64,000 bases of DNA. Origin: Amaricoccus solimangrovi (GTDB lineage: Bacteria > Pseudomonadota > Alphaproteobacteria > Rhodobacterales > Rhodobacteraceae). Positions within the stretch are counted from its first letter, which is position 1. Each line of letters opens with the position of its first letter. The notes below the pieces were generated by a model. The model had not been told where the DNA came from, did no database searches, and saw nothing but the letters and a program-made list of their open reading frames with translations. The stretch is from NCBI RefSeq assembly GCF_006385685.1, contig NZ_VFRP01000023.1, forward strand, positions 1 to 64,000. Direction: 5' to 3'. This document shows positions 1-64,000 of the stretch, one piece after another. Made by a program: the position numbers and the translations under genes.

Positions 1-43
1 CAAACCGCTCTGCAAACCGGGCATTCCGATGTCCGCTAAGTGC

Positions 44-120
44 TGGTCGGGGCGACTGGATTCGAACCAGCGACCTACGGTACCCAAAACCGTCGCGCTA
101 CCAGGCTGCGCCACGCCCCG
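44..120 (-). tRNA. tRNA-Pro (anticodon TGG)
   Basis: Read on the minus strand this is a complete cloverleaf. The 7-bp acceptor stem starts CGGGGCG and closes with CGCCCCG. The D-arm has GCGC paired with GCGC, and the 5-bp anticodon stem ACGGT/ACCGT encloses the loop TTTGGGT, giving anticodon TGG. The T-arm contains TTCGAAT. The 3' CCA is encoded (TGG at 44-46). UGG reads proline CCN codons. It stands alone, without other tRNA or rRNA genes nearby. Confidence 0.95.
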
Positions 121-182
121 ACCCGGCTGCTCTAGCCCGAGGCGGGGCGTGAGAAAAGCGGATTCGCGGGCGCCGGGCCGGT

Positions 183-674
183 TTACTGGCCGCAGGGCCA
201 GGCGGCGGCGGCCTGATCGACGGCCGGATGCCGGAGTTCCGCCCCCGGCTCGATGTCGAGCGTCCTCGCCATGCCGGCGTTGAGTTCGAGCACGAAGCGG
301 ATGTCCTCGCCGCCGGGAATCGGCGTGCGGTCGAGCGGCCGGGCGTTTTCGTGGATCCGCTCCAGCCGGCCCGAAGCATCGAAGAACAGCATGTCGAGCG
401 GGATCAGCGTGTTCTCCATCCAGAAGGCCACCGGCTGCGCGTATTCGTAGACGAACAGCATGCCCGAGTAGCGGGGCAGGGACTCCCGGTACATCAGGCC
501 GCGTTCCCGCCCTTGGGCCGTGTCCACCACCTCGACCGATATCCGCGCCGAACCGTCCGCGTCGCGGATATCGACGCGGGAGGGATCGCAGGCGCCCTCG
601 GCGCGGGCGGTTCCGGTGGCGAGAAGGGCGGCGAGGAGGACGGCGGCCGCGCCCGCGAAGCGGGGGTCAGTCAT
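183..674 (-). CDS. DUF192 family secreted protein
   Basis: This is a 163-residue protein. Residues 1-22 form a signal peptide (hydrophobic run rich in A and L, likely cleavage after TARA). The rest is a DUF192 domain with the family core: an RGLMYRESLP segment, a small barrel with FVYEY, and the FWMENTLIPLDMLFFD block around residues 80-95. The family is a small secreted or periplasmic fold with no established activity. The ATG lies inside the end of the upstream cold-shock gene (8-base overlap), so the two are probably translated together. Function unknown. Confidence 0.88.
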   Translation of the reverse strand: MTDPRFAGAAAVLLAALLATGTARAEGACDPSRVDIRDADGSARISVEVVDTAQGRERGLMYRESLPRYSGMLFVYEYAQPVAFWMENTLIPLDMLFFDASGRLERIHENARPLDRTPIPGGEDIRFVLELNAGMARTLDIEPGAELRHPAVDQAAAAWPCGQ

Positions 675-1218
675 CGCCCTCGCCCGCCTGACGCTGCCGC
701 GCCACGTAGTCCCAGCTCCGCACCTCGTAGACCATCGGCCCCCGCGGGCCGGAGGTGATGCGGACCGCCAGCACGTCGCCCGCCAGCACCTCGCCGTAAC
801 CGTACTGGCGCAGCGTCTCCATGTGCAGGAAGACGTCCTCGGTCCGGCCGTAGACATTGACGAAGCCGAAGCCCTTGACCCGGTCGAACCATTTCACCCG
901 CGCGGGCTGAAGCGGCCCGCTCGGCGCGCCCTCGACGGGCAGCGCCGCCGCGGTCTCCTGCGCCGGCGCCGAGGCCGGAAGGATGTCGAGCACCTCGAGC
1001 GCCTGGCGCCCGCGGTCGGTCATCTGCACGCGCAGCACGATCTCCGCGCCCTCGGCCACCGAGGTGAAGCCGAAGACCCGCAGCACATTCCCGTGAAGCA
1101 GGATGTCACCCTCGCCGTCCTCCGCGACGACGAAACCGTAGCCCTTGGTGGTGTCGAACCATTTGACGTGACCGCGTACAACCATTTCACAGTACTCTAC
1201 CTGTTCAACGCGGGCCAT
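667..1218 (-). CDS. Double cold-shock domain protein
   Basis: The protein has 183 residues and two CspA-type domains, about 12-80 and 102-168, joined by an Ala/Pro-rich linker. Each carries the RNP1-like motif (KGYGFV and KGFGFV) after a VKWFD strand. Tandem CSD proteins are common in alphaproteobacteria and bind single-stranded nucleic acid, probably as RNA chaperones. The ATG at 1218 was chosen because GGAGG lies six bases upstream; an internal ATG at 1185 would still keep both domains. It is followed by the overlapping DUF192 gene. About 200 bases upstream are non-coding and should hold its promoter and leader. Confidence 0.9.
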   Translation of the reverse strand: MARVEQVEYCEMVVRGHVKWFDTTKGYGFVVAEDGEGDILLHGNVLRVFGFTSVAEGAEIVLRVQMTDRGRQALEVLDILPASAPAQETAAALPVEGAPSGPLQPARVKWFDRVKGFGFVNVYGRTEDVFLHMETLRQYGYGEVLAGDVLAVRITSGPRGPMVYEVRSWDYVARQRQAGEGDD

Positions 1219-1417
1219 TGTAGGCCTCCGGCCGAACTCTACACAAATAAAGCCCTCCACCACGCGAATCCGGGGCCAACGCTAGATCTACCTTCTGTCA
1301 TCCGTCATATCCCGAATGCGGGTGCGTGCAACGGGAAATTCCGGGTTGTCAGGGCGGGAGGGCGCCATTTCAACTGTGGCGCGACAATGCCCGCCACGTC
1401 CAATCGCATTTGGACGT

Positions 1418-2152
1418 TCAGACATGCTGTCCTCCGTTGATCTCGATCTCCACTCCCGAAAGATAGCTGCTTTCGGGCGAGCACAGAAAGAAAATCGTGT
1501 CCGCGACCTCGTTCGGCTGGCCGAGACGGCGCAGCGGGATGGAGGAGACGAGGTTCGCGGTGCCCGGCGAGAGGATTTCCGTCTCGATCTCGCCGGGTGC
1601 GATCGCGTTCACGCGGATCCCGAGCGGCCCGAGGTCATGCGCCATCTCCCGCGTCAGCGCGGCGAGGGCGGCCTTGGAGGTCGCATAGGCGGAGCCCGCG
1701 AAGGGATGCACCCGCCCGCCGGCGATCGAGGTCACGTTGACGATGGCGCCTCGGGCGGCGCGCAACTCCTCGATCAGTCCGCGCGCCAGCACGACCGAGG
1801 CGAAGAAGTTCACATGGAAGACATGGCCCCAGGTCCGCAGGTCGGTCGTCAGCGTGTCGAGCCGCGCCCCGCCCTCGCCCTTCGGCGAGATGCCGGCGTT
1901 GTTCACCAGCGCCTCGAGCCGTCCGCCCGGCAGGCGCCGCCGGATCTCCGCCACCGCCTCGATCGTGTCGTTGGGGTCGGCGAGATCGACCTGGATGTGA
2001 TCCTCGGGTCCGGCGGGCCAGGGACAGTTCTCCGGGAACGCGTGGCGGGAGCAGGTGATCACCCGCCATCCGGCGGAGGAGAAGCGCTTCACCGTCGCGT
2101 GGCCGATGCCGCGGCTCGCTCCGGTCAGCAGCAGGGTCTTGCGGTCCGGCAT
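1418..2152 (-). CDS. SDR-family NAD(P)-dependent oxidoreductase
   Basis: This is a 244-residue classical short-chain dehydrogenase. The nucleotide-binding TGASRGIG lies at residues 10-17 and the NNAG motif near 87. The catalytic Ser is in VTSIAGG and the YATSK motif near 155. The C-terminal GGQ-type end is usual for the family. The N-terminal R-rich segment after beta-2 (TCSRH) suggests NADP preference, which is weak evidence. The substrate cannot be told from sequence; similar proteins are labelled 3-oxoacyl-ACP reductase-like. GGAG sits six bases before the ATG. It is transcribed alone, away from the transporter gene upstream. Confidence 0.88.
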   Translation of the reverse strand: MPDRKTLLLTGASRGIGHATVKRFSSAGWRVITCSRHAFPENCPWPAGPEDHIQVDLADPNDTIEAVAEIRRRLPGGRLEALVNNAGISPKGEGGARLDTLTTDLRTWGHVFHVNFFASVVLARGLIEELRAARGAIVNVTSIAGGRVHPFAGSAYATSKAALAALTREMAHDLGPLGIRVNAIAPGEIETEILSPGTANLVSSIPLRRLGQPNEVADTIFFLCSPESSYLSGVEIEINGGQHV

Positions 2153-2241
2153 CGCGCGCTCCGGGCTTCGGCCTGGTCCTCAGGCTAGGGCGAGCCGCGG
2201 ACCGGATCAAGGATCGCGGTCCGCGTTACGGCGTCGCGGGG

Positions 2242-2568
2242 TCAGTGCAGCCGCGCCGTCAGTCCGATCGAGGCGAAGGCGAACAGGATGCCCAGCGCCT
2301 CCCGCCCGCTCAGCTTCTCGCCGAAGACGACGACGCCGAGCCCGACCACGAGAAGCAGGCTCAGCATCGCGTAATAGACGCCGATCGAGGCCAGCGGGAG
2401 ATGGCGCATCGCATAGACCCAGCCGACCGCGCTCAGCCCGTAGATCAGCGCCCCGCCCAGGAAATGCGCGTTGCCGAGCAGGCTCTCCCGATCCGAGGCG
2501 AGCTTGAGGAAATAGTCTCCGAGCGTGGTCATCGCGACCACGGCCGTTATGAACAGGATGGCATGCAT
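2242..2568 (-). CDS. Small DMT/EamA-like four-helix membrane protein
   Basis: This 108-residue protein is nearly all hydrophobic, with four predicted membrane helices at about 2-20, 33-52, 60-80 and 88-106. Size and layout match one half of an EamA or SMR-type drug/metabolite transporter, which works as a dimer. The sequence has GVYYAMLSLL in helix 3 and a late FGEKLSGREALG loop typical of the DMT superfamily. The membrane Glu of classical EmrE helix 1 is absent; an Asp (GDYFLKLA) lies near residue 18 instead. Substrate unknown. GGGAGG precedes the ATG, and the gene diverges from glutaminase. Confidence 0.75.
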   Translation of the reverse strand: MHAILFITAVVAMTTLGDYFLKLASDRESLLGNAHFLGGALIYGLSAVGWVYAMRHLPLASIGVYYAMLSLLLVVGLGVVVFGEKLSGREALGILFAFASIGLTARLH

Positions 2569-2737
2569 CGAACGATCCCTCCCGCCGCGGGTGCGCGGCG
2601 CCTTTCGTGAGCGGGCTGGATGCGCGGACGGTTTCGTCGCGCTTCGGCCCGGACTAATGTGGAGGCTCGCCCTGGCGGCGGGCCCTTAACAATCGGACGT
2701 CTCGGTTCAAGATTAATTTTTGGTTAACGCTCCCATT

Positions 2738-3673
2738 ATGCCCGAAAGACCAGATCTCGACCACATCCTTCGGGAGATCCACGAGACCCTCGCCCCCCGC
2801 TTCGGGGAAGGCGCCGTCGCCGACTACATCCCCCAGCTCGCCCGGGTCGATCCGCGCGGTTTCGGCATGGCGGTGATCACGCTCGACGGCGACACCCATG
2901 TCGTGGGCGACGCCGATACCGCCTTCTCGATCCAGAGCATCTCGAAGGTGCTGATGCTGACGCTCGCGCTCGGCAAGCATGGCGAGGCGGTCTGGAGCCG
3001 GGTCGGGCGGGAGCCTTCGGGCTCGGCCTTCAATTCGATCGTCCAGCTCGAATACGAACACGCGGTCCCGCGCAACCCGTTCATCAACGCCGGCGCCATC
3101 GCCATCACGGACCTGCTTCTGGCCGGCCACACGCCGCGGGAGGCGATCGGGGAGATGATGCGCTTCGTCCGCTCCCTCGCCGAGGACGAGAGCATCGCGA
3201 TCGACCAGGCGGTGGCGAGGTCGGAACAGGCCACCGGCGACCGCAACCGCGCGCTCGCCTATTTCATGCATTCCTACGGCCAGATGCGGCACCCGGTCGA
3301 TCACGTGCTCGGCGTCTATTTCCACCATTGCGCCATCGCGATCTCCTGCCGCCAGCTGGCGCGGGTCGGGCTCTTCCTCGCCAACAACGGCCGCGATCCG
3401 GTGACGGGCGGCTCCATCGTCAGCCCGTCGCGGGCGCGCCGGATCAACGCGGTGATGCTGACCTGCGGCCATTACGACCAGTCCGGCGATTTCGCCTATC
3501 GTGTGGGCCTGCCCGGCAAGAGCGGCGTGGGCGGCGGCATTCTCGCGATCGCGCCCGGCCGGGCGGCGGTCGCGGTCTGGTCGCCCGGCCTCAACGCCTT
3601 CGGCAACTCGCTGCTCGGCTCGCTCGCGCTCGAGATGCTCGCGCGGCGCACCGGCTGGTCGGTCTTCGGCTGA
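2738..3673 (+). CDS. glsA: Glutaminase
   Basis: This 311-residue serine-dependent glutaminase converts glutamine to glutamate and ammonia in the cytoplasm. The catalytic Ser-x-x-Lys lies in SIQSISKV near residue 70. Further conserved blocks are [17 protein letters not shown], a QMRHPVDHV segment and the closing [12 protein letters not shown]. Length equals the bacterial family norm. I start at ATG 2738 because the protein then aligns with the family beginning; a TTG 18 bases upstream is less likely and no clear Shine-Dalgarno is visible. It is divergent from the small transporter gene, sharing a 169-base promoter region. Confidence 0.93.
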
Positions 3674-3749
3674 GACGCCTTTGCTCTTGGCTTTTGGAAG
3701 CCGTGCGACAGATCATGCCCGAAGACAGGCACTTCGAAGGAGCCTTCCG

Positions 3750-4850
3750 ATGACTGAAGCGAAACTCTTCACCCCGCTCAAGGCCGGCGCGCTGTCGCTG
3801 CGGAACCGGGTCGTCATGGCGCCGCTGACCCGCAACCGCGCCCGGCCCGCGGACGACGCGCCGGGCGATCTCGCGGTCGAATACTACCGCCAGCGCGCCT
3901 CGGCCGGGCTCATCATCTCCGAGGGGACGCAGATCAGCCCGATGGGCAAGGGTTACGCGCTGACGCCGGGGATCCATTCGGCCGCCCAGATCGACGGCTG
4001 GAGCCGGATCACCGAGGCGGTCCATGCCGAGGGCGGCGCGATCGTCGCGCAGATCTGGCACGTGGGCCGGATCTCGCACACCTCGCTCCTCCCCGACGGC
4101 GCCCAGCCGGTCGGACCCTCGGCGCTCACCGCCGAGGCGCGCACCTTCGACGGCGAGAAGTTCCAGCCCGTCTCCGCGCCGCGCGCGCTCGACATCGGCG
4201 GAATCGGCCGCGTGCTCGCGAACTATCACCACGCGGCGATGAACGCGCGCTCCGCCGGTTTCGACGGGGTCGAGATCCACGCCGCGAACGGCTATCTGAT
4301 CGAGCAGTTCCTGCGCGCCTCGGCCAACGAGCGGACCGACGCCTACGGCGGCTCGGTCGAGAACCGGACGCGCTTCCTCGAGGAGGTGGTGGCGACCGTC
4401 AGCGAGGCGATCGGCGCGGATCGCGTCGGCGTGCGGCTCAGCCCCTTCTCGCATGCCAATGGCGTCGAGATCGAGGGCGCCGAGGAACTCTACGCCCGCG
4501 CGATCGAGCGGATCGACGCCTATGGGCTCGCCTATCTGCACATGATCGAGGGCGAGACCGGCGGGGCGCGGACGTACCCGGATCCGGAGGCGATCGCGCG
4601 GCTGCGCTCTCTCTTCAAGGGGGTCTACATCGCCAACAACGGCTATGACCGGCGCATGGCGATCGACGCGGTGGAGAGCGGGGCCGCCGACGCGGTCGCC
4701 TTCGGCCGGCTCTTCATCTCCAATCCCGATCTGGTGGAGCGGCTCCGCCGGGACGCGCCGCTGAACGAGCCCGACCGCGACACGTTCTACGGCGGCGGGG
4801 CGGGGGGGTATACCGATTACCCCTCCCTGCCCGAGGCCGCCCCGGTCTGA
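3750..4850 (+). CDS. Old Yellow Enzyme family alkene reductase
   Basis: The protein has 366 residues and is an FMN-dependent (beta/alpha)8 ene-reductase. It opens with the LFTPLKAG and NRVVMAPLTRNRA blocks, then has an HVGRIS strand. The substrate-binding HAANGYLIEQFL region (His-Ala-Ala-Asn) near residue 175 and the NERTDAYGGS loop follow. This fits the NemA/xenobiotic reductase branch, which reduces activated C=C bonds and nitro compounds with NAD(P)H. GAAGGAG lies seven bases before the ATG, 76 bases after glsA, so it may be read through from that gene. The physiological substrate is not evident. Confidence 0.92.
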   Translation: MTEAKLFTPLKAGALSLRNRVVMAPLTRNRARPADDAPGDLAVEYYRQRASAGLIISEGTQISPMGKGYALTPGIHSAAQIDGWSRITEAVHAEGGAIVAQIWHVGRISHTSLLPDGAQPVGPSALTAEARTFDGEKFQPVSAPRALDIGGIGRVLANYHHAAMNARSAGFDGVEIHAANGYLIEQFLRASANERTDAYGGSVENRTRFLEEVVATVSEAIGADRVGVRLSPFSHANGVEIEGAEELYARAIERIDAYGLAYLHMIEGETGGARTYPDPEAIARLRSLFKGVYIANNGYDRRMAIDAVESGAADAVAFGRLFISNPDLVERLRRDAPLNEPDRDTFYGGGAGGYTDYPSLPEAAPV

Positions 4851-4873
4851 CGTGCCCGGCAGGCGCGCCCCGG

Positions 4874-5479
4874 TCAGGGATTGAGGCGGGTCACCGTCCA
4901 GGACCCGCCCGGCCCCGGACGGGTCCAGCGGAAGCGGTCGTGCAGACGGTGCGCGCCGTCGGCCCAGAACTCGATCTCCACGGGCGCGATCCGGTACCCG
5001 CCCCAGAAGGGCGGCCGGGCCGGGTCGATGCCCTTCAGCGCCGCGATCCGCGCGACCTCCGCGACCAGCGCGGCGCGTGAGGAGAGCGGCCGGCTCTGCC
5101 GCGAGGCCCAGGCGCCGAGGCGGCTCTGCAACCCGCGCGAGCGGTAATAGGCGTCGGCCTTCGGCCCTTCCTCCCTCGTCACCGTGCCCCGGACCCGGAT
5201 CTGCCGGCGGAGCGACTTCCAGTGCATGACGAAGGCGGCCTTGCCCGAGGCAAGTTCCTCGGCCTTCCGGCTCTCGTAATTGGTGTAGAAGACGAAACCG
5301 TCGTCCTCGATCTCCTTCAGGAGCACCATCCGGACGTTGGGCAGGCCGTCGGCGTCGACGGTGGCGAGCGCGACCGCGTTCGGGTCGTTGGGCTCGGCCG
5401 TCTCAGCCGCGGCGAGCCAGGCGCGGGCGAGGACGAAGGGATCCTCCCCCGCGAAGATTCCCCCCCGCTCGCTCGCCAT
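4874..5479 (-). CDS. pdxH: Pyridoxamine 5'-phosphate oxidase
   Basis: This 201-residue FMN enzyme oxidises PNP and PMP to pyridoxal phosphate. Family marks are [19 protein letters not shown], the [13 protein letters not shown] phosphate/FMN segment, [21 protein letters not shown] and the C-terminal RFRWTRP end with the FMN-binding residues. It begins six bases after the mlaC stop on the same strand, so it is probably the last gene of an mlaA-mlaC-pdxH transcript. It lacks a strong ribosome site of its own, which fits coupled translation. Confidence 0.93.
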
Positions 5480-5485
5480 GACGCG

Positions 5486-6100
5486 TCAGCTGCTCTTCAT
5501 CTGGGCGATGAGCCGGTCGAGATCGCCGCCCTGCGCGTCGAGCATCGCCGCGACCTCCGCCCGCTCGCTCGCGAGCGCCGAGACACCCTCGATGATCAGG
5601 TTCACGACCTTCGGGCTGCCGGAGCCGGACGCGATCTGCCAGCCGACGCGGATATCCTCCTGCCCCGGCCGCTTCACGACCGAGCTCACGAGAACCCCGG
5701 CCCGGCCCGCGTCCTGCGCGCCCTGCACCTGGATCGTCGCGTTCTTGTAGTCGGAGAAGGTCTTGCCGTAGCGGCGGGCGAAATAGCCGGTGAAGGCGGG
5801 CACGAAGGCCTGTTTCTGCGCCGAGCTGGCGCTCCGCCAGGTCGGGCCGAGAACGCTGGCCGAGACCGCGCTCATGTCGGCGTAGCGCATGATGATCGTC
5901 TGGAAGCTCGAGATCACCTGGTTCGTCGACTGGCCGGAATTGACGAGCTTCGTCAGTTCGCCCGACAGGGAGACGACGAGCTGCTGCGCGCTCGCGGCCG
6001 CGTCGGCGCGCGCCGGTCCGACCAGCGCGAGCGCGAGGCCGAGCCCCGCGGCGCCGCGCATGATCGCGCGCCTGCTCAGGCCAGCTTCATTGATTCGCAT
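5486..6100 (-). CDS. mlaC: MlaC-like phospholipid-binding periplasmic protein
   Basis: The 204-residue protein belongs to the MlaC/Ttg2D family, which shuttles phospholipid between the outer-membrane MlaA complex and the inner-membrane MlaFEDB transporter. The N-terminus has a twin-arginine motif (SRRAIM) before a hydrophobic stretch and an ARADA cleavage site, so export may be by Tat rather than Sec. Middle motifs are FVPAFTGYFARRYGKTF and VGWQIASG. I start at the ATG at 6100 because GGAGG lies exactly six bases upstream. The gene starts inside the 3' end of mlaA (14-base overlap). The mlaFEDB genes are not in the window. Confidence 0.85.
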   Translation of the reverse strand: MRINEAGLSRRAIMRGAAGLGLALALVGPARADAAASAQQLVVSLSGELTKLVNSGQSTNQVISSFQTIIMRYADMSAVSASVLGPTWRSASSAQKQAFVPAFTGYFARRYGKTFSDYKNATIQVQGAQDAGRAGVLVSSVVKRPGQEDIRVGWQIASGSGSPKVVNLIIEGVSALASERAEVAAMLDAQGGDLDRLIAQMKSS

Positions 6101-6836
6101 AGACATCCTCCAACATGTCGAGGTCCGAATTGCCCTCGCCCTCCGACAGCCGCGCACGCTTGTTCTGCAGGTAGCTGACCCGCGTCGCCGTGTAGCTGTC
6201 GGCCGAATTGTGAAGCAACTGGTCCACGATGGGATCGAGTTCATACCGGTCGTTCACGATATCAAGCCCGCTCACGACAAGGAGACCGTTCACCACCGGG
6301 CCGGACAGCACGTAATAGGTCGGATCGGCGAACTGATCGAGCGCCCAGGCCGTCCAGTCGCGCTGCGTTCCCGGGCCGAAGACCGGCATCACCAGATAGC
6401 CGCCGTCGGGGATGCCCCACTGGTAGAAGGTCTCGTCGAATCCCGTCTCGCGATAGGGCAGCCCCATGTCCTTGGCGATGTCGAGGACGCCGCCGAGGCC
6501 GAGGAGCGTGTTGACCGCGAAGCGCGTCGTCGATTGCGCGACGCGCAGCCCGTTGCCCTGAAGGCCGTACTGGATGATCTCGCCCGGCAGCTTCCAGTTG
6601 TCGCGGACGTTGCGGATCCCGTTCCGGGCCACCTGGGGCACGGTATTGCCATAGGCGCGGGCCACCGGACCGATCACCTGCGCGTCGAGTTCCACGTTCG
6701 TCTCGTGAACGGGACGGTTGTAGGGTTCCAGCGGATCCCAGCTCAGATCGTTCGGATCGCCCGATGGCGGAGTCGCGCAGGCTCCGAGCAAAAACAAGCC
6801 ACCCAGCGGAGACAGCATCCGCGCGACACTCTTCAT
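6087..6836 (-). CDS. mlaA: MlaA/VacJ outer-membrane lipoprotein
   Basis: This is a 249-residue lipoprotein. The lipobox LLGAC puts the lipidated Cys near residue 20. The mature part follows the MlaA pattern: DPLEPYNRPVHETN, a helical FAVNTLLGLGGVLDIA region, and the ETFYQWGIPDGGYLVMPVFGP block, which forms the outer-membrane ring in this family. It removes mislocalised phospholipid from the outer leaflet with MlaC. The start is ATG 6836 rather than the TTG four codons earlier. It heads the mlaA-mlaC-pdxH operon and is divergent from ridA. Confidence 0.92.
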   Translation of the reverse strand: MKSVARMLSPLGGLFLLGACATPPSGDPNDLSWDPLEPYNRPVHETNVELDAQVIGPVARAYGNTVPQVARNGIRNVRDNWKLPGEIIQYGLQGNGLRVAQSTTRFAVNTLLGLGGVLDIAKDMGLPYRETGFDETFYQWGIPDGGYLVMPVFGPGTQRDWTAWALDQFADPTYYVLSGPVVNGLLVVSGLDIVNDRYELDPIVDQLLHNSADSYTATRVSYLQNKRARLSEGEGNSDLDMLEDVYANQ

Positions 6837-7093
6837 ACTCTCGCCCAATCCCTCGTCCCTTTGGCCGGCAATCTAGCGTGGATGAAGCTAGGGCGCCATG
6901 CCCGCTCGTCACCCCGCGGCCGGTCCGGGCGGAGATTTTCCGGCCGGTCCGGCGTTCCGGCCGTCTTCAACGCGGCGCTTGAAAGCGCGTTCCCTCCCGC
7001 CGCGTTTCTGGATAGCTTGCGCGCGACGAACCGACGGGGCCGGCGCCGGCCTCCCCGGAAAACCGGAAAACCGAAGAACCAGGAGTGCTCCCC

Positions 7094-7558
7094 ATGCCCT
7101 CGGCCATCGACGCCCGCCTCGAAGAACTCGGAATCACCCTGCCCGACGCCCCGGCGCCCGCCGCTAACTACGTGCCCTATGCCAAGGCCGGCGATCTCAT
7201 CTACATCTCCGGCCAGGTGAGCCGCGACGAGAACGGCTTCATCGTCGGCAAGCTCGGCGCCGACCTCGGCCCGGACGAAGGCTACCGCGCCGCGCGCCAT
7301 TGCGCGCTCGCGCTGATCGCCCAGTTGCGCGCCGCCTGCGACGGCGATCTCGACCGGGTGGTGGAGGTGATCAAGCTCACCGGCTTCGTCAACGCGACCC
7401 CCGATTTCACCGACCATCCGAAGGTGATCAACGGCGCCTCCGACCTCTTCGCCGAGGTCTTCGGCGACCGCGGCCGCCACGCCCGCGCGGCCGTCGGCTG
7501 CGTTTCGCTGCCGCTCGGCGTCGCGGTGGAGGTCGAGGGGATCTTCCAGGTCTCCTGA
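7094..7558 (+). CDS. RidA family (YjgF/YER057c/UK114) protein
   Basis: This 154-residue protein has the chorismate-mutase-like fold of RidA enamine/imine deaminases. It contains the IYISGQVSRDENG segment near the N-terminus and the GFVNATPDF and RAAVGCVSLPLGVAVEVEGIF segments; the Arg of RAAVG is the family's ligand-binding arginine. The length is longer than classical RidA (about 128), matching the YjgH/Rid6-7-like branch. AGGAG lies eight bases before the ATG. GDPD follows after three bases, indicating an operon. The exact deaminase substrate is unknown. Confidence 0.88.
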   Translation: MPSAIDARLEELGITLPDAPAPAANYVPYAKAGDLIYISGQVSRDENGFIVGKLGADLGPDEGYRAARHCALALIAQLRAACDGDLDRVVEVIKLTGFVNATPDFTDHPKVINGASDLFAEVFGDRGRHARAAVGCVSLPLGVAVEVEGIFQVS

Positions 7559-7561
7559 ACC

Positions 7562-8335
7562 ATGGCCCGCGCCGTCCCGCTCCCGCCCGCCTTCCTCGGC
7601 GCGCCGATCGCGCACCGGGGCCTTCACGATCGCGCGGGCGGCCGGATCGAGAACAGCCGCGCCGCCGCCGAGGCGGCGATCGCGGCCGGATACGGCATCG
7701 AATGCGACATCCAGGCCTCGGCCGATGGCGAGGCCTTCGTCTTCCATGACGACGTGCTCGAACGTCTCACCGGCCGGAACGGCGCCTTCAATGCCCGTCC
7801 CGCCGCCGAACTCGCCGCCATCCCGCTCGCGGGGGCGGCGGATCACGAGACGATCCCGACGCTCAGGGACTTCCTCGCCCTCGTCGCGGGCCGTGTTCCG
7901 CTCCTGATCGAGGTGAAGGACCAGAGCCACGTGCTCGGCCCGGGGGTGGGCGCGCTCGAACGGCGGATCGCCGCGCTCCTCGCGGGCTACGGCGGGCCGG
8001 TCGCGCTCATGTCCTTCAACCCGCATTCGGTCGCGGCCCTCGCCGAGGCCGCGCCCGATCTGCCGCGCGGTCTCACCTCCTGCGCCTTCGACGAGACCGA
8101 ATGGGGGATCGCCGCGGCGCGGCGCGCGCATCTCGCGCGGCTCGCGGATTTCGCGCCGCTCGGCTGCGGCTTCGTCTCCCACGACCGGACCGACCTCGGC
8201 AACCCCGCGGTCGGGGCGCTCCGCGCCGGCGGGACGCCCATCCTGACCTGGACGATCCGCTCGCCGGCGGAGGAGGCGGCGGCGCGCCGTGTCGCGCACA
8301 ACATTACCTTCGAGGGATACCGGCCCGCCGCTTGA
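7562..8335 (+). CDS. Glycerophosphodiester phosphodiesterase
   Basis: This 257-residue GDPD-fold TIM barrel hydrolyses glycerophosphodiesters to glycerol-3-phosphate and an alcohol. The catalytic pair and metal ligands are visible: AHRGLHD (His-Arg), ENSRAA, GIECDIQASADGEAFVFHDD with the Glu, Asp and second His, and LIEVKD. There is no signal peptide, so it is probably cytoplasmic and of UgpQ type. It starts three bases after the ridA stop and is probably co-transcribed with it. Confidence 0.9.
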   Translation: MARAVPLPPAFLGAPIAHRGLHDRAGGRIENSRAAAEAAIAAGYGIECDIQASADGEAFVFHDDVLERLTGRNGAFNARPAAELAAIPLAGAADHETIPTLRDFLALVAGRVPLLIEVKDQSHVLGPGVGALERRIAALLAGYGGPVALMSFNPHSVAALAEAAPDLPRGLTSCAFDETEWGIAAARRAHLARLADFAPLGCGFVSHDRTDLGNPAVGALRAGGTPILTWTIRSPAEEAAARRVAHNITFEGYRPAA

Positions 8336-8380
8336 CCTCGGGGGCGCGACTGCCATCTCATGCTCCGCTGAGGAGGCGCG

Positions 8381-9565
8381 ATGGAAGACCGCGGTGCGAT
8401 AGAGATCACGTCCTTGACATCCCTCGCGGAAATCTCCGCGGAGGAATGGGATCGCTGCGCCGCGCCCGGGGCGGGGCGCCCGGTCGATCCCTTCACCACG
8501 CACCGCTTCCTGAGCGCGCTGGAGGAGTCCGGCTCGGTCGGCCCGGGCACCGGCTGGCTCCCGCGCCACCTCGTCGCCCGCGCCGAGGGCGAGGTCTTCG
8601 CGGTGATGCCGCTCTATGCGAAGAGCCACAGCCAGGGCGAATACATCTTCGACCACAACTGGGCGCATGCCTATGCGAACGCGGGCGGGCGCTACTATCC
8701 GAAGCTGCAATCGGCGGTCCCCTTCACGCCCGCGACCGGCCGGCGCTTCCTGACCCTGCCGGGTCGCGAGGCGGAGGGGCGCGCGGCGCTCGTCGAGGGC
8801 GCGCTCCGGCTCGCCAAGGCGAACCGCTGTTCTTCGCTCCACATCACCTTCTGCGCGGCGGAGGAAGCGGCCTGGGGCGAGGCGGTCGGGCTGCTGCGGC
8901 GCGCGAGCCAGCAGTTCCACTGGGTGAACCGCGGCTACGCCGATTTCGACGCCTTCCTCGCCGATCTCTCCTCGCGCAAGCGCAAGACGATCCGGAAGGA
9001 GCGGGAGCGCGCCCAGGCCTTCGGCGGCGATATCGTCTCGCTGACCGGCGATGCGATCGAACCCGCGCACTGGGACGCCTTCTGGCGCTTCTACCAGGAC
9101 ACCGGCTCGCGCAAATGGGGCTCGCCCTATCTGACGCGGGAGTTCTTCGACCGCGCGCAGGAGACGCTGCGCGACGACATCCTGCTCGTGCTGGCGCGGC
9201 GAAACGGGCGCTGGGTCGCGGGCGCGCTGAACTTCATGGGTAGCGACACGCTTTTCGGCCGCTACTGGGGTTGCGTCGAGGACCATCCCTTCCTGCATTT
9301 CGAACTCTGCTACTACCAGGCGATCGAGGCGGCGATCGACCGCGGGCTCGCCCGGGTCGAGGCGGGCGCGCAGGGCGAGCACAAGCTCGCGCGCGGCTAT
9401 CTGCCGACGCAGACGCATTCGCTGCACTGGATCGCCGATCCCGCCTTCGCACGGGCGGTGCGGGAGTATCTCGAGGCCGAGGCGCGGGCGGTGGATCAGG
9501 AAATCGAGGTGCTGACCGCCTACGGCCCCTTCCGCCGCTGCGCGGATGTGCCGGAGCAGGACTGA
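8381..9565 (+). CDS. FemAB-like/DUF482 GNAT-fold N-acyltransferase
   Basis: The protein has 394 residues and matches the PF04339 (peptidogalycan biosynthesis/recognition, DUF482) family of FemAB-like double-GNAT proteins. Typical blocks are the DPFTTHRFLSALEESG N-terminus, PLYAKSHSQGEYIFDHNWA, the SSRKRKTIRKER basic helix, and the late GCVEDHPFLHFELCYYQAI and AGAQGEHKLARGYLP segments. The acceptor is unknown; the family resembles aminoacyl-tRNA-dependent ligases but without proof here. GGAGG lies just before the ATG. It is the last gene of a ridA-GDPD-acyltransferase run. Confidence 0.85.
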   Translation: MEDRGAIEITSLTSLAEISAEEWDRCAAPGAGRPVDPFTTHRFLSALEESGSVGPGTGWLPRHLVARAEGEVFAVMPLYAKSHSQGEYIFDHNWAHAYANAGGRYYPKLQSAVPFTPATGRRFLTLPGREAEGRAALVEGALRLAKANRCSSLHITFCAAEEAAWGEAVGLLRRASQQFHWVNRGYADFDAFLADLSSRKRKTIRKERERAQAFGGDIVSLTGDAIEPAHWDAFWRFYQDTGSRKWGSPYLTREFFDRAQETLRDDILLVLARRNGRWVAGALNFMGSDTLFGRYWGCVEDHPFLHFELCYYQAIEAAIDRGLARVEAGAQGEHKLARGYLPTQTHSLHWIADPAFARAVREYLEAEARAVDQEIEVLTAYGPFRRCADVPEQD

Positions 9566-9580
9566 GCCCCGCCGGGCCGC

Positions 9581-10057
9581 TCAGTCGGCGGTGAGCCGCG
9601 CGACTTCCGCCCCGGTCGCCCGGCGCAGATCCTCGGGTCCGAGCGCGATCATGAAGCCGCGGCGTCCGCCGTTGACGACGATCTCGGCCTGCTTCATCGC
9701 GCTGTCGTCGAGCGCCACGGGCACCCGGCGCTTCTGCCCCAGCGGGCTGATGCCGCCGACGACGTAACCGGTCAGCCGCTCCGCCTTCGCCGGTTCCATC
9801 ATCCGCGCCGATTTGCCGCAGAAGACCGCCGCGGCGCGTTTCATCGACACGCTCGCGGCGACCGGGACGACGACGCAGCGCGGCTCGCCGTCGACCTCGA
9901 GCATCAGCGTCTTGAACACCTGCTCCGGCGGGCGCCCCAGCGCGGCCGCCGCCTGCTCTCCGATCCGTTCGCTCCCCTTCGAATAGGCATACGCATATGT
10001 GCCGAACGTGATCCCGGCGCCGGTCAGCGCGCGGGTGGCCTGGGTGCTCGCGGTCAT
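9581..10057 (-). CDS. ybaK: Cys-tRNA(Pro)/Cys-tRNA(Cys) deacylase, YbaK family
   Basis: This 158-residue trans-editing enzyme hydrolyses Cys-tRNA(Pro) made in error by prolyl-tRNA synthetase. The INS/YbaK core is seen in EQVFKTLMLEVDG, the conserved Lys in VFKT, VVVPVAASVSMKRAA and the glycine-rich GYVVGGISPLGQKRRVP loop. The ATG overlaps the stop of the upstream DUF4186 gene by four bases (ATGA), so the two are translationally coupled. Confidence 0.92.
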   Translation of the reverse strand: MTASTQATRALTGAGITFGTYAYAYSKGSERIGEQAAAALGRPPEQVFKTLMLEVDGEPRCVVVPVAASVSMKRAAAVFCGKSARMMEPAKAERLTGYVVGGISPLGQKRRVPVALDDSAMKQAEIVVNGGRRGFMIALGPEDLRRATGAEVARLTAD

Positions 10058-10431
10058 GGCCGGTATCCCATCTCCCGGTCGATCCAGCCGAGGATCAGCC
10101 GGACGATCGCCCGCTGCTCGCCGTCCGTCAGCGGCCGCCCCGCCGGCAGCTTGTGCCATTTCGCGAGGCAGCCCCGGCAACAGGACGCCGTGGCATGCTG
10201 GGCGATGAAGACCGGATGGCCGCGCATCGGCGTCTGCCGCCCGTCGTTCGCCGGCTCGGCGGGCGCGAGGCGGCGCGCGACGAAATCCGCCGCGTGGGCG
10301 GCGATCTCAGACCGGCCCTTGCGGTTGGCATAGTCGCGCTCCCTGGCCCCGAGCCGGAACCGGCGACGGAAGGCCGACGTTTCCAACCGGGAAAGTGGCG
10401 CGAGGCGGGGTTCCTCGGCAAGATGCTCCAT
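10054..10431 (-). CDS. DUF4186 domain protein
   Basis: This is a 125-residue protein of the DUF4186 family, whose role is not known. It contains the conserved AHAADFVARRLAPAEPANDG segment, the GRQTPMRGHPVFIAQHATA block and a CCRGCLAKWH motif with three Cys and a His that could bind metal. The C-terminus is helical (IVRLILGWIDREMG). The start is taken at ATG 10431; a GTG three codons earlier is an alternative. It is coupled to ybaK by a 4-base overlap and diverges from phhB. Confidence 0.85.
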   Translation of the reverse strand: MEHLAEEPRLAPLSRLETSAFRRRFRLGARERDYANRKGRSEIAAHAADFVARRLAPAEPANDGRQTPMRGHPVFIAQHATASCCRGCLAKWHKLPAGRPLTDGEQRAIVRLILGWIDREMGYRP

Positions 10432-10494
10432 GCGCGACACCTAGCCCGGCCCGGCGCGCCGCGCATCCGCTTTTCGAGACCGAGGGAGGCATCC

Positions 10495-10857
10495 ATGACC
10501 GAAATCCTGACCGCCGGGGAGCGCGAGGAGCTTCTGCCCGACCTCGATGCCCGCGGCTGGCGCGCCGATCCCGCGCGCGATGCGATCCGCAAGATCTGGA
10601 AGTTCCGGTCCTTCTCCGAGGCCTGGGGCTTCATGTCCCGCGCCGCGCTCGCGGCGGAGAAGCTGAACCATCACCCGGAATGGAAGAATGTCTACAACGT
10701 GGTCGACGTGACGCTGACGACGCATTCCTGCGGGGGACTGAGCGCGCTCGACGTGAAGCTCGCCGAGCGGCTCGACAAGATCGCGGGCGGAACGGTCGAG
10801 GTGCAGCGCGACCATTCCGAGCCCGCGCTCTGCCTCTGTCAGGTCCGCCACGGCTGA
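10495..10857 (+). CDS. phhB: Pterin-4a-carbinolamine dehydratase
   Basis: The protein has 120 residues, slightly longer than the family's usual 100. It dehydrates 4a-hydroxytetrahydrobiopterin, the by-product of aromatic amino-acid hydroxylases. The active-site motif EKLNHHPEWKNVYN (two adjacent His followed by Pro-Glu-Trp) is complete, with TLTTHSCGGLSALDVKLA after it. A cysteine-containing C-terminal tail is an extension. GGGAGG precedes the ATG by five bases. No phenylalanine hydroxylase gene is present in the window. Confidence 0.92.
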   Translation: MTEILTAGEREELLPDLDARGWRADPARDAIRKIWKFRSFSEAWGFMSRAALAAEKLNHHPEWKNVYNVVDVTLTTHSCGGLSALDVKLAERLDKIAGGTVEVQRDHSEPALCLCQVRHG

Positions 10858-10871
10858 CGCCGCCGGGAGCC

Positions 10872-11360
10872 TCAGACCTGCGCGAGCAGGGTCTCGCCGG
10901 CGCTGAGCTCGCATTCGCCGGGCGAGGCCTCGACATTCAGCACCTTCACGACGCCGTCCTCGACGAGCATCGCATAGCGCTTCGAACGGTCGACCAGCCC
11001 GCGCGCCGGCGCGGTGAAGTCGAGCCCGATCGCCTTGGTGAAGGCGGAGGTCGCGTCGCCGAGGAAGCGCAGGCCCGCCCCGGCGCCGCCGGTCGCCTCG
11101 GCCCAGGCGCCGAGCACGAAGGGATCGTTCACCGAGACGCAGACGATATCGGCCACGTCCTTCGCGCGCAGCTCGTCCGCGACGCGCATGAAGCTCGGGA
11201 CGTGCCGGGTGGAGCAGACGCCGGTATAGGCGCCGGGCACACCGAAGATCACGACCTTGCGCCCGCCGGTGAGGTCGGAGACCGTCACCTCGGCCGGGCC
11301 GTCCGGTCCCATCTCCAGAAACGTGCCTTCGGGCAGGCTCTCGCCGACGGCTATGCTCAT
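10872..11360 (-). CDS. Peroxiredoxin (Prx5-type)
   Basis: This is a 162-residue thiol peroxidase. The peroxidatic cysteine lies in the PGAYTGVCSTRHVPSF motif near residue 49. The conserved Arg appears later in the RSKRYAMLVEDGVV region. The family reduces H2O2 and alkyl hydroperoxides using glutathione/glutaredoxin or thioredoxin. Of three nearby ATGs, the one at 11360 has GGAG nine bases upstream. It is convergent with phhB and divergent from rsmD. Confidence 0.92.
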   Translation of the reverse strand: MSIAVGESLPEGTFLEMGPDGPAEVTVSDLTGGRKVVIFGVPGAYTGVCSTRHVPSFMRVADELRAKDVADIVCVSVNDPFVLGAWAEATGGAGAGLRFLGDATSAFTKAIGLDFTAPARGLVDRSKRYAMLVEDGVVKVLNVEASPGECELSAGETLLAQV

Positions 11361-11503
11361 CTCGTTCATCTCCGTTGCCATCCGCCTGTTCGCGGCGGAC
11401 CCGATCCGCCATATAGAGGAGCGATCGCGAACACCAACCGGAAAGTCGGCCCGATGACGAAAGACGGCGCGCGAAGCGCCCCGGCCCGGAGCGGGCGGGC
11501 CTG

Positions 11504-12073
11504 ATGCGGATCATCGCCGGACGCTTCCGGGGAACGGCGCTCGCCGCGCTCGGGGCGGGGGACGCGGCGGCGCATCTGCGCCCGACCTCGGACCGGGTGC
11601 GCGAGAGCCTCTTCAACCTGATCCTGCACGCCGATCTCGGCGACGTGCCGGAGATCGAGGGCGCGCGGGTGCTCGACCTTTTCGCCGGGACCGGCGCGCT
11701 CGGCCTCGAGGCGCTGTCACGGGGGGCCGCGAGCGCGGTCTTCGTCGACAAGGGGGCGAAGGCGCTCGGCCTGCTGCGCGAGAACATCGGCCGTCTCCGC
11801 GTCGGGGAGGCGGCGCGGGTGCTCGCCCGCGACGCGACGCGGCCGGGACCAAATCCCGGGATGCCGTGCGATCTCGTCTTTCTCGATCCGCCCTATGGCA
11901 AGGGCCTGGGCGAACGCGCGATCGCGGCGGCGCTCGAAGGCGGCTGGATCGCGCCGGGGGCGCTCGTCGTCTGGGAGGAGAACACCGCGCCGGTTCCGCC
12001 GGCCGCCTTGACCCTCCTCGACGCGCGCCGCTATGGAGACACGATGATCACCCTCTTCCGTGCCGATCGATGA
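11504..12073 (+). CDS. rsmD: 16S rRNA (guanine(966)-N2)-methyltransferase
   Basis: This 189-residue class I SAM methyltransferase opens with MRIIAGRFRGT and has RPTSDRVRESLFN, the SAM-binding VLDLFAGTGALGLEALSRGA and the catalytic DPPYGKG motif near residue 125. RsmD methylates G966 of 16S rRNA in the small subunit. Length is normal. The recQ reading frame begins within its last codons, so both are probably on one transcript. Confidence 0.94.
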   Translation: MRIIAGRFRGTALAALGAGDAAAHLRPTSDRVRESLFNLILHADLGDVPEIEGARVLDLFAGTGALGLEALSRGAASAVFVDKGAKALGLLRENIGRLRVGEAARVLARDATRPGPNPGMPCDLVFLDPPYGKGLGERAIAAALEGGWIAPGALVVWEENTAPVPPAALTLLDARRYGDTMITLFRADR

Positions 12074-14183
12074 CCGGGGGCCGCCCTTGACCGGCCCCAG
12101 CGTGACCACCGACACAGCGCTCGGCGAGGGCGCGGCGCGGCGGCTCCTCGGCGAGGTCTTCGGCTTCTCCGGCTTCCGTCCGGGCCAGGAGGAGGTCGTC
12201 GCCGCGGTCGAGGCGGGCGAGGACGTGCTCGCGATCATGCCGACGGGCGGCGGCAAGTCGCTGCTCTACCAGCTTCCCGCGCTGACGCGGCCGGGCGTGA
12301 CCGTCGTCGTCTCCCCGCTCATCGCGCTGATGCGCGACCAGGTCCGCGCGCTCCGCGCCGCGGGCGTCGCCGCCGGCGCGCTCACCTCGGGCAACAGCCC
12401 CGAGGAGACCGAGGAAGTCTTCGCCGCGCTCGATCAGGGGGTGCTGAAGCTGCTCTACATGGCGCCCGAACGGCTCGCCACCGCCGGAACCGGCGGGCTC
12501 ATGAGCCGGATCGGCGTCTCGCTGCTCGCGGTGGACGAGGCGCATTGCGTCAGCCAGTGGGGCCACGACTTCCGGCCCGACTACCTGCGCCTCGGCGCGC
12601 TCCGCAAGCTGCTCGGCGGCGTGCAGACCGTGGCGCTGACCGCCACCGCCGACGCCGAGACCCGCGCCGAGATCGCGGCCCGGCTCTTCGGCGAGACGCG
12701 GCCGCGGGTCTTCCTGCGCGGCTTCGACCGGCCGAACCTCTCGCTCGCCTTCCAGCCCAAGGACAATCCCCGGCGCCAGATCCTCGATTTCGTCGCCGCG
12801 CGCCCCGGCCTCTCGGGCATCGTCTATTGCGCGAGCCGCGCGCGGACCGAGAGCCTCGCCGCGGCGCTGACGGAGGCCGGCCATACCGCGCTCGCCTATC
12901 ACGCGGGCCTCTCCGACGAGGACCGGCGGCTCGGGGAGACGCGCTTCCAGCGCGAGGACGGGCTGGTGGTCTGCGCCACGGTCGCCTTCGGCATGGGGGT
13001 CGACAAGCCCGACATCCGCTATGTCGCCCATGCCGACCTGCCGAAATCGATCGAGGCCTATTACCAGGAGATCGGCCGCGCCGGCCGCGACGGGGCGCCC
13101 GCCGACACGCTGACGCTCTACGGGTCCGACGACATCCGCCTGCGCCGGACCCAGATCGACGAGGGCGCGGCGCCGATGGAGCGCAAGGAGGCCGACCACA
13201 AGCGGCTGAACGCGCTCCTCGGGCTGGCGGAGGCGAAACGCTGCCGCCGGCAGACGCTGCTCGCCTATTTCGGCGAGACCCTGGCCGAGCCCTGCGGCAA
13301 TTGCGACCTCTGCCGCGACCGCCCGGCGCTCTTCGACGCGACCGAGGCGGCGCGCAAGGCCTTCTCCGCGATGCTCAGGACGGGCGAGAGCTTCGGGGCC
13401 GAGCATCTGATCGCGATCCTGCGTGGCGACCGGCTGGAGCGGGTGCTGCGCCGGGGACATGACCAGCTCCCGACCTTCGGGGCCGGGCGCGATCTCTCCA
13501 AGGCGCAGTGGCAGACGATCTTCCGCCAGCTGATGGGGCTCGACCTGATCCGCCCCGATCCCTCGCGCCACGGCGCCTTCCGCCTGACCGAGGCGGCGCG
13601 CCCGATCCTGCGCGGGGAAGAGGCGCTGGAGCTTCGCGCCGACACGGTCGCGCGCGCCGCCGCGCCGACCCGCCGCGTGCTCGCCCAGGTCGCGGAGGAG
13701 GACGAGGGGCTGCTCTCCGCGCTGAAGGCGAAGCGGCGCGAACTCGCCGAGGCGCAGGGCGTGCCCGCCTATGTGATCTTTCCCGACCGCACGCTCATCG
13801 AGATGGCGACGGCCCGGCCCGGAACGCTCGACGAGATGCGCGCGATCAGCGGCGTCGGCGCGACGAAGCTCGAGCGGTTCGGGCCGACCTTCCTCGCCGT
13901 CTTGACCGGCGCGGCGCCGGACCTGCCGCATCCGGCGCGGCGCAGGCTCGCGGGATCGGCCGAGGGCGCGGCCTATGACCGGCTGGAGGAGGCCCACCGC
14001 CGCCTAGCACGGGGCGCCGATGGCCTGGCGAAGCCGCTCTCCTGCGGCGCGGGGCTGCTCGCGCGCGTCGCGGAGGCGCGTCCGACCTCGCTCGCGCAGA
14101 TCGCGCGGATCCCGGGCATGGACGCGGCGCGGACGGAACGCTTCGGCGAAGCCTTCCTCGAGGCGCTGCGCGCCGCGGAGTGA
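12060..14183 (+). CDS. recQ: ATP-dependent DNA helicase RecQ
   Basis: This is a helicase of about 700 residues. The helicase core has GFSGFRPGQEE, Walker A MPTGGGKS near residue 63, DEAH (VDEAHCVSQWGHDFRPDY), TATAD and the motif VI region GRAGRDG. A zinc-binding domain has four Cys (KRCRRQ, EPCGNCDLC), followed by a winged helix and an HRDC domain at about 535-610. A second HRDC-like helical unit ends the protein. The start is uncertain: GTG 12060 overlaps rsmD by 14 bases, while TTG 12087 and GTG 12102 are alternatives giving an N-terminus closer to the family. It acts in recombination and fork repair. Confidence 0.93.
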   Translation: MPIDDRGPPLTGPSVTTDTALGEGAARRLLGEVFGFSGFRPGQEEVVAAVEAGEDVLAIMPTGGGKSLLYQLPALTRPGVTVVVSPLIALMRDQVRALRAAGVAAGALTSGNSPEETEEVFAALDQGVLKLLYMAPERLATAGTGGLMSRIGVSLLAVDEAHCVSQWGHDFRPDYLRLGALRKLLGGVQTVALTATADAETRAEIAARLFGETRPRVFLRGFDRPNLSLAFQPKDNPRRQILDFVAARPGLSGIVYCASRARTESLAAALTEAGHTALAYHAGLSDEDRRLGETRFQREDGLVVCATVAFGMGVDKPDIRYVAHADLPKSIEAYYQEIGRAGRDGAPADTLTLYGSDDIRLRRTQIDEGAAPMERKEADHKRLNALLGLAEAKRCRRQTLLAYFGETLAEPCGNCDLCRDRPALFDATEAARKAFSAMLRTGESFGAEHLIAILRGDRLERVLRRGHDQLPTFGAGRDLSKAQWQTIFRQLMGLDLIRPDPSRHGAFRLTEAARPILRGEEALELRADTVARAAAPTRRVLAQVAEEDEGLLSALKAKRRELAEAQGVPAYVIFPDRTLIEMATARPGTLDEMRAISGVGATKLERFGPTFLAVLTGAAPDLPHPARRRLAGSAEGAAYDRLEEAHRRLARGADGLAKPLSCGAGLLARVAEARPTSLAQIARIPGMDAARTERFGEAFLEALRAAE

Positions 14184-14199
14184 TCCGCGCGGCGCCCCG

Positions 14200-15087
14200 T
14201 CAGCCGAGGTATCGCCTGAACCAGTCGATCGTCCGGTTCCACGCCAGTTCCGCCGCCGCCGCGTCGTAGCGGGGCGTCGTGTCGTTGTGGAAACCGTGGT
14301 TCACATCCGGGTAGATGTGGACCTCGTAGGTCTTGCCGTATTCCCTCAGCGCCGCCTCGTAGGGCGGCCAGCCGGCGTTGATCCGCTCGTCGAGCCCGGC
14401 GTAATGCAGGAGCAGGGGAGCCTGGATCCTCGGCACGTCGGTCGCCGCCGGCTGCCGCCCGTAGAAGGGCACGGCGGCGGCGAGTTCGGGATAGGCGACG
14501 GCGGCCGCGTTCGCGACGCCGCCGCCGTAGCAGAAACCGGTGATCCCGACCTTGTCGGTCGTCCTGGGTTCGGCCAGCAGGAATTCGAATCCGGCGAAGA
14601 AGTCGTTCATGAGCTTCTCCGGATCGACCTTGGCCTGCAGTTCCCGCCCCGCCTCGTCATTGCCCGGATAGCCGCCGACCGAGGTCAGCCCGTCCGGGGC
14701 GAGCGCGATGAACCCCGCCTTGGCGACGCGGCGGGCGACATCCTCGATATAGGGGTTGAGGCCCCGGTTCTCATGGACGACGACGACCCCCGGCACCTTG
14801 CCCGGCGCCTTCGACGGGATGACGAGATAGGCGCGGACCTCGCCGTTCCCGTGGGGGGAGGAATAGGTGATGTAGTTCGCCACGATGTCGGGATCCTCGG
14901 CGCTCACCTGCCGGGCGAGCGCGTAGTTCGGGCTCATCGCGGCGAGGATGCCGGCGGCGCTCAGCCCGCCGACGGCGAATTTCGCGGCGTGATCGAGGAA
15001 GTCGCGCTTGGTGATCCTGCCATGCGCGTAGAAGTCGTAGAGCTCCAGGAGCTCGGGGTGAAAATCCTTCGCGGTCAGTCTGGTCAT
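14200..15087 (-). CDS. Dienelactone hydrolase family protein (YghX-like)
   Basis: This 295-residue alpha/beta hydrolase opens with MTRLTAKDFHPELLELYD and an N-terminal helical segment (residues about 40-65, AKFAVGGLSAAGILAAMSP) found in the YghX branch. The nucleophile is a cysteine in GFCYGGG near residue 170. An Asp lies in HYAGLDERIN and the His in DVNHGFHND. The N-terminal hydrophobic stretch may be an export signal. Substrate is unknown, though the family includes carboxymethylenebutenolidases. GGGAG lies eight bases before the ATG. It diverges from the yjbQ-like gene by 55 bases. Confidence 0.9.
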   Translation of the reverse strand: MTRLTAKDFHPELLELYDFYAHGRITKRDFLDHAAKFAVGGLSAAGILAAMSPNYALARQVSAEDPDIVANYITYSSPHGNGEVRAYLVIPSKAPGKVPGVVVVHENRGLNPYIEDVARRVAKAGFIALAPDGLTSVGGYPGNDEAGRELQAKVDPEKLMNDFFAGFEFLLAEPRTTDKVGITGFCYGGGVANAAAVAYPELAAAVPFYGRQPAATDVPRIQAPLLLHYAGLDERINAGWPPYEAALREYGKTYEVHIYPDVNHGFHNDTTPRYDAAAAELAWNRTIDWFRRYLG

Positions 15088-15142
15088 CGCAGGCTCTCCC
15101 GTTATCGTGACGGAGAGGGTAGCACGGGGGCGCGGCGAGGCG

Positions 15143-15553
15143 ATGCGGTCGATCTTCACAGTGGCGACGGACGGGCCGGGGCTCTACGAATTCACCGCCG
15201 AGGCGCGGCGGTTCACACGGGGGCGCGGCGACGGGCTGCTGACGCTCTTTGCGCGGCATACCTCCTGCTCGCTGCTCGTCCAGGAGAACGCCGATCCCAC
15301 GGCCCGGGCCGATCTCGAAACCTGGCTCGGCCGGTTCGTTCCGCCGGCCGACCACCCGTCGATGTCATGGCTGAGGCATGTGCTCGAAGGGGCGGATGAC
15401 ATGCCGGCGCATCTGAAGGCGGCGGTTCTGCCCGTGTCGCTGTCGATCCCGGTCGCCGATGGCGCGCCGATGCTCGGCACCTGGCAGGGGATCTATCTCT
15501 GGGAACATCGCCGCCGGCCACACCGGCGCGAAGTGGCCGCGCATTTCGCCTGA
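15143..15553 (+). CDS. YjbQ family (UPF0047) protein
   Basis: This is a 136-residue YjbQ/UPF0047 protein. The family core is visible: GLLTLFARHTSCSLLVQENADP, DDMPAHLKAAVL and the ending GTWQGIYLWEHR. His and Glu residues in these blocks form a metal site in known structures. Some members have weak thiamin-phosphate synthase activity, but the physiological role is not settled. The start at ATG 15143 has only a short GAGG close upstream; a GTG at 15107 would add 12 residues without family support. Confidence 0.88.
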   Translation: MRSIFTVATDGPGLYEFTAEARRFTRGRGDGLLTLFARHTSCSLLVQENADPTARADLETWLGRFVPPADHPSMSWLRHVLEGADDMPAHLKAAVLPVSLSIPVADGAPMLGTWQGIYLWEHRRRPHRREVAAHFA

Positions 15554-15580
15554 GGCGCGCGGCGGGTCGAGCGGGCCGCC

Positions 15581-15757
15581 TCAGGCGGCCCGGCTCTCCG
15601 GCATGTCGGACTGGCCGACGATATCGTTTACGACGCGGACGAGGCGCGCCGCCATCGCTTCGATCTCCGTGGCGGGCAGATCGGCGAAATGCCGGAATCC
15701 GCCCAGTTCTTCCTCGATCGAGGCGCGAAGCAACTCGGTCTTGTTCTGCTCAGGCAT
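15581..15757 (-). CDS. Small protein of 58 residues, unknown function
   Basis: An open frame of 58 codons begins with MPEQNKTELLRASIEELGG-like sequence (the acidic stretch reads IEEELGG) and ends PESRAA. AAGGAG sits five bases before the ATG, an excellent ribosome site. Third codon positions are mostly G or C, as in neighbouring genes. The product is acidic and helical, without membrane segment or Cys. It lies convergent with the yjbQ-like gene. I do not recognise a family; it could be a small regulatory or chaperone-like protein. The ribosome site and codon bias are the main support. Confidence 0.6.
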   Translation of the reverse strand: MPEQNKTELLRASIEEELGGFRHFADLPATEIEAMAARLVRVVNDIVGQSDMPESRAA

Positions 15758-16022
15758 GGTTTCTCCTTGTGTCCCCTCGGACCCAAGCCTGAATCATCTC
15801 GCAAGCGGGCCGCGAACGCAAGCGCGGGGGCGTTCACATGCGCGCGGGCATTGGAAAATCGAGCATTTTCGACCAGGAGCGCGCATTTTTCGTGCCTGAG
15901 TTGTTCACGCGGATAGGCGAATCGGGTCCGCCACGGCGACGAATCGGAAAGGCGCTTCTCAGGCCGCGCGGGGGCATGTAGCCTCTCGCCGATTTCCGCC
16001 GCGCGCCATTACCCGAGAGACG

Positions 16023-16532
16023 ATGCCGGAAAAACCCGAACCCGCGCCCCCGGCCGCCGAGCCGGCGCTTCCGCCCGAGGTGGTCGCGCTGGCGCAGAAC
16101 GGCGCGGCGATCTCGATGGCCGCGCGCGACGCCGACGGGCGCCCCGTGGTGGGCCTCGGCGTCGGGTGCAGGCTCCGGCCCGACGGGCGGATGCGGATCC
16201 TGCTGAGCGAGCCCGCCAATCTCCGCCTGCTCGCCGCGATCGAGGCCGGGAGCGCGCTGGCCGTCACCTTCGTCTCCACCCGCGCCTTCGGCGCCTTCCA
16301 GGTGAAGGCGGGTTCGGCCGCGCGGTGCCCCGCCTCGCCCGACGACCTGCCGGAACTCGACCGCCAGGTCGCGCTCGCGAGTGACGGCCTCGTTGAGATC
16401 GGTTTCAACCGGACCCAGGCGGCGGGCTACACCGCCTTCGTCGCCGGGGAACTGACCGCGATCGAACTTCGGCCCGAGCGGGTCTTCCTGCAGACGCCCG
16501 GACCCGGCGCCGGCACGGAGATCGCGCGATGA
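16023..16532 (+). CDS. PNPOx-like split-barrel flavin-binding protein
   Basis: This 169-residue protein has an Ala/Pro-rich first 18 residues, then a pyridoxamine-phosphate-oxidase-like split barrel (ISMAARDADGRP, LGVGCRLRPDGRMRILL, AVTFVSTRAFGAFQVKAG). A helical segment follows, then the closing FVAGELTAIELRPERVFLQTPGPGAG. It lacks the PdxH catalytic tail, so it is unlikely to make PLP. FMN, F420 or heme are possible ligands of this fold. Its stop overlaps the start of the PNPOx-GAF gene by four bases, implying a functional pair. Real role unknown. Confidence 0.78.
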   Translation: MPEKPEPAPPAAEPALPPEVVALAQNGAAISMAARDADGRPVVGLGVGCRLRPDGRMRILLSEPANLRLLAAIEAGSALAVTFVSTRAFGAFQVKAGSAARCPASPDDLPELDRQVALASDGLVEIGFNRTQAAGYTAFVAGELTAIELRPERVFLQTPGPGAGTEIAR

Positions 16533-17881
16533 GCGAGCCAGGCATCGACGGGCTGCGCCGTTCGCTCGAAGGGGTGTTCGCGGCGCTGCTCGCCACCTGC
16601 GACGGCGAGGGGGTTCCGAACGTCTCGATGATCAGCCAGGTGCATTACGTCGATCCCGGCCGCGTCGCGCTCTCCTACCAGTTCTTCAACAAGACCCGGC
16701 GGAACCTGCTCGCCACCCGCAGGGCCGCGGTGCAGATCACCGATCCCGAGACGCTCGCCCATCACCGGCTCGATCTCGATTACGAGGAGACCCAGACCAG
16801 CGGTCCGATCTTCGAGAGCATGAAGGCCAAGCTCGCCGGGATCGCCTCCTATCACGGCGCCCAGGACATCTTCCGGCTGCTCGGGGCGGACATCTTCCGG
16901 GTGCGCGCGATCGAGGCGGTGCCGGGTCCGGTCCGGCCCCTGCCGCCCGACCGGCGCTCGCTGCTCGCGGCGGCGCGGCGGACCTGCGAGGCGCTCGACG
17001 GGCTCCAGGATCTCGAGGAACTGCTCGACGGCGTGACCGGGGCGCTCGCCCGCGAATTCGGGATCGAACAGTCGATCATCCTGATGGCCGAGGGCGGCGG
17101 CGACCGGCTCTATACCGTCGCGACGCACGGCTATCCGAGCGGCGGGGTCGGGGCCGAGGTGCTGCTCGGCGAGGGCGTGATCGGCGTCGCCGCGCGGGAG
17201 AACACGCCGATCCGGATCGGCCACATGACGCTCGAATACCGCTATGGCGCCGCGGTCAGCGCGACGGCGCGCCGCGCGGGCCTTCTCTGCGAGGAGGCGC
17301 GGACCATCCTCTTTCCGGGCCTCTCCGCGCCCCGGAGCCAGATCGCGCTGCCGATCCGCGAGGGAGGCCGCGTCGCGGGCGTGCTCTTCGCCGAGGCAGA
17401 GACGGTGATGCGCTTCGGCTACGAGGAAGAGGACGCGCTCGCACTCGTCGCCGGGCATCTGGGCGCGCGGATGGCGCTGATCCGGCAGGAGGCCGAGGAG
17501 GCCGAGGCCGCCGCCGCGCCCGCGCCGCCGCCGGGCGAGGGGATGGTGACCATGCGCTACTTCCCGCACGACCAGAGCGTCTTTCTCGACCACGACTACC
17601 TGATCAAGGGCGTCGCCGGCGCGATCCTCTGGCGGCTCGCGCGGGAGCATCTCGCGACGGGGCGGACGGAATTCACGACGCGCGAGCTCCGGCTCGACCC
17701 GGGCCTGCGCCTGCCCGCGCCCGCCGACAACCTCGACGCGCGCCTCGTGCTGCTGCGCAAGCGGCTCGAGGAGCGCCGGGCCTGCCTCCGGATCGAGAAA
17801 TCCGGCCGGGGCCGATTCCAGCTGCTGGCCTCCTCGCGGCTCGCGCTCCAGCAGGCGGGACCGGCGGAGGACGCCGTTTAG
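16529..17881 (+). CDS. PNPOx-GAF protein with C-terminal winged-helix-like domain
   Basis: This is a 450-residue three-part protein. Residues 1-130 form a PNPOx-like barrel (LLATCDGEGVPNVSMISQ, YQFFNKTRRNLLATRRAAVQI). Residues about 150-330 form a GAF domain with a helical entrance (LDGLQDLEELLDGVTGAL) and GEGVIGVAARENTPIRIG. After a Glu/Ala/Pro linker, residues 350-440 hold an FLDHDYLIKGVAGAILWRL unit ending IEKSGRGRFQL, which looks like a winged helix. The layout suggests a cytoplasmic sensor with a flavin or cofactor input and an effector domain. No kinase or cyclase domain is present. It is coupled to the preceding barrel gene. Confidence 0.78.
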   Translation: MSEPGIDGLRRSLEGVFAALLATCDGEGVPNVSMISQVHYVDPGRVALSYQFFNKTRRNLLATRRAAVQITDPETLAHHRLDLDYEETQTSGPIFESMKAKLAGIASYHGAQDIFRLLGADIFRVRAIEAVPGPVRPLPPDRRSLLAAARRTCEALDGLQDLEELLDGVTGALAREFGIEQSIILMAEGGGDRLYTVATHGYPSGGVGAEVLLGEGVIGVAARENTPIRIGHMTLEYRYGAAVSATARRAGLLCEEARTILFPGLSAPRSQIALPIREGGRVAGVLFAEAETVMRFGYEEEDALALVAGHLGARMALIRQEAEEAEAAAAPAPPPGEGMVTMRYFPHDQSVFLDHDYLIKGVAGAILWRLAREHLATGRTEFTTRELRLDPGLRLPAPADNLDARLVLLRKRLEERRACLRIEKSGRGRFQLLASSRLALQQAGPAEDAV

Positions 17882-18076
17882 CAAGCTTTTAGCGTTGGTG
17901 AGCATTCCGCGCCGAAGCACTTAGCAACCGGCGCGGCGCCCGATGGCTTAGAATGGCCTTCGTGGCTCCGGGACATCCTTCTCTCCGCCCGGCTTCCCCA
18001 GCCCGACCTGATCTTCGCGGACCTTCGACGCGTGCCCTGGCGCGCGGCGCGGCCGCCTTTGCGAAAGCGATTGGAC

Positions 18077-19435
18077 ATGAGCATTGAAACCCTGAACTCC
18101 CGCCTGGGCGGCGGCGTCGTCGCCGCGTCCGACGCCGGATACGCGGCCGCCTGCGACGCCCTGGTCTGGAACGGCCGCAAGCCCGCGCGGGAGGCGAGGC
18201 TGATCGCGCGGGCCGCCTCGGCGGGGGATGTCGCGGAAGCGGTCCGCTACGCGGCGCAAAACGGCCTCACCGTCTCGCCGCGCGGGGGCGGGCACCAGTT
18301 CACCGGGATCGCGGCCAGGGCCGACATGGTGATCGACCTCGGCGCGCTCGACGGGCTGAGCCTCGATCTCGCCGCGCGCAAGGCGCGCATCGAGCCCGCG
18401 GTCACCAACATCCGCCTCGCCGCCGCGCTCGAACGGCACGGGCTGGCCTTCCCGGTCGGCCATTGCGCCAGTGTGCCGGTCAGCGGCTACCTGCTCGGCG
18501 GCGGCATCGGCTGGAACGCCGGCGCCTGGGGCATCGCCTGCTTCTCGGTGGAGGCGGTCGAGGTGGTGATGGCCGACGGCCGGCTGATCACCGCGACGGC
18601 GGAGGAGCACGCCGACGTGTTCTGGGCCGCGCGCGGCGCGGGGCCGGAATTCTTCGGCGTCGTCACCGCCTTCCACGTCCGGCTCCGGGAGGCGGCGCGG
18701 GCGCTGACCACGATGGTGCGCGTCTATCCGGCCGCGGCGCTTCCCGAGATCGCCCGCTGGGCCGAGCGGGTGATCGCCGCGGCGCCGCCCGAGGTCGAAT
18801 TCACCTGCAAGCTGGCGCCGGGACCGGGCGGCGCGGTGATCGCCGCGATCGTGAATGTATACGCCACGCGCGACGCCGAGGCGGGGGAGATCCTCGCCGC
18901 GCTGGGCGAAGGGGCGCCCGAGGGGACGCTCGAGGTGATCGGGCCGATGCCGACTCCCCTGCCGATGCTCTACGACTTCACCAGCCCTTCGGTACCCGAA
19001 GGCGCGCGCTACGGCGTCGATACCTTCTGGTCGGAGGCGGATCTCGGCGCCGTGCTGGCCCCGATCGCCGAGAGCATGGCGGCCGCGAGTTCGGAGCGGA
19101 ACTTCGCCGTGGTCTCGCTGCGCTCGAACGCGCTGCCGGTGCCGGGGACGGCGGCCTTCTCCAGGGAGGGACGGATCTTCGCGGCGGTCTACGGCATCTG
19201 GGACGCGGCGGCGGAGGATGTCCGGCATCTCGGCTGGCTTCGCGCGGGCATGGACGTCTGCCGCCCGCTCGCAACCGGGGCCTATGTGGGCGAGGCCGAT
19301 CTCGATCGGCCCGGGGAGCGGCTGCCGAACCATTCGCCCGAGGTGGTGGCGCGGCTCGCGCGGTTGCGGGCGCGGCACGACCCGGACGGGGTGTTTGTGT
19401 CCGGGGTGGGAAGGCGCGGGGCGGCCGCCGCCTGA
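18077..19435 (+). CDS. FAD-binding oxidase, BBE/6-hydroxynicotine oxidase type
   Basis: The 452-residue protein has a PCMH-type FAD domain (about 40-210) and a BBE-like substrate domain ending NHSPEVVARLARLRARHDPDGVF. RGGGHQFTG carries the His that is covalently joined to FAD in this family. VGHCASVPVSG carries a Cys at the place of the second link, so a bicovalent flavin is plausible. Such enzymes oxidise alcohols, sugars or amines with O2. No export signal is seen. The substrate is unknown. The ATG at 18077 follows a 195-base gap after the PNPOx-GAF gene. Confidence 0.87.
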   Translation: MSIETLNSRLGGGVVAASDAGYAAACDALVWNGRKPAREARLIARAASAGDVAEAVRYAAQNGLTVSPRGGGHQFTGIAARADMVIDLGALDGLSLDLAARKARIEPAVTNIRLAAALERHGLAFPVGHCASVPVSGYLLGGGIGWNAGAWGIACFSVEAVEVVMADGRLITATAEEHADVFWAARGAGPEFFGVVTAFHVRLREAARALTTMVRVYPAAALPEIARWAERVIAAAPPEVEFTCKLAPGPGGAVIAAIVNVYATRDAEAGEILAALGEGAPEGTLEVIGPMPTPLPMLYDFTSPSVPEGARYGVDTFWSEADLGAVLAPIAESMAAASSERNFAVVSLRSNALPVPGTAAFSREGRIFAAVYGIWDAAAEDVRHLGWLRAGMDVCRPLATGAYVGEADLDRPGERLPNHSPEVVARLARLRARHDPDGVFVSGVGRRGAAAA

Positions 19436-19440
19436 ACGCG

Positions 19441-19470
19441 CGGGGCCGCTCCGGCTTCGGAACGGCCCCG
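19441..19470. terminator. Hairpin between convergent genes
   Basis: The arms GGGGCCG and CGGCCCC continue into TCCG/CGGA with one C-A mismatch around a GCTT loop. It lies just after the flavin oxidase stop and before the gapR 3' end. No T-tract follows on either strand, so it may act as an mRNA 3' stabiliser or a weak terminator. Confidence 0.4.
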
Positions 19471-19500
19471 GTCGCCTCCGGTCCGGCGGAGCGCCGGAAC

Positions 19501-19770
19501 TCAGTTCATCCCGAGGGCTTCCTTGTAGACTTCGAGGATCGCCTCCTCCTCCGACACGTCGGCGGGATCCTTTTTGCGAAGCGCGATCAGCTTGCGCAGC
19601 ACCTTCGTGTCGTAGCCGCGCGCCTTCGCCTCGGCCATCACTTCCTTCTGGTGCTCGGCGATCGCCTTCTTCTCCTCGTCGAGGCGTTCGTAACGCTCGA
19701 TGAACTGCCGTAACTCGCCCGCCGTGACCTTGTAGGCGGACGGGGCATCATCCTCGATCATCTCGTCCAA
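19501..19770 (-). CDS. gapR: GapR family nucleoid-associated protein (DUF2312)
   Basis: The 89-residue protein is a near-complete match to DUF2312/GapR, a dimer-to-tetramer alphaproteobacterial protein that encircles overtwisted AT-rich DNA ahead of forks and transcription. Visible features are the helical LRQFIERYERLDEEKKAI coiled coil, EVMAEAKARGYDTKVLRKLIALRKKDP and a short C-terminal helix. The length equals the family norm. It is probably monocistronic and is convergent with the flavin oxidase. Confidence 0.92.
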   Translation of the reverse strand: MDEMIEDDAPSAYKVTAGELRQFIERYERLDEEKKAIAEHQKEVMAEAKARGYDTKVLRKLIALRKKDPADVSEEEAILEVYKEALGMN

Positions 19771-19889
19771 TTGATCTTCCCCTTCCAGACGCGGCGCGGA
19801 ACCTATCGCCCGGTCCCCCCGGGAACAAGGCCCTTGCGCCCCGCCGGGCCGGCCCCTAAGCCGGGCGCGTCGCAGCGGAGGGGCCGGTC

Positions 19890-20111
19890 ATGATGATGCT
19901 CGTGGTGATACTCGGCGGGATCATGGTCGCGGCCGGGCTGATCGGGCTCGGCTACTGCGTGCGCGCGGGCTTCCGGATCCGGCGCGAGAAGCCGGCGCCC
20001 GATGTGGCCGAGGCCCGGTTTCGGCTGCTGCTCGTGGTCAATTTCGCCTCGGTCGGCCTCGCCGCGCTCGGGCTCGGGCTTCTCGTCGTCGGGCTGGTGC
20101 TCGGGCGGTAG
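19890..20111 (+). CDS. Small two-helix membrane protein
   Basis: The 73-residue protein has two membrane helices, at about 4-26 and 46-69, joined by a short charged loop (RIRREKPAPDVAEARFR) that is probably cytoplasmic. GGAGGGG lies just before three consecutive in-frame ATGs. I do not recognise a family. Third-position G/C and the clear ribosome site support a real gene. It is convergent with the amidotransferase gene four bases downstream. Confidence 0.65.
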   Translation: MMMLVVILGGIMVAAGLIGLGYCVRAGFRIRREKPAPDVAEARFRLLLVVNFASVGLAALGLGLLVVGLVLGR

Positions 20112-20115
20112 CGGC

Positions 20116-20856
20116 TCAGGCGGCGGCGCGGCCCGCCTCCGCCTCGCGCAGATAGGCGACGATCCAGCGCGCCCAGTCCGCGCTCGCGACCGGACGGTCG
20201 AGCCCCGGCTTGGCCGCCTCGTAATCCGCCATCGGGAAGCCCCGGCCGGCCCGCAGCGCCAGCAGTTCCGACATGAACTCCGGCCCGAACTCGGGATGGG
20301 GCTGCAGCGAGATCGCGTCGGGCGCCTCCGGGTCGCCATAGGCGAGCGCCGCGTATTCGCAGAAGGGCGAGGTGGCGAGCAGGGTGGCGCCGGGCGGCAA
20401 GGTCGTGACCTGGTCCTGATGCACGGCGCGCATTGCGAAATGCGCCGGCGCGTCGGCCATCCAGCCGGGGCGGGCGACGAATGCGTAATCCTGCACCCCG
20501 AGGCCCCAGCCCCGATCCGATTTCGCCGCGCGGCCGCCGAGCGCCTCGGCGAGGATCTGGTGGCCGAAGCAGATGCCGACCACGGGCACGCGGCTCGCCA
20601 CGCAGTCGCGCAGGAAGGCCTTCAGCGGTTCGATCCAGGGCAGGCCGTCGTAGACGCCGTGGCGCGAGCCGGTCACGATCCAGGCGTCGGCCTGGCTCGG
20701 CGCGGCCGGCATCTCGCCCGCGACCACGCGTATCGTCGCGAATTCCAGCGCGGGGTCGACGGCGGAGAGGAGTTCGCGGAACATCGCCGGATAGTCGCCG
20801 TGGCGCGCGCGCAGGTCCTCCGCGACCTCGCCGGTTTCCAGGATGCCGATCCTCAT
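20116..20856 (-). CDS. Class I glutamine amidotransferase-like protein
   Basis: This is a 246-residue single-domain GATase1 protein. The nucleophile Cys lies in VGICFGHQILAEALGG, and the His-Glu pair is in SLQPHPEFGPEF. GYxxR-like loops around WIVTGSRHGVYD match the GMP-synthase-like/YfeJ branch. Stand-alone members hydrolyse gamma-glutamyl amides or glutamine; partner unknown. The start at 20856 has GGAGG upstream, while longer frames upstream lack family similarity. It diverges from the PfpI gene. Confidence 0.9.
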   Translation of the reverse strand: MRIGILETGEVAEDLRARHGDYPAMFRELLSAVDPALEFATIRVVAGEMPAAPSQADAWIVTGSRHGVYDGLPWIEPLKAFLRDCVASRVPVVGICFGHQILAEALGGRAAKSDRGWGLGVQDYAFVARPGWMADAPAHFAMRAVHQDQVTTLPPGATLLATSPFCEYAALAYGDPEAPDAISLQPHPEFGPEFMSELLALRAGRGFPMADYEAAKPGLDRPVASADWARWIVAYLREAEAGRAAA

Positions 20857-21008
20857 CGCACGCGCCTCCGTTCCTCGCCGTTCCGATGTGCCGCTTTCCC
20901 CGCGCGTCGGCAAGGGGCGGTGATCCGCCGGGGCCGACCGGATCGGGAACCGGGGCGGAGCCAGTCCGTTTGCCCGGCATGAAACCGGGACAACACGGAG
21001 AAGAGTAC

Positions 21009-21578
21009 ATGACCGAGATCACCAAGGCTCGCATCGCCATCCTCGCCACCGACGGTTACGAGCGTTCCGAACTGCGCGAACCGCTCGAGAAGCTGCGCGC
21101 GCGGGGGGCGACGGTCGAGGTCGTCTCCCCGAAATCCGACGAGATCCGCAGCTGGGACGGAGGCGACTGGGGCGACAGCGTGCCCGTGGATCGTCCGCTC
21201 GCCCAGGCGCGGGTCGAGGATTACGACGCGCTCGTTCTGCCGGGCGGGCAGATCAATCCCGACAAGCTCCGGCTCGAGGACGCGGCGGTGGCCTTCGTGC
21301 GCGAATTCGCGAAGAGCGGGAAGCCGGTCGGCGCGATCTGCCACGGCCCATGGCTGCTGGTGGAGGCGGACGCGGTGCGCGGCCGCGACGTCACCTCCTA
21401 TCACTCGATCCGGACGGATCTCGTGAACGCGGGCGCCAACTGGCGGGACGCGGAGGTGGTGACCGACGAGGGCATCGTGACCTCGCGCAACCCGAACGAC
21501 CTGCCCGCCTTCATCGCGAAGCTCGTCGAGGAGATCGGCGAGGGCCGGCACGAGCGCGCGCTCGAAGCGGCGCACTGA
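21009..21578 (+). CDS. DJ-1/PfpI family protein (type 1 glutamine amidotransferase fold)
   Basis: The 189-residue protein is of the PfpI/YhbO branch. It contains ILATDGYERSEL with the conserved Glu, VLPGGQINPDKLR, and the nucleophile elbow AICHGPWLLVEA (Cys-His). These proteins have been described as proteases, deglycases or glyoxalases; the activity is debated. GGAG lies upstream of the ATG. A strong hairpin follows the stop. It is divergent from the amidotransferase and convergent with phaB. Confidence 0.9.
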   Translation: MTEITKARIAILATDGYERSELREPLEKLRARGATVEVVSPKSDEIRSWDGGDWGDSVPVDRPLAQARVEDYDALVLPGGQINPDKLRLEDAAVAFVREFAKSGKPVGAICHGPWLLVEADAVRGRDVTSYHSIRTDLVNAGANWRDAEVVTDEGIVTSRNPNDLPAFIAKLVEEIGEGRHERALEAAH

Positions 21579-21602
21579 TCCCTCGCGGGTATCGAAAACG
21601 GG

Positions 21603-21628
21603 AAAGGGCGGCCTTGGGGCCGCCCTTT
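21603..21628. terminator. Bidirectional hairpin terminator between PfpI and phaB
   Basis: AAAGGGCGGCC pairs perfectly with GGCCGCCCTTT around the loop TTGG. The stem has three A-T pairs at its base and a run of T on each side (TTT on plus; TTT then GTTTTC on minus). It lies between two convergent genes and should stop both transcripts. Confidence 0.75.
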
Positions 21629-21658
21629 CGCATGCTTGGGGTAACTTCCGCCGCCGGA

Positions 21659-22381
21659 TCAGACGAAGAACTGGCCGCCGTTCGCGGAGACGGTGGAGCC
21701 ATTGATGAAACCCGCGTCGTCGGAGGCGAGGAAGGCCACGATCCGTGCGATCTCCTCCGGCTCGCCCAGGCGGCCGGCCGGAATCTGGCCGATGATCGAC
21801 TCGCGGACCTTCTCGGGCACGGCCATCACCATCTCGGTCGCGATGTAGCCGGGGCAGACGGCGTTGGCGGTGATCCCGGCGCGCGCGCCCTCCTGAGCCA
21901 GGGACTTGACGATGCCGAGGTCACCCGCCTTGGTCGCGGCGTAGTTGACCTGGGCGAACTGGCCCTTCTGGCCGTTGATCGAGCTGATGACGATGACGCG
22001 GCCGAACTTGCGCTCGCGCATGCCGGGCCAAATCGGATGGACGGTGTTGAAGACACCCGTGAGGTTGGTGTCGACGACCTCCTTCCACTGCTCGGGGGTC
22101 ATCTTGTGGAACGGCGCGTCGCGGGTGATCCCGGCGTTGGCGACGACGATTTCGATCGGGCCGAGGTCGACCTCGACCTGGGCGATGCCGGCCTTGCTCG
22201 AGTCGTAGTCGGCGACGTTCCACTTGTAGGTCTTGATGCCCGTCTCGTCGGTGAAGGCCTTGGCCTTCTCGTCGTTACCGGCGTAGGTGGCGGCGACGGT
22301 ATATCCCGCCGCCTTCAGCGCCTTCGAGATCGCCGCGCCGATTCCGCGCGAGCCGCCCGTGACCAGAGCCACACGTCCCAT
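21659..22381 (-). CDS. phaB: Acetoacetyl-CoA reductase
   Basis: The 240-residue NADPH-dependent SDR reduces acetoacetyl-CoA to (R)-3-hydroxybutyryl-CoA for PHB. The cofactor loop TGGSRGIG is at residues 8-15. The PhaB-specific blocks are ANAGITRD, VISSINGQKGQFAQVNYAATKAG with the catalytic Ser-Tyr-Lys, and NAVCPGYIATEMV. GGAGG precedes the ATG by seven bases. It lies 114 bases downstream of phaA on the same strand, and the gap contains two strong hairpins. Confidence 0.95.
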   Translation of the reverse strand: MGRVALVTGGSRGIGAAISKALKAAGYTVAATYAGNDEKAKAFTDETGIKTYKWNVADYDSSKAGIAQVEVDLGPIEIVVANAGITRDAPFHKMTPEQWKEVVDTNLTGVFNTVHPIWPGMRERKFGRVIVISSINGQKGQFAQVNYAATKAGDLGIVKSLAQEGARAGITANAVCPGYIATEMVMAVPEKVRESIIGQIPAGRLGEPEEIARIVAFLASDDAGFINGSTVSANGGQFFV

Positions 22382-22416
22382 GGTATTTCCTCCGATTGAG
22401 AGTCTTCTTGGCTACC

Positions 22417-22487
22417 ACCGCCGTCCGGGCCGGCCCTGGACGGCGGTCGATAAAGAGGGCGCCGGCCCGCGCGGAGGCGGGGCCGGC
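22417..22487 (-). other. Two hairpins in the phaA-phaB intergenic region
   Basis: The first hairpin (22417-22447) has perfect 10-base arms ACCGCCGTCC/GGACGGCGGT. The second (22461-22487) has GCCGGCCC paired with GGGCCGGC. Both lie between the phaA stop and the phaB ribosome site. Neither has a T-tract, so they look like processing or stabilising elements rather than full terminators. Confidence 0.5.
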
Positions 22488-22495
22488 GCGATCCG

Positions 22496-23671
22496 TCAGG
22501 GCCGCTCGACGCAGACGGCGACGCCCATGCCGCCGCCGATGCAGAGCGTGGCGAGGCCCTTCTTCGCGTCGCGGCGCTTCATCTCGAAGAGGAGCGTGTT
22601 CAGCACGCGCGCGCCCGAGGCGCCGATCGGATGGCCGAGCGCGATCGCGCCGCCGTTCACGTTCACCTTGGACGTGTCCCAGCCCATGTCCTTGTTGACC
22701 GCGCAGGCCTGGGCGGCGAAGGCCTCGTTCGCCTCGATCAGGTCGAGATCCTCGACCTTCCATCCCGCCTTGGCGAGCGCCTTGCGGCTGGCGTAGATCG
22801 GGCCGACACCCATGATCTTCGGGTCGAGGCCGACCGTCGCGTAGGAGACGATCCGGGCCAGCGGCTCGATGCCGCGCTTCTCGGCGTTCTCGGCGGTCAT
22901 CAGCAGCACGGCGGCGGCGCCGTCGTTGATGCCGCTCGCGTTCGCCGCCGTCACGGTGCCGTCCTTCTGGAAGGCCGGGCGCACCTTCTGGATCGACTCG
23001 AGCGTCGCGCCGTGGCGGATGAACTCGTCCTTGTCGATCACCGTGTCGCCCTTCCGGCCCTTGACGGTGTAGGGGATGATCTCGTCGTCGAACCGGCCGG
23101 CCTTCTGCGCCGCCTCGGCCTTGTTCTGGCTCGCGACCGCGAATTCGTCCTGCATGTCGCGGGTGATCTGCCATTCCCTGGCGACGTTCTCGGCGGTGAT
23201 GCCCATGTGGTACTGGTTGAACGCGTCGGTCAGACCGTCGTTGATCATCGTGTCGGTGAACTTCATGTCGCCCATCTTCTGCCCGGCGCGCAGATAGGCG
23301 GCGTGCGGGGCGAGCGTCATGCTCTCCTGACCGCCCGCGACGACGATCTCCGCGTCGCCGAGCAGGATGTGCTGCGCGCCGAGCGCGACCGCGCGCAGGC
23401 CCGAGCCGCAGAGCTGGTTGAGGCCCCAGGCGGCGCTCTCCAGCGGCAGGCCCGCGTTGATATGCGCCTGGCGAGCCGGGTTCTGGCCCTGGCCGGCGGT
23501 CAGCACCTGACCGAGGATCGTCTCCGAGACGTCGGCGGCGTCGACCCCGGCGCGCTCCAGCACGCCCTTGATCGCGGCGGCGCCGAGGTCATGCGCCGGT
23601 ACGGTGGCGAAGCCGCCGTTGAAGTTGCCAACGGCGGTGCGCGCCGCCGAGGCGATTACGATGTTGGTCAT
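22496..23671 (-). CDS. phaA: Acetyl-CoA acetyltransferase (beta-ketothiolase)
   Basis: The 391-residue biosynthetic thiolase condenses two acetyl-CoA to acetoacetyl-CoA. The acyl-enzyme Cys lies in [14 protein letters not shown] near residue 88. The His and second Cys are in [17 protein letters not shown] and LCIGGGMG near the C-terminus. Length and motifs match PhaA. The start at 23671 has AAGGAGG upstream. It is the first gene of phaA-phaB; the promoter region contains a perfect 15-base palindrome. Confidence 0.95.
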
Positions 23672-23720
23672 GCCTTCCTCCTTCACGGACTGAGCGCCGC
23701 GTGCTCAGGAATCACACGTA

Positions 23721-23735
23721 CGCACGATTCGTGCG
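23721..23735. promoter_or_regulatory. Palindrome upstream of phaA
   Basis: CGCACGA and TCGTGCG flank a single T, making a perfect 15-base palindrome 50-64 bases before the phaA ATG. It could be an operator for PhaR or another regulator, or a 3' hairpin of the PhaC-like gene; the sequence does not match the CTGC-type PhaR site I know of. Confidence 0.35.
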
Positions 23736-23792
23736 CGGCTCCACCCAGACCCTCGTCGCACATGTCGCGCATCGCCTCAACTGTCCCGCGCC

Positions 23793-25100
23793 TCAGGCCG
23801 GGCGCCCGGCGAGGAAGGCGCCGACGGGCCGCCAGACCCGCGCGGGGGCGTGGCTTCCCACGACCATCCCGACATGTCCCGTCGCGGGACGGATGAGGCG
23901 CGCCCGCGGGATCGCCCGCGCCAGCGGATCGGCGAGCGGGGGCGGGGCGATGGTGTCGTTGCGTCCGGCCACGATCAGCGCGGGGGCGCGGATCGCGCCG
24001 GCGTCGACCGGGGCGCCGAGGAACGGCCACTGCCCGGCCGCGACCAGATCGCGGATCTGCCAGTCGACGAGCAGGTCGCGCGCGGCTGGCGCGGTCATCG
24101 GCACGCCGTCGGCGAGCCAGTCCTCGAGCGCGACGAAGTCCATCGCCTCGACGCTCGCCGGATCGAGCCGGGCGAGGCGCTGGAACTTGACCGCCGCCTG
24201 GATCGGATTGACGAAGGCGAAGAGCATCTGGAAGAGCGAGACCGGGACCGCGCCGAAGGCCTGGCCCATCGCCTCCAGCATCGCCTCGAGCCGGGCCGGA
24301 CCCTGGGCGCGCAGGATGGCGCGGAACCCGCCGGAGATGCCCTCGGTCGAGGCGAAGTGCCACGGCGCGCCGATCGTGACCAGCCGCGCGACGAGATCGG
24401 GCCGGCGGGCCGCCACCGCGGCGCTCAGCGTGCCGCCCATGCAGTAGCCGAGCACCGCGACCGGGCCGCCGCCGCCGAGCCGCCGCGCGATCTCGAGCGC
24501 GGGCAGCACGCGTTCGGTCCCGTAGGCCTCGAGGTCGAAGGCTCGCTCCGCCGGTCCGGGCGCGCCCCAGTCGAGCAGGAGCGGCCGCGCCCCGCGCGCG
24601 GCCAGCCAGCGCAGCAGCGACCGCCCGGGACGCAGGTCGAGCACATAGGCGCGGTTGATGAGGCTCGGGATCACCAGGACCGGCGGCCCGGCCGGATCCC
24701 GCGCCTCCGGCGTCGCACCGTAGTCGAGCAGGCGCGCCGCGCCCTCGGCCCAGAGCGCGGGCGGTTCGTCCACCGCGCGGCGATAGGGATGCGCCTGCCA
24801 GATCTCCAGCCCCCGGATCGTCGCCCGGAGCCGCGCCGCGATCTCGACGGCGATCTCGACCTGGTCGAGATCGGGACCGAGCGCCGCCGCCTCGCCCGCG
24901 CAGGATTCGAGCCAGGGGAAGTGGGGCGAGTCCGCCCGGGGCGCGGCGAGCAGCGCCTGGGTATAGGTGGCGAGCGCGGCGCCGAGGTGGAAGATGAGCG
25001 GGCTCGGTTCGCCCACGCGGTGCGGCGCGGGGCGGCCGGGCGCCGGCGCGGCCGGCCAGGCCTCGGCGCGCCCGTCGATCTCCGCGGGCGCCGCCGTCAT
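23793..25100 (-). CDS. Short PhaC-like alpha/beta hydrolase (PHA synthase family)
   Basis: The 435-residue protein belongs to the COG3243/PhaC superfamily. Its nucleophile elbow GYCMGG carries Cys in place of the usual lipase Ser. The remaining triad is Asp in AGRNDTIAP and His in TGHVGMVVG, the last resembling class III synthases. The PhaC N-terminal domain of class I enzymes (about 590 residues) is missing; the first 150 residues are helical and different. It may be a short synthase, a PHA-related hydrolase or an acyltransferase. ATG 25100 overlaps a small upstream ORF by four bases; ATG 25112 is an alternative. Confidence 0.75.
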   Translation of the reverse strand: MTAAPAEIDGRAEAWPAAPAPGRPAPHRVGEPSPLIFHLGAALATYTQALLAAPRADSPHFPWLESCAGEAAALGPDLDQVEIAVEIAARLRATIRGLEIWQAHPYRRAVDEPPALWAEGAARLLDYGATPEARDPAGPPVLVIPSLINRAYVLDLRPGRSLLRWLAARGARPLLLDWGAPGPAERAFDLEAYGTERVLPALEIARRLGGGGPVAVLGYCMGGTLSAAVAARRPDLVARLVTIGAPWHFASTEGISGGFRAILRAQGPARLEAMLEAMGQAFGAVPVSLFQMLFAFVNPIQAAVKFQRLARLDPASVEAMDFVALEDWLADGVPMTAPAARDLLVDWQIRDLVAAGQWPFLGAPVDAGAIRAPALIVAGRNDTIAPPPLADPLARAIPRARLIRPATGHVGMVVGSHAPARVWRPVGAFLAGRPA

Positions 25101-25297
25101 CGCGAGAACCATGGCGCGGCGATGCCCCGGCCCCGGATCGCCTTGCCGGAGACGTGCCGCTCCCAGAGATCGAGATAGGCGGAGGCCCGCTCCCGCTCGT
25201 CCCTCGGCGTCTCGCACGGCCGGGCGCCGCCGGCGCGGCGCGCTTCCCGCGCCCAGCCGTCCGGTTCCACGCTCTCCCGCGTCTTCGCCTCGATCAA
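25097..25297 (-). CDS. Small ORF coupled to the PhaC-like gene
   Basis: About 66 codons from TTG 25297 (or 57 from an internal GTG) run to a TGA that overlaps the PhaC-like ATG as ATGA. Third codon positions are almost all G or C, as in real genes here. The product is charged and helical with a DERERASAYLDLWERHV segment and a basic C-terminus. No family is recognised. It may be an independent small protein, or the true beginning of the next gene displaced by frame. No ATG with a good ribosome site was found within it. Confidence 0.45.
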   Translation of the reverse strand: MIEAKTRESVEPDGWAREARRAGGARPCETPRDERERASAYLDLWERHVSGKAIRGRGIAAPWFSR

Positions 25298-25427
25298 TCG
25301 CCTCGCCCCGCCTTGCTCCGCCCCGCCGGCGCGGTCATTTTCGCACCTGCGACAAAGGGCTTTCCGCCCCGCCATGCGAACGATAAGCTTCCCGCAGGGA
25401 GCCCATATTCACTTAGGAGAGACGCGC

Positions 25428-26018
25428 GTGGCTGAAAAGAACGAAACCGCGGGCGAGCCGATCACCATCAAGAAATACGCGAACCGGCGCCTCTACAACA
25501 CCGCCAAATCGAGCTACGTGACCCTTGACCACCTCGCCCAGATGGTGCGGGACGGGCAGGATTTCGTCGTCAACGATGCGAAGACGGGGGAGGACATCAC
25601 CCGCTCCGTCCTCGCCCAGATCATCTTCGAGGAGGAAGCGAAGGGACCGACCATGCTGCCCGCGAACTTCCTGCGCCAGCTGATCCGGCTCTACGGCGAC
25701 ACGTTGCAAGGCTTCGTCCCGGGCTATCTCGACGCTTCGATGGAGACCTTCGCGCGCAACCAGGAGACGATGCGCGAGCAGGTGCGCTCCGCCTTCGAGG
25801 CGAATCCGGCGCTCGCGAATTTCGAGGCGCTGGCGCGGTCGAACATGGAATGGTTCGAGAATGCGATGCGCATGTTCGCCCCCTTCGCGACGGGCATGAA
25901 CGCGCGCGGCGGCGCGGCGGGAACCGCGAAATCCGGCAAGGACGAGGAGCTCGAGAAGCTCAAGACGCAGCTCACCGCGATGCAGGAACAGCTCTCGAAG
26001 CTCGTCAAGGAATCCTGA
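25428..26018 (+). CDS. phaR: Polyhydroxyalkanoate synthesis repressor
   Basis: The 196-residue protein has the PHB/PHA accumulation regulator DNA-binding domain (about 15-75), with ITIKKYANRRLYNT and SSYVTLDHLAQMVRDG. The PHB-accumulation domain follows (about 80-130, TMLPANFLRQLIRLYG). The C-terminal half is amphipathic and ends in a Glu/Lys/Gln coiled coil. PhaR binds the polymer and releases phasin and pha promoters. The start is GTG 25428, with AGGAGA seven bases upstream. It diverges from the PhaC-like operon. Confidence 0.93.
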   Translation: MAEKNETAGEPITIKKYANRRLYNTAKSSYVTLDHLAQMVRDGQDFVVNDAKTGEDITRSVLAQIIFEEEAKGPTMLPANFLRQLIRLYGDTLQGFVPGYLDASMETFARNQETMREQVRSAFEANPALANFEALARSNMEWFENAMRMFAPFATGMNARGGAAGTAKSGKDEELEKLKTQLTAMQEQLSKLVKES

Positions 26019-26385
26019 TCCCCGCGGGGGGCGGCCTGCGCGCCTTTGCCGCGGGGGCCGGAGCGGCGCGGAACCGGCGCCGGGCCGTCCGTCCGGGGGC
26101 CGAAGGCCGGGATCGCGCGCTTCGGCCCGGGGACGGGGCCGTTACCTGCCTGCGATCGCTTCGTTTTCGCTCTTCCGGAGGAGTGGCCCGGCCTCGTCCG
26201 GCGCGGATCCCGGCGGGTGCCGCGGCGGCGGGTCACGGGGCGCGCCGATGGACTTTGGCACCCTTTTTGGTCATGAATACGAAGACTTGAGCGCGCCGCG
26301 CCGTTGAATCGCGCGGGCGGATTTCCAATATCAATGCCGGACCGCGAGTGCGCCTCGCGGCCTTTGGCTCACACGGAGGGACCTT
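26019..26385. other. Intergenic region upstream of the Bax-inhibitor gene
   Basis: These 367 bases hold no convincing gene. A 76-codon plus-strand frame inside lacks a ribosome site and family signal. A weak promoter candidate is TTGAAT at 26304-26309 with AATATC 17 bases further. No phasin gene is found here, though phaP often follows phaR. Confidence 0.5.
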
Positions 26386-27150
26386 ATGGCCGAATTCGAG
26401 ACTATCCGTCGGACTGGAGCCGGCGCCACCGCCGCGCGGATCGACGAGGGTCTGCGGGCGCATATGAACAAGGTCTACGGCCTGATGGCCGTCGCCATGG
26501 TGATCACGGGCCTCGTCGCCTGGATCGTCGGCTCCGACTTCGCCCGCGTCGTTTCGCAGCAGCCGACGATGATCATCCCCGAGGGCGTGATCGTCGCGCT
26601 GTTCAACTCGCCGCTGAAATGGGTGGTGATGTTCGCCCCCCTCGCCGTGGTCTTCGCCTTCGGCGCCGGCCTGAACCGGATGTCGGAGGGCGCCGCGCAG
26701 GGCGTGTTCTGGCTGTTCTCGGCGCTGATGGGCCTGTCGATCTCGTGGATCTTCGCGGTCTTCACCGGCATGTCGATCGCCCAGACCTTCTTCGTGACCG
26801 CGATCGCCTTCGCGGGCCTCAGCCTCTACGGCTACACGACGAAGAAGGACCTGTCGGGGATGGGGACCTTCCTGATGATGGGCCTGATCGGCCTGATCGT
26901 CGCCTCGCTCGTCAACATCTTCCTCGCCTCGTCGGCGCTGCAGTTCGCGGTCTCGGTGATCGGCGTGCTCGTCTTCGCGGGTCTGACCGCCTATGACACG
27001 CAGAACATCAAGAACACCTACCTGCAGATGCGCGCGGCCGAGGGCGATGCCTATCTCGGCAAGGCCGCGATCATGGGCGCGCTCAGCCTCTATCTGAACT
27101 TCATCAACATGTTCATGATGCTGCTGCAGCTCTTCGGGAACCGGAACTGA
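26386..27150 (+). CDS. Bax inhibitor-1/YccA family membrane protein
   Basis: This 254-residue integral membrane protein has seven predicted helices after a soluble N-terminal stretch of about 25 residues. Family marks are the first helix after AHMNKVYGLMAVAMVITG, GLSLYGYTTKKDLSGMG and the C-terminal AYDTQNIKN motif. The final helices end in ALSLYLNFINMFMMLLQLFG. Bacterial relatives (YccA, YetJ) include an FtsH regulator and a pH-sensitive calcium leak channel. GGAGGGA precedes the ATG. A strong terminator follows. Confidence 0.93.
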   Translation: MAEFETIRRTGAGATAARIDEGLRAHMNKVYGLMAVAMVITGLVAWIVGSDFARVVSQQPTMIIPEGVIVALFNSPLKWVVMFAPLAVVFAFGAGLNRMSEGAAQGVFWLFSALMGLSISWIFAVFTGMSIAQTFFVTAIAFAGLSLYGYTTKKDLSGMGTFLMMGLIGLIVASLVNIFLASSALQFAVSVIGVLVFAGLTAYDTQNIKNTYLQMRAAEGDAYLGKAAIMGALSLYLNFINMFMMLLQLFGNRN

Positions 27151-27199
27151 TCCGGAGAAGACGGGGACCGGCCAGCCCGGTCCCGATCGGGACAGACGA

Positions 27200-27232
27200 A
27201 CCCCCGCCGGTCGGTCGACCGGCGGGGGTTTT
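27200..27232 (+). terminator. Rho-independent terminator
   Basis: The two 13-base arms CCCCCGCCGGTCG and CGACCGGCGGGGG pair perfectly, followed by TTTT on the plus strand. It closes the Bax-inhibitor gene and lies 6 bases before the sulP 3' end, so it also shields that convergent transcript. Confidence 0.85.
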
Positions 27233-27237
27233 CCGTC

Positions 27238-28500
27238 TCAGCGGTCGGGTTCCGACCAGTGCTCCGGCGGGATGTTCCGGCGGCGGAGCCGGAGCGCGAG
27301 GCCGAGGGCGACGCCGACGCCGATCGCGATCGTCAGGTCCGTCACCACCGTCAGCACGAAGGTCAGCAGCAGAAGCACCCGGTCCGAGATCCGCGCCCGC
27401 ATGTAGCCACGCCATTTGTGCGGCTCGCTCATGTTCCAGGCCGTGATCATCAGGAGCCCGGCGAGCGCCGGCATCGCGAGATAGCCGGCGAGGCCGGAGG
27501 CGAAGACCATCACGAGCAGCACGACCAGCGCGTGCACGAGCCCCGCCACCGGGGTCCGGCCGCCGGCGCGGATGTTGGTGGCGGTCCGCGCGATCGCGCC
27601 GGTGGCGGGCAGGCCGCCGAAGAGGGCCGAGCCGATGTTGGCCGCGCCCTGCGCCACCATCTCGGCGTTGGGCCGGTGCGCGCCGGAGATCATCCGGTCC
27701 GCCACCATCGCCGAGAGGAGTGATTCCACGCCGGCGAGAAAGGCGATCACCAGCGCCGAGGGCACGAGGTCGATCATCCGCTGATAGTCGAGCGTGGGAA
27801 CCCGCGGGGCCGGCAGGTGATCGGGCAGCGCGCCGAAGCGCGACACGATCGTGTCGACCGGCAGATGCGCGGCGTAGGCGATGAGCGAGGTGACCGCGAC
27901 GGCGACGATGAGCCCCGGAAACCGCGGCCAGAGCCGGCGGAGCGCGATGATGCCGATGATCGTCGCGACGCCGATGGCGAGGCTCGCGGGATTGAACGTG
28001 GCCCGCGCGCCCCAGAGCGCGGGGATCAGCTCCACGAAATCCGCCGGCGCCTTGCCGAGCGTGAGCCCGAGCAGGTCCTTGATCTGGCTCGCGCCGATGA
28101 TGACCGCGATGCCGATGGTGAAGCCGTTGATCACCGGTTCCGGCACGTATTCGACGAGGCTTCCGGCGCGCAGCCAGCCTGCGAGGATCAGGATGAACCC
28201 GGCCATGAAGGTCGCGAGAACGAGACCGTCGTAGCCGTGTGTCGCGATCACGCCGAAGACGACGACGATGAAGGCGCCGGTCGGGCCGCCGATCTGCACC
28301 CGGCTGCCGCCGAGCAGCGAGATCAGGAAGCCGCCGATGATCGCGGTGATCAGCCCCTCGGCGGGATTCGCGCCCGAGGCGATCGCGATCGCGAGGCTGA
28401 GCGGCAGGGCGACCATCGCCACGGTGACGCCGGCGATGGCGTCGGCGGTGAAGGCTGGAAATGAATAATGCGGTAGCGTCGTAAGGATCTTGGGTTTCAT
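27238..28500 (-). CDS. SulP family anion transporter lacking a STAS domain
   Basis: This 420-residue protein has 10-14 predicted membrane helices. The SLC26/SulP core is clear: AGVTVAMVALPLSLAIAIASG, GGSRVQIGGPTGAFIVVVFG, GFTIGIAVIIGASQIKDLLG and the SALFGGLPATGAIARTATNIRAGG segment. It stops after the membrane part (ending RRRNIPPEHWSEPDR), where most members carry a cytoplasmic STAS domain of about 100 residues. No STAS ORF is nearby. The substrate may be sulfate, bicarbonate or another anion. Confidence 0.9.
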   Translation of the reverse strand: MKPKILTTLPHYSFPAFTADAIAGVTVAMVALPLSLAIAIASGANPAEGLITAIIGGFLISLLGGSRVQIGGPTGAFIVVVFGVIATHGYDGLVLATFMAGFILILAGWLRAGSLVEYVPEPVINGFTIGIAVIIGASQIKDLLGLTLGKAPADFVELIPALWGARATFNPASLAIGVATIIGIIALRRLWPRFPGLIVAVAVTSLIAYAAHLPVDTIVSRFGALPDHLPAPRVPTLDYQRMIDLVPSALVIAFLAGVESLLSAMVADRMISGAHRPNAEMVAQGAANIGSALFGGLPATGAIARTATNIRAGGRTPVAGLVHALVVLLVMVFASGLAGYLAMPALAGLLMITAWNMSEPHKWRGYMRARISDRVLLLLTFVLTVVTDLTIAIGVGVALGLALRLRRRNIPPEHWSEPDR

Positions 28501-28590
28501 CTCATGTTCCCGGGGGTGGTGTCGCCGCGGAAAGGTGCCCGCGGCGGAAACCTGGGTGGCCGGGCCACGACGCGGACCCGGGCCACCATC

Positions 28591-28610
28591 GGCCGGGCTC
28601 GCGCCCGGCC
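28591..28610 (-). terminator. Hairpin at the 3' end of the CYTH-CHAD gene
   Basis: GGCCGGGC pairs with GCCCGGCC around a TCGC loop, ending at the stop codon of the CYTH-CHAD gene. No T-tract follows, so this is a structural 3' end rather than a classical terminator. Confidence 0.4.
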
Positions 28611-30151
28611 TAGCCGCGCCAGAACGGATCGCGGCCGGCGAGTTCCTTCCAGAAGGCGAAGATCCGCGGCCGGTCCGCGACCACCCGCGCCGTCATCGTC
28701 CCGAGCAGCCAGCCCGCCGCGCGCTGCGCGGCCGGATCCGTCGCGCCGAGCGCCGCCTCCCCGGTGAGCCAGCCCCGCGCCATCGCCGCGTCGGTCAGGC
28801 TGCCGAACTTGTCCTGCAGATCCTTGATCGCCCGGACATAATGCGAGACCTCGCGACCGCCATAGATCGGGGCCAGCATCTCCACGCCGTAGCGCAGCTT
28901 CTTCAGCGCCTTGCGCAGGTCGTGCAGCTCATGCTCGTCGAGATGCTCCAGATGCTTCGCCCGCTTGCGCGCCGCCTTCAGGCGCTTGCCGAGCATCTGT
29001 CCCGCGACCTCGCCCACCGGCTGGGCCAGCCGCGCGGTCTGGTCATAATCGGAAGGGACGAGCCATCCCCGCGTCTCGATGAACTGGCCGAGATCGAACA
29101 GGAAGCGCACCCCCTCGGGTCCCGCCATCGCGGCGCGGGCGCGGGCGCGCTCCTGCTCCCGCCGCTCGGAGATCGCGGCGACGAGCGCGTCGCGGGCCGG
29201 CGCGTCGAGGCCGCTCTCGACGAGTTCGCCGATTTCCTCCTCGAGCACGTCGAGATCGCGGAGCGGGCTGATCGCCTGGCCAAGCGTCCGGGCCGTTTCC
29301 GACAGCCGCGCGCCCTCGCCGCCGGTGCCCAGCACCGGCTCGAAGAGCTTCAGCGCGGTCCGCAGCCGGCGCAGCCCGACGCGAAGCTGGTGCGCGCCCT
29401 CGGGCGCCGTCTCGTCGGCGAGCCGTTCCTGCTCCCGGGTGATCTGCGCGAAACAGTCGCGCAGGATGTCGCGCGCGACCTTCTCGGCCCCGCTCTTCGC
29501 GGAGAAATCGGGCGCCGCCGGCTTCTTCCGCGCCGCCGCGTCGTCCTCGCCCCGGGCGAGCGCGTAGCCGCGGGCGGACTTGTTGAGCTTCGCGAAGCGG
29601 ATCGGGCCGGAGTGGAAAAGGCGCCGCGCCGCCGTGTAGACCGCCGCGACCGCGCCTTCCTTCAGTTCGAGTTCCGCCTCGAGAATCGGCTCGACCCGCG
29701 AACCGGCGACGATCTCGCCCTGGTCGATGCCGAGTTCCACCACGCCCTCGGGCATGCCGAGCACCTCGATCCGGCGCTTCACCCGCGTCTCGAACATCGG
29801 CGAGAGCGGCGCGCCGCCCGCGGCCCCGGTCACCGCGGCGAAGGCGGGATCCTTGCCCTCGAGCACGAGACGGGCGCCGGGCGCCGGGCATTCGACCTCC
29901 TCGTTGGCGAAGAGCCCCGCCACGTCGTCGCCGGTCCGGCGCTTGATCGTCTGGATCCAGCGCCGTCCCTCGCGGCGGAGCCGCAGCGCGATTCCGGCGC
30001 GCGCCAGCGCCTCGTCCGGCGTGTCGTAGTAGATCGAGACCAAATTCGCCGTCCGGCCCGGGCAGGTCCGCGTCTCGAGCGCCGGATCGCGCCTCAACCT
30101 CGCCTCCGCGCCCGGATCCAGCGTCAGTTTCAGTTCGACCTCGGTGGCCAT
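28610..30151 (-). CDS. CYTH and CHAD domain protein (inorganic triphosphatase-like)
   Basis: The 513-residue protein has an N-terminal CYTH domain (1-200) with the metal-binding ExExK signature EVELK at residues 4-8. The C-terminal CHAD domain (about 225-500) has many Arg/Lys/His: HQLRVGLRRLRTALKLF, LKRARKRAKHL-like helices and DLRKALKKLRYGVEML. CYTH proteins cut inorganic triphosphate; CHAD domains bind polyphosphate and several are known to sit on PHA granules. GGAGG precedes the ATG. The nearby pha genes make the granule link attractive. Confidence 0.92.
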   Translation of the reverse strand: MATEVELKLTLDPGAEARLRRDPALETRTCPGRTANLVSIYYDTPDEALARAGIALRLRREGRRWIQTIKRRTGDDVAGLFANEEVECPAPGARLVLEGKDPAFAAVTGAAGGAPLSPMFETRVKRRIEVLGMPEGVVELGIDQGEIVAGSRVEPILEAELELKEGAVAAVYTAARRLFHSGPIRFAKLNKSARGYALARGEDDAAARKKPAAPDFSAKSGAEKVARDILRDCFAQITREQERLADETAPEGAHQLRVGLRRLRTALKLFEPVLGTGGEGARLSETARTLGQAISPLRDLDVLEEEIGELVESGLDAPARDALVAAISERREQERARARAAMAGPEGVRFLFDLGQFIETRGWLVPSDYDQTARLAQPVGEVAGQMLGKRLKAARKRAKHLEHLDEHELHDLRKALKKLRYGVEMLAPIYGGREVSHYVRAIKDLQDKFGSLTDAAMARGWLTGEAALGATDPAAQRAAGWLLGTMTARVVADRPRIFAFWKELAGRDPFWRG

Positions 30152-30416
30152 CGGCCGCCCCCCTCCAGATCACAGAACAATGTCTGTTTCGCGAAAATCA
30201 TGCTACCCTTTGCCCTTGGAACCGCTTTCCGCCAAGGGAATCAATGGCCGGAACCCGCGCAGATCGTCTCACTCTTCCGACGCGTTTCCCGCCTCCGATT
30301 GTCGCACCCATCGCTTCCCATACCCCCTCGCCGCCATGCGCGCGAGGTGGAGGTGTTCTTTGGCGGCGTTCCTTCCTCCGATCAAGGCCCCCCGGGCAAT
30401 CCGACATGAGGTGACC
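30152..30416. other. Divergent intergenic region
   Basis: This 265-base stretch lies between the CYTH-CHAD gene and a small plus-strand ORF and has no convincing coding frame. It should hold both promoters. I see no clear sigma-70 hexamers or repeat. Confidence 0.5.
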
Positions 30417-30512
30417 ATGGAGCTTCGCAGACCCGATCGCATGAAACTGAGACTCCGGCGCGCGCGCCGACCCATCTCGATCAGCGCCCTCGGAGCGGAG
30501 CACCGGACATGA
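30417..30512 (+). CDS. Possible 31-residue basic leader ORF
   Basis: ATG 30417 follows GAGG with five bases spacing. The frame runs 31 codons and its TGA overlaps the next ATG as ATGA. The product is very basic (nine Arg in residues 4-18) and has no known match. It may be a translational leader for the downstream gene or a chance frame. Confidence 0.35.
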   Translation: MELRRPDRMKLRLRRARRPISISALGAEHRT

Positions 30513-31021
30513 ACCCAGCGACCCTCGGCATCGCCGCCGATTTCGTCCGTTCCGGCATCGAGAAGGCCGGGATCCCCCTTACCCAGACTCTCGAGGCCTA
30601 TCTCTCGATCACCTTCGCGCGGTTCATCCATTCGGAGATCCGCGTCGACATGCTGACGGTGCGCATCACCCGCGCGATGGACGAGCAGGCGCCGCGCGAG
30701 ACGATGCGCGCGCTGGCGGACGAATGCCTGATCGCCACGGCCTTCTTCGGGCGCCGTCTGCGGCGCGCGGGCGCGATCCGGCATTATGTCGCGATGGGGC
30801 AGATGACCTACGACGCCGCCGACCTGACCGAACAGGCCTATGGTTTCGTCCACATGCGCGACGTGATCGCGAGCGCCGCGGAGCGCGACGGGCCGGAGGA
30901 CCGCGCGGTGCTGTTCGACCAGGCGCGGGCGGGCAGCCGGACCGCGCGGGAGGAACTCGCGGATCAGAACGTGGTGATCGGACCATGGGCCAAACCACCG
31001 GGCGGGCTCATCTGGCGCTGA
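30509..31021 (+). CDS. Hypothetical helical protein
   Basis: The 170-residue protein appears mainly alpha-helical, with no signal peptide, membrane segment or Cys cluster. Segments such as TLEAYLSITFARFIHSEIRVDML and a later MTYDAADLTEQAYGFVHMRD suggest an amphipathic bundle. I do not recognise a family. GGAG lies eight bases before the ATG, and G/C third-position bias is strong, so it is a real gene. It may be coupled to the 31-codon ORF. The C-terminus (VIGPWAKPPGGLIWR) is short and polar. Confidence 0.7.
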   Translation: MNPATLGIAADFVRSGIEKAGIPLTQTLEAYLSITFARFIHSEIRVDMLTVRITRAMDEQAPRETMRALADECLIATAFFGRRLRRAGAIRHYVAMGQMTYDAADLTEQAYGFVHMRDVIASAAERDGPEDRAVLFDQARAGSRTAREELADQNVVIGPWAKPPGGLIWR

Positions 31022-31110
31022 GAGGGCCGGCGCGGCGCGGCGATGCCCGCTACCGCGCCGGGCGGGGGAGGTGTATCCTGCGGGGCGGGGCTTCCGGTTG
31101 AGGCGATGCG

Positions 31111-31668
31111 ATGCGCGCTTGTCTGGCCTTGGTGCTTGTCCTGCTGCCCGGCTTCGCCCCGGCGGCGAGCTGGCATCTCGATCCGAGTTCGACGGTTTCG
31201 GTCAGCGTTCCCTGGCGGGGCACGTCGGTGGCCGTCCGCTTCCCGGAACTCTCGGGCCAGATCGAGTTCGACGAGCGCGCGCCGGCGCGGGCGCGCGCGG
31301 TGATCGCGGCCGACACGACCCGGGCGACCACCGGTGTGGCGCCCGTGGACGCGCTGGTGCGCGGCGCGGGCTATCTCGACGCGGCCGAGTATCCAACCGT
31401 CACCTTCCGGCTCGATCAGCTGGTTCAGACGAGCAAGTCGACCGCCGATGTCACGGGGCGGCTGACGCTGAGGGGCGTGACCCGGCCGGTCTCCTTCCGC
31501 GCGAAGGTCTTCCGCTACGGTCCCGATCCCGCGGATCCGAGCCGTTTCGCGGCCGGGTTCGACATTTCGGGCGCCATCGACCGGACCCAGTTCGGCTCCA
31601 CGGCCGGCGCGCCCGAGGTGGGGGTGGTGCTGCCGGTGGCGATCCACCTGCTGATGACGTCGGACTGA
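31111..31668 (+). CDS. YceI family periplasmic protein
   Basis: The 185-residue protein has a signal peptide at residues 1-18 (LALVLVLLPGFAPAA). The YceI lipocalin-like barrel follows, with SWHLDPSSTVSVSV, GYLDAAEYPTVTFRLDQL, GRLTLRGVTRPVSF and the FDISGAIDRTQFG segment. Family members bind isoprenoid lipids and are often next to cytochrome b561, as here. The cytochrome gene begins 11 bases after the stop, indicating an operon. Confidence 0.92.
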   Translation: MRACLALVLVLLPGFAPAASWHLDPSSTVSVSVPWRGTSVAVRFPELSGQIEFDERAPARARAVIAADTTRATTGVAPVDALVRGAGYLDAAEYPTVTFRLDQLVQTSKSTADVTGRLTLRGVTRPVSFRAKVFRYGPDPADPSRFAAGFDISGAIDRTQFGSTAGAPEVGVVLPVAIHLLMTSD

Positions 31669-31679
31669 GGGGGCGGGAC

Positions 31680-32240
31680 TTGCACGCGCGCAACACGGCG
31701 ACGAGCTGGGGCTGGGTCGCGCGGGGCCTGCACTGGGCCGTGGCGGCCCTCGTGATCTTCCAGCTCGGTCTCGGGGTGAGCATGGTGCGGCTCGTCTCCG
31801 ATCCGCTGCGGCAGTTCCCGCTCTACCAGACGCACAAGAGCTGGGGCTTCGTGATCTTCGCGCTGGTTTCCGCGCGGCTCGGCTGGCGTCTCCTCAACCG
31901 GGCGCCGGCGGATCCGCCGGCGATGCCACGCTGGCAGCGGCGGGCGGCGCATGCGACGCATGGCCTGCTCTACGCGCTCCTGCTCGCATTGCCGCTCTCG
32001 GGCTGGGTCTCGGCCTCGGCCTCGCCGACGCAGGATCTGTTCGGGATCCCGAACATGGTCTTCGACTGGTTCGCGCTGCCCGACCCCTGGGTGCCCGGCG
32101 ACGCGCGGCTGGCGGATCTCGCGGCCTGGGCGCACACGGCGGCGGCCGTGGCGCTGGTCCTGCTGCTCGCGCCGCATGTCGGGGGCGCGGTCAGTCACCG
32201 GCGCGACGGCGTGCTGGCGCGGATGACCTTCGGCCGCTGA
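31680..32240 (+). CDS. Cytochrome b561 family protein
   Basis: The 186-residue membrane protein has four predicted helices and belongs to the bacterial di-heme b561 family. His residues at ARGLHWAVAALV, YQTHKSWG, RRAAHATHGLLYAL and WAHTAAAVALV are at usual heme-ligand positions. Such proteins move electrons between quinol and periplasmic acceptors. The start is TTG 31680, with GAGGGGG upstream; no ATG occurs in the region. Co-transcribed with yceI. Confidence 0.9.
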   Translation: MHARNTATSWGWVARGLHWAVAALVIFQLGLGVSMVRLVSDPLRQFPLYQTHKSWGFVIFALVSARLGWRLLNRAPADPPAMPRWQRRAAHATHGLLYALLLALPLSGWVSASASPTQDLFGIPNMVFDWFALPDPWVPGDARLADLAAWAHTAAAVALVLLLAPHVGGAVSHRRDGVLARMTFGR

Positions 32241-32242
32241 GA

Positions 32243-32266
32243 GGCCGCGCCCCTGGGGGCGCGGCC
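32243..32266. terminator. Hairpin between convergent genes
   Basis: GGCCGCGCCCC pairs with GGGGCGCGGCC with only TG between the arms. It follows the cytochrome b561 stop and precedes the DUF2852 3' end. No T-tract is present on either strand. Confidence 0.5.
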
Positions 32267-32281
32267 GGAACGCGGAAAATG

Positions 32282-32659
32282 TCAGCCGGCCTGCGGCGCC
32301 GGCTGCGATCGGCTCGCCATGAACTGGTCGAATTCCGCCTTGTCCTTGGCGGCGCGCAGCTGGTCGAGGAAGCTCGTGAACGCTTCCCGCTCCTCCTCGA
32401 GCCGGCGCAGGGTCTCCTCGCGATAGGCGTCGAAGGCGGTGTTGCCGGTCTTGCCGAAGTCGCGGGTCCGGAAATCGCGGGCCCGGCGGCCCCAGTGTTC
32501 GCAACGCATGCGCTTGCTCCAGATGATGTAGAAGAGAAGGGCGAGGCCGATCGGCCAGAACAGGATGAACCCGATGACCATCGCGGCGATCCAGGCCGCG
32601 CGGCCACGGTCATCGAGCCAGTCGCGAGACCGCCCGACCCAGGCGGTGAGAGTGTTCAT
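32282..32659 (-). CDS. DUF2852 membrane protein
   Basis: The 125-residue protein has one long membrane segment at about 23-47 (WIAAMVIGFILFWPIGLALLFYIIW). A basic stretch with RARDFRTRDFGKTGNTAFDAYREETLRRLEEE and a coiled-coil C-terminus follow. The block GKTGNTAFDAYREETLRRLE is the DUF2852 signature, common in Rhodobacterales and rhizobia; function unknown. AGGAG lies six bases before the ATG, and an AT-rich 29-base dyad sits immediately upstream of it. Confidence 0.87.
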   Translation of the reverse strand: MNTLTAWVGRSRDWLDDRGRAAWIAAMVIGFILFWPIGLALLFYIIWSKRMRCEHWGRRARDFRTRDFGKTGNTAFDAYREETLRRLEEEREAFTSFLDQLRAAKDKAEFDQFMASRSQPAPQAG

Positions 32660-32668
32660 CAGGCGCTC

Positions 32669-32697
32669 CTATGTTAATGTTATTAACATTCACATAG
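32669..32697. promoter_or_regulatory. Long AT-rich operator-like dyad upstream of DUF2852 gene
   Basis: A 29-base near-perfect dyad runs CTATGT-n-AATGTT and mirrors as AACATT-n-ACATAG around its centre near 32683. Only the two single-base gaps and the centre pair break symmetry. Inside it, ATGTTAAT and ATTAACAT also form an exact 8-base repeat. It ends ten bases before the DUF2852 start codon and is flanked on its other side by a TetR gene. TetR repressors bind such dyads. Confidence 0.7.
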
Positions 32698-32746
32698 ATT
32701 GGCGAACCGCGCGCGGCCTTCAAGGGGAGGGCGCCGAAAAATCGGA

Positions 32747-33376
32747 TCAGAGCGGCAGGACGCCGAGGCCGCGCAGGTAGATGCCGGTGCCGGATTCGAG
32801 CATCTCCTCCGGCGTATAGGGCGCGCGGGCGCCCGGCGCGCCCCGGGCGAAGAGTTCGACGACGCCGTGGCTGAAGGCCCAGATGTGGTTCGCCACCATG
32901 GTCGGCGGCGGCCGCCGCTCCGGCGGCAGCTGCGCGCTCAGGAGTTCCGCGGCGCGGATCATCACGTCGAGCGCGCGCTGCGCGGCATGGGCCAGTTCGG
33001 ACGTGCCGGTGAGCCCCGCCCCGGCTTCGAACATCGCCATGTAGAACCCGGGATGCGACCGCGCGAAGCCGAGATAGGCCCCGCCGGTGGCGGAAAAGGC
33101 GGAGAGGGGCGAGGGCCGGCCGCCGTCGAAGGCGCGCTCGAGCTGCTCTCCGAAGATGACGAAGCCCTGGCGGGCGACCTCCGCGACCAGATCCTCGCGG
33201 TTGCGGAAGTGGCGGTAGGGGGCGGCGGGGCTGACGCCCGCGGCGCGCGCCGCCTCGGCCAGCGTGAAGCCGAGCGGTCCCTTCTCCTCGATCAGCGCGA
33301 TCGCGGCCTCGACCAGCGCCTGGCGCAGGTTGCCGTGATGGTAGGATCTGCGCTGCTCGGGGTCGCGGTCGGCCAT
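32747..33376 (-). CDS. TetR/AcrR family transcriptional regulator
   Basis: The 209-residue protein has an N-terminal TetR helix-turn-helix (about 12-60): GNLRQALVEAAIALIEEKG, FTLAEAARAAGVSPAAPYRHFRNREDLVAEVA. The C-terminal ligand domain is the TetR_C_33-like type with AHPGFY-like SHPGFYMAMFEAG and FSHGVVELFARG. The ATG was set at 33376, where the conserved YHHGNL region begins properly. It is followed by the dyad and DUF2852 on the same strand, which makes DUF2852 a likely target. The inducer is unknown. Confidence 0.9.
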   Translation of the reverse strand: MADRDPEQRRSYHHGNLRQALVEAAIALIEEKGPLGFTLAEAARAAGVSPAAPYRHFRNREDLVAEVARQGFVIFGEQLERAFDGGRPSPLSAFSATGGAYLGFARSHPGFYMAMFEAGAGLTGTSELAHAAQRALDVMIRAAELLSAQLPPERRPPPTMVANHIWAFSHGVVELFARGAPGARAPYTPEEMLESGTGIYLRGLGVLPL

Positions 33377-33428
33377 GGCTTCCTCTAGCCGCTGCCCCGG
33401 AACCGGGCAAGGCGGGGCGCGGACAGCC

Positions 33429-33713
33429 TCAGGCGGATTCGCCGAAGCGGTTGGCGACGAGTTCGCGCAGCGCGGCGGCCAGCCCCTCGGCCTCGACGCC
33501 ATCGACGCGGACGTCGATATGCGTGCCCTTGGCGGCGGCGAGCATCATCAGCCCCATGATCGAATCGCCCGAGACATCGAGCCCGTCGCGGCTCACCTCG
33601 GCGCGGGCGTCGTAGCGCTCCACCGTCTCGACGAACTTCGCCGAGGCGCGGGCGTGGAGACCCTTGTCATTGACGATTTCGAGGGTCATGCGGATGGCGG
33701 CGGCGTCGCTCAC
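33429..33713 (-). CDS. ptsH: HPr phosphocarrier protein
   Basis: The 94-residue protein has the HPr fold with the phosphorylated His in DKGLHARASAKF and the regulatory Ser in SGDSIMGLMMLAA, the site HprK acts on. No sugar-specific PTS is present, so this is a PTS-Ntr type regulatory HPr. The start is GTG 33713, which overlaps the EIIA stop as GTGA; the ATG eight codons on is a weaker choice. The last gene of hprK-rapZ-EIIA-HPr. Confidence 0.92.
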   Translation of the reverse strand: MSDAAAIRMTLEIVNDKGLHARASAKFVETVERYDARAEVSRDGLDVSGDSIMGLMMLAAAKGTHIDVRVDGVEAEGLAAALRELVANRFGESA

Positions 33714-34123
33714 GATGGGAGCGGTGTCCCGTCGGGGCCGAATCCGTCGATGGAGTCGATATACTTGCGGCCGGCGGCGAGCGCGGTGGAGACGGCGTCG
33801 CCGAGCGCCATGCGCCGTGCCTTGGCGAGCTTGACGAGAAGGGGAAGGTTGGCGCCGTAGAGGACGGCGCGGCCGGGGTTCCTGCAGGCGCCGACGGCGA
33901 GATTGGAAGGGGTGCTGCCGAACATGTCGGTTACCACGACCACCCCTTGGCCCTCGTCCACCGAGGCGGCGGCCGCCTCGATCTCGGCCTGTTTCTTGCC
34001 GCAATCGTCGTCGGGGCCGATCGCCACCGCCACGGTGCCAGGATGCTTGCCCACGACATGCTCCATGGCCGCGAGATATTCGCCAGCCAGCCCGCCATGG
34101 GCGACAATAACGATTCCGATCAC
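33710..34123 (-). CDS. PTS EIIA component, mannose family
   Basis: The 137-residue protein is a mannose-type EIIA domain (DhaM/EIIAMan fold). The phospho-acceptor is His in IVIVAHGG near residue 9. The VVVVTDMFGSTPSNLAVG block is conserved. No EIIB, C or D is nearby, so it probably acts as a regulatory phosphate acceptor from HPr. It starts with GTG 34123, overlapping the rapZ stop by four bases, and ends overlapping HPr by four bases. Confidence 0.92.
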   Translation of the reverse strand: MIGIVIVAHGGLAGEYLAAMEHVVGKHPGTVAVAIGPDDDCGKKQAEIEAAAASVDEGQGVVVVTDMFGSTPSNLAVGACRNPGRAVLYGANLPLLVKLAKARRMALGDAVSTALAAGRKYIDSIDGFGPDGTPLPS

Positions 34124-35040
34124 GCTACACCCATCCCCGGATCCAGAGCCGCGACCTTCGAAGCGCGCTCGAGATCCCTGTGCCGAATAGACACCTGCCA
34201 TCCGTCCTCCGCAAGCGTTTTTGACAGCGCCTCGGTCACCGCGACGGAGCGGTGCCTGCCTCCCGTGCATCCCAATCCGATACCGAAGTAACTCTTTCCC
34301 TCCGCCCGATAGGCGGGCAGGAGGAAACGCAACAGATCGACGAGCCGCGTGTAGAAGGGGCCGAAGGCCGGATCCTCCCGCACGAAGTCGGCGACCGCCG
34401 GATCGCGCCCGTCCAGGGGGCGCAGTCCGAGATCCCAGTGCGGGTTCCGCAGAAACCGCACGTCGATCACCATGTCGACGCCCCGGGGTGTCCCGCGGGG
34501 ATAGGAGAAGGACTGCAGCTCGATCGCGAGCTCGCCCCGCCTGTCCTCGGGCCCGAAGAGCCGCGCCATCTCCGCGCGAAGCTCGTGCGGGGTCATCTGC
34601 CCGGTCTCGACCAGCACGTCGGCGCGGTCGCGCAGCGGCGCGAGAAGCGCGCGTTCGCGCTCGATCCCCGCCTTCGGCGTCTCGGTCGGGCTCAGCGGGT
34701 GCCGGCGGCGGGTCTCGCTGTAGCGCCGGATCAGCGTGTCCGTGTCGCAGTCGAGATAGACGAGCGCCGGCCGCCGCCCCGCGAGTTCCGCCACCTCGTC
34801 CAGCGCGCCGAGCAGCCGGTCGACGCCGAATTCCCGGTTGCGCGCGTCGAGACCGACGACGACCGGGTGTTCGAGGGGCGGACCGGCGAAGAGGCGCGGA
34901 AAGAAGGAGAGCGGCAGGTTGTCGATGGCCTCGAAGCCGAGATCCTCGAGGGCCCGGATGGCCGTCGTCCGTCCCGCGCCGGCCGGGCCGGTGATGATCA
35001 GGATGTGCTGCCCCGCGGGAGCCTTGTGCGATTCAGTCAC
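34120..35040 (-). CDS. rapZ: RNase adapter protein RapZ
   Basis: The 306-residue protein has a P-loop N-domain (GPAGAGRTTAIRALEDLGFEAIDNLP) and the RapZ C-domain with FSYPRGTPRG, FLRNPHWD, and IGLGCTGGRHRSVAV. The family's invariant Lys of GxxGxGK is Arg here, as I recall for other alphaproteobacterial members. RapZ links amino-sugar sensing to RNase E in E. coli; in alphaproteobacteria its role is less known. Placed between hprK and EIIA in the usual order. Confidence 0.94.
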   Translation of the reverse strand: MTESHKAPAGQHILIITGPAGAGRTTAIRALEDLGFEAIDNLPLSFFPRLFAGPPLEHPVVVGLDARNREFGVDRLLGALDEVAELAGRRPALVYLDCDTDTLIRRYSETRRRHPLSPTETPKAGIERERALLAPLRDRADVLVETGQMTPHELRAEMARLFGPEDRRGELAIELQSFSYPRGTPRGVDMVIDVRFLRNPHWDLGLRPLDGRDPAVADFVREDPAFGPFYTRLVDLLRFLLPAYRAEGKSYFGIGLGCTGGRHRSVAVTEALSKTLAEDGWQVSIRHRDLERASKVAALDPGMGVA

Positions 35041-35086
35041 GGTGCGCCTGCTTTCGACCGCCCTCGGCGACGGATCCCATGAGCCG

Positions 35087-35563
35087 TCATTTCTCCTGGT
35101 ACCGGGCGTTCCGCATCATAAACACCAACACTGCGTCAAGATTGGGCACTCCGCGGCCGAAAATCAACTCGACGTCGGTACCGAGCAGATCGATTACACG
35201 AAGTTGTGGCATCCGCGCCGCGGGTGCGAAGTCGAGATCGACCACCGTTGCGATCGCCACGTCGTCGAGCACCTGGTCCGTCCGCAGCAGGCCCACGCCA
35301 CGCGCCTCGACAAGCCCCCGGAGCGGATCGACCGCGCGGGCGATGACGCTCGCCCCCCGGCGTTCCAGCGCGACCCGGTCGTCGGCGACGAGCACGCCCC
35401 CGAGCGCGATCAGCCGCAGCGCGAGGCCCGACTTGCCCGAGCCCGAGGCACCCTGGATCAGGACCGCGCGGCCGTCGATCGCGACGGCGGCGGCGTGGGC
35501 CACCAGCCTGGCGGGGGCGGGTGGGCCGGAGAGGCTCGCGTCCGGGGGGGATCTGTCGGGCAT
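35087..35563 (-). CDS. hprK: HPr kinase/phosphorylase, short alphaproteobacterial form
   Basis: The 158-residue protein keeps only the kinase domain of HprK. The Walker A is GASGSGKSGLALRLI near residue 40, and VADDRVALERR is the catalytic Asp region. The Gram-positive N-terminal domain (about 130 residues) is absent, as is usual for alphaproteobacteria. It phosphorylates HPr on Ser. The ATG at 35563 is chosen over an upstream TTG. It heads hprK-rapZ-EIIA-HPr and faces pckA. In many relatives chvI and chvG lie between these two; here they do not. Confidence 0.9.
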   Translation of the reverse strand: MPDRSPPDASLSGPPAPARLVAHAAAVAIDGRAVLIQGASGSGKSGLALRLIALGGVLVADDRVALERRGASVIARAVDPLRGLVEARGVGLLRTDQVLDDVAIATVVDLDFAPAARMPQLRVIDLLGTDVELIFGRGVPNLDAVLVFMMRNARYQEK

Positions 35564-35878
35564 GACGCGACTCAAGAACGCTCAGGCATGCCAGCGTCGG
35601 GCGATGCGGCGGCGCAGCGTGTTGCTTTCCGTGAAAGCGAACGCAAGCGAACGCGCAGACCAACACGTAAGTACACATATGCCGAAGAAATGTGACGCTC
35701 GTATGGCTTTTTACCGTTCACGGCCCAAGGCTCCCTTCGCCTTTCGTGCTATAGATCAGGAGACGGCGGTTGTTCGCGGCTGCGAATATCGTCGTCTGTG
35801 ATGACTTGTGCGGACTGGCCAGCGGGCTCCTCGCGGAGCGCGACCGACCTGTTTTAACCTTGGGGGAATTATCGCGTA
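35564..35878. other. Divergent hprK-pckA intergenic region
   Basis: These 315 bases have no gene. They contain an inverted repeat GCTTTC-CGT-GAAAGC (35624-35638) directly followed by two tandem copies of AAGCGAACGC (35635-35654). A TATAGA lies at 35751-35756. chvI and chvG, expected here in relatives, are absent. Confidence 0.6.
35635..35654. repeat. Tandem 10-base direct repeat
   Basis: The decamer AAGCGAACGC occurs twice with no gap, 225 bases before pckA and 72 bases before hprK. A one-turn spacing of direct repeats is the arrangement recognised by OmpR-family regulators such as ChvI or PhoB. The first copy overlaps the GCTTTC/GAAAGC inverted repeat by four bases. Confidence 0.6.
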
Positions 35879-37489
<1,611 letters not shown>

Positions 37490-37503
37490 CGTTGCCGGGG
37501 GCT

Positions 37504-37525
37504 GGCCGCGACGGGGATCGCGGCC
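37504..37525. terminator. Hairpin between convergent pckA and tauE genes
   Basis: GGCCGCGA pairs perfectly with TCGCGGCC around CGGGGA, starting 15 bases after the pckA stop. No T-tract follows. It probably marks the pckA mRNA end. Confidence 0.45.
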
Positions 37526-37603
37526 GCCCTCCCCTCCGGGACCGCGCGCGGGGCGGACATCCGTCCGCCTCCCCCCCACGCGCGCGGGCGCCCGGAAAAT
37601 CTC

Positions 37604-38380
37604 TCAGAGCCCGGCGCTCCGGCGCAGCAGGTTCAGCCCCGACAGGATCAGCACCACGAGCGTGACCTTGCGGAACAGGTTCTGGTCGAGCCTGTCATGC
37701 ACTTCGTAGCCGATGAACATGCCGATCAGGGTCGGCGCGACGAGGATCGCGGAGACCGGCAGCGTGGTCGTGTTCAGGATGCCCGAGCGCAGATGCGCGA
37801 AGAAGAGCAGCAGCGCGCCGAGGAAGAAGGTGATGCTCTGCGCCCGGATCATCTCGGCCTTCGGCAGCCGGATCGCCAGCAGATACATGATGAGCGGCGG
37901 CCCCCAGATCCCGGCGATTCCGCCCAGCACGCCCGAGAGCGCGCCGGCGACATATTCCGCGAGGCGCGCGTGGCGCGGCGCGAAGCTCGGCCGCCAGCCC
38001 AGCAGCTGTGAGGCGCCGGCGCAGGTGATGGCGAGCCCGATCACGCCGTAGATCGTCGCGTCCGACATCGCGGTGACGAGCTGCGCGGCGAGCACGATGA
38101 CCACGACGAAGACGAGGTTCAGCCGCCAGAACCTCCGCAGGCTGCCCCAGGCCTCGCCTCCGCCGTTGCGAAGCGCCTGGATGAGGTTGGAGACGAGGAT
38201 CGGCATGATCAGCAGCGCGACCGAGGTCTTGCCCGGGAGGAAGGACGCCATGACGCTGAGCGCGATCAGGGGAAGGGCGAAGCCGACGACGCCCTTGGCG
38301 AACCCGCCGATCCCCATGCCGAGCGTCGCGGTGACGAGGCCCGCGGTTCCGTAGGCGGCGAGGAAGGCTTCCAATTTCAT
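37604..38380 (-). CDS. TauE/SafE family sulfite/anion exporter
   Basis: The 258-residue protein has eight or nine membrane helices and the TauE/SafE repeat: FAKGVVGFALPLIALSVMASF in the first half and GALSGVLGGIAGIWGPPLIMYLL in the second. The family moves sulfite, sulfoacetate or other organic anions. No sulfur genes are adjacent. GGAG lies close before the ATG. It diverges from mcd, sharing a 216-base promoter region. Confidence 0.88.
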   Translation of the reverse strand: MKLEAFLAAYGTAGLVTATLGMGIGGFAKGVVGFALPLIALSVMASFLPGKTSVALLIMPILVSNLIQALRNGGGEAWGSLRRFWRLNLVFVVVIVLAAQLVTAMSDATIYGVIGLAITCAGASQLLGWRPSFAPRHARLAEYVAGALSGVLGGIAGIWGPPLIMYLLAIRLPKAEMIRAQSITFFLGALLLFFAHLRSGILNTTTLPVSAILVAPTLIGMFIGYEVHDRLDQNLFRKVTLVVLILSGLNLLRRSAGL

Positions 38381-38486
38381 GATCTCCGGGAGGGCGGTAC
38401 GCTTCGTTTCGCAAGCGGGGCGAGGGAAGGCAATGCTAATAAAATTCCCGGATAAACCGTACCAACGTAGTAATATTTCTCTCCAA

Positions 38487-38515
38487 TTGACGAGGCTCGG
38501 GGTTCTGTCTAGGGT
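38487..38515 (+). promoter_or_regulatory. Sigma-70-like promoter for mcd
   Basis: TTGACG at 38487-38492 and TAGGGT at 38510-38515 are 17 bases apart, about 80 bases before the mcd start. The -35 matches the consensus in five of six bases; the -10 is weaker. The region just upstream is unusually AT-rich for this genome. Confidence 0.45.
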
Positions 38516-38596
38516 GCGCGGCAACTGCGAAGCAGATTCCGCGGGTGCGATGGAGCGCATCCGCGCGAGACCGGAACCCGACGCCAGAGGATGAAG

Positions 38597-40288
38597 ATGA
38601 CCGAAGCCGCCCGCGCCCTTGAGCAAGACCCCATCCTGCTGCCGAGCCTGCGCGCCGATTGCGCCGAGGCGGTGGAGGCGGCCGAGGCGGTGCTCGCCGC
38701 CTGCCGCGCGGCGCTCGGCGCGCGGGTCTCGACCGGCGGCCGCGTCTCGAACAGGGCGCTGGAAGCCGACCAGTTCGCCGCGCACGGCCTCTCCTGGATC
38801 GCCACCTATGTGGAGAGCCTGCGCCAGATGCTCGGCTGGGCCGACCGGCTCAGCGAGGCGGGGGCCTTCGGCGAGATGGAGGCGCTGATCCTGCGGATCA
38901 CCTTCGGCGAATACCTGAGCCAGCTTCGGGGCGGCATCCCGATGTCCCAGGGCGAGGTGGCGCGGATCTTCGATCTCGGCGTCACCGAGGAGCAGGCGGC
39001 GCCGCTGGCGAGCCCGGCGGTGATCGGCCTGAGCCGCCGGGGCAACAGCGACGCGGCGCGCGCGCGCCTCGTCGAACTTATGATGGCGGGCCACGGCTCC
39101 GCCACCTTCGGCGCCACCGGGCTCGACGACGAATACGAGATGGTCCGCGACCACTTCCGCCGCTTCGCCGAGGACAAGGTCGTGCCCTTCGCCCATGAAT
39201 GGCATCTGAAGGACGAACTCATCCCCATCGAGATCGTCGAGGAGATGGGCGAACTCGGTGTCTTCGGCCTGACGATCCCCGAGGAATACGGCGGGGCGGG
39301 CATGTCCAAGACGGCGATGTGCGTGGTCTCGGAGGAGCTGAGCCGCGGCTATATCGGCGTGGGGAGCCTCGGCACGCGCTCCGAGATCGCGGCGGAACTG
39401 ATCCTCGGCGGCGGCACGGCGGAGCAGAAGGCGGAATGGCTCCCGAAGATCGCCTCCGCCGAGATCCTGCCGACCGCGGTCTTCACCGAGCCCAATACCG
39501 GCTCCGACCTTGGCAGCCTGCGCACCCGCGCGACGCGCCAGGGCGATGACTGGGTGGTGACCGGGAACAAGACCTGGATCACCCACGCCGCCCGCGCCGA
39601 CGTGATGACGCTGCTCGTGCGCACCGATCCGGCGACGACCGACTATTCCGGCCTCTCGATGCTGCTCGCGCCGAAGCCGCGCGGGACCGAGGAAGCGCCG
39701 TTCCCGGCCGAGGGGATGACTGGCGGCGAGATCGAGGTGCTCGGCTACCGCGGCATGAAGGAATATGAGCTCGGCTTCGACGGATTCCGGGTGCCGGCCG
39801 CGAACCTGCTCGGGGGCGTCGAGGGCCAGGGCTTCAAGCAGCTGATGCAGACCTTCGAGAGCGCGCGCATCCAGACCGCGGCGCGCGCCATCGGCGTCGC
39901 GCAATGCGCGCTCGAACTCGGGATGCGCTACGCGGAGGAGCGCAAGCAGTTCGGCAAGGCGCTGGTCGCCTTCCCGCGCGTCTACGGCAAGCTCGCGATG
40001 ATGGCGGTCGAGATCATGATCGCCCGCCAGCTCTCCTACCACGCCGCGCGCGAGAAGGACGAGGGGCGGCGCTGCGACCTCGAGGCGGGGATGGCGAAGC
40101 TCCTCGGCGCGCGCGTGGCCTGGGCCTCGGCCGACAATGCGCTGCAGATCCACGGCGGCAACGGCTTCGCGCTTGAATATCCGGTCAGCCGCGTGCTCTG
40201 TGACGCGCGCATCCTGAACATCTTCGAGGGCGCGGCCGAGATCCAGGCGCAGGTGATCGCCCGCCGTCTGCTGGAGAATCGCAATTGA
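38597..40288 (+). CDS. mcd: (2S)-methylsuccinyl-CoA dehydrogenase
   Basis: The 563-residue protein is an acyl-CoA dehydrogenase with an extra N-terminal domain of about 150 residues, the layout of Mcd in the ethylmalonyl-CoA pathway. Mcd oxidises methylsuccinyl-CoA to mesaconyl-CoA with FAD. The ACAD core (about 175-563) has the IPEEYGGAGMS, RGYIGVGSLGTRSEIAAELI, TEPNTGSDLGSLRT and QIHGGNGFALEYPVSR blocks. ATG 38597 has AGAGG six bases upstream; an ATG two codons earlier is out of place for it. No other pathway genes (ccr, ecm) are in the window. Confidence 0.88.
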   Translation: MTEAARALEQDPILLPSLRADCAEAVEAAEAVLAACRAALGARVSTGGRVSNRALEADQFAAHGLSWIATYVESLRQMLGWADRLSEAGAFGEMEALILRITFGEYLSQLRGGIPMSQGEVARIFDLGVTEEQAAPLASPAVIGLSRRGNSDAARARLVELMMAGHGSATFGATGLDDEYEMVRDHFRRFAEDKVVPFAHEWHLKDELIPIEIVEEMGELGVFGLTIPEEYGGAGMSKTAMCVVSEELSRGYIGVGSLGTRSEIAAELILGGGTAEQKAEWLPKIASAEILPTAVFTEPNTGSDLGSLRTRATRQGDDWVVTGNKTWITHAARADVMTLLVRTDPATTDYSGLSMLLAPKPRGTEEAPFPAEGMTGGEIEVLGYRGMKEYELGFDGFRVPAANLLGGVEGQGFKQLMQTFESARIQTAARAIGVAQCALELGMRYAEERKQFGKALVAFPRVYGKLAMMAVEIMIARQLSYHAAREKDEGRRCDLEAGMAKLLGARVAWASADNALQIHGGNGFALEYPVSRVLCDARILNIFEGAAEIQAQVIARRLLENRN

Positions 40289-40701
40289 TCCGACGCCTGA
40301 TCGCATTGGCGGCGCCGTTCGCGGTCGCCGCCTGTGTCTACGCCGCCGAGGAGCCCGCGGTGCCCGAGGGTAACTGGCTGCTGCCCGGCACCAGCTGGAA
40401 GCTCGTGGAACTCGACGGCGCGCCCTTCACCGCGAACGCGGTGGCGACACTGACCGAGGATGGCCGCATCGCCGGCCAGGCGCCCTGCAACACCTTCAGC
40501 GCCGAATACGGCGGGCACTGGCCGGCCATCACCTTCACGCCGACGGCGCGGACCCGGCGTGCCTGTCCCGATCTCGCCGCCGAGAACGCGTTCTTCGCCG
40601 CGCTCGGGAAGGTGAACCACGGCGAGATGCTGGAGGATTCGATGCTGCTGACCGGGCCGGACACGCGGCTCAGGCTCGTCAAGGTGCCGGCGCCGGAGTG
40701 A
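40285..40701 (+). CDS. META-domain lipoprotein
   Basis: This 138-residue protein begins at TTG, overlapping the mcd stop by four bases. Residues 1-17 are a lipoprotein signal with AVAAC as lipobox, so Cys 17 is likely lipidated. The META/HslJ-like domain has GTSWKLVELDGAPF, APCNTFSAEYGG and FTPTARTRRACPDLAAENAFFAAL. Two further Cys may form a disulfide. It is co-transcribed with mcd and probably envelope-located. Function unknown. Confidence 0.82.
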   Translation: MIRRLIALAAPFAVAACVYAAEEPAVPEGNWLLPGTSWKLVELDGAPFTANAVATLTEDGRIAGQAPCNTFSAEYGGHWPAITFTPTARTRRACPDLAAENAFFAALGKVNHGEMLEDSMLLTGPDTRLRLVKVPAPE

Positions 40702-40716
40702 TCCGGCCGGCCGCGC

Positions 40717-41448
40717 TCAGCCGTGCCGCCGCAGGATCGCCTCCGCCGCCCGGTCGCGCGCGGCGGGCAGCCGTTCGCGGGGCAGGGCGGGGCCAAGCCG
40801 CGCGTCGAGGAAGAAGCCGGTCAGCGCCAGGGCGGCGCGCAACTGCGCCGGATCGCGGGTCGGCTCTCCCGTCCGCAGGAAGGCCGGCAGGGCAAGCAGC
40901 CGGGGCGCCCAGGGCGCGCCCGCCTCGGCGCTGACCGCGATACCCGACTTCGGCGAGACATAGATCAGATCCTCGCGCCGCCCCGTCGCCGCGCAGCGCG
41001 TGAGATCGAGGCCGAAGCCCAGATCCTCGAGCAGCGCGAGTTCCCAGAGCGCGTAGCGCGAAGGCCAGTCAGGCTCGCGCCCCAGCGCCGCGACGAGGTC
41101 GCGCGTCAGCGCGTAGAGTTCCGGATGCGCCGCCCGTTCCGGCAGGCCCGCCGCCGCGAGCGCCGCGATGGATTGCAGCGCCGCGAGCGCCGGCCCGTCG
41201 TCGAGCAGCCGGGCGGAATGCGGGGTCAGGAGGTCGAGGCGGAAGGCGCCGAGCTGCTCCTCGACGCGGGCCGACCATTCGGCGGAGACCTCGGCGCCCG
41301 GTTGCAGGATCGGCGCCATCCGCCGCCCGCCGCCGCCCCGCACGACGCCGGCGTGCCGGCCATGGGCGGCGGTGAAGATCTCGACGATGGCCGCGGATTC
41401 GCCGTGCCGCCGCGCCGAGAGCAGGATCCCTTCGTCGCGCCATTCCAT
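40717..41448 (-). CDS. recO: DNA repair protein RecO
   Basis: The 243-residue recombination mediator has the OB-fold N-terminus (EWRDEGILLSARRHGESAAIVEIFT, then GRHAGVVRGG). The helical middle has DDGPALAALQSIAALAAAGLPERAAHP. The C-terminal part has FGLDLTRCAATGRREDLIYVSPKSG. The usual zinc-Cys cluster is reduced to one Cys, as in other alphaproteobacterial RecO. RecO loads RecA on gapped DNA with RecF/RecR. It lies on the same strand as lepB-rnc-era-DUF1491. Confidence 0.93.
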   Translation of the reverse strand: MEWRDEGILLSARRHGESAAIVEIFTAAHGRHAGVVRGGGGRRMAPILQPGAEVSAEWSARVEEQLGAFRLDLLTPHSARLLDDGPALAALQSIAALAAAGLPERAAHPELYALTRDLVAALGREPDWPSRYALWELALLEDLGFGLDLTRCAATGRREDLIYVSPKSGIAVSAEAGAPWAPRLLALPAFLRTGEPTRDPAQLRAALALTGFFLDARLGPALPRERLPAARDRAAEAILRRHG

Positions 41449-41496
41449 GCCGTCGCCCGTTCGCCTTTCCCCCGGATGGCGGGGCCGAGGCCCGCC

Positions 41497-41826
41497 CTAC
41501 AGGCCGGGCTCGTCGAGGAGGGTCCGGCCGGCGCGGTCCTCGATCTCGATCACCCAGAGGTCGGGGTCGTTCGCCCGCTGCCGGGAGAGCGCCGCGTCCA
41601 CCTCCGCCTCCGCGCCCTCCGCGAGCACGAGCCAGACCCGCTCCCCGGACATCAGGTCGTAGCCGCGCTGGAACGCCTTCGCCTTGCCGTCGAGCGTGGC
41701 GCATTTGACGATCACCGCCCCCGCCGTCGCATCCCCCCTCGCCACCACATAGGCCGGGATGTCGGCGAGACGAAGCCGCGCCAGATAGGCGTGGACCCAG
41801 AAATCCGCTGTCAGCCGGGCGCTCAG
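41497..41826 (-). CDS. DUF1491 family protein
   Basis: This 109-residue DUF1491 protein has [53 protein letters not shown] and DPDLWVIEIEDRAGRTLLDEPGL, all typical. Function is unknown; the gene is often beside era. No ATG, GTG or TTG fits the family N-terminus. The best start is the CTG at 41826, which overlaps the era stop as CTGA, matching the spacing of a coupled ATGA. It could be a rare CTG start or a variant. Confidence 0.82.
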   Translation of the reverse strand: MSARLTADFWVHAYLARLRLADIPAYVVARGDATAGAVIVKCATLDGKAKAFQRGYDLMSGERVWLVLAEGAEAEVDAALSRQRANDPDLWVIEIEDRAGRTLLDEPGL

Positions 41827-42737
41827 GTCTCGCCGTCCCGGAAGTCGAGCCCCATCTCGGTGAAGCGCTCCGCCTCGTCGAGCCAGTTCGGCCGCACCTT
41901 CACCATCAGGAAGAGATGCACCTCGCGCCCGAGGAAGGCCTTGATCTCCTCGCGCGCGGCCTTGCCGACCGCCTTGATCGTCTCTCCCTTCGGACCGAGC
42001 GCGATGCCCTTGTGGCCCTCGCGCGCGACATAGATCACCTGGTCGATCCGGACCGAACCGTCCTTGCGCTCCTGCCAGCTCTCGGTCTCGACCGTCAGCT
42101 CGTAGGGCAGTTCCTGGTGCAGCCGGAGCGTTAGCTTCTCCCGGGTCATCTCGGCGGCGATCATGCGCGAGGGCAGGTCGGCGATCTGGTCCTCGGGATA
42201 GAGCCACGGCCCCTCGGGCACCTCGCCCGCCAGCCAGCGGCGCAGGTCCTCGACGCCGTGGCCGCGCTCGGCGGAGATCATGAAGGTGGCGGTGAAGGGG
42301 AAGGCCGCGTTCATCTTCGCGCTCAGTTCGAGCAGCGCCTCGGCCTTCACGCGGTCGATCTTGTTGATCGCGAGCGCGACGCGCCGGCCCTTCGGCAGCT
42401 GGTTCGCGATCGTCTCGATGATGGTCTCGACGCCCTCGGTCAGGCCCCGGTGCGCCTCGATCAGCAGCACGACCACGTCCGCGTCCGCCGCGCCGCCCCA
42501 GGCGGCCTTGACCATCGCCCGGTCGAGCCGCCGCCGCGGCCGGAACAGGCCCGGCGTGTCGATGAAGACGAGCTGCGCGGCGCCCTCGATCGCGATGCCG
42601 CGGATGCGCGCGCGCGTCGTCTGCACCTTGTGGGTGACGATCGAGACCTTCGCGCCGACCATCCGGTTCAGCAGCGTCGACTTTCCGGCGTTCGGCTCGC
42701 CGATCAGCGCGACGAGGCCACAGCGGGTCTCCGTCAT
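41823..42737 (-). CDS. era: GTPase Era
   Basis: The 304-residue GTPase assists 16S rRNA maturation and 30S assembly. G-motifs are GEPNAGKST near residue 12, DTPGLF and NKID. The C-terminal KH domain (about 210-300) has [35 protein letters not shown] and an RRNW-like end with [19 protein letters not shown]. The ATG overlaps the rnc stop by four bases. Part of lepB-rnc-era-DUF1491. Confidence 0.96.
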
Positions 42738-43414
42738 TTCTCAGCCTCCACCCGGGCGAGGAGTTCCTCCGCCGCCTTCTGCTGCGCCGCGCGTTTCGAC
42801 GCGGCGCGTCCCTCGGCCGCGCGCCCGTCGTCGAGCCGCGCCTCGACGAGGAAGACCGGGGCGTGATCCGGCCCCTCGCGGGCGATGTCGGCGTAGACGG
42901 GCGGGTTCTGCCCGCGCGCCTGCGCCCATTCCTGCAGCGCGGTCTTGGCATCGCGCCCCTGGCCGCGCGCCCGGGCGATCCGCTCGCCCCAGAGCCGCAG
43001 CACGAGCGCGCGGGCGGCGTCGAAACCGGCGTCGAGATAGACCGCCGCGATCACCGCCTCCATCGCATCGCCCAGAAGCGCCGTCTTGCGCCGGCCGCCG
43101 GACAGCATCTCGGAACGTCCGAGCCGGAGCGCCGCGCCGATGTCGACGCTCGCCGCGACCTCGGCGCAGGTTTCCTTGCGCACGAGCAGGTTGAGCCGGG
43201 GCGCCAGTTCGCCCTCCTCGGCGACGCTGTCCTCGGCCAGCAGCGCCTCGGCGATGACGAGGCCGAGCACCCGGTCGCCGAGAAACTCCAGCCGCTGGTT
43301 GTCCATCCGCCCCATGACGGACGGATGGGTCAATGCCTCGATCAGCAGGTCGGGATTCCCGAACCGATGGCCCAGCCGCTCCGCCGCCGCCGCCATCGTC
43401 TGGCTCAGCTTCAT
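42734..43414 (-). CDS. rnc: Ribonuclease III
   Basis: The 226-residue double-strand RNase has the RNase III signature [17 protein letters not shown] near residue 40, [15 protein letters not shown] with the catalytic Asp and Glu, and a dsRNA-binding domain (about 155-226, [33 protein letters not shown]). It processes rRNA precursors. The ATG overlaps the lepB stop and its own stop overlaps era. Confidence 0.96.
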
Positions 43415-44196
43415 TCGACGGCCTTGAGGAACCGGTCCGGACGCCAGGTCCAGAAGGCGAGCATCGAGGAGCCGCCGGAGGAGAAGATGATCCGGTCCGC
43501 GCGGCCGATCAGGTTCTCGAAGGGCACGAAGCCGACGCCGCCGGCCGAGCGCGGGAAGCGCGAGTCCATCGAGTTGTCGCGGTTGTCGCCCATGAAGAAG
43601 AACTCGCCCTCGGGCACGGTGAAGGCGGGGGTGTTGTCGCCGAATCCGTTCTCGATATCGAGGATCGCGTGCTTCTTCCCCTCGGGCAAGGTCTCGACAT
43701 ACTGGTCCGCCTCGCAATCGCCGCCGGGCGCGACGGGGCGGTTCTTGCAGCGGGGCATGTTCGCCATCGGCCCCTGCGGATCGTTCAGCTCGTGGAAGGT
43801 GCCGTCGGGGGCGATCGGAAGTTCCTCGCCGTTGATGTAGAGCCGGCCCTCGATCATCTGGATCGTGTCGCCAGGCAGGCCGATCAGCCGCTTGATGTAG
43901 TCCGTGCCGTTGGTCGGGTGCTTGAACACCACCACGTCGCCGCGCTTCGGCTCGCGCCCCAGGATGCGTCCGTCGATCGGGCAGAGCGAGAAGGGGCATG
44001 AATAGCGCGAATAGCCGTAGGCCATCTTGTTGACGAAGAGGAAGTCGCCGATCAGCAGCGTGGGCTTCATCGAGCCCGACGGGATCCAGAACGGCTGGAA
44101 GAACAATGTCCGGATCAGCCCCGCGAGCAGGAGGGCGTAGACGATCGTCTTGACCAGCTCGAGAAATCCGCCCTTGGCCTTGGTCTTCGCCGCCAT
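43411..44196 (-). CDS. lepB: Signal peptidase I
   Basis: The 261-residue inner-membrane protease has one N-terminal helix (about 12-32) and then the periplasmic domain. The catalytic Ser is in [12 protein letters not shown] and the Lys in [13 protein letters not shown]. The box E region [12 protein letters not shown] is present. An insert with four Cys ([11 protein letters not shown] and [17 protein letters not shown]) is usual for Rhodobacterales. First gene of lepB-rnc-era-DUF1491. Confidence 0.96.
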
Positions 44197-44354
44197 GTCC
44201 CGCCTTCCGATCCAGTGCGCGCGCCTCCGCGCGGACCGCGCGCCGAACGGCCTTGTCGCCCCTCGGCCCGGGCCTGTCAAGGCGAGGGCGGAGCGGGGCC
44301 GGCGGCGGAAGAGCGTACTCGCCATGGTGTGGGAGCGCCGCTAGAGTGCGGGCC

Positions 44355-45098
44355 ATGCCAAGGATCCTCCTCTCCCGTCTGCTCCTTCCTTTCGCCCTGC
44401 TTCTCTCCGCCGCCACGACGGCGCGGGCGGATTGCGTCGTGCTGCTCCACGGGCTCGGGCGCTCGGGAAGTTCCTTCCTCGTCATGGAGGAGGCGCTCGA
44501 CGCCTATGGCTTCACGGTCGTGAACAACGGCTATCCTTCCACCGAGGCGACGGTCGAGCGGATGTTCGACTACGTATCGGCGGCGGTGAAGGAATGCGGC
44601 GCGCAGAAGGTGAATTTCGTCACCCATTCCATGGGCGGCATCCTCGTCCGGGGCTGGCTGGCGGCGAACCGGCCCGCGAACCTCGGGCGGGTCGTCATGC
44701 TGGCGCCGCCGAACCAGGGATCGGAGGTGGTGGACGCCTTCGGCGAGATGGCGATTTTCGAGCATCTCACCGGCCCCGCGGGCCAGCAGCTCCGCACCGG
44801 GCCGGAGGGGATCGCCGCGCTGCTCGGCCCGGTCGATTTCGACCTCGGCGTGATCGCGGGCGACCGCTCGATCAACCCGCTGTTCTCGGCCGTCATCCCC
44901 GGCGCGGATGATGGCACCGTGTCGGTGGAGAGCACGCGGATCGACGGGATGGCCGACCATCTCGTGGTTCACACGACCCACACCTTCCTGATGAACAACC
45001 CGCTGGTGATCGCCCAGGTCATCGGCTTCCTCGAGACGGGGGAGTTCGACCACGACCTCACCATGTCCCAGGTGCTCCAGCGCATGATGCGCCGCTGA
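44355..45098 (+). CDS. Secreted alpha/beta hydrolase (lipase-like)
   Basis: The 247-residue protein has a signal peptide (1-25, [10 protein letters not shown]). The alpha/beta-hydrolase core has [12 protein letters not shown], nucleophile THSMGG near residue 95, Asp in [12 protein letters not shown], and His in [13 protein letters not shown]. It resembles extracytoplasmic lipase/esterase of the PGAP1-like group. Substrate unknown. It is convergent with the DUF900 hydrolase and diverges from lepB. Confidence 0.87.
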
Positions 45099-45102
45099 GC
45101 CC

Positions 45103-46392
45103 TCACGGCGCCTCGGCCGCCGGCCGGGGGGCGAATTCCGCGAGCAGATGCCGGCGCAGCGTCGGGATCCGGTCCGCGAAATCCGGCGCGAAGGTGAAAT
45201 AGGCGGCGCCGCCCGGCGCCTCGCGCGCGTCGAGCATCCGCGCCCCGGGCGGGAGGCCGAAGAGCAGCGTCACCAGCACGTCGCCGCTGACCCAGGGATC
45301 GTCATACCAGAAGGTGTGCGAGGTCCGCGACAGGGTCGGGATCGTCTCCGGCGAGACCTGGACCACGTCGAGCTCGCCGCGGCTCACCGCCCCGAGCAGG
45401 GTCCGCGTCTGCGTCTCGCTCAACTCGCGCAGGTCGGGCCGTCCGGCGCGGCTGGCGCGGTTCATCACCTGGGCGAGGCGGAGCGCGCTGTCGTTGAGAT
45501 TGATCGCCGCCGTCACGCTCCCGGCTCTGGGCGCATAGGCGGCGAGATCGTCGACGAAGTCGCGGAAATCCGCGTCCGGCGCGGCGTGATAGACGTTGCC
45601 GAGCCGCGCCGCTATCCCGGGCCGCTCCCGGCCGAGTTCCCCGAGCGCGGCGCTTCCGACCGTGCCGCCGGCGCTGTAGGTGAAGACGTCGACCTTGCGC
45701 GCGCGGGTATGGGTGGCGAGCAGTCCGATCAGGTCCGCGAGATGCGGCGCGCCGCCGAAGGCGGTCTCGATGTCGCTCGGGTAGCGCAGGAAGTTCTCCG
45801 CCGTCGGCCAGGCGAAGAGCACGACGACGGCGTTCTGGCCGGTGAAGTGCCAGAGCTGCGCGGCCTGCCCCGCGGCGCGTTCCACGGTGGTGTTGGCGCC
45901 GTGGACATAAACGATGACATCGCTGCCCGGTCGGCGCGCGAGCGTCCCGTCGATCCGCCCGAGCCAGTCCGCCGTCTCGGGATCGAGCGGCGCGTCGGGC
46001 TCCTGCGACGCCTCCTCGCGCATCCGTTCGAGATTGATGAAAGGCCGGTCGCTGGTCGGACCGCCGGTCGACCATTCGTAGAGCTGCGCCCAGGTAGTCC
46101 CCTCGTTCCCGACCCGCAGCCCCGCCGTGCCGAAATGGAGCGCGCGATCCGGCGCGATCGTGTAGATCCGGTTGTCGCGCGGGCCGATCGGCAGCCGGTT
46201 CGTCGCGTAATAGACCTCGAGCCGGCTGTCCTCCGGGGTTTCGCCGGACGCGCCGAAGATCCCCTCGCCACCGTCCTGGACGATCAGCGGCGGCGGCATC
46301 AGCCGCATCGGCGGGTGGTAGAAGGCGAAGGCCAGCGTCACGCCGACGATGGCGCCGAGCACAAGAAGCGGGACGACATATTTCCTGCGCAA
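45103..46392 (-). CDS. DUF900 alpha/beta hydrolase, membrane-anchored
   Basis: The 429-residue protein has an N-terminal membrane anchor (about 5-25) and a DUF900 alpha/beta-hydrolase domain. Signature parts are LEVYYATNRLPIG, VIVYVHGANTTVERAAGQAAQLWH, FAWPT, and the nucleophile TYSAGGTVGS. A late SHTFWYDDPWVSGD carries a candidate His. Function unknown; the family includes YacI-like esterases. It diverges from the EAL gene. Confidence 0.87.
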   Translation of the reverse strand: MRRKYVVPLLVLGAIVGVTLAFAFYHPPMRLMPPPLIVQDGGEGIFGASGETPEDSRLEVYYATNRLPIGPRDNRIYTIAPDRALHFGTAGLRVGNEGTTWAQLYEWSTGGPTSDRPFINLERMREEASQEPDAPLDPETADWLGRIDGTLARRPGSDVIVYVHGANTTVERAAGQAAQLWHFTGQNAVVVLFAWPTAENFLRYPSDIETAFGGAPHLADLIGLLATHTRARKVDVFTYSAGGTVGSAALGELGRERPGIAARLGNVYHAAPDADFRDFVDDLAAYAPRAGSVTAAINLNDSALRLAQVMNRASRAGRPDLRELSETQTRTLLGAVSRGELDVVQVSPETIPTLSRTSHTFWYDDPWVSGDVLVTLLFGLPPGARMLDAREAPGGAAYFTFAPDFADRIPTLRRHLLAEFAPRPAAEAP

Positions 46393-46546
46393 GGCCGAAC
46401 TCCCGGAAGCGTATCCCGTCCGGGTAGCGCGGGGGCGGGCGGGGGTCCAGACGGGGCGGGGCGGGACGCGGAGAATTTTACGCGCTTCACGAACGTTTAA
46501 GGACCGTGCGCTTAGGTAAACCGGTGTTCAGCGTGAGGAGTGCTCC

Positions 46547-47404
46547 ATGGATCAGCCTGCGTCGGATTTCCTTCGTTTCCCCGGAGCGCCCGCGGACGCG
46601 GCGGCCCGCCGCGCGGCGGAACTGGGCGCCTCGCGGCTCGAGGCGCGGGCGCGCATCCGCTTCGCGGTGGCCCGCGCGCTCGCCCAGGGACGCCTCGTCT
46701 TCCACTATCAGCCCGTGGTTCGCGCCGAGAATACCGGCTTCGTCGCCTTCCACGAGATGCTGGCCCGGCTCAGGCTGCCGGATGGCAACGTGCTGGCGGC
46801 GGGGGCCTTCCTCCCGCTGGTCGGCGACGAGGAGCTTGGCCGGGAGATCGACCGGCTGGCGCTCGGCCAGGCCCTGACAGCCCTCGGCGCGGATCCGCGG
46901 CTCCGGCTTTCGATCAACGTCTCGCCGCGCACGATGGGCGACCCCGAGTGGCTTGCTCTCCTCGCCGGCGAGACGCGCCGGAGCGTGACCGGGCGGCTCA
47001 TCCTCGAACTGACCGAGGATTCCGCGATCGAGGACGTCGGCCAGACGCGGGATTTCGCCGCGCATGTCCAGGGCTTCGGCTGCGCGCTGGCGCTCGACGA
47101 TTTCGGCGCGGGCGCGACCGGCTTTCGCCACTTCCGCGAGTTGCGCTTCGATCTCGTCAAGCTCGACGGCGATTTCGCGCGCGGCGTACACGCGGCGCGG
47201 GACGCGCAGGTGCTGGTCGAATGCCTCGGCGCGGTGGCGCGGCATTTCGACATGCTGGTGGTGGCCGAGCGGGTCGAGGATCCCGCCGACGCCGCGTGGC
47301 TGCGCGGGCGGGGGATCGACTGCTTCCAGGGCTATCTCTTCGGCCGCCCGGCCGAGCGGCCGGAATTCCCGTCGCTGCCCGCGGCCCGGCGGGCCGCCGG
47401 CTGA
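46547..47404 (+). CDS. EAL domain protein (c-di-GMP phosphodiesterase)
   Basis: The 285-residue protein is a stand-alone EAL domain with no GGDEF, PAS or membrane segment. The name motif is EML rather than EAL (FHEMLARL). Other active-site residues look intact: the Asn of SINVSP, ELTE, DDFGAG, the Lys of VKLDGDF, VVAERVED and FQGYLFGRP. It may therefore hydrolyse c-di-GMP. The first 30 residues are Ala/Arg rich. GAGGAG precedes the ATG by six bases. Confidence 0.88.
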   Translation: MDQPASDFLRFPGAPADAAARRAAELGASRLEARARIRFAVARALAQGRLVFHYQPVVRAENTGFVAFHEMLARLRLPDGNVLAAGAFLPLVGDEELGREIDRLALGQALTALGADPRLRLSINVSPRTMGDPEWLALLAGETRRSVTGRLILELTEDSAIEDVGQTRDFAAHVQGFGCALALDDFGAGATGFRHFRELRFDLVKLDGDFARGVHAARDAQVLVECLGAVARHFDMLVVAERVEDPADAAWLRGRGIDCFQGYLFGRPAERPEFPSLPAARRAAG

Positions 47405-47423
47405 GGGCGCTCCGGGTCCGGGG

Positions 47424-49955
47424 TCATTCCCGGGCGCGCAACACCCGCGCCGGTCTGGCGCGGAGCGGCCGGAGCGCGAAGACGAGCCCGGCGACGAGGC
47501 TCGCGAGCGCGCCGCCAGCCACGACGAAGAGGGCCGAGCCCGGGGCGAAGACGTAATCCGCCTCCATCACGCGCGCGGTCACCCACCAGCCCGCGCCCAG
47601 CCCCGCGATCACCGCGACGACACCCGCCGCGAGGCCGGCCAGCGCGGAGCGGAGCGCGAAGCTCGCGAGTACGCGCGCGCGCGTCGCGCCGAGCGTCCTC
47701 AGCACCGCCGATTCATAGACCCGCGCCCGCTGCCCGGAGGCGGCGGCGCCGATCAGCACGATGATCCCCGTCAGGAGCGTCGCCCCCGCCCCCCAGCGCG
47801 TCGCGGCCGAGATCGAACGCAGCGCGTCCGAGGCCTGGTCCATCGCCTCGCGCACGCTGATCGCGGTGATGTTGGGCGCGTCGGCGGTGACCGCGCGCAG
47901 AAGCGGCGCCTCGGCCTCGGGCCCCGCGTAGACGGTGGCGATGTTGCCGTGCGGCGCGCCGGCGAGGGCCGCGGGGTTCAGGATCATCAGGAAGTTGATC
48001 CCCATCGAGCGGAAATCGACCCGGCGCAGGCTGGTGATCGTCGCCGTCAGGTCGCGGCCGAGCACGTTGAGCGTCACCTTGTCGCCGAGCCTGAGGCCAA
48101 GCTCGCCCGCCTCCTCCTCGGCGAAGCTCATCCGGGGCTCGCCGGCATAGTCCGCGGGCCACCATTCCCCTTGCGTGATGGTCGTGCCGGGCGGCGGCGC
48201 GGCGGCGTAGGTCACCCCCCGGTCGCCCGAGAGCGCCCAGTGGCCGTGGCCGACCGCCTCCCGCGCCGGGACGCCGTTGATCCGCGTGATCACGCCGCGC
48301 AGCATCGGCGCGGTCTCCACGCGCTCGACGCCGGGCTCGCTCTCGGCGGCGGAGACGAAGCGGGCGAGCTGGTCGTCCTGGATGTCGACGAAGAAGAAGG
48401 CCGGCGCCCGGTCCGGCAGTTCCGCGGCGACGAGGTGGCGCATGTTGTAGTCGATCTGCCCGATCCCGGCGAGGACGGCGAGGCCGAGGCCGAGCGAGAG
48501 CACCACCGCCGCCGTCTCGCCGGACGGGCCGCCGAGCGCGGCGAGCGCCCAGCGCAGCGCCGGCCGCCCCCCGCTCAGCCGGCTCCGCGCGGCGCGGCGG
48601 GCGGCGAGGCGAAGCCCGAGCGCGGCGGCGAGGAGGAGCGCCAGCGCGAAGACGAGCCCGCCGACCGTGGTCAGCGCGAGGCGCGTGTCGCCCGAGAGCC
48701 GGACCGCGAGCGCGATCAGCAGCGCCACGAGCGCGAGGATCGCCGCGAGGAAGACGGGGGCGGGCCAGCGGCGCCGGGTCTCGATCTCGCGGAAGAGTTC
48801 CGCGGCGCGGATGTCGCGGGCGCGGGCTAGCGGCCAGAGCGTGAAGATGAGCGCGGTCAGCCCGCCGTAGACCGCGGCCTCGACGAGCGGCCGGGCGTAG
48901 AGCCCGAAGGCCGCGGGCATCGGCAGCCGGCTTTCGATCAGTGGCGCGGCCGCGAGCGGCAGGCCCGCGCCGAGGGCGAGGCCGAGCGCGATGCCGAGCG
49001 TGGCGACGAGGCCGATCTGGATCAGATAGACGAGCAGGACCGTGTTGCTCTCCGCGCCGAGGGTGCGGAGCGTCGCGATCGTCTCCTTCTTGCCGTCGAG
49101 ATGCCCGCGCACCGCCGCGCCGACGCCGACGCCGCCGACGGCGAGCCCCGCGAGTCCCATCAGCACGAGGAAGGAGCCGAGCCGGTCGACGAAGCGCCGC
49201 AGGCTCGGCGTCGCGTCGCGCCGGTCGCGCCATTGCAGGCCGGCGTCGGCGAAGGCCGCGCGGGCGGCGTCGCGGAGCTGGTCGAGATCGGTTCCGGGGG
49301 CGAGGCGGAGGCGGTATTCTGAATCGAACAGCGATCCCTCGCCGAGCAGGCCGCTCCCGGCGAGGTCGGCGCGCCTGACGATCACGCGCGGGCCGAGGGT
49401 GAAGCCGGCCCCCGCGCCGTCGGGCTCGGTCACGATCCGGTCCGCGATCCGGAACCGTTGCGTGCCGAGCGTCACCACATCGCCGGGCCGGAGGCCGAGC
49501 CGGTCGAGCAGCAGCCCCTGCGCGACCATCCCGGGCAGGCCGTCGCGCGTCGCGAGCGCGTCGCGGAGCGTTCCTCCGCCCGCGAGCGTGACGGCGCCGA
49601 TCAGCGGATAGGCGTCGTCGATGCCCTTCACCTGCACCAGCCCGGTCCGGCGTGCATCGCCCGCGCCGGTCGCGACCATGGAGCGGAAATCGACGATTTC
49701 GGACACGACGGCCGCGTGCCGGTCCATCCAGCCCCGCTCCTCCCCGGTCGCGAAGCGATAGGCGAATTCCATCTTCGCGTCGCCGCCCAGCATCGCCGCC
49801 GCTTCCCGCTCGAGCCCGTGCTCGATCGCGCTTCGCACCGTCCCGACGGCGGCGATGGCGGCGACGCCGAGGGTGAGGCAGATCAGCAGGATGTAGAAGC
49901 CCCTGAGGCCGCCGCGCAGTTCCCGCGTCGCAAGGCGCCAGGCGACGGGGATCAT
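47424..49955 (-). CDS. ABC transporter permease, FtsX/YbbP type
   Basis: The 843-residue permease has ten predicted membrane helices in two FtsX-like halves with large periplasmic MacB_PCD-type domains. Helix 1 (GFYILLICLTLGVAAIAAV) begins near residue 20. Later helices include the AVVLSLGLGLAVLAGIGQ region and a C-terminal set with AAASGQRARVYESAVLRTLGATRARVL. It pairs with YbbA-like ATPase, overlapping by four bases. YbbAP relatives act on lipids or envelope hydrolases; TesA is beside it as in E. coli. Confidence 0.93.
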   Translation of the reverse strand: MIPVAWRLATRELRGGLRGFYILLICLTLGVAAIAAVGTVRSAIEHGLEREAAAMLGGDAKMEFAYRFATGEERGWMDRHAAVVSEIVDFRSMVATGAGDARRTGLVQVKGIDDAYPLIGAVTLAGGGTLRDALATRDGLPGMVAQGLLLDRLGLRPGDVVTLGTQRFRIADRIVTEPDGAGAGFTLGPRVIVRRADLAGSGLLGEGSLFDSEYRLRLAPGTDLDQLRDAARAAFADAGLQWRDRRDATPSLRRFVDRLGSFLVLMGLAGLAVGGVGVGAAVRGHLDGKKETIATLRTLGAESNTVLLVYLIQIGLVATLGIALGLALGAGLPLAAAPLIESRLPMPAAFGLYARPLVEAAVYGGLTALIFTLWPLARARDIRAAELFREIETRRRWPAPVFLAAILALVALLIALAVRLSGDTRLALTTVGGLVFALALLLAAALGLRLAARRAARSRLSGGRPALRWALAALGGPSGETAAVVLSLGLGLAVLAGIGQIDYNMRHLVAAELPDRAPAFFFVDIQDDQLARFVSAAESEPGVERVETAPMLRGVITRINGVPAREAVGHGHWALSGDRGVTYAAAPPPGTTITQGEWWPADYAGEPRMSFAEEEAGELGLRLGDKVTLNVLGRDLTATITSLRRVDFRSMGINFLMILNPAALAGAPHGNIATVYAGPEAEAPLLRAVTADAPNITAISVREAMDQASDALRSISAATRWGAGATLLTGIIVLIGAAASGQRARVYESAVLRTLGATRARVLASFALRSALAGLAAGVVAVIAGLGAGWWVTARVMEADYVFAPGSALFVVAGGALASLVAGLVFALRPLRARPARVLRARE

Positions 49956-50641
49956 TCGGCCGCCTCGGCATAGGTTTCGAGCGCGCCGTCGCGCAGTCCC
50001 AGCACCCGGTCGCAGCGCCGTGCGAGATCCGGCGCGTGGGTGACGAGGACGAGCGTCGCGCCATGCCGGTCGCGCAGTTCGAAGAGCAGCCGCATGATCG
50101 CCTCGCCGGTCGCGCCGTCGAGATTGCCGGTCGGCTCGTCCGCGAAGAGGATGCGCGGCCGCGTCACCGCCGCCCGGGCCAGCGCGACGCGCTGCTGCTC
50201 GCCGCCCGAGAGCTGCGCCGGATAGTGGTCGCGCCGCGCGCCGAGGCCGACCGCGTCGAGTTCGGCCCGCGCGCGGCCGAAGGCGTCGCGCGCGCCCGCG
50301 AGTTCGAGCGGGGTGGCGACGTTCTCGATCGCGGTCATCGTCGGGATCAGGTGGAAGGACTGGAAGACCACGCCGACATTGCCACGCCGGAAGCGCGCGA
50401 GCGCGTCCTCGCCGAGCGCGGTCAGCTCCTGCCCGAGCACCGTGATCCGTCCCGAACTCGCCGCCTCGAGCCCGGCCATCAGCATCAGGAGCGAGGATTT
50501 CCCCGATCCGGAGGGACCGACCAGCCCCAGCGTCTCGCCGGGTTCAACCCTCAGCGAGATGTCGCGAAGGATATTGACCGGTCCGGCGTTGCCCATGAGG
50601 GTGAGCGTCACATCTTCGAGGGCGATGACCGGGGACGACAT
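49952..50641 (-). CDS. ABC transporter ATP-binding protein, YbbA type
   Basis: The 229-residue ATPase has Walker [10 protein letters not shown] near residue 45, the Q-loop VFQSFH, the signature [14 protein letters not shown] and Walker [14 protein letters not shown]. These match the LolD/MacB-like YbbA class that drives FtsX-type permeases. Its stop overlaps the permease start by four bases. The start ATG at 50641 sits over a plus-strand ATG of the esterase, an unusual crowded junction. Confidence 0.94.
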
Positions 50642-51353
50642 GCGGATTTCCTGCTGGGGACGATGCTCTCCGGGATATGGGACAAGGGCCCGGCGGGGCA
50701 ACGGCGTCGCGGAACACGTCCGGGCGATCGTTCTGGGGTTTGTTGTCGCAGTCGCCGCCGCGCTGCCCGCGGCCGCGGCCACAAGGATCGTCGCGCTGGG
50801 CGATTCCCTGACCGCGGGCTATGGCCTTCCGCCCGAGGAGGGTTTCGTGCCGAAGCTCAACGCCTGGCTCGCGGCGAACGGGGCGGGGGACGTGGAGGTG
50901 GTCAACGCCGGCGTCTCGGGCGACACCACGGCGGGCGGTCTCGCGCGGCTCGACTGGACGCTCGGCGAACCGGCGGATGCGATGATCCTGGAGCTTGGCG
51001 CCAACGACATGTTGCGCGGGCTGGATCCGGCGGCGGCGCGGAGCAATCTCGACCAGATCCTGACCCGGGTCACCGCGAAGGGGATGCCGGTCCTGCTGGC
51101 CGGCGTGCCGGCGATCGGCAATTTCGGGCCCGAGTATCAGGCGGGCTTCGCCGCGATCTACGCCGATCTCGCGAAGCGGCACGATGCGATCCTCTACCCC
51201 TCCTTCTTCGCCGGGCTGACCGAGGGGCGAAGCCAGTCGGAGGCCCGCGCCCTGATCCAGGGCGACGGGCTGCATCCGAACGCGGCGGGGGTCGATGCCA
51301 TCGTCGCGGATATCGGGCCGGTCGTGCTCGACCTCGTGGCTCGGGCGAAGTAG
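50640..51353 (+). CDS. tesA: Arylesterase/acyl-CoA thioesterase I, TesA type
   Basis: The SGNH hydrolase has the GDSL block [16 protein letters not shown], the Gly block [12 protein letters not shown], the Asn block [10 protein letters not shown] and the His in [11 protein letters not shown] signal peptide ([17 protein letters not shown]) marks it as periplasmic. The real start is unclear: only ATG 50640 is in frame, giving a 29-residue polar stretch before the signal, while no ATG/GTG/TTG lies nearer. A rare start such as CTG 50733 is possible. TesA hydrolyses acyl-thioesters and esters and accompanies YbbAP here as in E. coli. Confidence 0.85.
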
Positions 51354-51393
51354 GGCGGACCTCGGTCCGCCATCCCTCTCGAGCGTCCCCCGG

Positions 51394-51600
51394 TCAGAAC
51401 CTGAGCGGACGCTTGATCTCCTCGTCCACCTCGGCGCGGGTCACGCCGATGTCGCGGAGCATGCGGTCATCCAGGGACGCGAGGGTCCTGCGCTGCCGAT
51501 AGAGGGCATCGAGGGCTACCAGACGGTCCAGGATGCCGCGCATCGACAGGCGCGGCCGGAACGTCCAGGCGGCACGCAGGTCGTTCGAACGGGCAAACAT
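51394..51600 (-). CDS. DUF1127 small protein
   Basis: The 68-residue protein is helical, with a DUF1127 C-terminal domain: LDRLVALDALYRQRRTLASLDDRMLRDIGVTRAEVDEEI. Short DUF1127 proteins in alphaproteobacteria, such as CcaF1 in Rhodobacter, bind RNA and affect mRNA decay. ATG 51600 has GGAGA about six bases upstream; an ATG four codons earlier is weaker. It diverges from LysR with 120 bases between, where a dyad lies. Confidence 0.85.
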   Translation of the reverse strand: MFARSNDLRAAWTFRPRLSMRGILDRLVALDALYRQRRTLASLDDRMLRDIGVTRAEVDEEIKRPLRF

Positions 51601-51676
51601 GGGTCTCTCCATCAGGTTTCGTGAAACTTTTCGCCGGTGGCATCACCGTGCTTGATGGAATACCCGAGTCGGGTCC

Positions 51677-51693
51677 ATATTGATAACGAATAT
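51677..51693. promoter_or_regulatory. LysR-type dyad
   Basis: ATATT and AATAT flank GATAACG, giving a 17-base interrupted dyad in an AT-rich stretch between the DUF1127 and LysR genes. It is the sort of site a LysR protein uses for autoregulation and for control of its divergent neighbour. Confidence 0.45.
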
Positions 51694-51723
51694 ATGTGGT
51701 GCGTCCCATCACGGAGATTGATG

Positions 51724-52608
51724 ATGGCACGGAATCTGGATCTGACCGCCCTGCGTTCCTTCGCGGCCGTGGCCGACGCCGGCGGGGTGACGCGGGCGGC
51801 GGCGCAGCTCAACCTCACGCAATCGGCCGTCTCGATGCAGCTGAAGCGGCTGGAGGAGCAGTTCGGCCTGTCGCTGCTCGACCGGAGTCTGCGGCAGGTG
51901 ACGCTGACCGCCGAGGGCGAGCAGTTGCTCGGCTATGCGCGGCGCATGCTGGCGTTGAACGACGAGGCCTGGGGGCGGATGACCAGCCCGGCCTTCGAGG
52001 GGGAACTCACGCTCGGCGTGCCGCAGGATCTCATGTATCCCCACGTCCCCCGGGTGCTGCGACGTTTCGCGCAGGAATATCCGCGAGTGAAGGTGCTGCT
52101 GCAATCCGACCTGACCGTCGAGCTCAAGGAACGTTTCGCACGATCCGAGATCGACCTGATCCTGACCACCGAGCCCATGCTCGATCCCGGCGGCGAGACG
52201 CTGGTCCGCCAGCCGCTGGTCTGGGTCGGCGCGCAGGGCGGGCAGGCGTGGCGGGCGCGCCCGGTGCGCTTCGGCTCGACCCAGCGCTGCGTCTTCCGCC
52301 GCACGGCGATCGACGCGCTGGAGGCGGCGGGCCTGCCCTGGGAGCTCGCGGTCGATTCGCTCTCGTGCCAGGCGGTGGAGGTGAGCGTAAACGCCGATCT
52401 CGCGATCTTCGTGCAGCTCGAGGGGGCGATCCCCGTGCATTGCGAGGAGATCCGGCATGGCGGCGCGCTGCCGGAGCTGCCGGAATACCTCGTCAACATG
52501 TATGTCCGCGACAGCGGCCCGCGCGCGGCGCTGGCGGGGGAACTCGGGGTATTCCTGCGCCAGACGTTCCATTGCGCCGCGACCGCGCCCCGCGTCGCGG
52601 CGGAGTGA
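51724..52608 (+). CDS. LysR family transcriptional regulator
   Basis: The 294-residue protein has the LysR winged helix (1-60: LDLTALRSFAAVADAGGVTRAAAQLNLTQSAVSMQLKRLEEQFG in three pieces), followed by the periplasmic-binding-like effector domain (about 90-290). The effector domain resembles that of regulators of metabolic genes, ligand unknown. GGAG lies seven bases before ATG 51724. The divergent DUF1127 gene is a likely target, with an AT-rich dyad between. Confidence 0.92.
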   Translation: MARNLDLTALRSFAAVADAGGVTRAAAQLNLTQSAVSMQLKRLEEQFGLSLLDRSLRQVTLTAEGEQLLGYARRMLALNDEAWGRMTSPAFEGELTLGVPQDLMYPHVPRVLRRFAQEYPRVKVLLQSDLTVELKERFARSEIDLILTTEPMLDPGGETLVRQPLVWVGAQGGQAWRARPVRFGSTQRCVFRRTAIDALEAAGLPWELAVDSLSCQAVEVSVNADLAIFVQLEGAIPVHCEEIRHGGALPELPEYLVNMYVRDSGPRAALAGELGVFLRQTFHCAATAPRVAAE

Positions 52609-52618
52609 TCCGCCGGGC

Positions 52619-53587
52619 TCACGCCGCTCCGGTGTCGATCACGACCTTCCCCGTGGCCGCCCGGCTGCGGAGCAGGTCCAGCGCCGCGTTCGCCTCCGCG
52701 AGCGGCAGGACATGGCTCACATGGGGCCTGATCCAGCCGCGCTCGTACCAGGCGAAAAGCGCCCCGAGGCTCGCCGCGACGATCTCCGGCCGGTGCGCGA
52801 CGAGCCCGCCGAAGTACAGCCCGTGCACGCTCTGGTTCTTCACGAGCAGGATGTTCGCCGGCAGGTCCGGCACGCCGCCGCCCGCGAAGCCGATCGGCAG
52901 GATCCGCGCGAAGGGCCGGCAGGCGCGGAAGGCCGCCTCCCCGGGCGCGCCGCCGACCGCGTCGTAGAGCACGTCGACCCCGCCGAGCGCGCGGAGCCGA
53001 TCCCTCAGATCCGGCGCGTCCGCCTCCACCAGATGGCGCGCACCCGCCGCCCCGGCGATGGCGAGCCGCTCGGCGCCGCGGGCGATGGCGATCACCTCCG
53101 CGCCCATGCGCGCGCCGATCTCGACCGCCGTCAGACCCACGCCCCCGGCGGCGCCCAGCACCGCCAGCCGTTCCCCAGGACGAAGCCCGGCGAGATGGGC
53201 GAGGGCGACATGGCTGGTACCATAGGCGATCAGGAAGCCCGCCACCTCGGCGTCCGGCATCGCCTCGGGCGCGGGAAAGCAGCGTTCGGCGGGGCAGGCG
53301 ACATAATCCGCGTATCCACCGGAAGCGGGCAGCGCGGCGACCCGCGCGCCGATCGCGAGCCCCGTCACCCCCGGGCCGAGCGCCACGACCTCGCCCGCGA
53401 CCTCGAGCCCGGGCGTGAGCGGCAGCGGCGGCTTCTCCTGGTACTTCCCCGCGACCATCAGCGTATCGGCGAAATTGACGCCGCAGGCGCGGACCGCGAT
53501 CAGCGCCTCGCCCGGACCGGGTTCCGGCCGGGGAATCTCGGCGAGGGTGAGGGGCTCGCCCAGGGTCTCGATCCGCATCGCACGCAT
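52619..53587 (-). CDS. NADPH:quinone oxidoreductase (MDR family)
   Basis: The 322-residue medium-chain reductase has the GroES-like domain (ACGVNFADTLMVAGKYQ, PGLEVAGEVVALGPGV) and the Rossmann domain LGAAGGVGLTAVEIGARMGAEVIA. It lacks the zinc Cys cluster, as quinone oxidoreductases do. The C-terminus ends ATGKVVIDTG. It uses NADPH to reduce quinones or related enones. GGAGG is five bases before ATG 53587. It diverges from typA. Confidence 0.92.
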   Translation of the reverse strand: MRAMRIETLGEPLTLAEIPRPEPGPGEALIAVRACGVNFADTLMVAGKYQEKPPLPLTPGLEVAGEVVALGPGVTGLAIGARVAALPASGGYADYVACPAERCFPAPEAMPDAEVAGFLIAYGTSHVALAHLAGLRPGERLAVLGAAGGVGLTAVEIGARMGAEVIAIARGAERLAIAGAAGARHLVEADAPDLRDRLRALGGVDVLYDAVGGAPGEAAFRACRPFARILPIGFAGGGVPDLPANILLVKNQSVHGLYFGGLVAHRPEIVAASLGALFAWYERGWIRPHVSHVLPLAEANAALDLLRSRAATGKVVIDTGAA

Positions 53588-53771
53588 TCGGGCCTCCATC
53601 CGCCGTGGGAGGGAAACCCTAGGCAGGCGGCCCGCCGCTGTCATGCGCGGATGCCGCGAGGCCGTGCGAAGGTCGAATTCCGCGGGCCGCCGCGGCGCAA
53701 CATTGCCTTTTGCCCTCCGGGACACTAAGGGCACGCCCGAGGGGCGCGGGGCCCCGCCGAGGGTTTGTCCG

Positions 53772-55589
53772 ATGGATATGAGAAACATTGCGATCATCGC
53801 GCACGTCGACCACGGGAAGACGACGCTGGTCGATCAGCTGCTCAGGCAGTCGGGCACCTTCCGCGACAACCAGGCGACCGTCGAACGGGCGATGGATTCG
53901 AACGATCTGGAGCGCGAGCGCGGGATCACCATTCTCGCCAAGGCGACCTCGGTCGAATGGCAGGGCCACCGGATCAACATCGTCGACACGCCCGGCCACG
54001 CCGATTTCGGGGGCGAGGTGGAGCGCATCCTCTCGATGGTCGACAGCGTGGTGCTGCTGGTCGACGCGGCCGAGGGGCCGATGCCGCAGACGAAGTTCGT
54101 GACGGCGAAGGCGCTCCGCCTCGGCCTCCGCCCGATCGTCGTGCTGAACAAGGTCGACAAGCCCGACGCCGAGCCCGACCGCGCGCTCGACGAGGTATTC
54201 GACCTCTTCGTGAGCCTCGACGCGAACGAGGAACAGCTCGACTTTCCCGTGCTCTACGCCTCGGGCCGCGCCGGCTGGGCCGATGCCGAGCTCGACGGGC
54301 CGCGCGAGAATCTCGACGCGCTCTACAAGCTCATCCTCGAGCACGTCCCGGCGCCGAGGCAGCTCGCCCATGTGGACGAGCCCTTCTCGATGCTCGCCAC
54401 CACGCTCTCCGCGGACCCGTTCCTCGGGCGCCTGCTGACGGGGCGGATCGAGACCGGCCGGGTCAAGACCGGCCAGATGGTCAAGGCCCTCTCGCGCGAG
54501 GGCAAGGAGATCGAGCGCTTCCGCGTCTCGAAGGTCCTCGCCTTCCGCGGCCTCCAGCGCCAGCCGATCGACGAGGCGGAGGCGGGCGACATCGTGAGCC
54601 TTTCGGGCATGGCGAAGGCGACGGTCGCGGACACGATCTGCGATCTCTCGGTCAGCGAAGCGATTCCGGCGCAGCCGATCGACCCGCCGACGATCTCCGT
54701 CACCTTCGGCATCAACGATTCGCCGCTCGCCGGCCGCGATGGCGACAAGGTGCAGAGCCGGGTGATTCGCGACCGGCTGATGCGCGAGGCGGAGACCAAC
54801 GTGGCGATCAAGGTCGCCGACACGCCGGGCGGCGAGGCCTTCGAGGTCTCGGGCCGGGGCGAGTTGCAGATGGGCGTGCTGATCGAGAACATGCGCCGCG
54901 AGGGGTTCGAGCTCTCGATCTCGCGCCCGCAGGTGCTCTTCACCGAGCGCGACGGCGTGCGCTACGAGCCGCTCGAGGAAGTCACGATCGACGTGGACGA
55001 GGAATATTCCGGCGTCGTCGTCGACAAGCTCAGCCAGCGCAAGGGCGAGCTCTCGGAGATGCGCACCGGCGCCGGCGGCAAGACCCGCATCGTCGCGCTG
55101 GTGCCGAGCCGGGGCCTCATCGGCTATCACGGCGAGTTCCTGACCGACACGCGCGGCACCGGGGTGATGAACCGCGTCTTCTCCGACTGGACACCCTATC
55201 GCGGCGCGATCCCGGGCCGGCGTAACGGCGTGCTGATCTCGATCGAGGACGGCACTTCGGTCGCCTATGCGATCTTCAACCTCGAGGATCGCGGCACCTT
55301 CTTCATCGGCGCGCAGGAGCAGGTCTATCAGGGCATGATCCTCGGCGAGCACAGCCGCGACAACGATCTCGAGGTGAACCCGCTCAAGGGCAAGAAGCTC
55401 ACCAACGTCCGCGCCTCCGGCACGGACGAGGCGGTGCGGCTGACGACGCCGGTGCGCATGACGCTCGAACAGGCGATCGCCTATATCGAGCCGGACGAGC
55501 TCGTCGAGGTGACGCCGCGCCACATCCGGCTCCGCAAGCGCTACCTCGATCCGCACGAACGCAAGCGGCAGGCCCGCGCGGCGGAGTAA
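53772..55589 (+). CDS. typA: Ribosome-associated GTPase TypA/BipA
   Basis: The 605-residue translational GTPase has the G-domain (1-195) with [15 protein letters not shown], the ERERGITI switch, [14 protein letters not shown] and NKVDKPDA. The elongation-factor-like domains follow (EF-Tu domain 2 about 205-290, domains III and V). The TypA-specific C-terminus holds [15 protein letters not shown] and [23 protein letters not shown]. It acts on ribosomes in stress and cold. Its length is normal. Confidence 0.96.
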
Positions 55590-55614
55590 CCTCGCGGGGC
55601 GTCCGCGCCCCGCT

Positions 55615-57420
55615 CTACTGATGCAGGAGCGGGCGCTCGCCCGCGCGCCGGCGGCTGAGCGCGACGGCGGCCATGACGAGGCCGATGTGGCTGAAGGCCT
55701 GCGGGAAGTTGCCGAGCATCTCCCCGGTCTCGGCGTCCACCTCCTCCGACATGAGCCCGAGATCGTTCGCCTGGGCGAGCAGCCGCTCGAACAGCGCCTC
55801 GGCCTCCGGCATCCGGTCGAGCAGCGCGTAGACCTCGACGAGCCAGAAGGTGCAGATGAGGAACACGCCCTCGTGCCCTTCGAGCCCGTCGTGGCCGTCG
55901 GTCTGGTAGCGCAGCAGGAAGCCGTTGCAGGAAAGCTCCCGCTCGATCGCGGCGACGGTCCCCGCGATGCGCGGATCCTTCGGCGGCAGGAAGCCCACGA
56001 GCGGCAGGGTCAGAAGGCTCGCATCCACCGTGGTGGAACCGTAGTACTGGGTGAAAGCGCCGATCTCGGGATTGTAGCCCTTCGCGCAGACATCGGCGTG
56101 GATCTCGTCGGCGATGGCGCGGTAGTGGCCCGCCTGCGCCGCGTCGCCATGCGCCTGCGCCGCCTTCGCCGCGTGATCGAACCCGACCCAGGCCATGACC
56201 TTGGAATAGACGAAATGCTGGCGCGCGCCGCGCACCTCCCAGATGCCTTCGTCCGGTTCGCGCCAGGCCTTCTCGAGGAAGCCCATCACCACGTCGCGAT
56301 AGGCTCCCTGCCGGGAATGCGGCGGCAGGCCACGGCGGGTGGCGAGGGCCAGCACATCGGCCACCTCGCCATAGACGTCGAGCTGGAACTGGTCGGCCGC
56401 GGCGTTGCCGACGCGGACCGGCTTCGAGCCGGCGAAGCCGGGCAGCCAGTCCACCTCCCATTCGGTCAGCACCCGTTCGCCGGCGAGCCCGTACATGATC
56501 TGCAGCTGGTCGGGCGAGCCCGCCACCGCCCGCACGAGCCAGTCGCGCCAGGCTTCCGCCTCGCGCCGGAGCCCGGTCTCGAGGAAGGCCTGCAGCGTGA
56601 AGGCCGAGTCGCGCAGCCAGCAGAAGCGGTAGTCCCAGTTGCGGACCCCGCCCATGGTCTCGGGCAGCGAGGTCGTCGCGGCGGCGGCGATGCCGCCGCT
56701 CGGGATATAGGTGAGCGCCTTCAGCGTGAGGAGCGAGCGGTTCACCGCCTCGCGCCAGGTCGGGCGCATCTTGGGCGGCAGCATGATCCGGTCGGTGAAG
56801 GCGTCCCAGTAGGAGCGGGTGGAGTCGAGGGCCTCGCCGGCCTCGACCACCGCGGGCGCCCCGCCATAGGAGCGGCCATGCGTCAGCACGAAGTCGCGGC
56901 ATTCCCCCTCCGCGACCGCGAAGGTTCCGACGGTATGGAGATCCTCGCCGTGCAGTTCGACCGGCGAGCGCAGGATGAAGAGATCGGGGCCGGCGATCGC
57001 GTGCCAGTCGTCGCCGTGGCGGTCGACCCAGGGCACGGTGCGGCCGTAGTCGGCGCGGATCGCGAGGTCGAATTCGAGTTCGACGGTGCCGCGCAGCCCC
57101 TCGACCCGGCGCACGATGGCCTGGGTGCCGTTGGGCATGGGCATGAAGTCGAGCACGCGGACCGCGCCGGTCGCGGTCTCGTGCGTGGTCTCGAGGATCA
57201 TCGTGAAGGGTTCGTAACGGCGCGAGGAGGTGTGCTCTCCCGCCGGCCGGATCAGCCACCGTCCGTTCTCGCGCGTGCCGAGCAGCGCGGCGAAACAGGC
57301 CGGCGAGTCGAGCCGCGGCCAGCAGAGCCAGTCGATCGACCCGCTCCGCGACACGAGGGCGCAGGAGCGGCCGTCGGCGATGAGTCCGTAGTCCGAGATC
57401 GCCCCGCGTGTGTCCGCCAT
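55615..57420 (-). CDS. Glycoside hydrolase family 15 protein
   Basis: The protein is about 601 residues and belongs to the bacterial GH15 glucoamylase/trehalase branch. It opens with ISDYGLIADGRSCALVSRSGSIDWLCWPRLDSP, a beta-sandwich domain, then the (alpha/alpha)6 barrel. NWDYRFCWLRDSAFTLQAFLETG and the catalytic Glu of IWEVRG are near the middle, and the base Glu is in MSEEVDAETGEMLGNFPQAFSH. No signal is seen. It cleaves an alpha-glucoside, perhaps trehalose. ATG 57489 with GGAGG upstream would add 23 residues and is a serious alternative. Confidence 0.88.
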   Translation of the reverse strand: MADTRGAISDYGLIADGRSCALVSRSGSIDWLCWPRLDSPACFAALLGTRENGRWLIRPAGEHTSSRRYEPFTMILETTHETATGAVRVLDFMPMPNGTQAIVRRVEGLRGTVELEFDLAIRADYGRTVPWVDRHGDDWHAIAGPDLFILRSPVELHGEDLHTVGTFAVAEGECRDFVLTHGRSYGGAPAVVEAGEALDSTRSYWDAFTDRIMLPPKMRPTWREAVNRSLLTLKALTYIPSGGIAAAATTSLPETMGGVRNWDYRFCWLRDSAFTLQAFLETGLRREAEAWRDWLVRAVAGSPDQLQIMYGLAGERVLTEWEVDWLPGFAGSKPVRVGNAAADQFQLDVYGEVADVLALATRRGLPPHSRQGAYRDVVMGFLEKAWREPDEGIWEVRGARQHFVYSKVMAWVGFDHAAKAAQAHGDAAQAGHYRAIADEIHADVCAKGYNPEIGAFTQYYGSTTVDASLLTLPLVGFLPPKDPRIAGTVAAIERELSCNGFLLRYQTDGHDGLEGHEGVFLICTFWLVEVYALLDRMPEAEALFERLLAQANDLGLMSEEVDAETGEMLGNFPQAFSHIGLVMAAVALSRRRAGERPLLHQ

Positions 57421-57842
57421 TCCCGCCGCCCTTCCCGCCGCCCTTGTCAGATCGCTCAGCCGCCCCAACTTGGACCGAAACGGCGCCATGGCGGAAGCCC
57501 TCCGCGTCGGCACCTGCCCGCCTGGGGCGCCGATGCCCATGAAAGGCGCAGTCCGGAGGCGAAGTGCTGCCAGCCGGGCGTTGCGCGCTCCCGCCCCCGC
57601 GACCCGCGTTTCGATATTGCGCCGCGGCGTTTTGCATTTTGCAAAGCACTTTGCAAACGGCCGCGCCGATGCCTTCCGGTAGTTCGCGTAGGCGTTACTC
57701 CCGCGCTGATTGTGGGGGCGGATTCGATCGCCCGGAAGGAGAAAAACCTCCGATTGAGCGACCTGTACGTCCCGCGCGTGGTGTGCGACAATTGGCACGA
57801 AGCTTGCTTTGGACTGAGTAGAGGTTATCTGTGGAGCGTGCG
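57421..57842. other. Long intergenic region between GH15 and XRE genes
   Basis: These 422 bases divide divergent GH15 and XRE genes. The left part may include extra GH15 codons up to ATG 57489. The middle contains a direct pair of TTTGCAAA palindromes at 57638-57657 and another related TTTTGCA at 57630-57636. The right side leads to the XRE ribosome site GGAG. No other gene is seen. Confidence 0.6.
57638..57657. promoter_or_regulatory. TTTGCAAA-N4-TTTGCAAA operator-like site
   Basis: Two identical palindromes TTTGCAAA are separated by GCAC. This is the form I recall for PccR and other ScfR-family (short-chain fatty acyl-CoA) regulators of Rhodobacter. It lies about 149 bases from one GH15 start and 186 bases from the XRE start. 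An additional TTTTGCA copy precedes it. No ScfR gene is in the window. Confidence 0.7.
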
Positions 57843-58223
57843 ATGAGACATCCGGTTGATGTTCATGTGGGAAAACGGGTTCGCCACAGGCGCTGGATGG
57901 TGGGGATGACCCAGCAGCAGCTCGGCGATATCGTGGGCATCAAGTTCCAGCAGATCCAGAAGTACGAGACCGGGATGAACCGGATCAGCGCCTCGCGGCT
58001 CTGGGACATCTCGCAGGCGCTCGACGTGCCGGTCAGCTTCTTCTTCGAGGGGTTCGACGGCGAGAACAGCGTTCCCGACGCGGCGCCCTCGGTCGCGGAT
58101 ACCCGCGGCGACCTGCTCGCTGACAAGGAGGCGCTGGAACTGGTCCGCTCCTACTACGCGATCCCGGAGGCGCAGCGGCGCCGGCTGTTCGAACTCGCCC
58201 GCGTGCTGAGCGACGTCGCCTGA
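57843..58223 (+). CDS. XRE-family transcriptional regulator
   Basis: The 126-residue protein has a helix-turn-helix at about 10-65: HVGKRVRHRRWMVGMTQQQLGDIVGIKFQQIQKYETG (in two pieces), then MNRISASRLWDISQALDVPVSFFFEGF. This is the PraR/PhrR-like branch of alphaproteobacteria. A C-terminal helix (ALELVRSYYAIPEAQRRRLFELARVLSDVA) is probably for dimerisation. GGAG lies six bases before ATG 57843. Targets unknown. The long upstream region has the TTTGCAAA pair. Confidence 0.9.
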   Translation: MRHPVDVHVGKRVRHRRWMVGMTQQQLGDIVGIKFQQIQKYETGMNRISASRLWDISQALDVPVSFFFEGFDGENSVPDAAPSVADTRGDLLADKEALELVRSYYAIPEAQRRRLFELARVLSDVA

Positions 58224-58293
58224 GCTTCGCCCGCCCGGATTGACCTGCCTGCCCGATCTGCCCTAATCGCCGGCGGGTCAGGCGGGGGCGAGC

Positions 58294-59106
58294 ATGGATG
58301 TCGGGGCGGATCTGAGGGAAGAACTCTGGGCCACGGCCGAGGCGCTCGCCGACATCGCCGCGGGAGTCAGCCTTCCGCTCTTCCGGGCGCCGGAACTCCG
58401 GGCCGCGAACAAGGCGGCGCGCGGCTTCGACCCGGTGACCCAGGCCGACCGCGAGGCGGAGGCGGCGATGCGCGCCCATCTCGCGCGCGCCCGGCCGCGC
58501 GACGGCATCCTCGGCGAGGAACTTGGCGTGGAGCCGGGCGAGAGCGGACTGACCTGGGTGCTCGACCCGATCGACGGCACCCGCGCCTTCCTGAGCGGGG
58601 CGACCACCTGGGGCACGCTGATCGCGGTCAACGCGGGCCAGGCTCCGCTGATGGGGCTGATCGACCAGCCCTATGTGGGCGAGCGGTTCATGGGCGGGCT
58701 CGGCCGCGCGGCGATGCGGCGCGGCGGGGTGGAGCGCCCGCTCCGGACCCGGCCCTGCGCGGCGCTCGACGAGGCGATCCTCTATTCGACCTTTCCCGAG
58801 ATCGGAACGCCGGAGGAGCGCGCCGGATTCGAGGCGGTGCGCGACCGGGCGCGGCTGACGCGCTACGGATTCGACTGCTACGGCTACGCGCTGATCGCGC
58901 TCGGCCAGGTGGATCTGGTGATCGAGGCCGGGCTGCTCGCCTATGACGTCCAGGCGCCGCAGGCGGTGATCGAGGCGGCGGGCGGCGTCTTCACCGACTG
59001 GCGGGGCCGGCCCGCGCACGGGGGCGGACGGGTGCTCGCGGCGGGCGACCCGCGGCTGCACGCGGCCGCCCTCGATCTGCTCGCCCGGGTGCCGGAGGCG
59101 GTCTAG
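58294..59106 (+). CDS. Inositol monophosphatase family, HisN-like phosphatase
   Basis: The 270-residue protein has the IMPase metal motifs: GEELGVEPGES (Glu), LDPIDGTRAFLSG (DPIDG), and the late LLAYDVQAPQAVIEAAGG Asp site. The TWGTLIAVN and the WDCYGYALIALG-type segments fit the HisN subgroup, where it makes histidinol from histidinol phosphate. An inositol or 3'-nucleotidase role is possible. Its stop TAG shares the palindrome CTAG with the convergent hydrolase stop. Confidence 0.85.
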   Translation: MDVGADLREELWATAEALADIAAGVSLPLFRAPELRAANKAARGFDPVTQADREAEAAMRAHLARARPRDGILGEELGVEPGESGLTWVLDPIDGTRAFLSGATTWGTLIAVNAGQAPLMGLIDQPYVGERFMGGLGRAAMRRGGVERPLRTRPCAALDEAILYSTFPEIGTPEERAGFEAVRDRARLTRYGFDCYGYALIALGQVDLVIEAGLLAYDVQAPQAVIEAAGGVFTDWRGRPAHGGGRVLAAGDPRLHAAALDLLARVPEAV

Positions 59107-60035
59107 CCGGGCGCGACGCGGTCGAGAAAGGCCGCGATCCGCGACCAGACCAGCGTCTGGGTTTCCGGCCGCTCCATCAGGATCTCGTGCCGCGCGCCGG
59201 GGCAGGGCACGAGTTCAGCGTCGGGCGTCCGGGCGAAGCGCGCCCGGATGTCCGCCGGATCCACCACCGTCTCGTCCGAGCCGAGAAAGCCCAGCATCGG
59301 GCGCGACGGCGAGGGCAGGCGGCGCAGCGCCGCGATCTCGCGAAAGGCGGCGGAGGTCCAGCGCACGCTCGGCGGGCCGAGGCCGAGTTCGGGATGCTCG
59401 GCGATCTGCCGCGCGGCACGCAGGAAGGCGGCGGAATCCGAGGTGAGCGGATTGCCCTCCATTCCCGGCGGCGCGCCGCGCGCCGCGCCGGGCATTCCGC
59501 GATGGCCGAGCCCCAGCCGCACCGCGGTTCCGGTCAGCGGGCCGACCAGGATCCGCGCGACCCGGCCGACGCGGATGCCCCACATCGGCGCGGAGAAAAC
59601 CCCGGCGGCGAGTTCGGGCCGCTCGATCAGCGCGCGCAGCCCGACGCAGCCGCCCATCGAATGGCAGAGCAGGAGGAGCGGCCGCGGCCCGCGCGCCACC
59701 TCCGGCGCCGCGAGCAGCGCGTCGAGATCGTCCTGATAGGCGCGGAAATCCTCGACATGGCCGCGCTCGGGATAGGGCGGATAGCGGTCCGACAGCCCTT
59801 GGCCGCGCCAGTCGATCACCGCCGCGCCGAAGCCGAGCGCGCGGAGGCGCCCGATCACGGCGCCGTATTTCTCGATGTATTCGGTCCGGCCGGGCAGGAC
59901 CAGCACGGTGCCGCGCGCGCCCCCGGTCCAGAAGACCGCGCGGATGCGCTTTCCGTCGCGCGCGCGAAGCCAGCGCGGCGCCGCGCCCTCCGGCGCCTCG
60001 GCGACATCGGCGTAAAACGGCGCCTCCCCGGTCAT
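59103..60035 (-). CDS. Alpha/beta hydrolase, lysophospholipase-like (PldB type)
   Basis: The 310-residue protein has the lysophospholipase L2 pattern: VLVLPGRTEYIEKYGAVIGRL, VIDWRGQGLSD, and the nucleophile LCHSMGGCVGLRAL near residue 126. The Asp is in LGSDETVVDPADIRAR and the His in GARHEILMERPE. The family hydrolyses lysophospholipids or monoglycerides. It begins five bases after the SCP2 stop on the same strand. Stops overlap with hisN. Confidence 0.87.
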   Translation of the reverse strand: MTGEAPFYADVAEAPEGAAPRWLRARDGKRIRAVFWTGGARGTVLVLPGRTEYIEKYGAVIGRLRALGFGAAVIDWRGQGLSDRYPPYPERGHVEDFRAYQDDLDALLAAPEVARGPRPLLLLCHSMGGCVGLRALIERPELAAGVFSAPMWGIRVGRVARILVGPLTGTAVRLGLGHRGMPGAARGAPPGMEGNPLTSDSAAFLRAARQIAEHPELGLGPPSVRWTSAAFREIAALRRLPSPSRPMLGFLGSDETVVDPADIRARFARTPDAELVPCPGARHEILMERPETQTLVWSRIAAFLDRVAPG

Positions 60036-60040
60036 CGCGC

Positions 60041-60331
60041 TCAGGCGAGCAGCGCGCCGAGCCTCATGGCAAGCCCCATGTCGCCCTCGATCCGGAGCTT
60101 GCCGGACATGAAGGCGGTCGCGGGGTTGAGTTCGCCGCCGAGCAGCGCCCGGAAGGTCTCGTCATTCGCGGTGATCACGCAATCCGCCTCCGAATCGTCG
60201 GCCGAGGCGCCGTTCTGGTCGATCCGGACCGCGCCCTCCTCCAGAATCACGAATTTGACCGAACCATCGGGGGCCGCGCCGCCCAGTTTGGCATTGAGAG
60301 CCTTGACTGCGCCCTCGACAACGTCGCTCAT
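60041..60331 (-). CDS. SCP2 sterol-binding domain protein
   Basis: The 96-residue protein is a single SCP2 domain with SVKFVILEEGAVRIDQ, DCVITANDETFRALLGGELNPATAFMSGKLRIEGDM and a hydrophobic C-terminal helix. Such domains bind fatty acyl chains or other lipids. AGGAG precedes the ATG. It is probably co-transcribed with the lysophospholipase gene, suggesting a lipid-handling pair. It diverges from the TPR gene. Confidence 0.92.
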   Translation of the reverse strand: MSDVVEGAVKALNAKLGGAAPDGSVKFVILEEGAVRIDQNGASADDSEADCVITANDETFRALLGGELNPATAFMSGKLRIEGDMGLAMRLGALLA

Positions 60332-60396
60332 GCTGCTACTCCTGATGAGGGTCCGCGGGCCCTCGATTTTTCGGGCTCGACAACTATCTAGGATGC

Positions 60397-61068
60397 ATGG
60401 CCGGCTCAGGAAAGCGACAAAGGTTCGGACACGCCCTGGCGATCGCGCTGATCGGCGCGGCGCCGGCTTTCGCGCAGGATGCGCCCGCCCCCGAATCGCC
60501 CGATCCGCCGAAACTTGCGACGCCGAGCTACGACGCGCATGATCCCGCTTCCGCCCCCCCCGAGGATACCGCCACCGCCGCGCAGAAGCAGGCCGCGGCG
60601 CTCGACAGGCTCTACGGCGAACTCGCCGACCCCGGGCGGCGGGACTGGGAGAAGGTCCAGGCGGAGATCGAACGGCTCTGGGCGCGCTCCGGCTCTCCGG
60701 CGATGGATCTGCTGCTGCGCCGGGCGGGGCGGGAGATGCGGGCCGAGAACTATCCGGCGGCGGTCGACCACCTGACCGCGCTGACCGAACTCGCGCCGGG
60801 ATTCGCCGAGGGCTGGAACGCGCGGGCGACCGCCTTCTACCAGCTCGGGGAATTCTCGCTCGCCGTCGCCGACCTCGAACACGTGCTCGCGCTCAACCCG
60901 CGGCATTTCGGCGCGCTGACCGGGCTCGGCATCATCCTCGACCAAACGGGCCAGCCCGCCCCCGCGCTCGAGGCGCTCAGGGCCGCCCGGGCGCTGAACC
61001 CGAACCGGCCGGACATCAACGACCAGATCAGGCGGGTCGAGCGATCGCTCGGCGCGGCGGACCTCTGA
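60397..61068 (+). CDS. Secreted TPR protein
   Basis: The 223-residue protein has a signal peptide (about 1-26, HALAIALIGAAPAFA), a Pro/Asp-rich stretch and then three to four TPR repeats between about 75 and 210 (MRAENYPAAVDHLTALTELAPGFAEGWN, in two pieces; ATAFYQLGEFSLAVADLEHVLALNPRH, in two pieces). It is probably periplasmic and acts as a scaffold; partner unknown. It is followed after 27 bases by the helicase gene. Confidence 0.87.
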   Translation: MAGSGKRQRFGHALAIALIGAAPAFAQDAPAPESPDPPKLATPSYDAHDPASAPPEDTATAAQKQAAALDRLYGELADPGRRDWEKVQAEIERLWARSGSPAMDLLLRRAGREMRAENYPAAVDHLTALTELAPGFAEGWNARATAFYQLGEFSLAVADLEHVLALNPRHFGALTGLGIILDQTGQPAPALEALRAARALNPNRPDINDQIRRVERSLGAADL

Positions 61069-61095
61069 GCAAGCGTCCGCATCGGAGAAGCACGC

Positions 61096-64000
61096 ATGGC
61101 TTTCGACGGCGAATCCCGCGTCACCGCGGTGCTCGGCCCGACCAATACCGGCAAGACGCATTACGCGATCGAGCGGATGCTGGCGCACCGGACGGGCATC
61201 ATCGGCCTGCCGCTGCGCCTGCTCGCGCGCGAGGTCTATGACCGCGTCGTCGCGCTGCGCGGCCCCTCGGTCGTCGCGCTCGTCACCGGGGAGGAGCGGA
61301 TCGTGCCGCCCCGCGCCGCCTGGTGGGTCTGCACCGTCGAGGCGATGCCGGTCGATCTCGCCGCCGAATTCCTCGCGGTGGACGAGATCCAGCTCTGCGC
61401 CGACCCGGACCGGGGGCATATCTTCACCGACAGGCTGCTCCATGCGCGGGGGTTGCGCGAGACGCTCTTGCTCGGCTCCGACACGATGCGCGGCCGGATC
61501 GCGCATCTCATCCCCGGTGTCCGGTTCCTCTCGCGCGAGCGATTCTCGGAACTGCGCTACACCGGACCGCGCAAGATCAGCCGGATGCCCTCGCGCAGCG
61601 CGATCGTCGGCTTCTCGGTCGAGGACGTCTATGCGATCGCCGAACTGATCCGGCGCCAGAAGGGTGGCGCGGCGGTGGTGATGGGCGCCCTGAGCCCGCG
61701 CACCCGCAACGCGCAGGTCGCGCTCTACCAGAACGGCGACGTCGATCACCTGGTCGCGACCGACGCGATCGGCATGGGGCTCAACCTCGATATCGGCCAT
61801 GTCGCCTTCTCCGGCCTCGTGAAATTCGACGGGCGCCGGCACCGGCATCTCTCGCCCGCCGAACTCGCGCAGATCGCCGGGCGCGCGGGACGGCACATGG
61901 CCGACGGGACCTTCGGCGTGACGGGCGAGGCGTCGCCGCTCGATCCCGACGTGGTCGAGGCGATCGAGGAGCATGCGTTCGAGCCGATCCGGCAGCTGCA
62001 ATGGCGCAATTCGGCGCTGGAATTCGGCTCGCCGCGCGCGCTGATCGCGAGCCTCGAGGCGCCGTCCGGCCAGCCGGACCTGCGGCGCGCGCGCGAGGCG
62101 GACGATCTGCTGACGCTGAGGACGCTCGCGGAGATGCCGGCCATGCGCGCGCTCAGCGGCCGCGTCGAGACCCGGTTGCTCTGGGACGTCTGCCAGGTGC
62201 CCGACTTCCGCAAGGTCTCCTCGCAGGAGCATGCGACCCTCTGCGCCCGGCTGCACGAGTTCCTGAGGGATGGCCGGGGCATTCCGACCGACTGGCTCGC
62301 CGCGCAGATCCGGCGCATCGACCGGACCGAGGGCGACATCGACACGTTGTCGAAACGTCTCGCCTATATCCGCACCTGGACCTATGTTGCGCAGCGCAAG
62401 GCCTGGGTCGATGACGCGGACCATTGGCGCGGGGAAACCCGTGCGGTAGAAGACCGTTTGTCGGATGCGCTGCACGCGCGTCTGACCCAGCGATTTGTCG
62501 ACCGCCGCACGAGCATCCTCATGCGGCGGTTGAAGCAGAGGGAGGGCCTCGTGGCCACGGTGACCGAAAACGGTGAAGTCACGATCGACGATCAGTTCAT
62601 CGGCCGGCTCGAAGGATTCCGCTTCCAGCTCGATCCCTCGGCCTCGTCCGAGGAGGCGCGCACATTGCGCGCGGCCGGGCTCGCGGCGCTCGCGCCGGCG
62701 CTGAGCCTGCGGGCGGACAAGCTCTATAACGCCCCCGATACCGAGATCGACGTGACCGAGCAGGGCGGGCTGATGTGGGGCGAGCATGCGATCGGCAAGC
62801 TCGTCGCCGGCGCGGATCCGCTGACGCCCCGGATCGAGCCCTTCGTCGAGGAGGACGCCGATCCCCGGGTCGCGGAGAAGGTCCAGCGCCGCCTCGGCCA
62901 CTGGGTCGACCGCAAGATCGCCGCGCTGTTCCAGCCGCTGATCGCGCTTCGCGACGACGAGGCGCTCGTCGGCATGGCGCGGGGCATCGCCTTCCGGCTG
63001 GTCGAGGCGCTCGGCGTGCTGCCGCGGGCCGAGGTGGCGGACGACGTGAAGGCCCTCGACCAGGACCAGCGCGCGGGGCTGCGCAAGCATGGCGTGCGGT
63101 TCGGCCAGTACACGATCTTCCAGCCGCTGATGTTGAAACCCGCGGCGACCCGGCTGCGTTTGGTGCTGTGGTCACTGAAGGAGGGTTTCGATGTCTTCCC
63201 CGAAGCTCCGCCGCCGGGGCTCGTCACCGTTCCCGCGGTGCCGGGCGCGCCCGCCGGCTACTACGCGCGGGCCGGCTACCGGCTCGCCGGGGATCGTGCG
63301 ATCCGGATCGACATGCTCGAGCGTCTGGCCGACATGATCAGGGGTCTTGATGCGCGAGCGGGATTCGAGGCGACGGCGGACATGCTGTCGATCACCGGTC
63401 TCAGCCTCGATCAGTTCGCCGGGCTGATGCGCGGCATGGGCTATGCCGCGACCGAGGGCACGCGGCCGAAGCGGCGGGCGCCGAAACCCGCCGAGGCGGT
63501 GCAGGCCGGTCCGGGCGAAACACCCGACGAGGTACCGGCGGGCGTTCCGGACGATACCCCGACCGAGGTGCCGGGCGAGATGCCCGCGGAAGTGCCGGTG
63601 GAGGAGCCGGTCGAATCGCCGCCCGCCCCGCCCGCGGAGGCGCCGATCGAGCCGCCGGCGGAAGTGCCGGTGAACCCGCCGGTCGAGGAGCCGCCGGCGG
63701 AGCCGGTCACCCCGGCCGAACCCCCCGCGGAGCCCCCGGCGCCGGTCGAACCGCCTTCGGAGCCGCCGGCGCCCGCCGAGCCGCCGATGATCACGACCGA
63801 ACCGCCCGCGGCGCCCCCCGCGGCGGAGGCGGCCGAGGCGCCGCTCGAATCGCTCGAGGTCGAGACCTTCTACACCTTCATCCGCGCGCCGCGGCAGCGC
63901 CCGGCCCGGTCAGGTCATGGGCATGGCCACGGTCGCGGCCGGAACGGCGCGGAGGCGGGCGGGCCGGAGCGGCGGGCGAAACCCGGCAACCGCGAGAAGG
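61096..64000 (+). CDS. SUV3-like DEXH helicase (3' end beyond the window)
   Basis: The open frame runs 968 codons without a stop to the window edge. The helicase core has Walker A LGPTNTGKT near residue 14, the DEIQ box (AVDEIQLCADPDRGH), TDAIGMGLNLDI and QIAGRAGRH. These match the SUV3/mitochondrial-type RNA helicase found in alphaproteobacteria. A long C-terminal region follows, including a Pro/Glu/Val-rich low-complexity stretch at about 795-915 and a basic His/Gly/Arg tail. GGAG lies eight bases before the ATG. Its role in bacteria is probably in RNA turnover, which is inference. Confidence 0.88.
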   Translation, partial: MAFDGESRVTAVLGPTNTGKTHYAIERMLAHRTGIIGLPLRLLAREVYDRVVALRGPSVVALVTGEERIVPPRAAWWVCTVEAMPVDLAAEFLAVDEIQLCADPDRGHIFTDRLLHARGLRETLLLGSDTMRGRIAHLIPGVRFLSRERFSELRYTGPRKISRMPSRSAIVGFSVEDVYAIAELIRRQKGGAAVVMGALSPRTRNAQVALYQNGDVDHLVATDAIGMGLNLDIGHVAFSGLVKFDGRRHRHLSPAELAQIAGRAGRHMADGTFGVTGEASPLDPDVVEAIEEHAFEPIRQLQWRNSALEFGSPRALIASLEAPSGQPDLRRAREADDLLTLRTLAEMPAMRALSGRVETRLLWDVCQVPDFRKVSSQEHATLCARLHEFLRDGRGIPTDWLAAQIRRIDRTEGDIDTLSKRLAYIRTWTYVAQRKAWVDDADHWRGETRAVEDRLSDALHARLTQRFVDRRTSILMRRLKQREGLVATVTENGEVTIDDQFIGRLEGFRFQLDPSASSEEARTLRAAGLAALAPALSLRADKLYNAPDTEIDVTEQGGLMWGEHAIGKLVAGADPLTPRIEPFVEEDADPRVAEKVQRRLGHWVDRKIAALFQPLIALRDDEALVGMARGIAFRLVEALGVLPRAEVADDVKALDQDQRAGLRKHGVRFGQYTIFQPLMLKPAATRLRLVLWSLKEGFDVFPEAPPPGLVTVPAVPGAPAGYYARAGYRLAGDRAIRIDMLERLADMIRGLDARAGFEATADMLSITGLSLDQFAGLMRGMGYAATEGTRPKRRAPKPAEAVQAGPGETPDEVPAGVPDDTPTEVPGEMPAEVPVEEPVESPPAPPAEAPIEPPAEVPVNPPVEEPPAEPVTPAEPPAEPPAPVEPPSEPPAPAEPPMITTEPPAAPPAAEAAEAPLESLEVETFYTFIRAPRQRPARSGHGHGHGRGRNGAEAGGPERRAKPGNREK

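Follow-up and report, generated by a model that had tools for sequence, protein, structure and literature searches.

A probable LuxO-type, sigma-54-dependent input to a PraR-like gene of Amaricoccus, with a possible overlapping PccR site

Paired boxes ahead of an XRE-type regulator gene of Amaricoccus solimangrovi are probably the enhancer (UAS) from which a response regulator of LuxO type, acting with sigma-54, would activate this PraR/CdxA-like gene. The proposal draws on sequence motifs, their conservation, the coupling of sigma-54 promoters to palindromes and the co-occurrence of a LuxO-like gene in a comparison of 11 genomes. Such an activator would connect the PraR-like regulator with a relay of the quorum-sensing kind and not with the use of glucans. 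Throughout, the window denotes the whole 64,000-nucleotide stretch of DNA that was analysed.

Operator, promoter and neighbouring genes in the window

A motif search of the 64-kb window located the composite TTTGCAAAGCACTTTGCAAA, that is TTTGCAAA-N4-TTTGCAAA, as an exact match at positions 57638–57657 (unstranded), which bears out the perfect pair described in the earlier note. The composite had no other window match even at up to three mismatches and none in any of 100 shuffled sequences, and TTTGCAAA itself occurs twice in 64 kb against an expected 0.04, placing the pair far above chance. The third, partial copy previously noticed just upstream is also real and proved more than partial: TTTGCA at 57631, followed by TTT and TGCAAA, completes a perfect 15-bp palindrome, TTTGCATTTTGCAAA, at 57631–57645 on the plus strand, which has a single window match at up to two mismatches (none in 100 shuffles) and which the composite overlaps. 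The UAS consensus of LuxO, TTGCAWWWTGCAA, is matched at 57632–57644, inside the palindrome; PMC10162802 and PMC11443567 give this sequence as the UAS recognised in Vibrio by LuxO, an enhancer-binding protein that works with sigma-54. Matched without mismatch and conserved in Amaricoccus, the palindrome TTTGCA-TTT-TGCAAA is our proposed UAS for a LuxO-type enhancer-binding protein. The second box, TTTGCAAA at 57650–57657 (plus strand), stands 12 bp from the right half of the palindrome, the two together constituting the N4 pair; it may be a half-site for the activator or for PccR, whose detection the N4 spacing tracks.

Across the 4.86-Mb genome (135 contigs), the copy at 57638–57657 is the only perfect one, and imperfect copies comprise one with one mismatch, one with two and two with three, against none for a reversed control. 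The search of the rest of the genome thus returned a near-perfect copy, the one-mismatch site at C49:99718, between pccR and the divergent pccB. The two-mismatch copy, TGTGCAAAACAATGTGCAAA (L003, G000:C49:200973-200992), lies shortly before a putative tRNA gene. The shorter form TTGCAA-N6-TTGCAA gave 33 matches at up to two mismatches both in this genome and in the reversed control; only its two perfect copies, at the XRE gene and between pccR and pccB, are informative.

Downstream of the boxes, the sequence TTGGCACGAAGCTTGCT at 57792–57808 (plus strand) matches the sigma-54 pattern in full, and we read it as an RpoN -24/-12 promoter, TTGGCACG-AAGC-TTGCT with no mismatch, from which transcription would start near 57818; the earlier note does not mention this element. 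The pattern follows the sigma-54 -24/-12 consensus. The palindrome lies upstream, with 156 bp between its centre and the -24 GG. At up to two mismatches the motif has two matches in the window against 0.92 in shuffles, which alone is no proof, so the weight of the promoter assignment rests on relatives. No sigma-70-like promoter was found in 57480–57860, where 0.0 were expected, making this result uninformative.

The site is flanked as the earlier note stated, by a GH15 gene on the minus strand (55615–57489; PF00723 and TREH_N; start codon provisional) and by the XRE regulator gene on the plus strand (57843–58223; ATG start, with an alternative GTG at 57831), whose product matches HTH_3. The GH15 glucan/trehalose hydrolase gene sits between the XRE gene and typA/bipA, an open reading frame listed at 53415–55589 (plus strand; translation may actually begin at a more internal codon) that is the usual upstream neighbour in Amaricoccus. 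Relatives of the XRE protein, at ~40–43%, include HTH proteins from Caulobacter phages, which agrees with the PraR/CdxA/TgrL family described in PMC10688885. A PraR-like label is plausible for the gene, whose role in Amaricoccus would presumably be that of a PraR-type regulator.

The palindrome precedes the XRE gene in 11 of 11 Amaricoccus genomes, with the boxes ~200 bp before the XRE start, and the site thus occupies the same place in all ten close relatives. In 10 of these 10 a same-strand typA comes before the site, and GH15 does so in the window's genome only (flanks of ~1.5 kb at most were compared, and L013 shows only the end of typA). With typA rather than GH15 before the site in the other ten, only the XRE gene is a constant partner of the site, and so its conserved target. 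GH15 was rejected as a target, the examined flanks of the ten other Amaricoccus loci containing no such gene, and the tie to the use of glucan or trehalose that was suggested earlier is left unsupported.

Palindrome and promoter across the family

Upstream regions were collected from the 137 family genomes, out of 150 searched, that have the XRE gene. A strict sigma-54 motif precedes the gene in 22 of the 137 (mean 0.2 in 50 shuffles), and the palindrome accompanies it in all 22, compared with 20 of the 115 regions lacking the motif (p=3e-14). With a looser sigma-54 motif, 26 regions contained both elements, none the sigma-54 motif only, 16 the palindrome only and 95 neither; shuffles of the same regions gave means of 0.2 for the sigma-54 motif (26 observed) and 1.5 for the palindrome (42 observed). 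A second set of 119 regions, derived from 134 XRE loci by removing identical upstream regions (124 left) and dropping five shorter than 300 bases, overlaps the first, so that the two sets of counts are not independent; it held 38 regions with both elements, 4 with sigma-54 only, 28 with the palindrome only and 49 with neither, and the four exceptions, called by regex, include two Haematobacter records. The sigma-54 regex matches nine of the 11 Amaricoccus genomes; a single base in the -12 element keeps G004 and G001 from matching. Among regions with a strict box array and a strict sigma-54 motif, the nearest box precedes the -24 element by 105–175 bp in 10 of 11. A test on phylogenetically independent pairs had four usable pairs and no power, and shared ancestry may therefore be part of the coupling.

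TTGCAA occurs in 68 of the 119 XRE upstream regions (23.4 in shuffles), and TTTGCAAA-like boxes stand 7 bp (34 pairs), 12 bp (22) or 19 bp (17) from one another, each expected ~0.2 times from shuffles. A three-box pattern so spaced, searched in 61 family genomes, gave seven matches at up to one mismatch, whose coordinates place all seven immediately ahead of the XRE gene; with two mismatches, 12 more matches appeared, two of them at the XRE gene, and the reversed control gave three in all. The 7-bp pair amounts to a single palindrome, TTYGCA-WWW-TGCRAA, whose two halves often mirror each other's T/C and A/G changes (for instance TTCGCA...TGCGAA). The conserved unit is a putative LuxO-type palindrome plus sigma-54 promoter, rather than the N4 pair.

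Exact TTTGCAWTTTGCA sites number 60 in 150 genomes (3 in the reversed control), with 15 at the XRE gene in 14 genomes and 7 at pccB in 7 genomes; no third recurrent place emerged among 22 other sites inspected, whose genes are scattered. This tally placed 44 of the 60 sites, combining 30 loci inspected by eye (4 XRE, 4 pccB and the 22 scattered) with 11 XRE sites by coordinates and 3 pccB sites among the 30 others. The pccB promoters inspected (L308–L313 and others), from many genera, carry dense TTTGCAAATTTGC and TTTGCAATTTGCA arrays with a spacing that varies by genus, and no sigma-54 motif was seen by eye at those with TTTGCAATTTGCA arrays, so that the palindrome alone is not specific. In Amaricoccus the N4 form is regular.

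Another type of element recurs at the same gene. A lux box has the form ACCTGT-N8-ACAGGT, and lux-box-like elements with up to two mismatches (for example ACCTGTCCAATTAGACAGGT) precede the XRE gene in 32 of 137 genomes against 0.6 in shuffles, mostly 80–160 bp before its start. They accompany the sigma-54 element in 8 of 26 regions and occur in 24 of the 111 regions without it; the window has none. Such an element is a possible LuxR-type input to the XRE gene, and quorum sensing may feed into this gene in many members of the family.

A LuxO-like activator and the proposed mechanism

Candidate activators were compared in 11 genomes picked beforehand, six with both palindrome and sigma-54 element (G000, the window's genome, with G010, G013, G067, G133 and G144) and five with neither (G012, G016, G076, G080 and G086). 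Together these yielded 50 PF00158 matches to sigma-54 activators at E up to 1e-20. A LuxO-like gene, the one activator group traced, is present in six of six genomes with both elements and in none of the five with neither. The copy of the window's genome (C49, ~115.7–117.1 kb) has full-length orthologues of 55–74% identity in the five other genomes, and no orthologue was detected among all 16 enhancer-binding proteins (PF00158, E up to 1e-20) of the genomes with neither element, the nearest of which reached 34.4% at full length, 36% along 354 residues and 45% in a 233-residue stretch of the AAA+ region.

The LuxO-like protein (L434) combines a receiver domain (PF00072), a sigma-54 AAA+ domain (PF00158) and a Fis-type HTH (PF02954), with the GAFTGA loop and the receiver Asp both visible. 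The best NCBIfam model for all six proteins was LuxO (522–561 bits), followed by NtrC (369–411 bits), and the closest solved structure by sequence was LuxO 5ep0 (E 7e-122). The 800-bit cut-off of the Vibrio LuxO equivalog NF041946 was reached by none of the six, and we therefore call them LuxO-like rather than LuxO. A protein with HATPase and receiver domains is encoded directly upstream of the LuxO-like gene in G013, G133 and G067; the histidine-kinase-like/receiver gene at this place in the window's genome scored 24.2 for HATPase, under the cut-off of 26.4, and an Hpt protein occurs upstream in G144 only. In G013 the kinase and LuxO-like genes are preceded by an acetyl/propionyl-CoA synthetase-like gene (AMP-binding and ACAS_N by Pfam; L453), and the start of a similar protein appears at this place in G000 (L452, G000:C49:108000-122000) and G067 (L456).

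We propose that a histidine-kinase relay would phosphorylate the LuxO-like protein, which, as the motif suggests, would then oligomerise on the palindrome at 57631–57645 with help from the box at 57650–57657. Enhancer-binding proteins of this class act through DNA looping and the opening of sigma-54 polymerase by their AAA+ domain, an established mechanism that would here operate on the promoter seen at 57792–57808. The XRE regulator made as a result would presumably resemble Rhizobium PraR in repressing functions of the surface and of biofilms.

LuxO and sigma-54 form the core of Vibrio quorum sensing and drive small RNAs there. Like the Vibrio LuxO/qrr system, the locus described here pairs the palindrome TTGCAWWWTGCAA with a downstream sigma-54 promoter, and its candidate activator is a REC-AAA-Fis protein whose best match is LuxO by both NCBIfam and PDB sequence. 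Unlike that system, it belongs to an alphaproteobacterium, its promoter drives a protein-coding XRE gene rather than a Qrr small RNA, the palindrome centre lies at 156 bp from the -24 GG, the relay partners appear to differ, and the protein falls under the NCBI equivalog cut-off. In another alphaproteobacterial family, locus L051 (G037:C2:131380-134399, minus strand, near locus position 1430) contains a sigma-54-like element with a perfect TTTGCATTTTGCAAA 97 bp ahead of it and a hairpin (-41.8 kcal/mol, z -7.1) immediately behind. A reading frame resembling a response regulator begins ~370 bp beyond the hairpin, and no gene was recognised in the interval; the layout looks like that of a LuxO-type, sigma-54-driven small RNA, in the manner of Qrr.

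Competing readings of the site and their bearing on the regulator

The earlier note had read the N4 pair as a site of PccR, an ScfR-family regulator, and the pair does have what we take to be the PccR operator form of Rhodobacter sphaeroides pccB, TTTGCAAA-N4-TTTGCAAA. That PccR alone binds it and couples the propionyl-CoA level to transcription of the XRE gene (and of GH15), without LuxO, is in our estimate improbable. The ScfR family is indeed represented in the window's genome, where a PF09856 profile search returned three genes including pccR; this, the one-mismatch pccR–pccB site of the same genome, the TTTGCAAA boxes and 7-bp arrays at family pccB promoters and the recurrence of exact TTTGCAWTTTGCA sites at the XRE gene and pccB all favour PccR. 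So does the N4 spacing within Amaricoccus, which is retained in eight of eight genomes with a PccR hit (the hit in G001 being partial, and the second box in G009, which has PccR, degenerate) and in none of the three without one, G003, G010 and G004, where it is N5, N5 and N6. In a tree of the XRE region G003 groups with G010 and G004 with G006, a placement suggesting that the loss happened twice; the drafts of G003, G004 and G010 are 93, 92 and 98% complete. Across the family, however, the strict box array shows no association with PccR, occurring in 23 of 118 genomes with a PccR ortholog and 2 of 19 without (p=0.53, 137 genomes; ortholog defined as best E ≤1e-150, with G186 counted as without by elimination), so that the array is not restricted to PccR genomes and the N4 spacing alone tracks PccR, in 11 of 11 Amaricoccus. 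Searches with the PccR protein found no ScfR in G144 (E 1e-50) or in G010 (E 1e-30), both of which nevertheless carry the palindrome, the sigma-54 promoter and the LuxO-like gene together, and a palindrome or array is likewise present where the same query found no ScfR in G003 and in G079 (10 of 14 candidates scored). TTGCAA-N6-TTGCAA, moreover, is confined to 10 of the 119 XRE regions, three of them in Amaricoccus, and the sigma-54 coupling stays unexplained because ScfR proteins are not known to contain a sigma-54-activating AAA+ domain. What stands of the PccR reading, then, is the pccR gene, its one-mismatch pccB site and the match between N4 spacing and PccR in Amaricoccus; the persistence of the elements without detected ScfR counts against the remainder. 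The locus shares its TTTGCAAA-N4-TTTGCAAA form with the pccB operator of Rhodobacter sphaeroides, and its genome has the one-mismatch pccR–pccB site; it differs in having as target an XRE gene with a sigma-54 promoter and a palindrome that persists in genomes where no ScfR was detected.

The site might instead be the XRE protein's own operator, which we regard as very improbable, although PraR of Rhizobium leguminosarum offers a precedent: PMC4149787 reports a gel shift on the praR promoter, a MEME consensus of TTGCAA and repression of PraR's own gene, and a differing PraR consensus, CAAC-N5-GTTG, is quoted in PMC5748706. The recognition helix GIKFQQIQKYETG is identical in 38 of 38 XRE proteins with both elements and in 49 of 49 with neither, so the operator does not occur wherever the same helix does (49 of 119 identical-helix genes have neither element); further, 95 of 137 XRE genes have neither, and no comparable array was seen by eye at 20 further XRE-like loci (17 from other families, 3 from this one).

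The LuxO model that we prefer also admits a non-exclusive variant, tentative and on balance unlikely, in which the LuxO-type UAS of Amaricoccus is overlapped by a PccR site and PccR blocks or helps the activator. The right half of the palindrome and the N4 box have the PccR form, the N4 spacing coincides with PccR in all 11 Amaricoccus with the PccR-less genomes in two tree places, and the synthetase-like gene ahead of the kinase/LuxO-like pair of G013, with similar starts in G000 and G067, is consistent with such an overlap. The losses number at most two, however, and fall in the three incomplete drafts, and G009 has PccR yet a degenerate second box. If the overlap exists, which we doubt more than we credit, it would make a two-input switch of LuxO-type enhancer and PccR (propionyl-CoA) site that sets a PraR-like master regulator, with lux-box-like elements joining or replacing the LuxO input in sister genera.

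Whichever inputs apply, the gene encodes an HTH_3 protein of the same kind as PraR of Rhizobium leguminosarum and CdxA/RtrA of Caulobacter. In Rhizobium, praR is itself linked to quorum sensing (PMC4149787), the link there being the antirepressor CinS, whereas here it is apparently a LuxO-type sigma-54 activator. None of the best-matching open-licence papers listed names, in its title or opening abstract lines, a praR-like gene of Rhodobacteraceae that is under LuxO-type control.

Because PccR boxes and LuxO enhancers are nearly identical, motif resemblance alone misassigns such sites, and promoter class together with the presence of an activator decides between them. In Alphaproteobacteria, LuxO enhancer grammar would apparently drive a PraR/CdxA-type regulator, which makes an input to this regulator family directly testable; and were the two-input switch true, a quorum-type phosphorelay and short-chain acyl-CoA status would be read at one operator.
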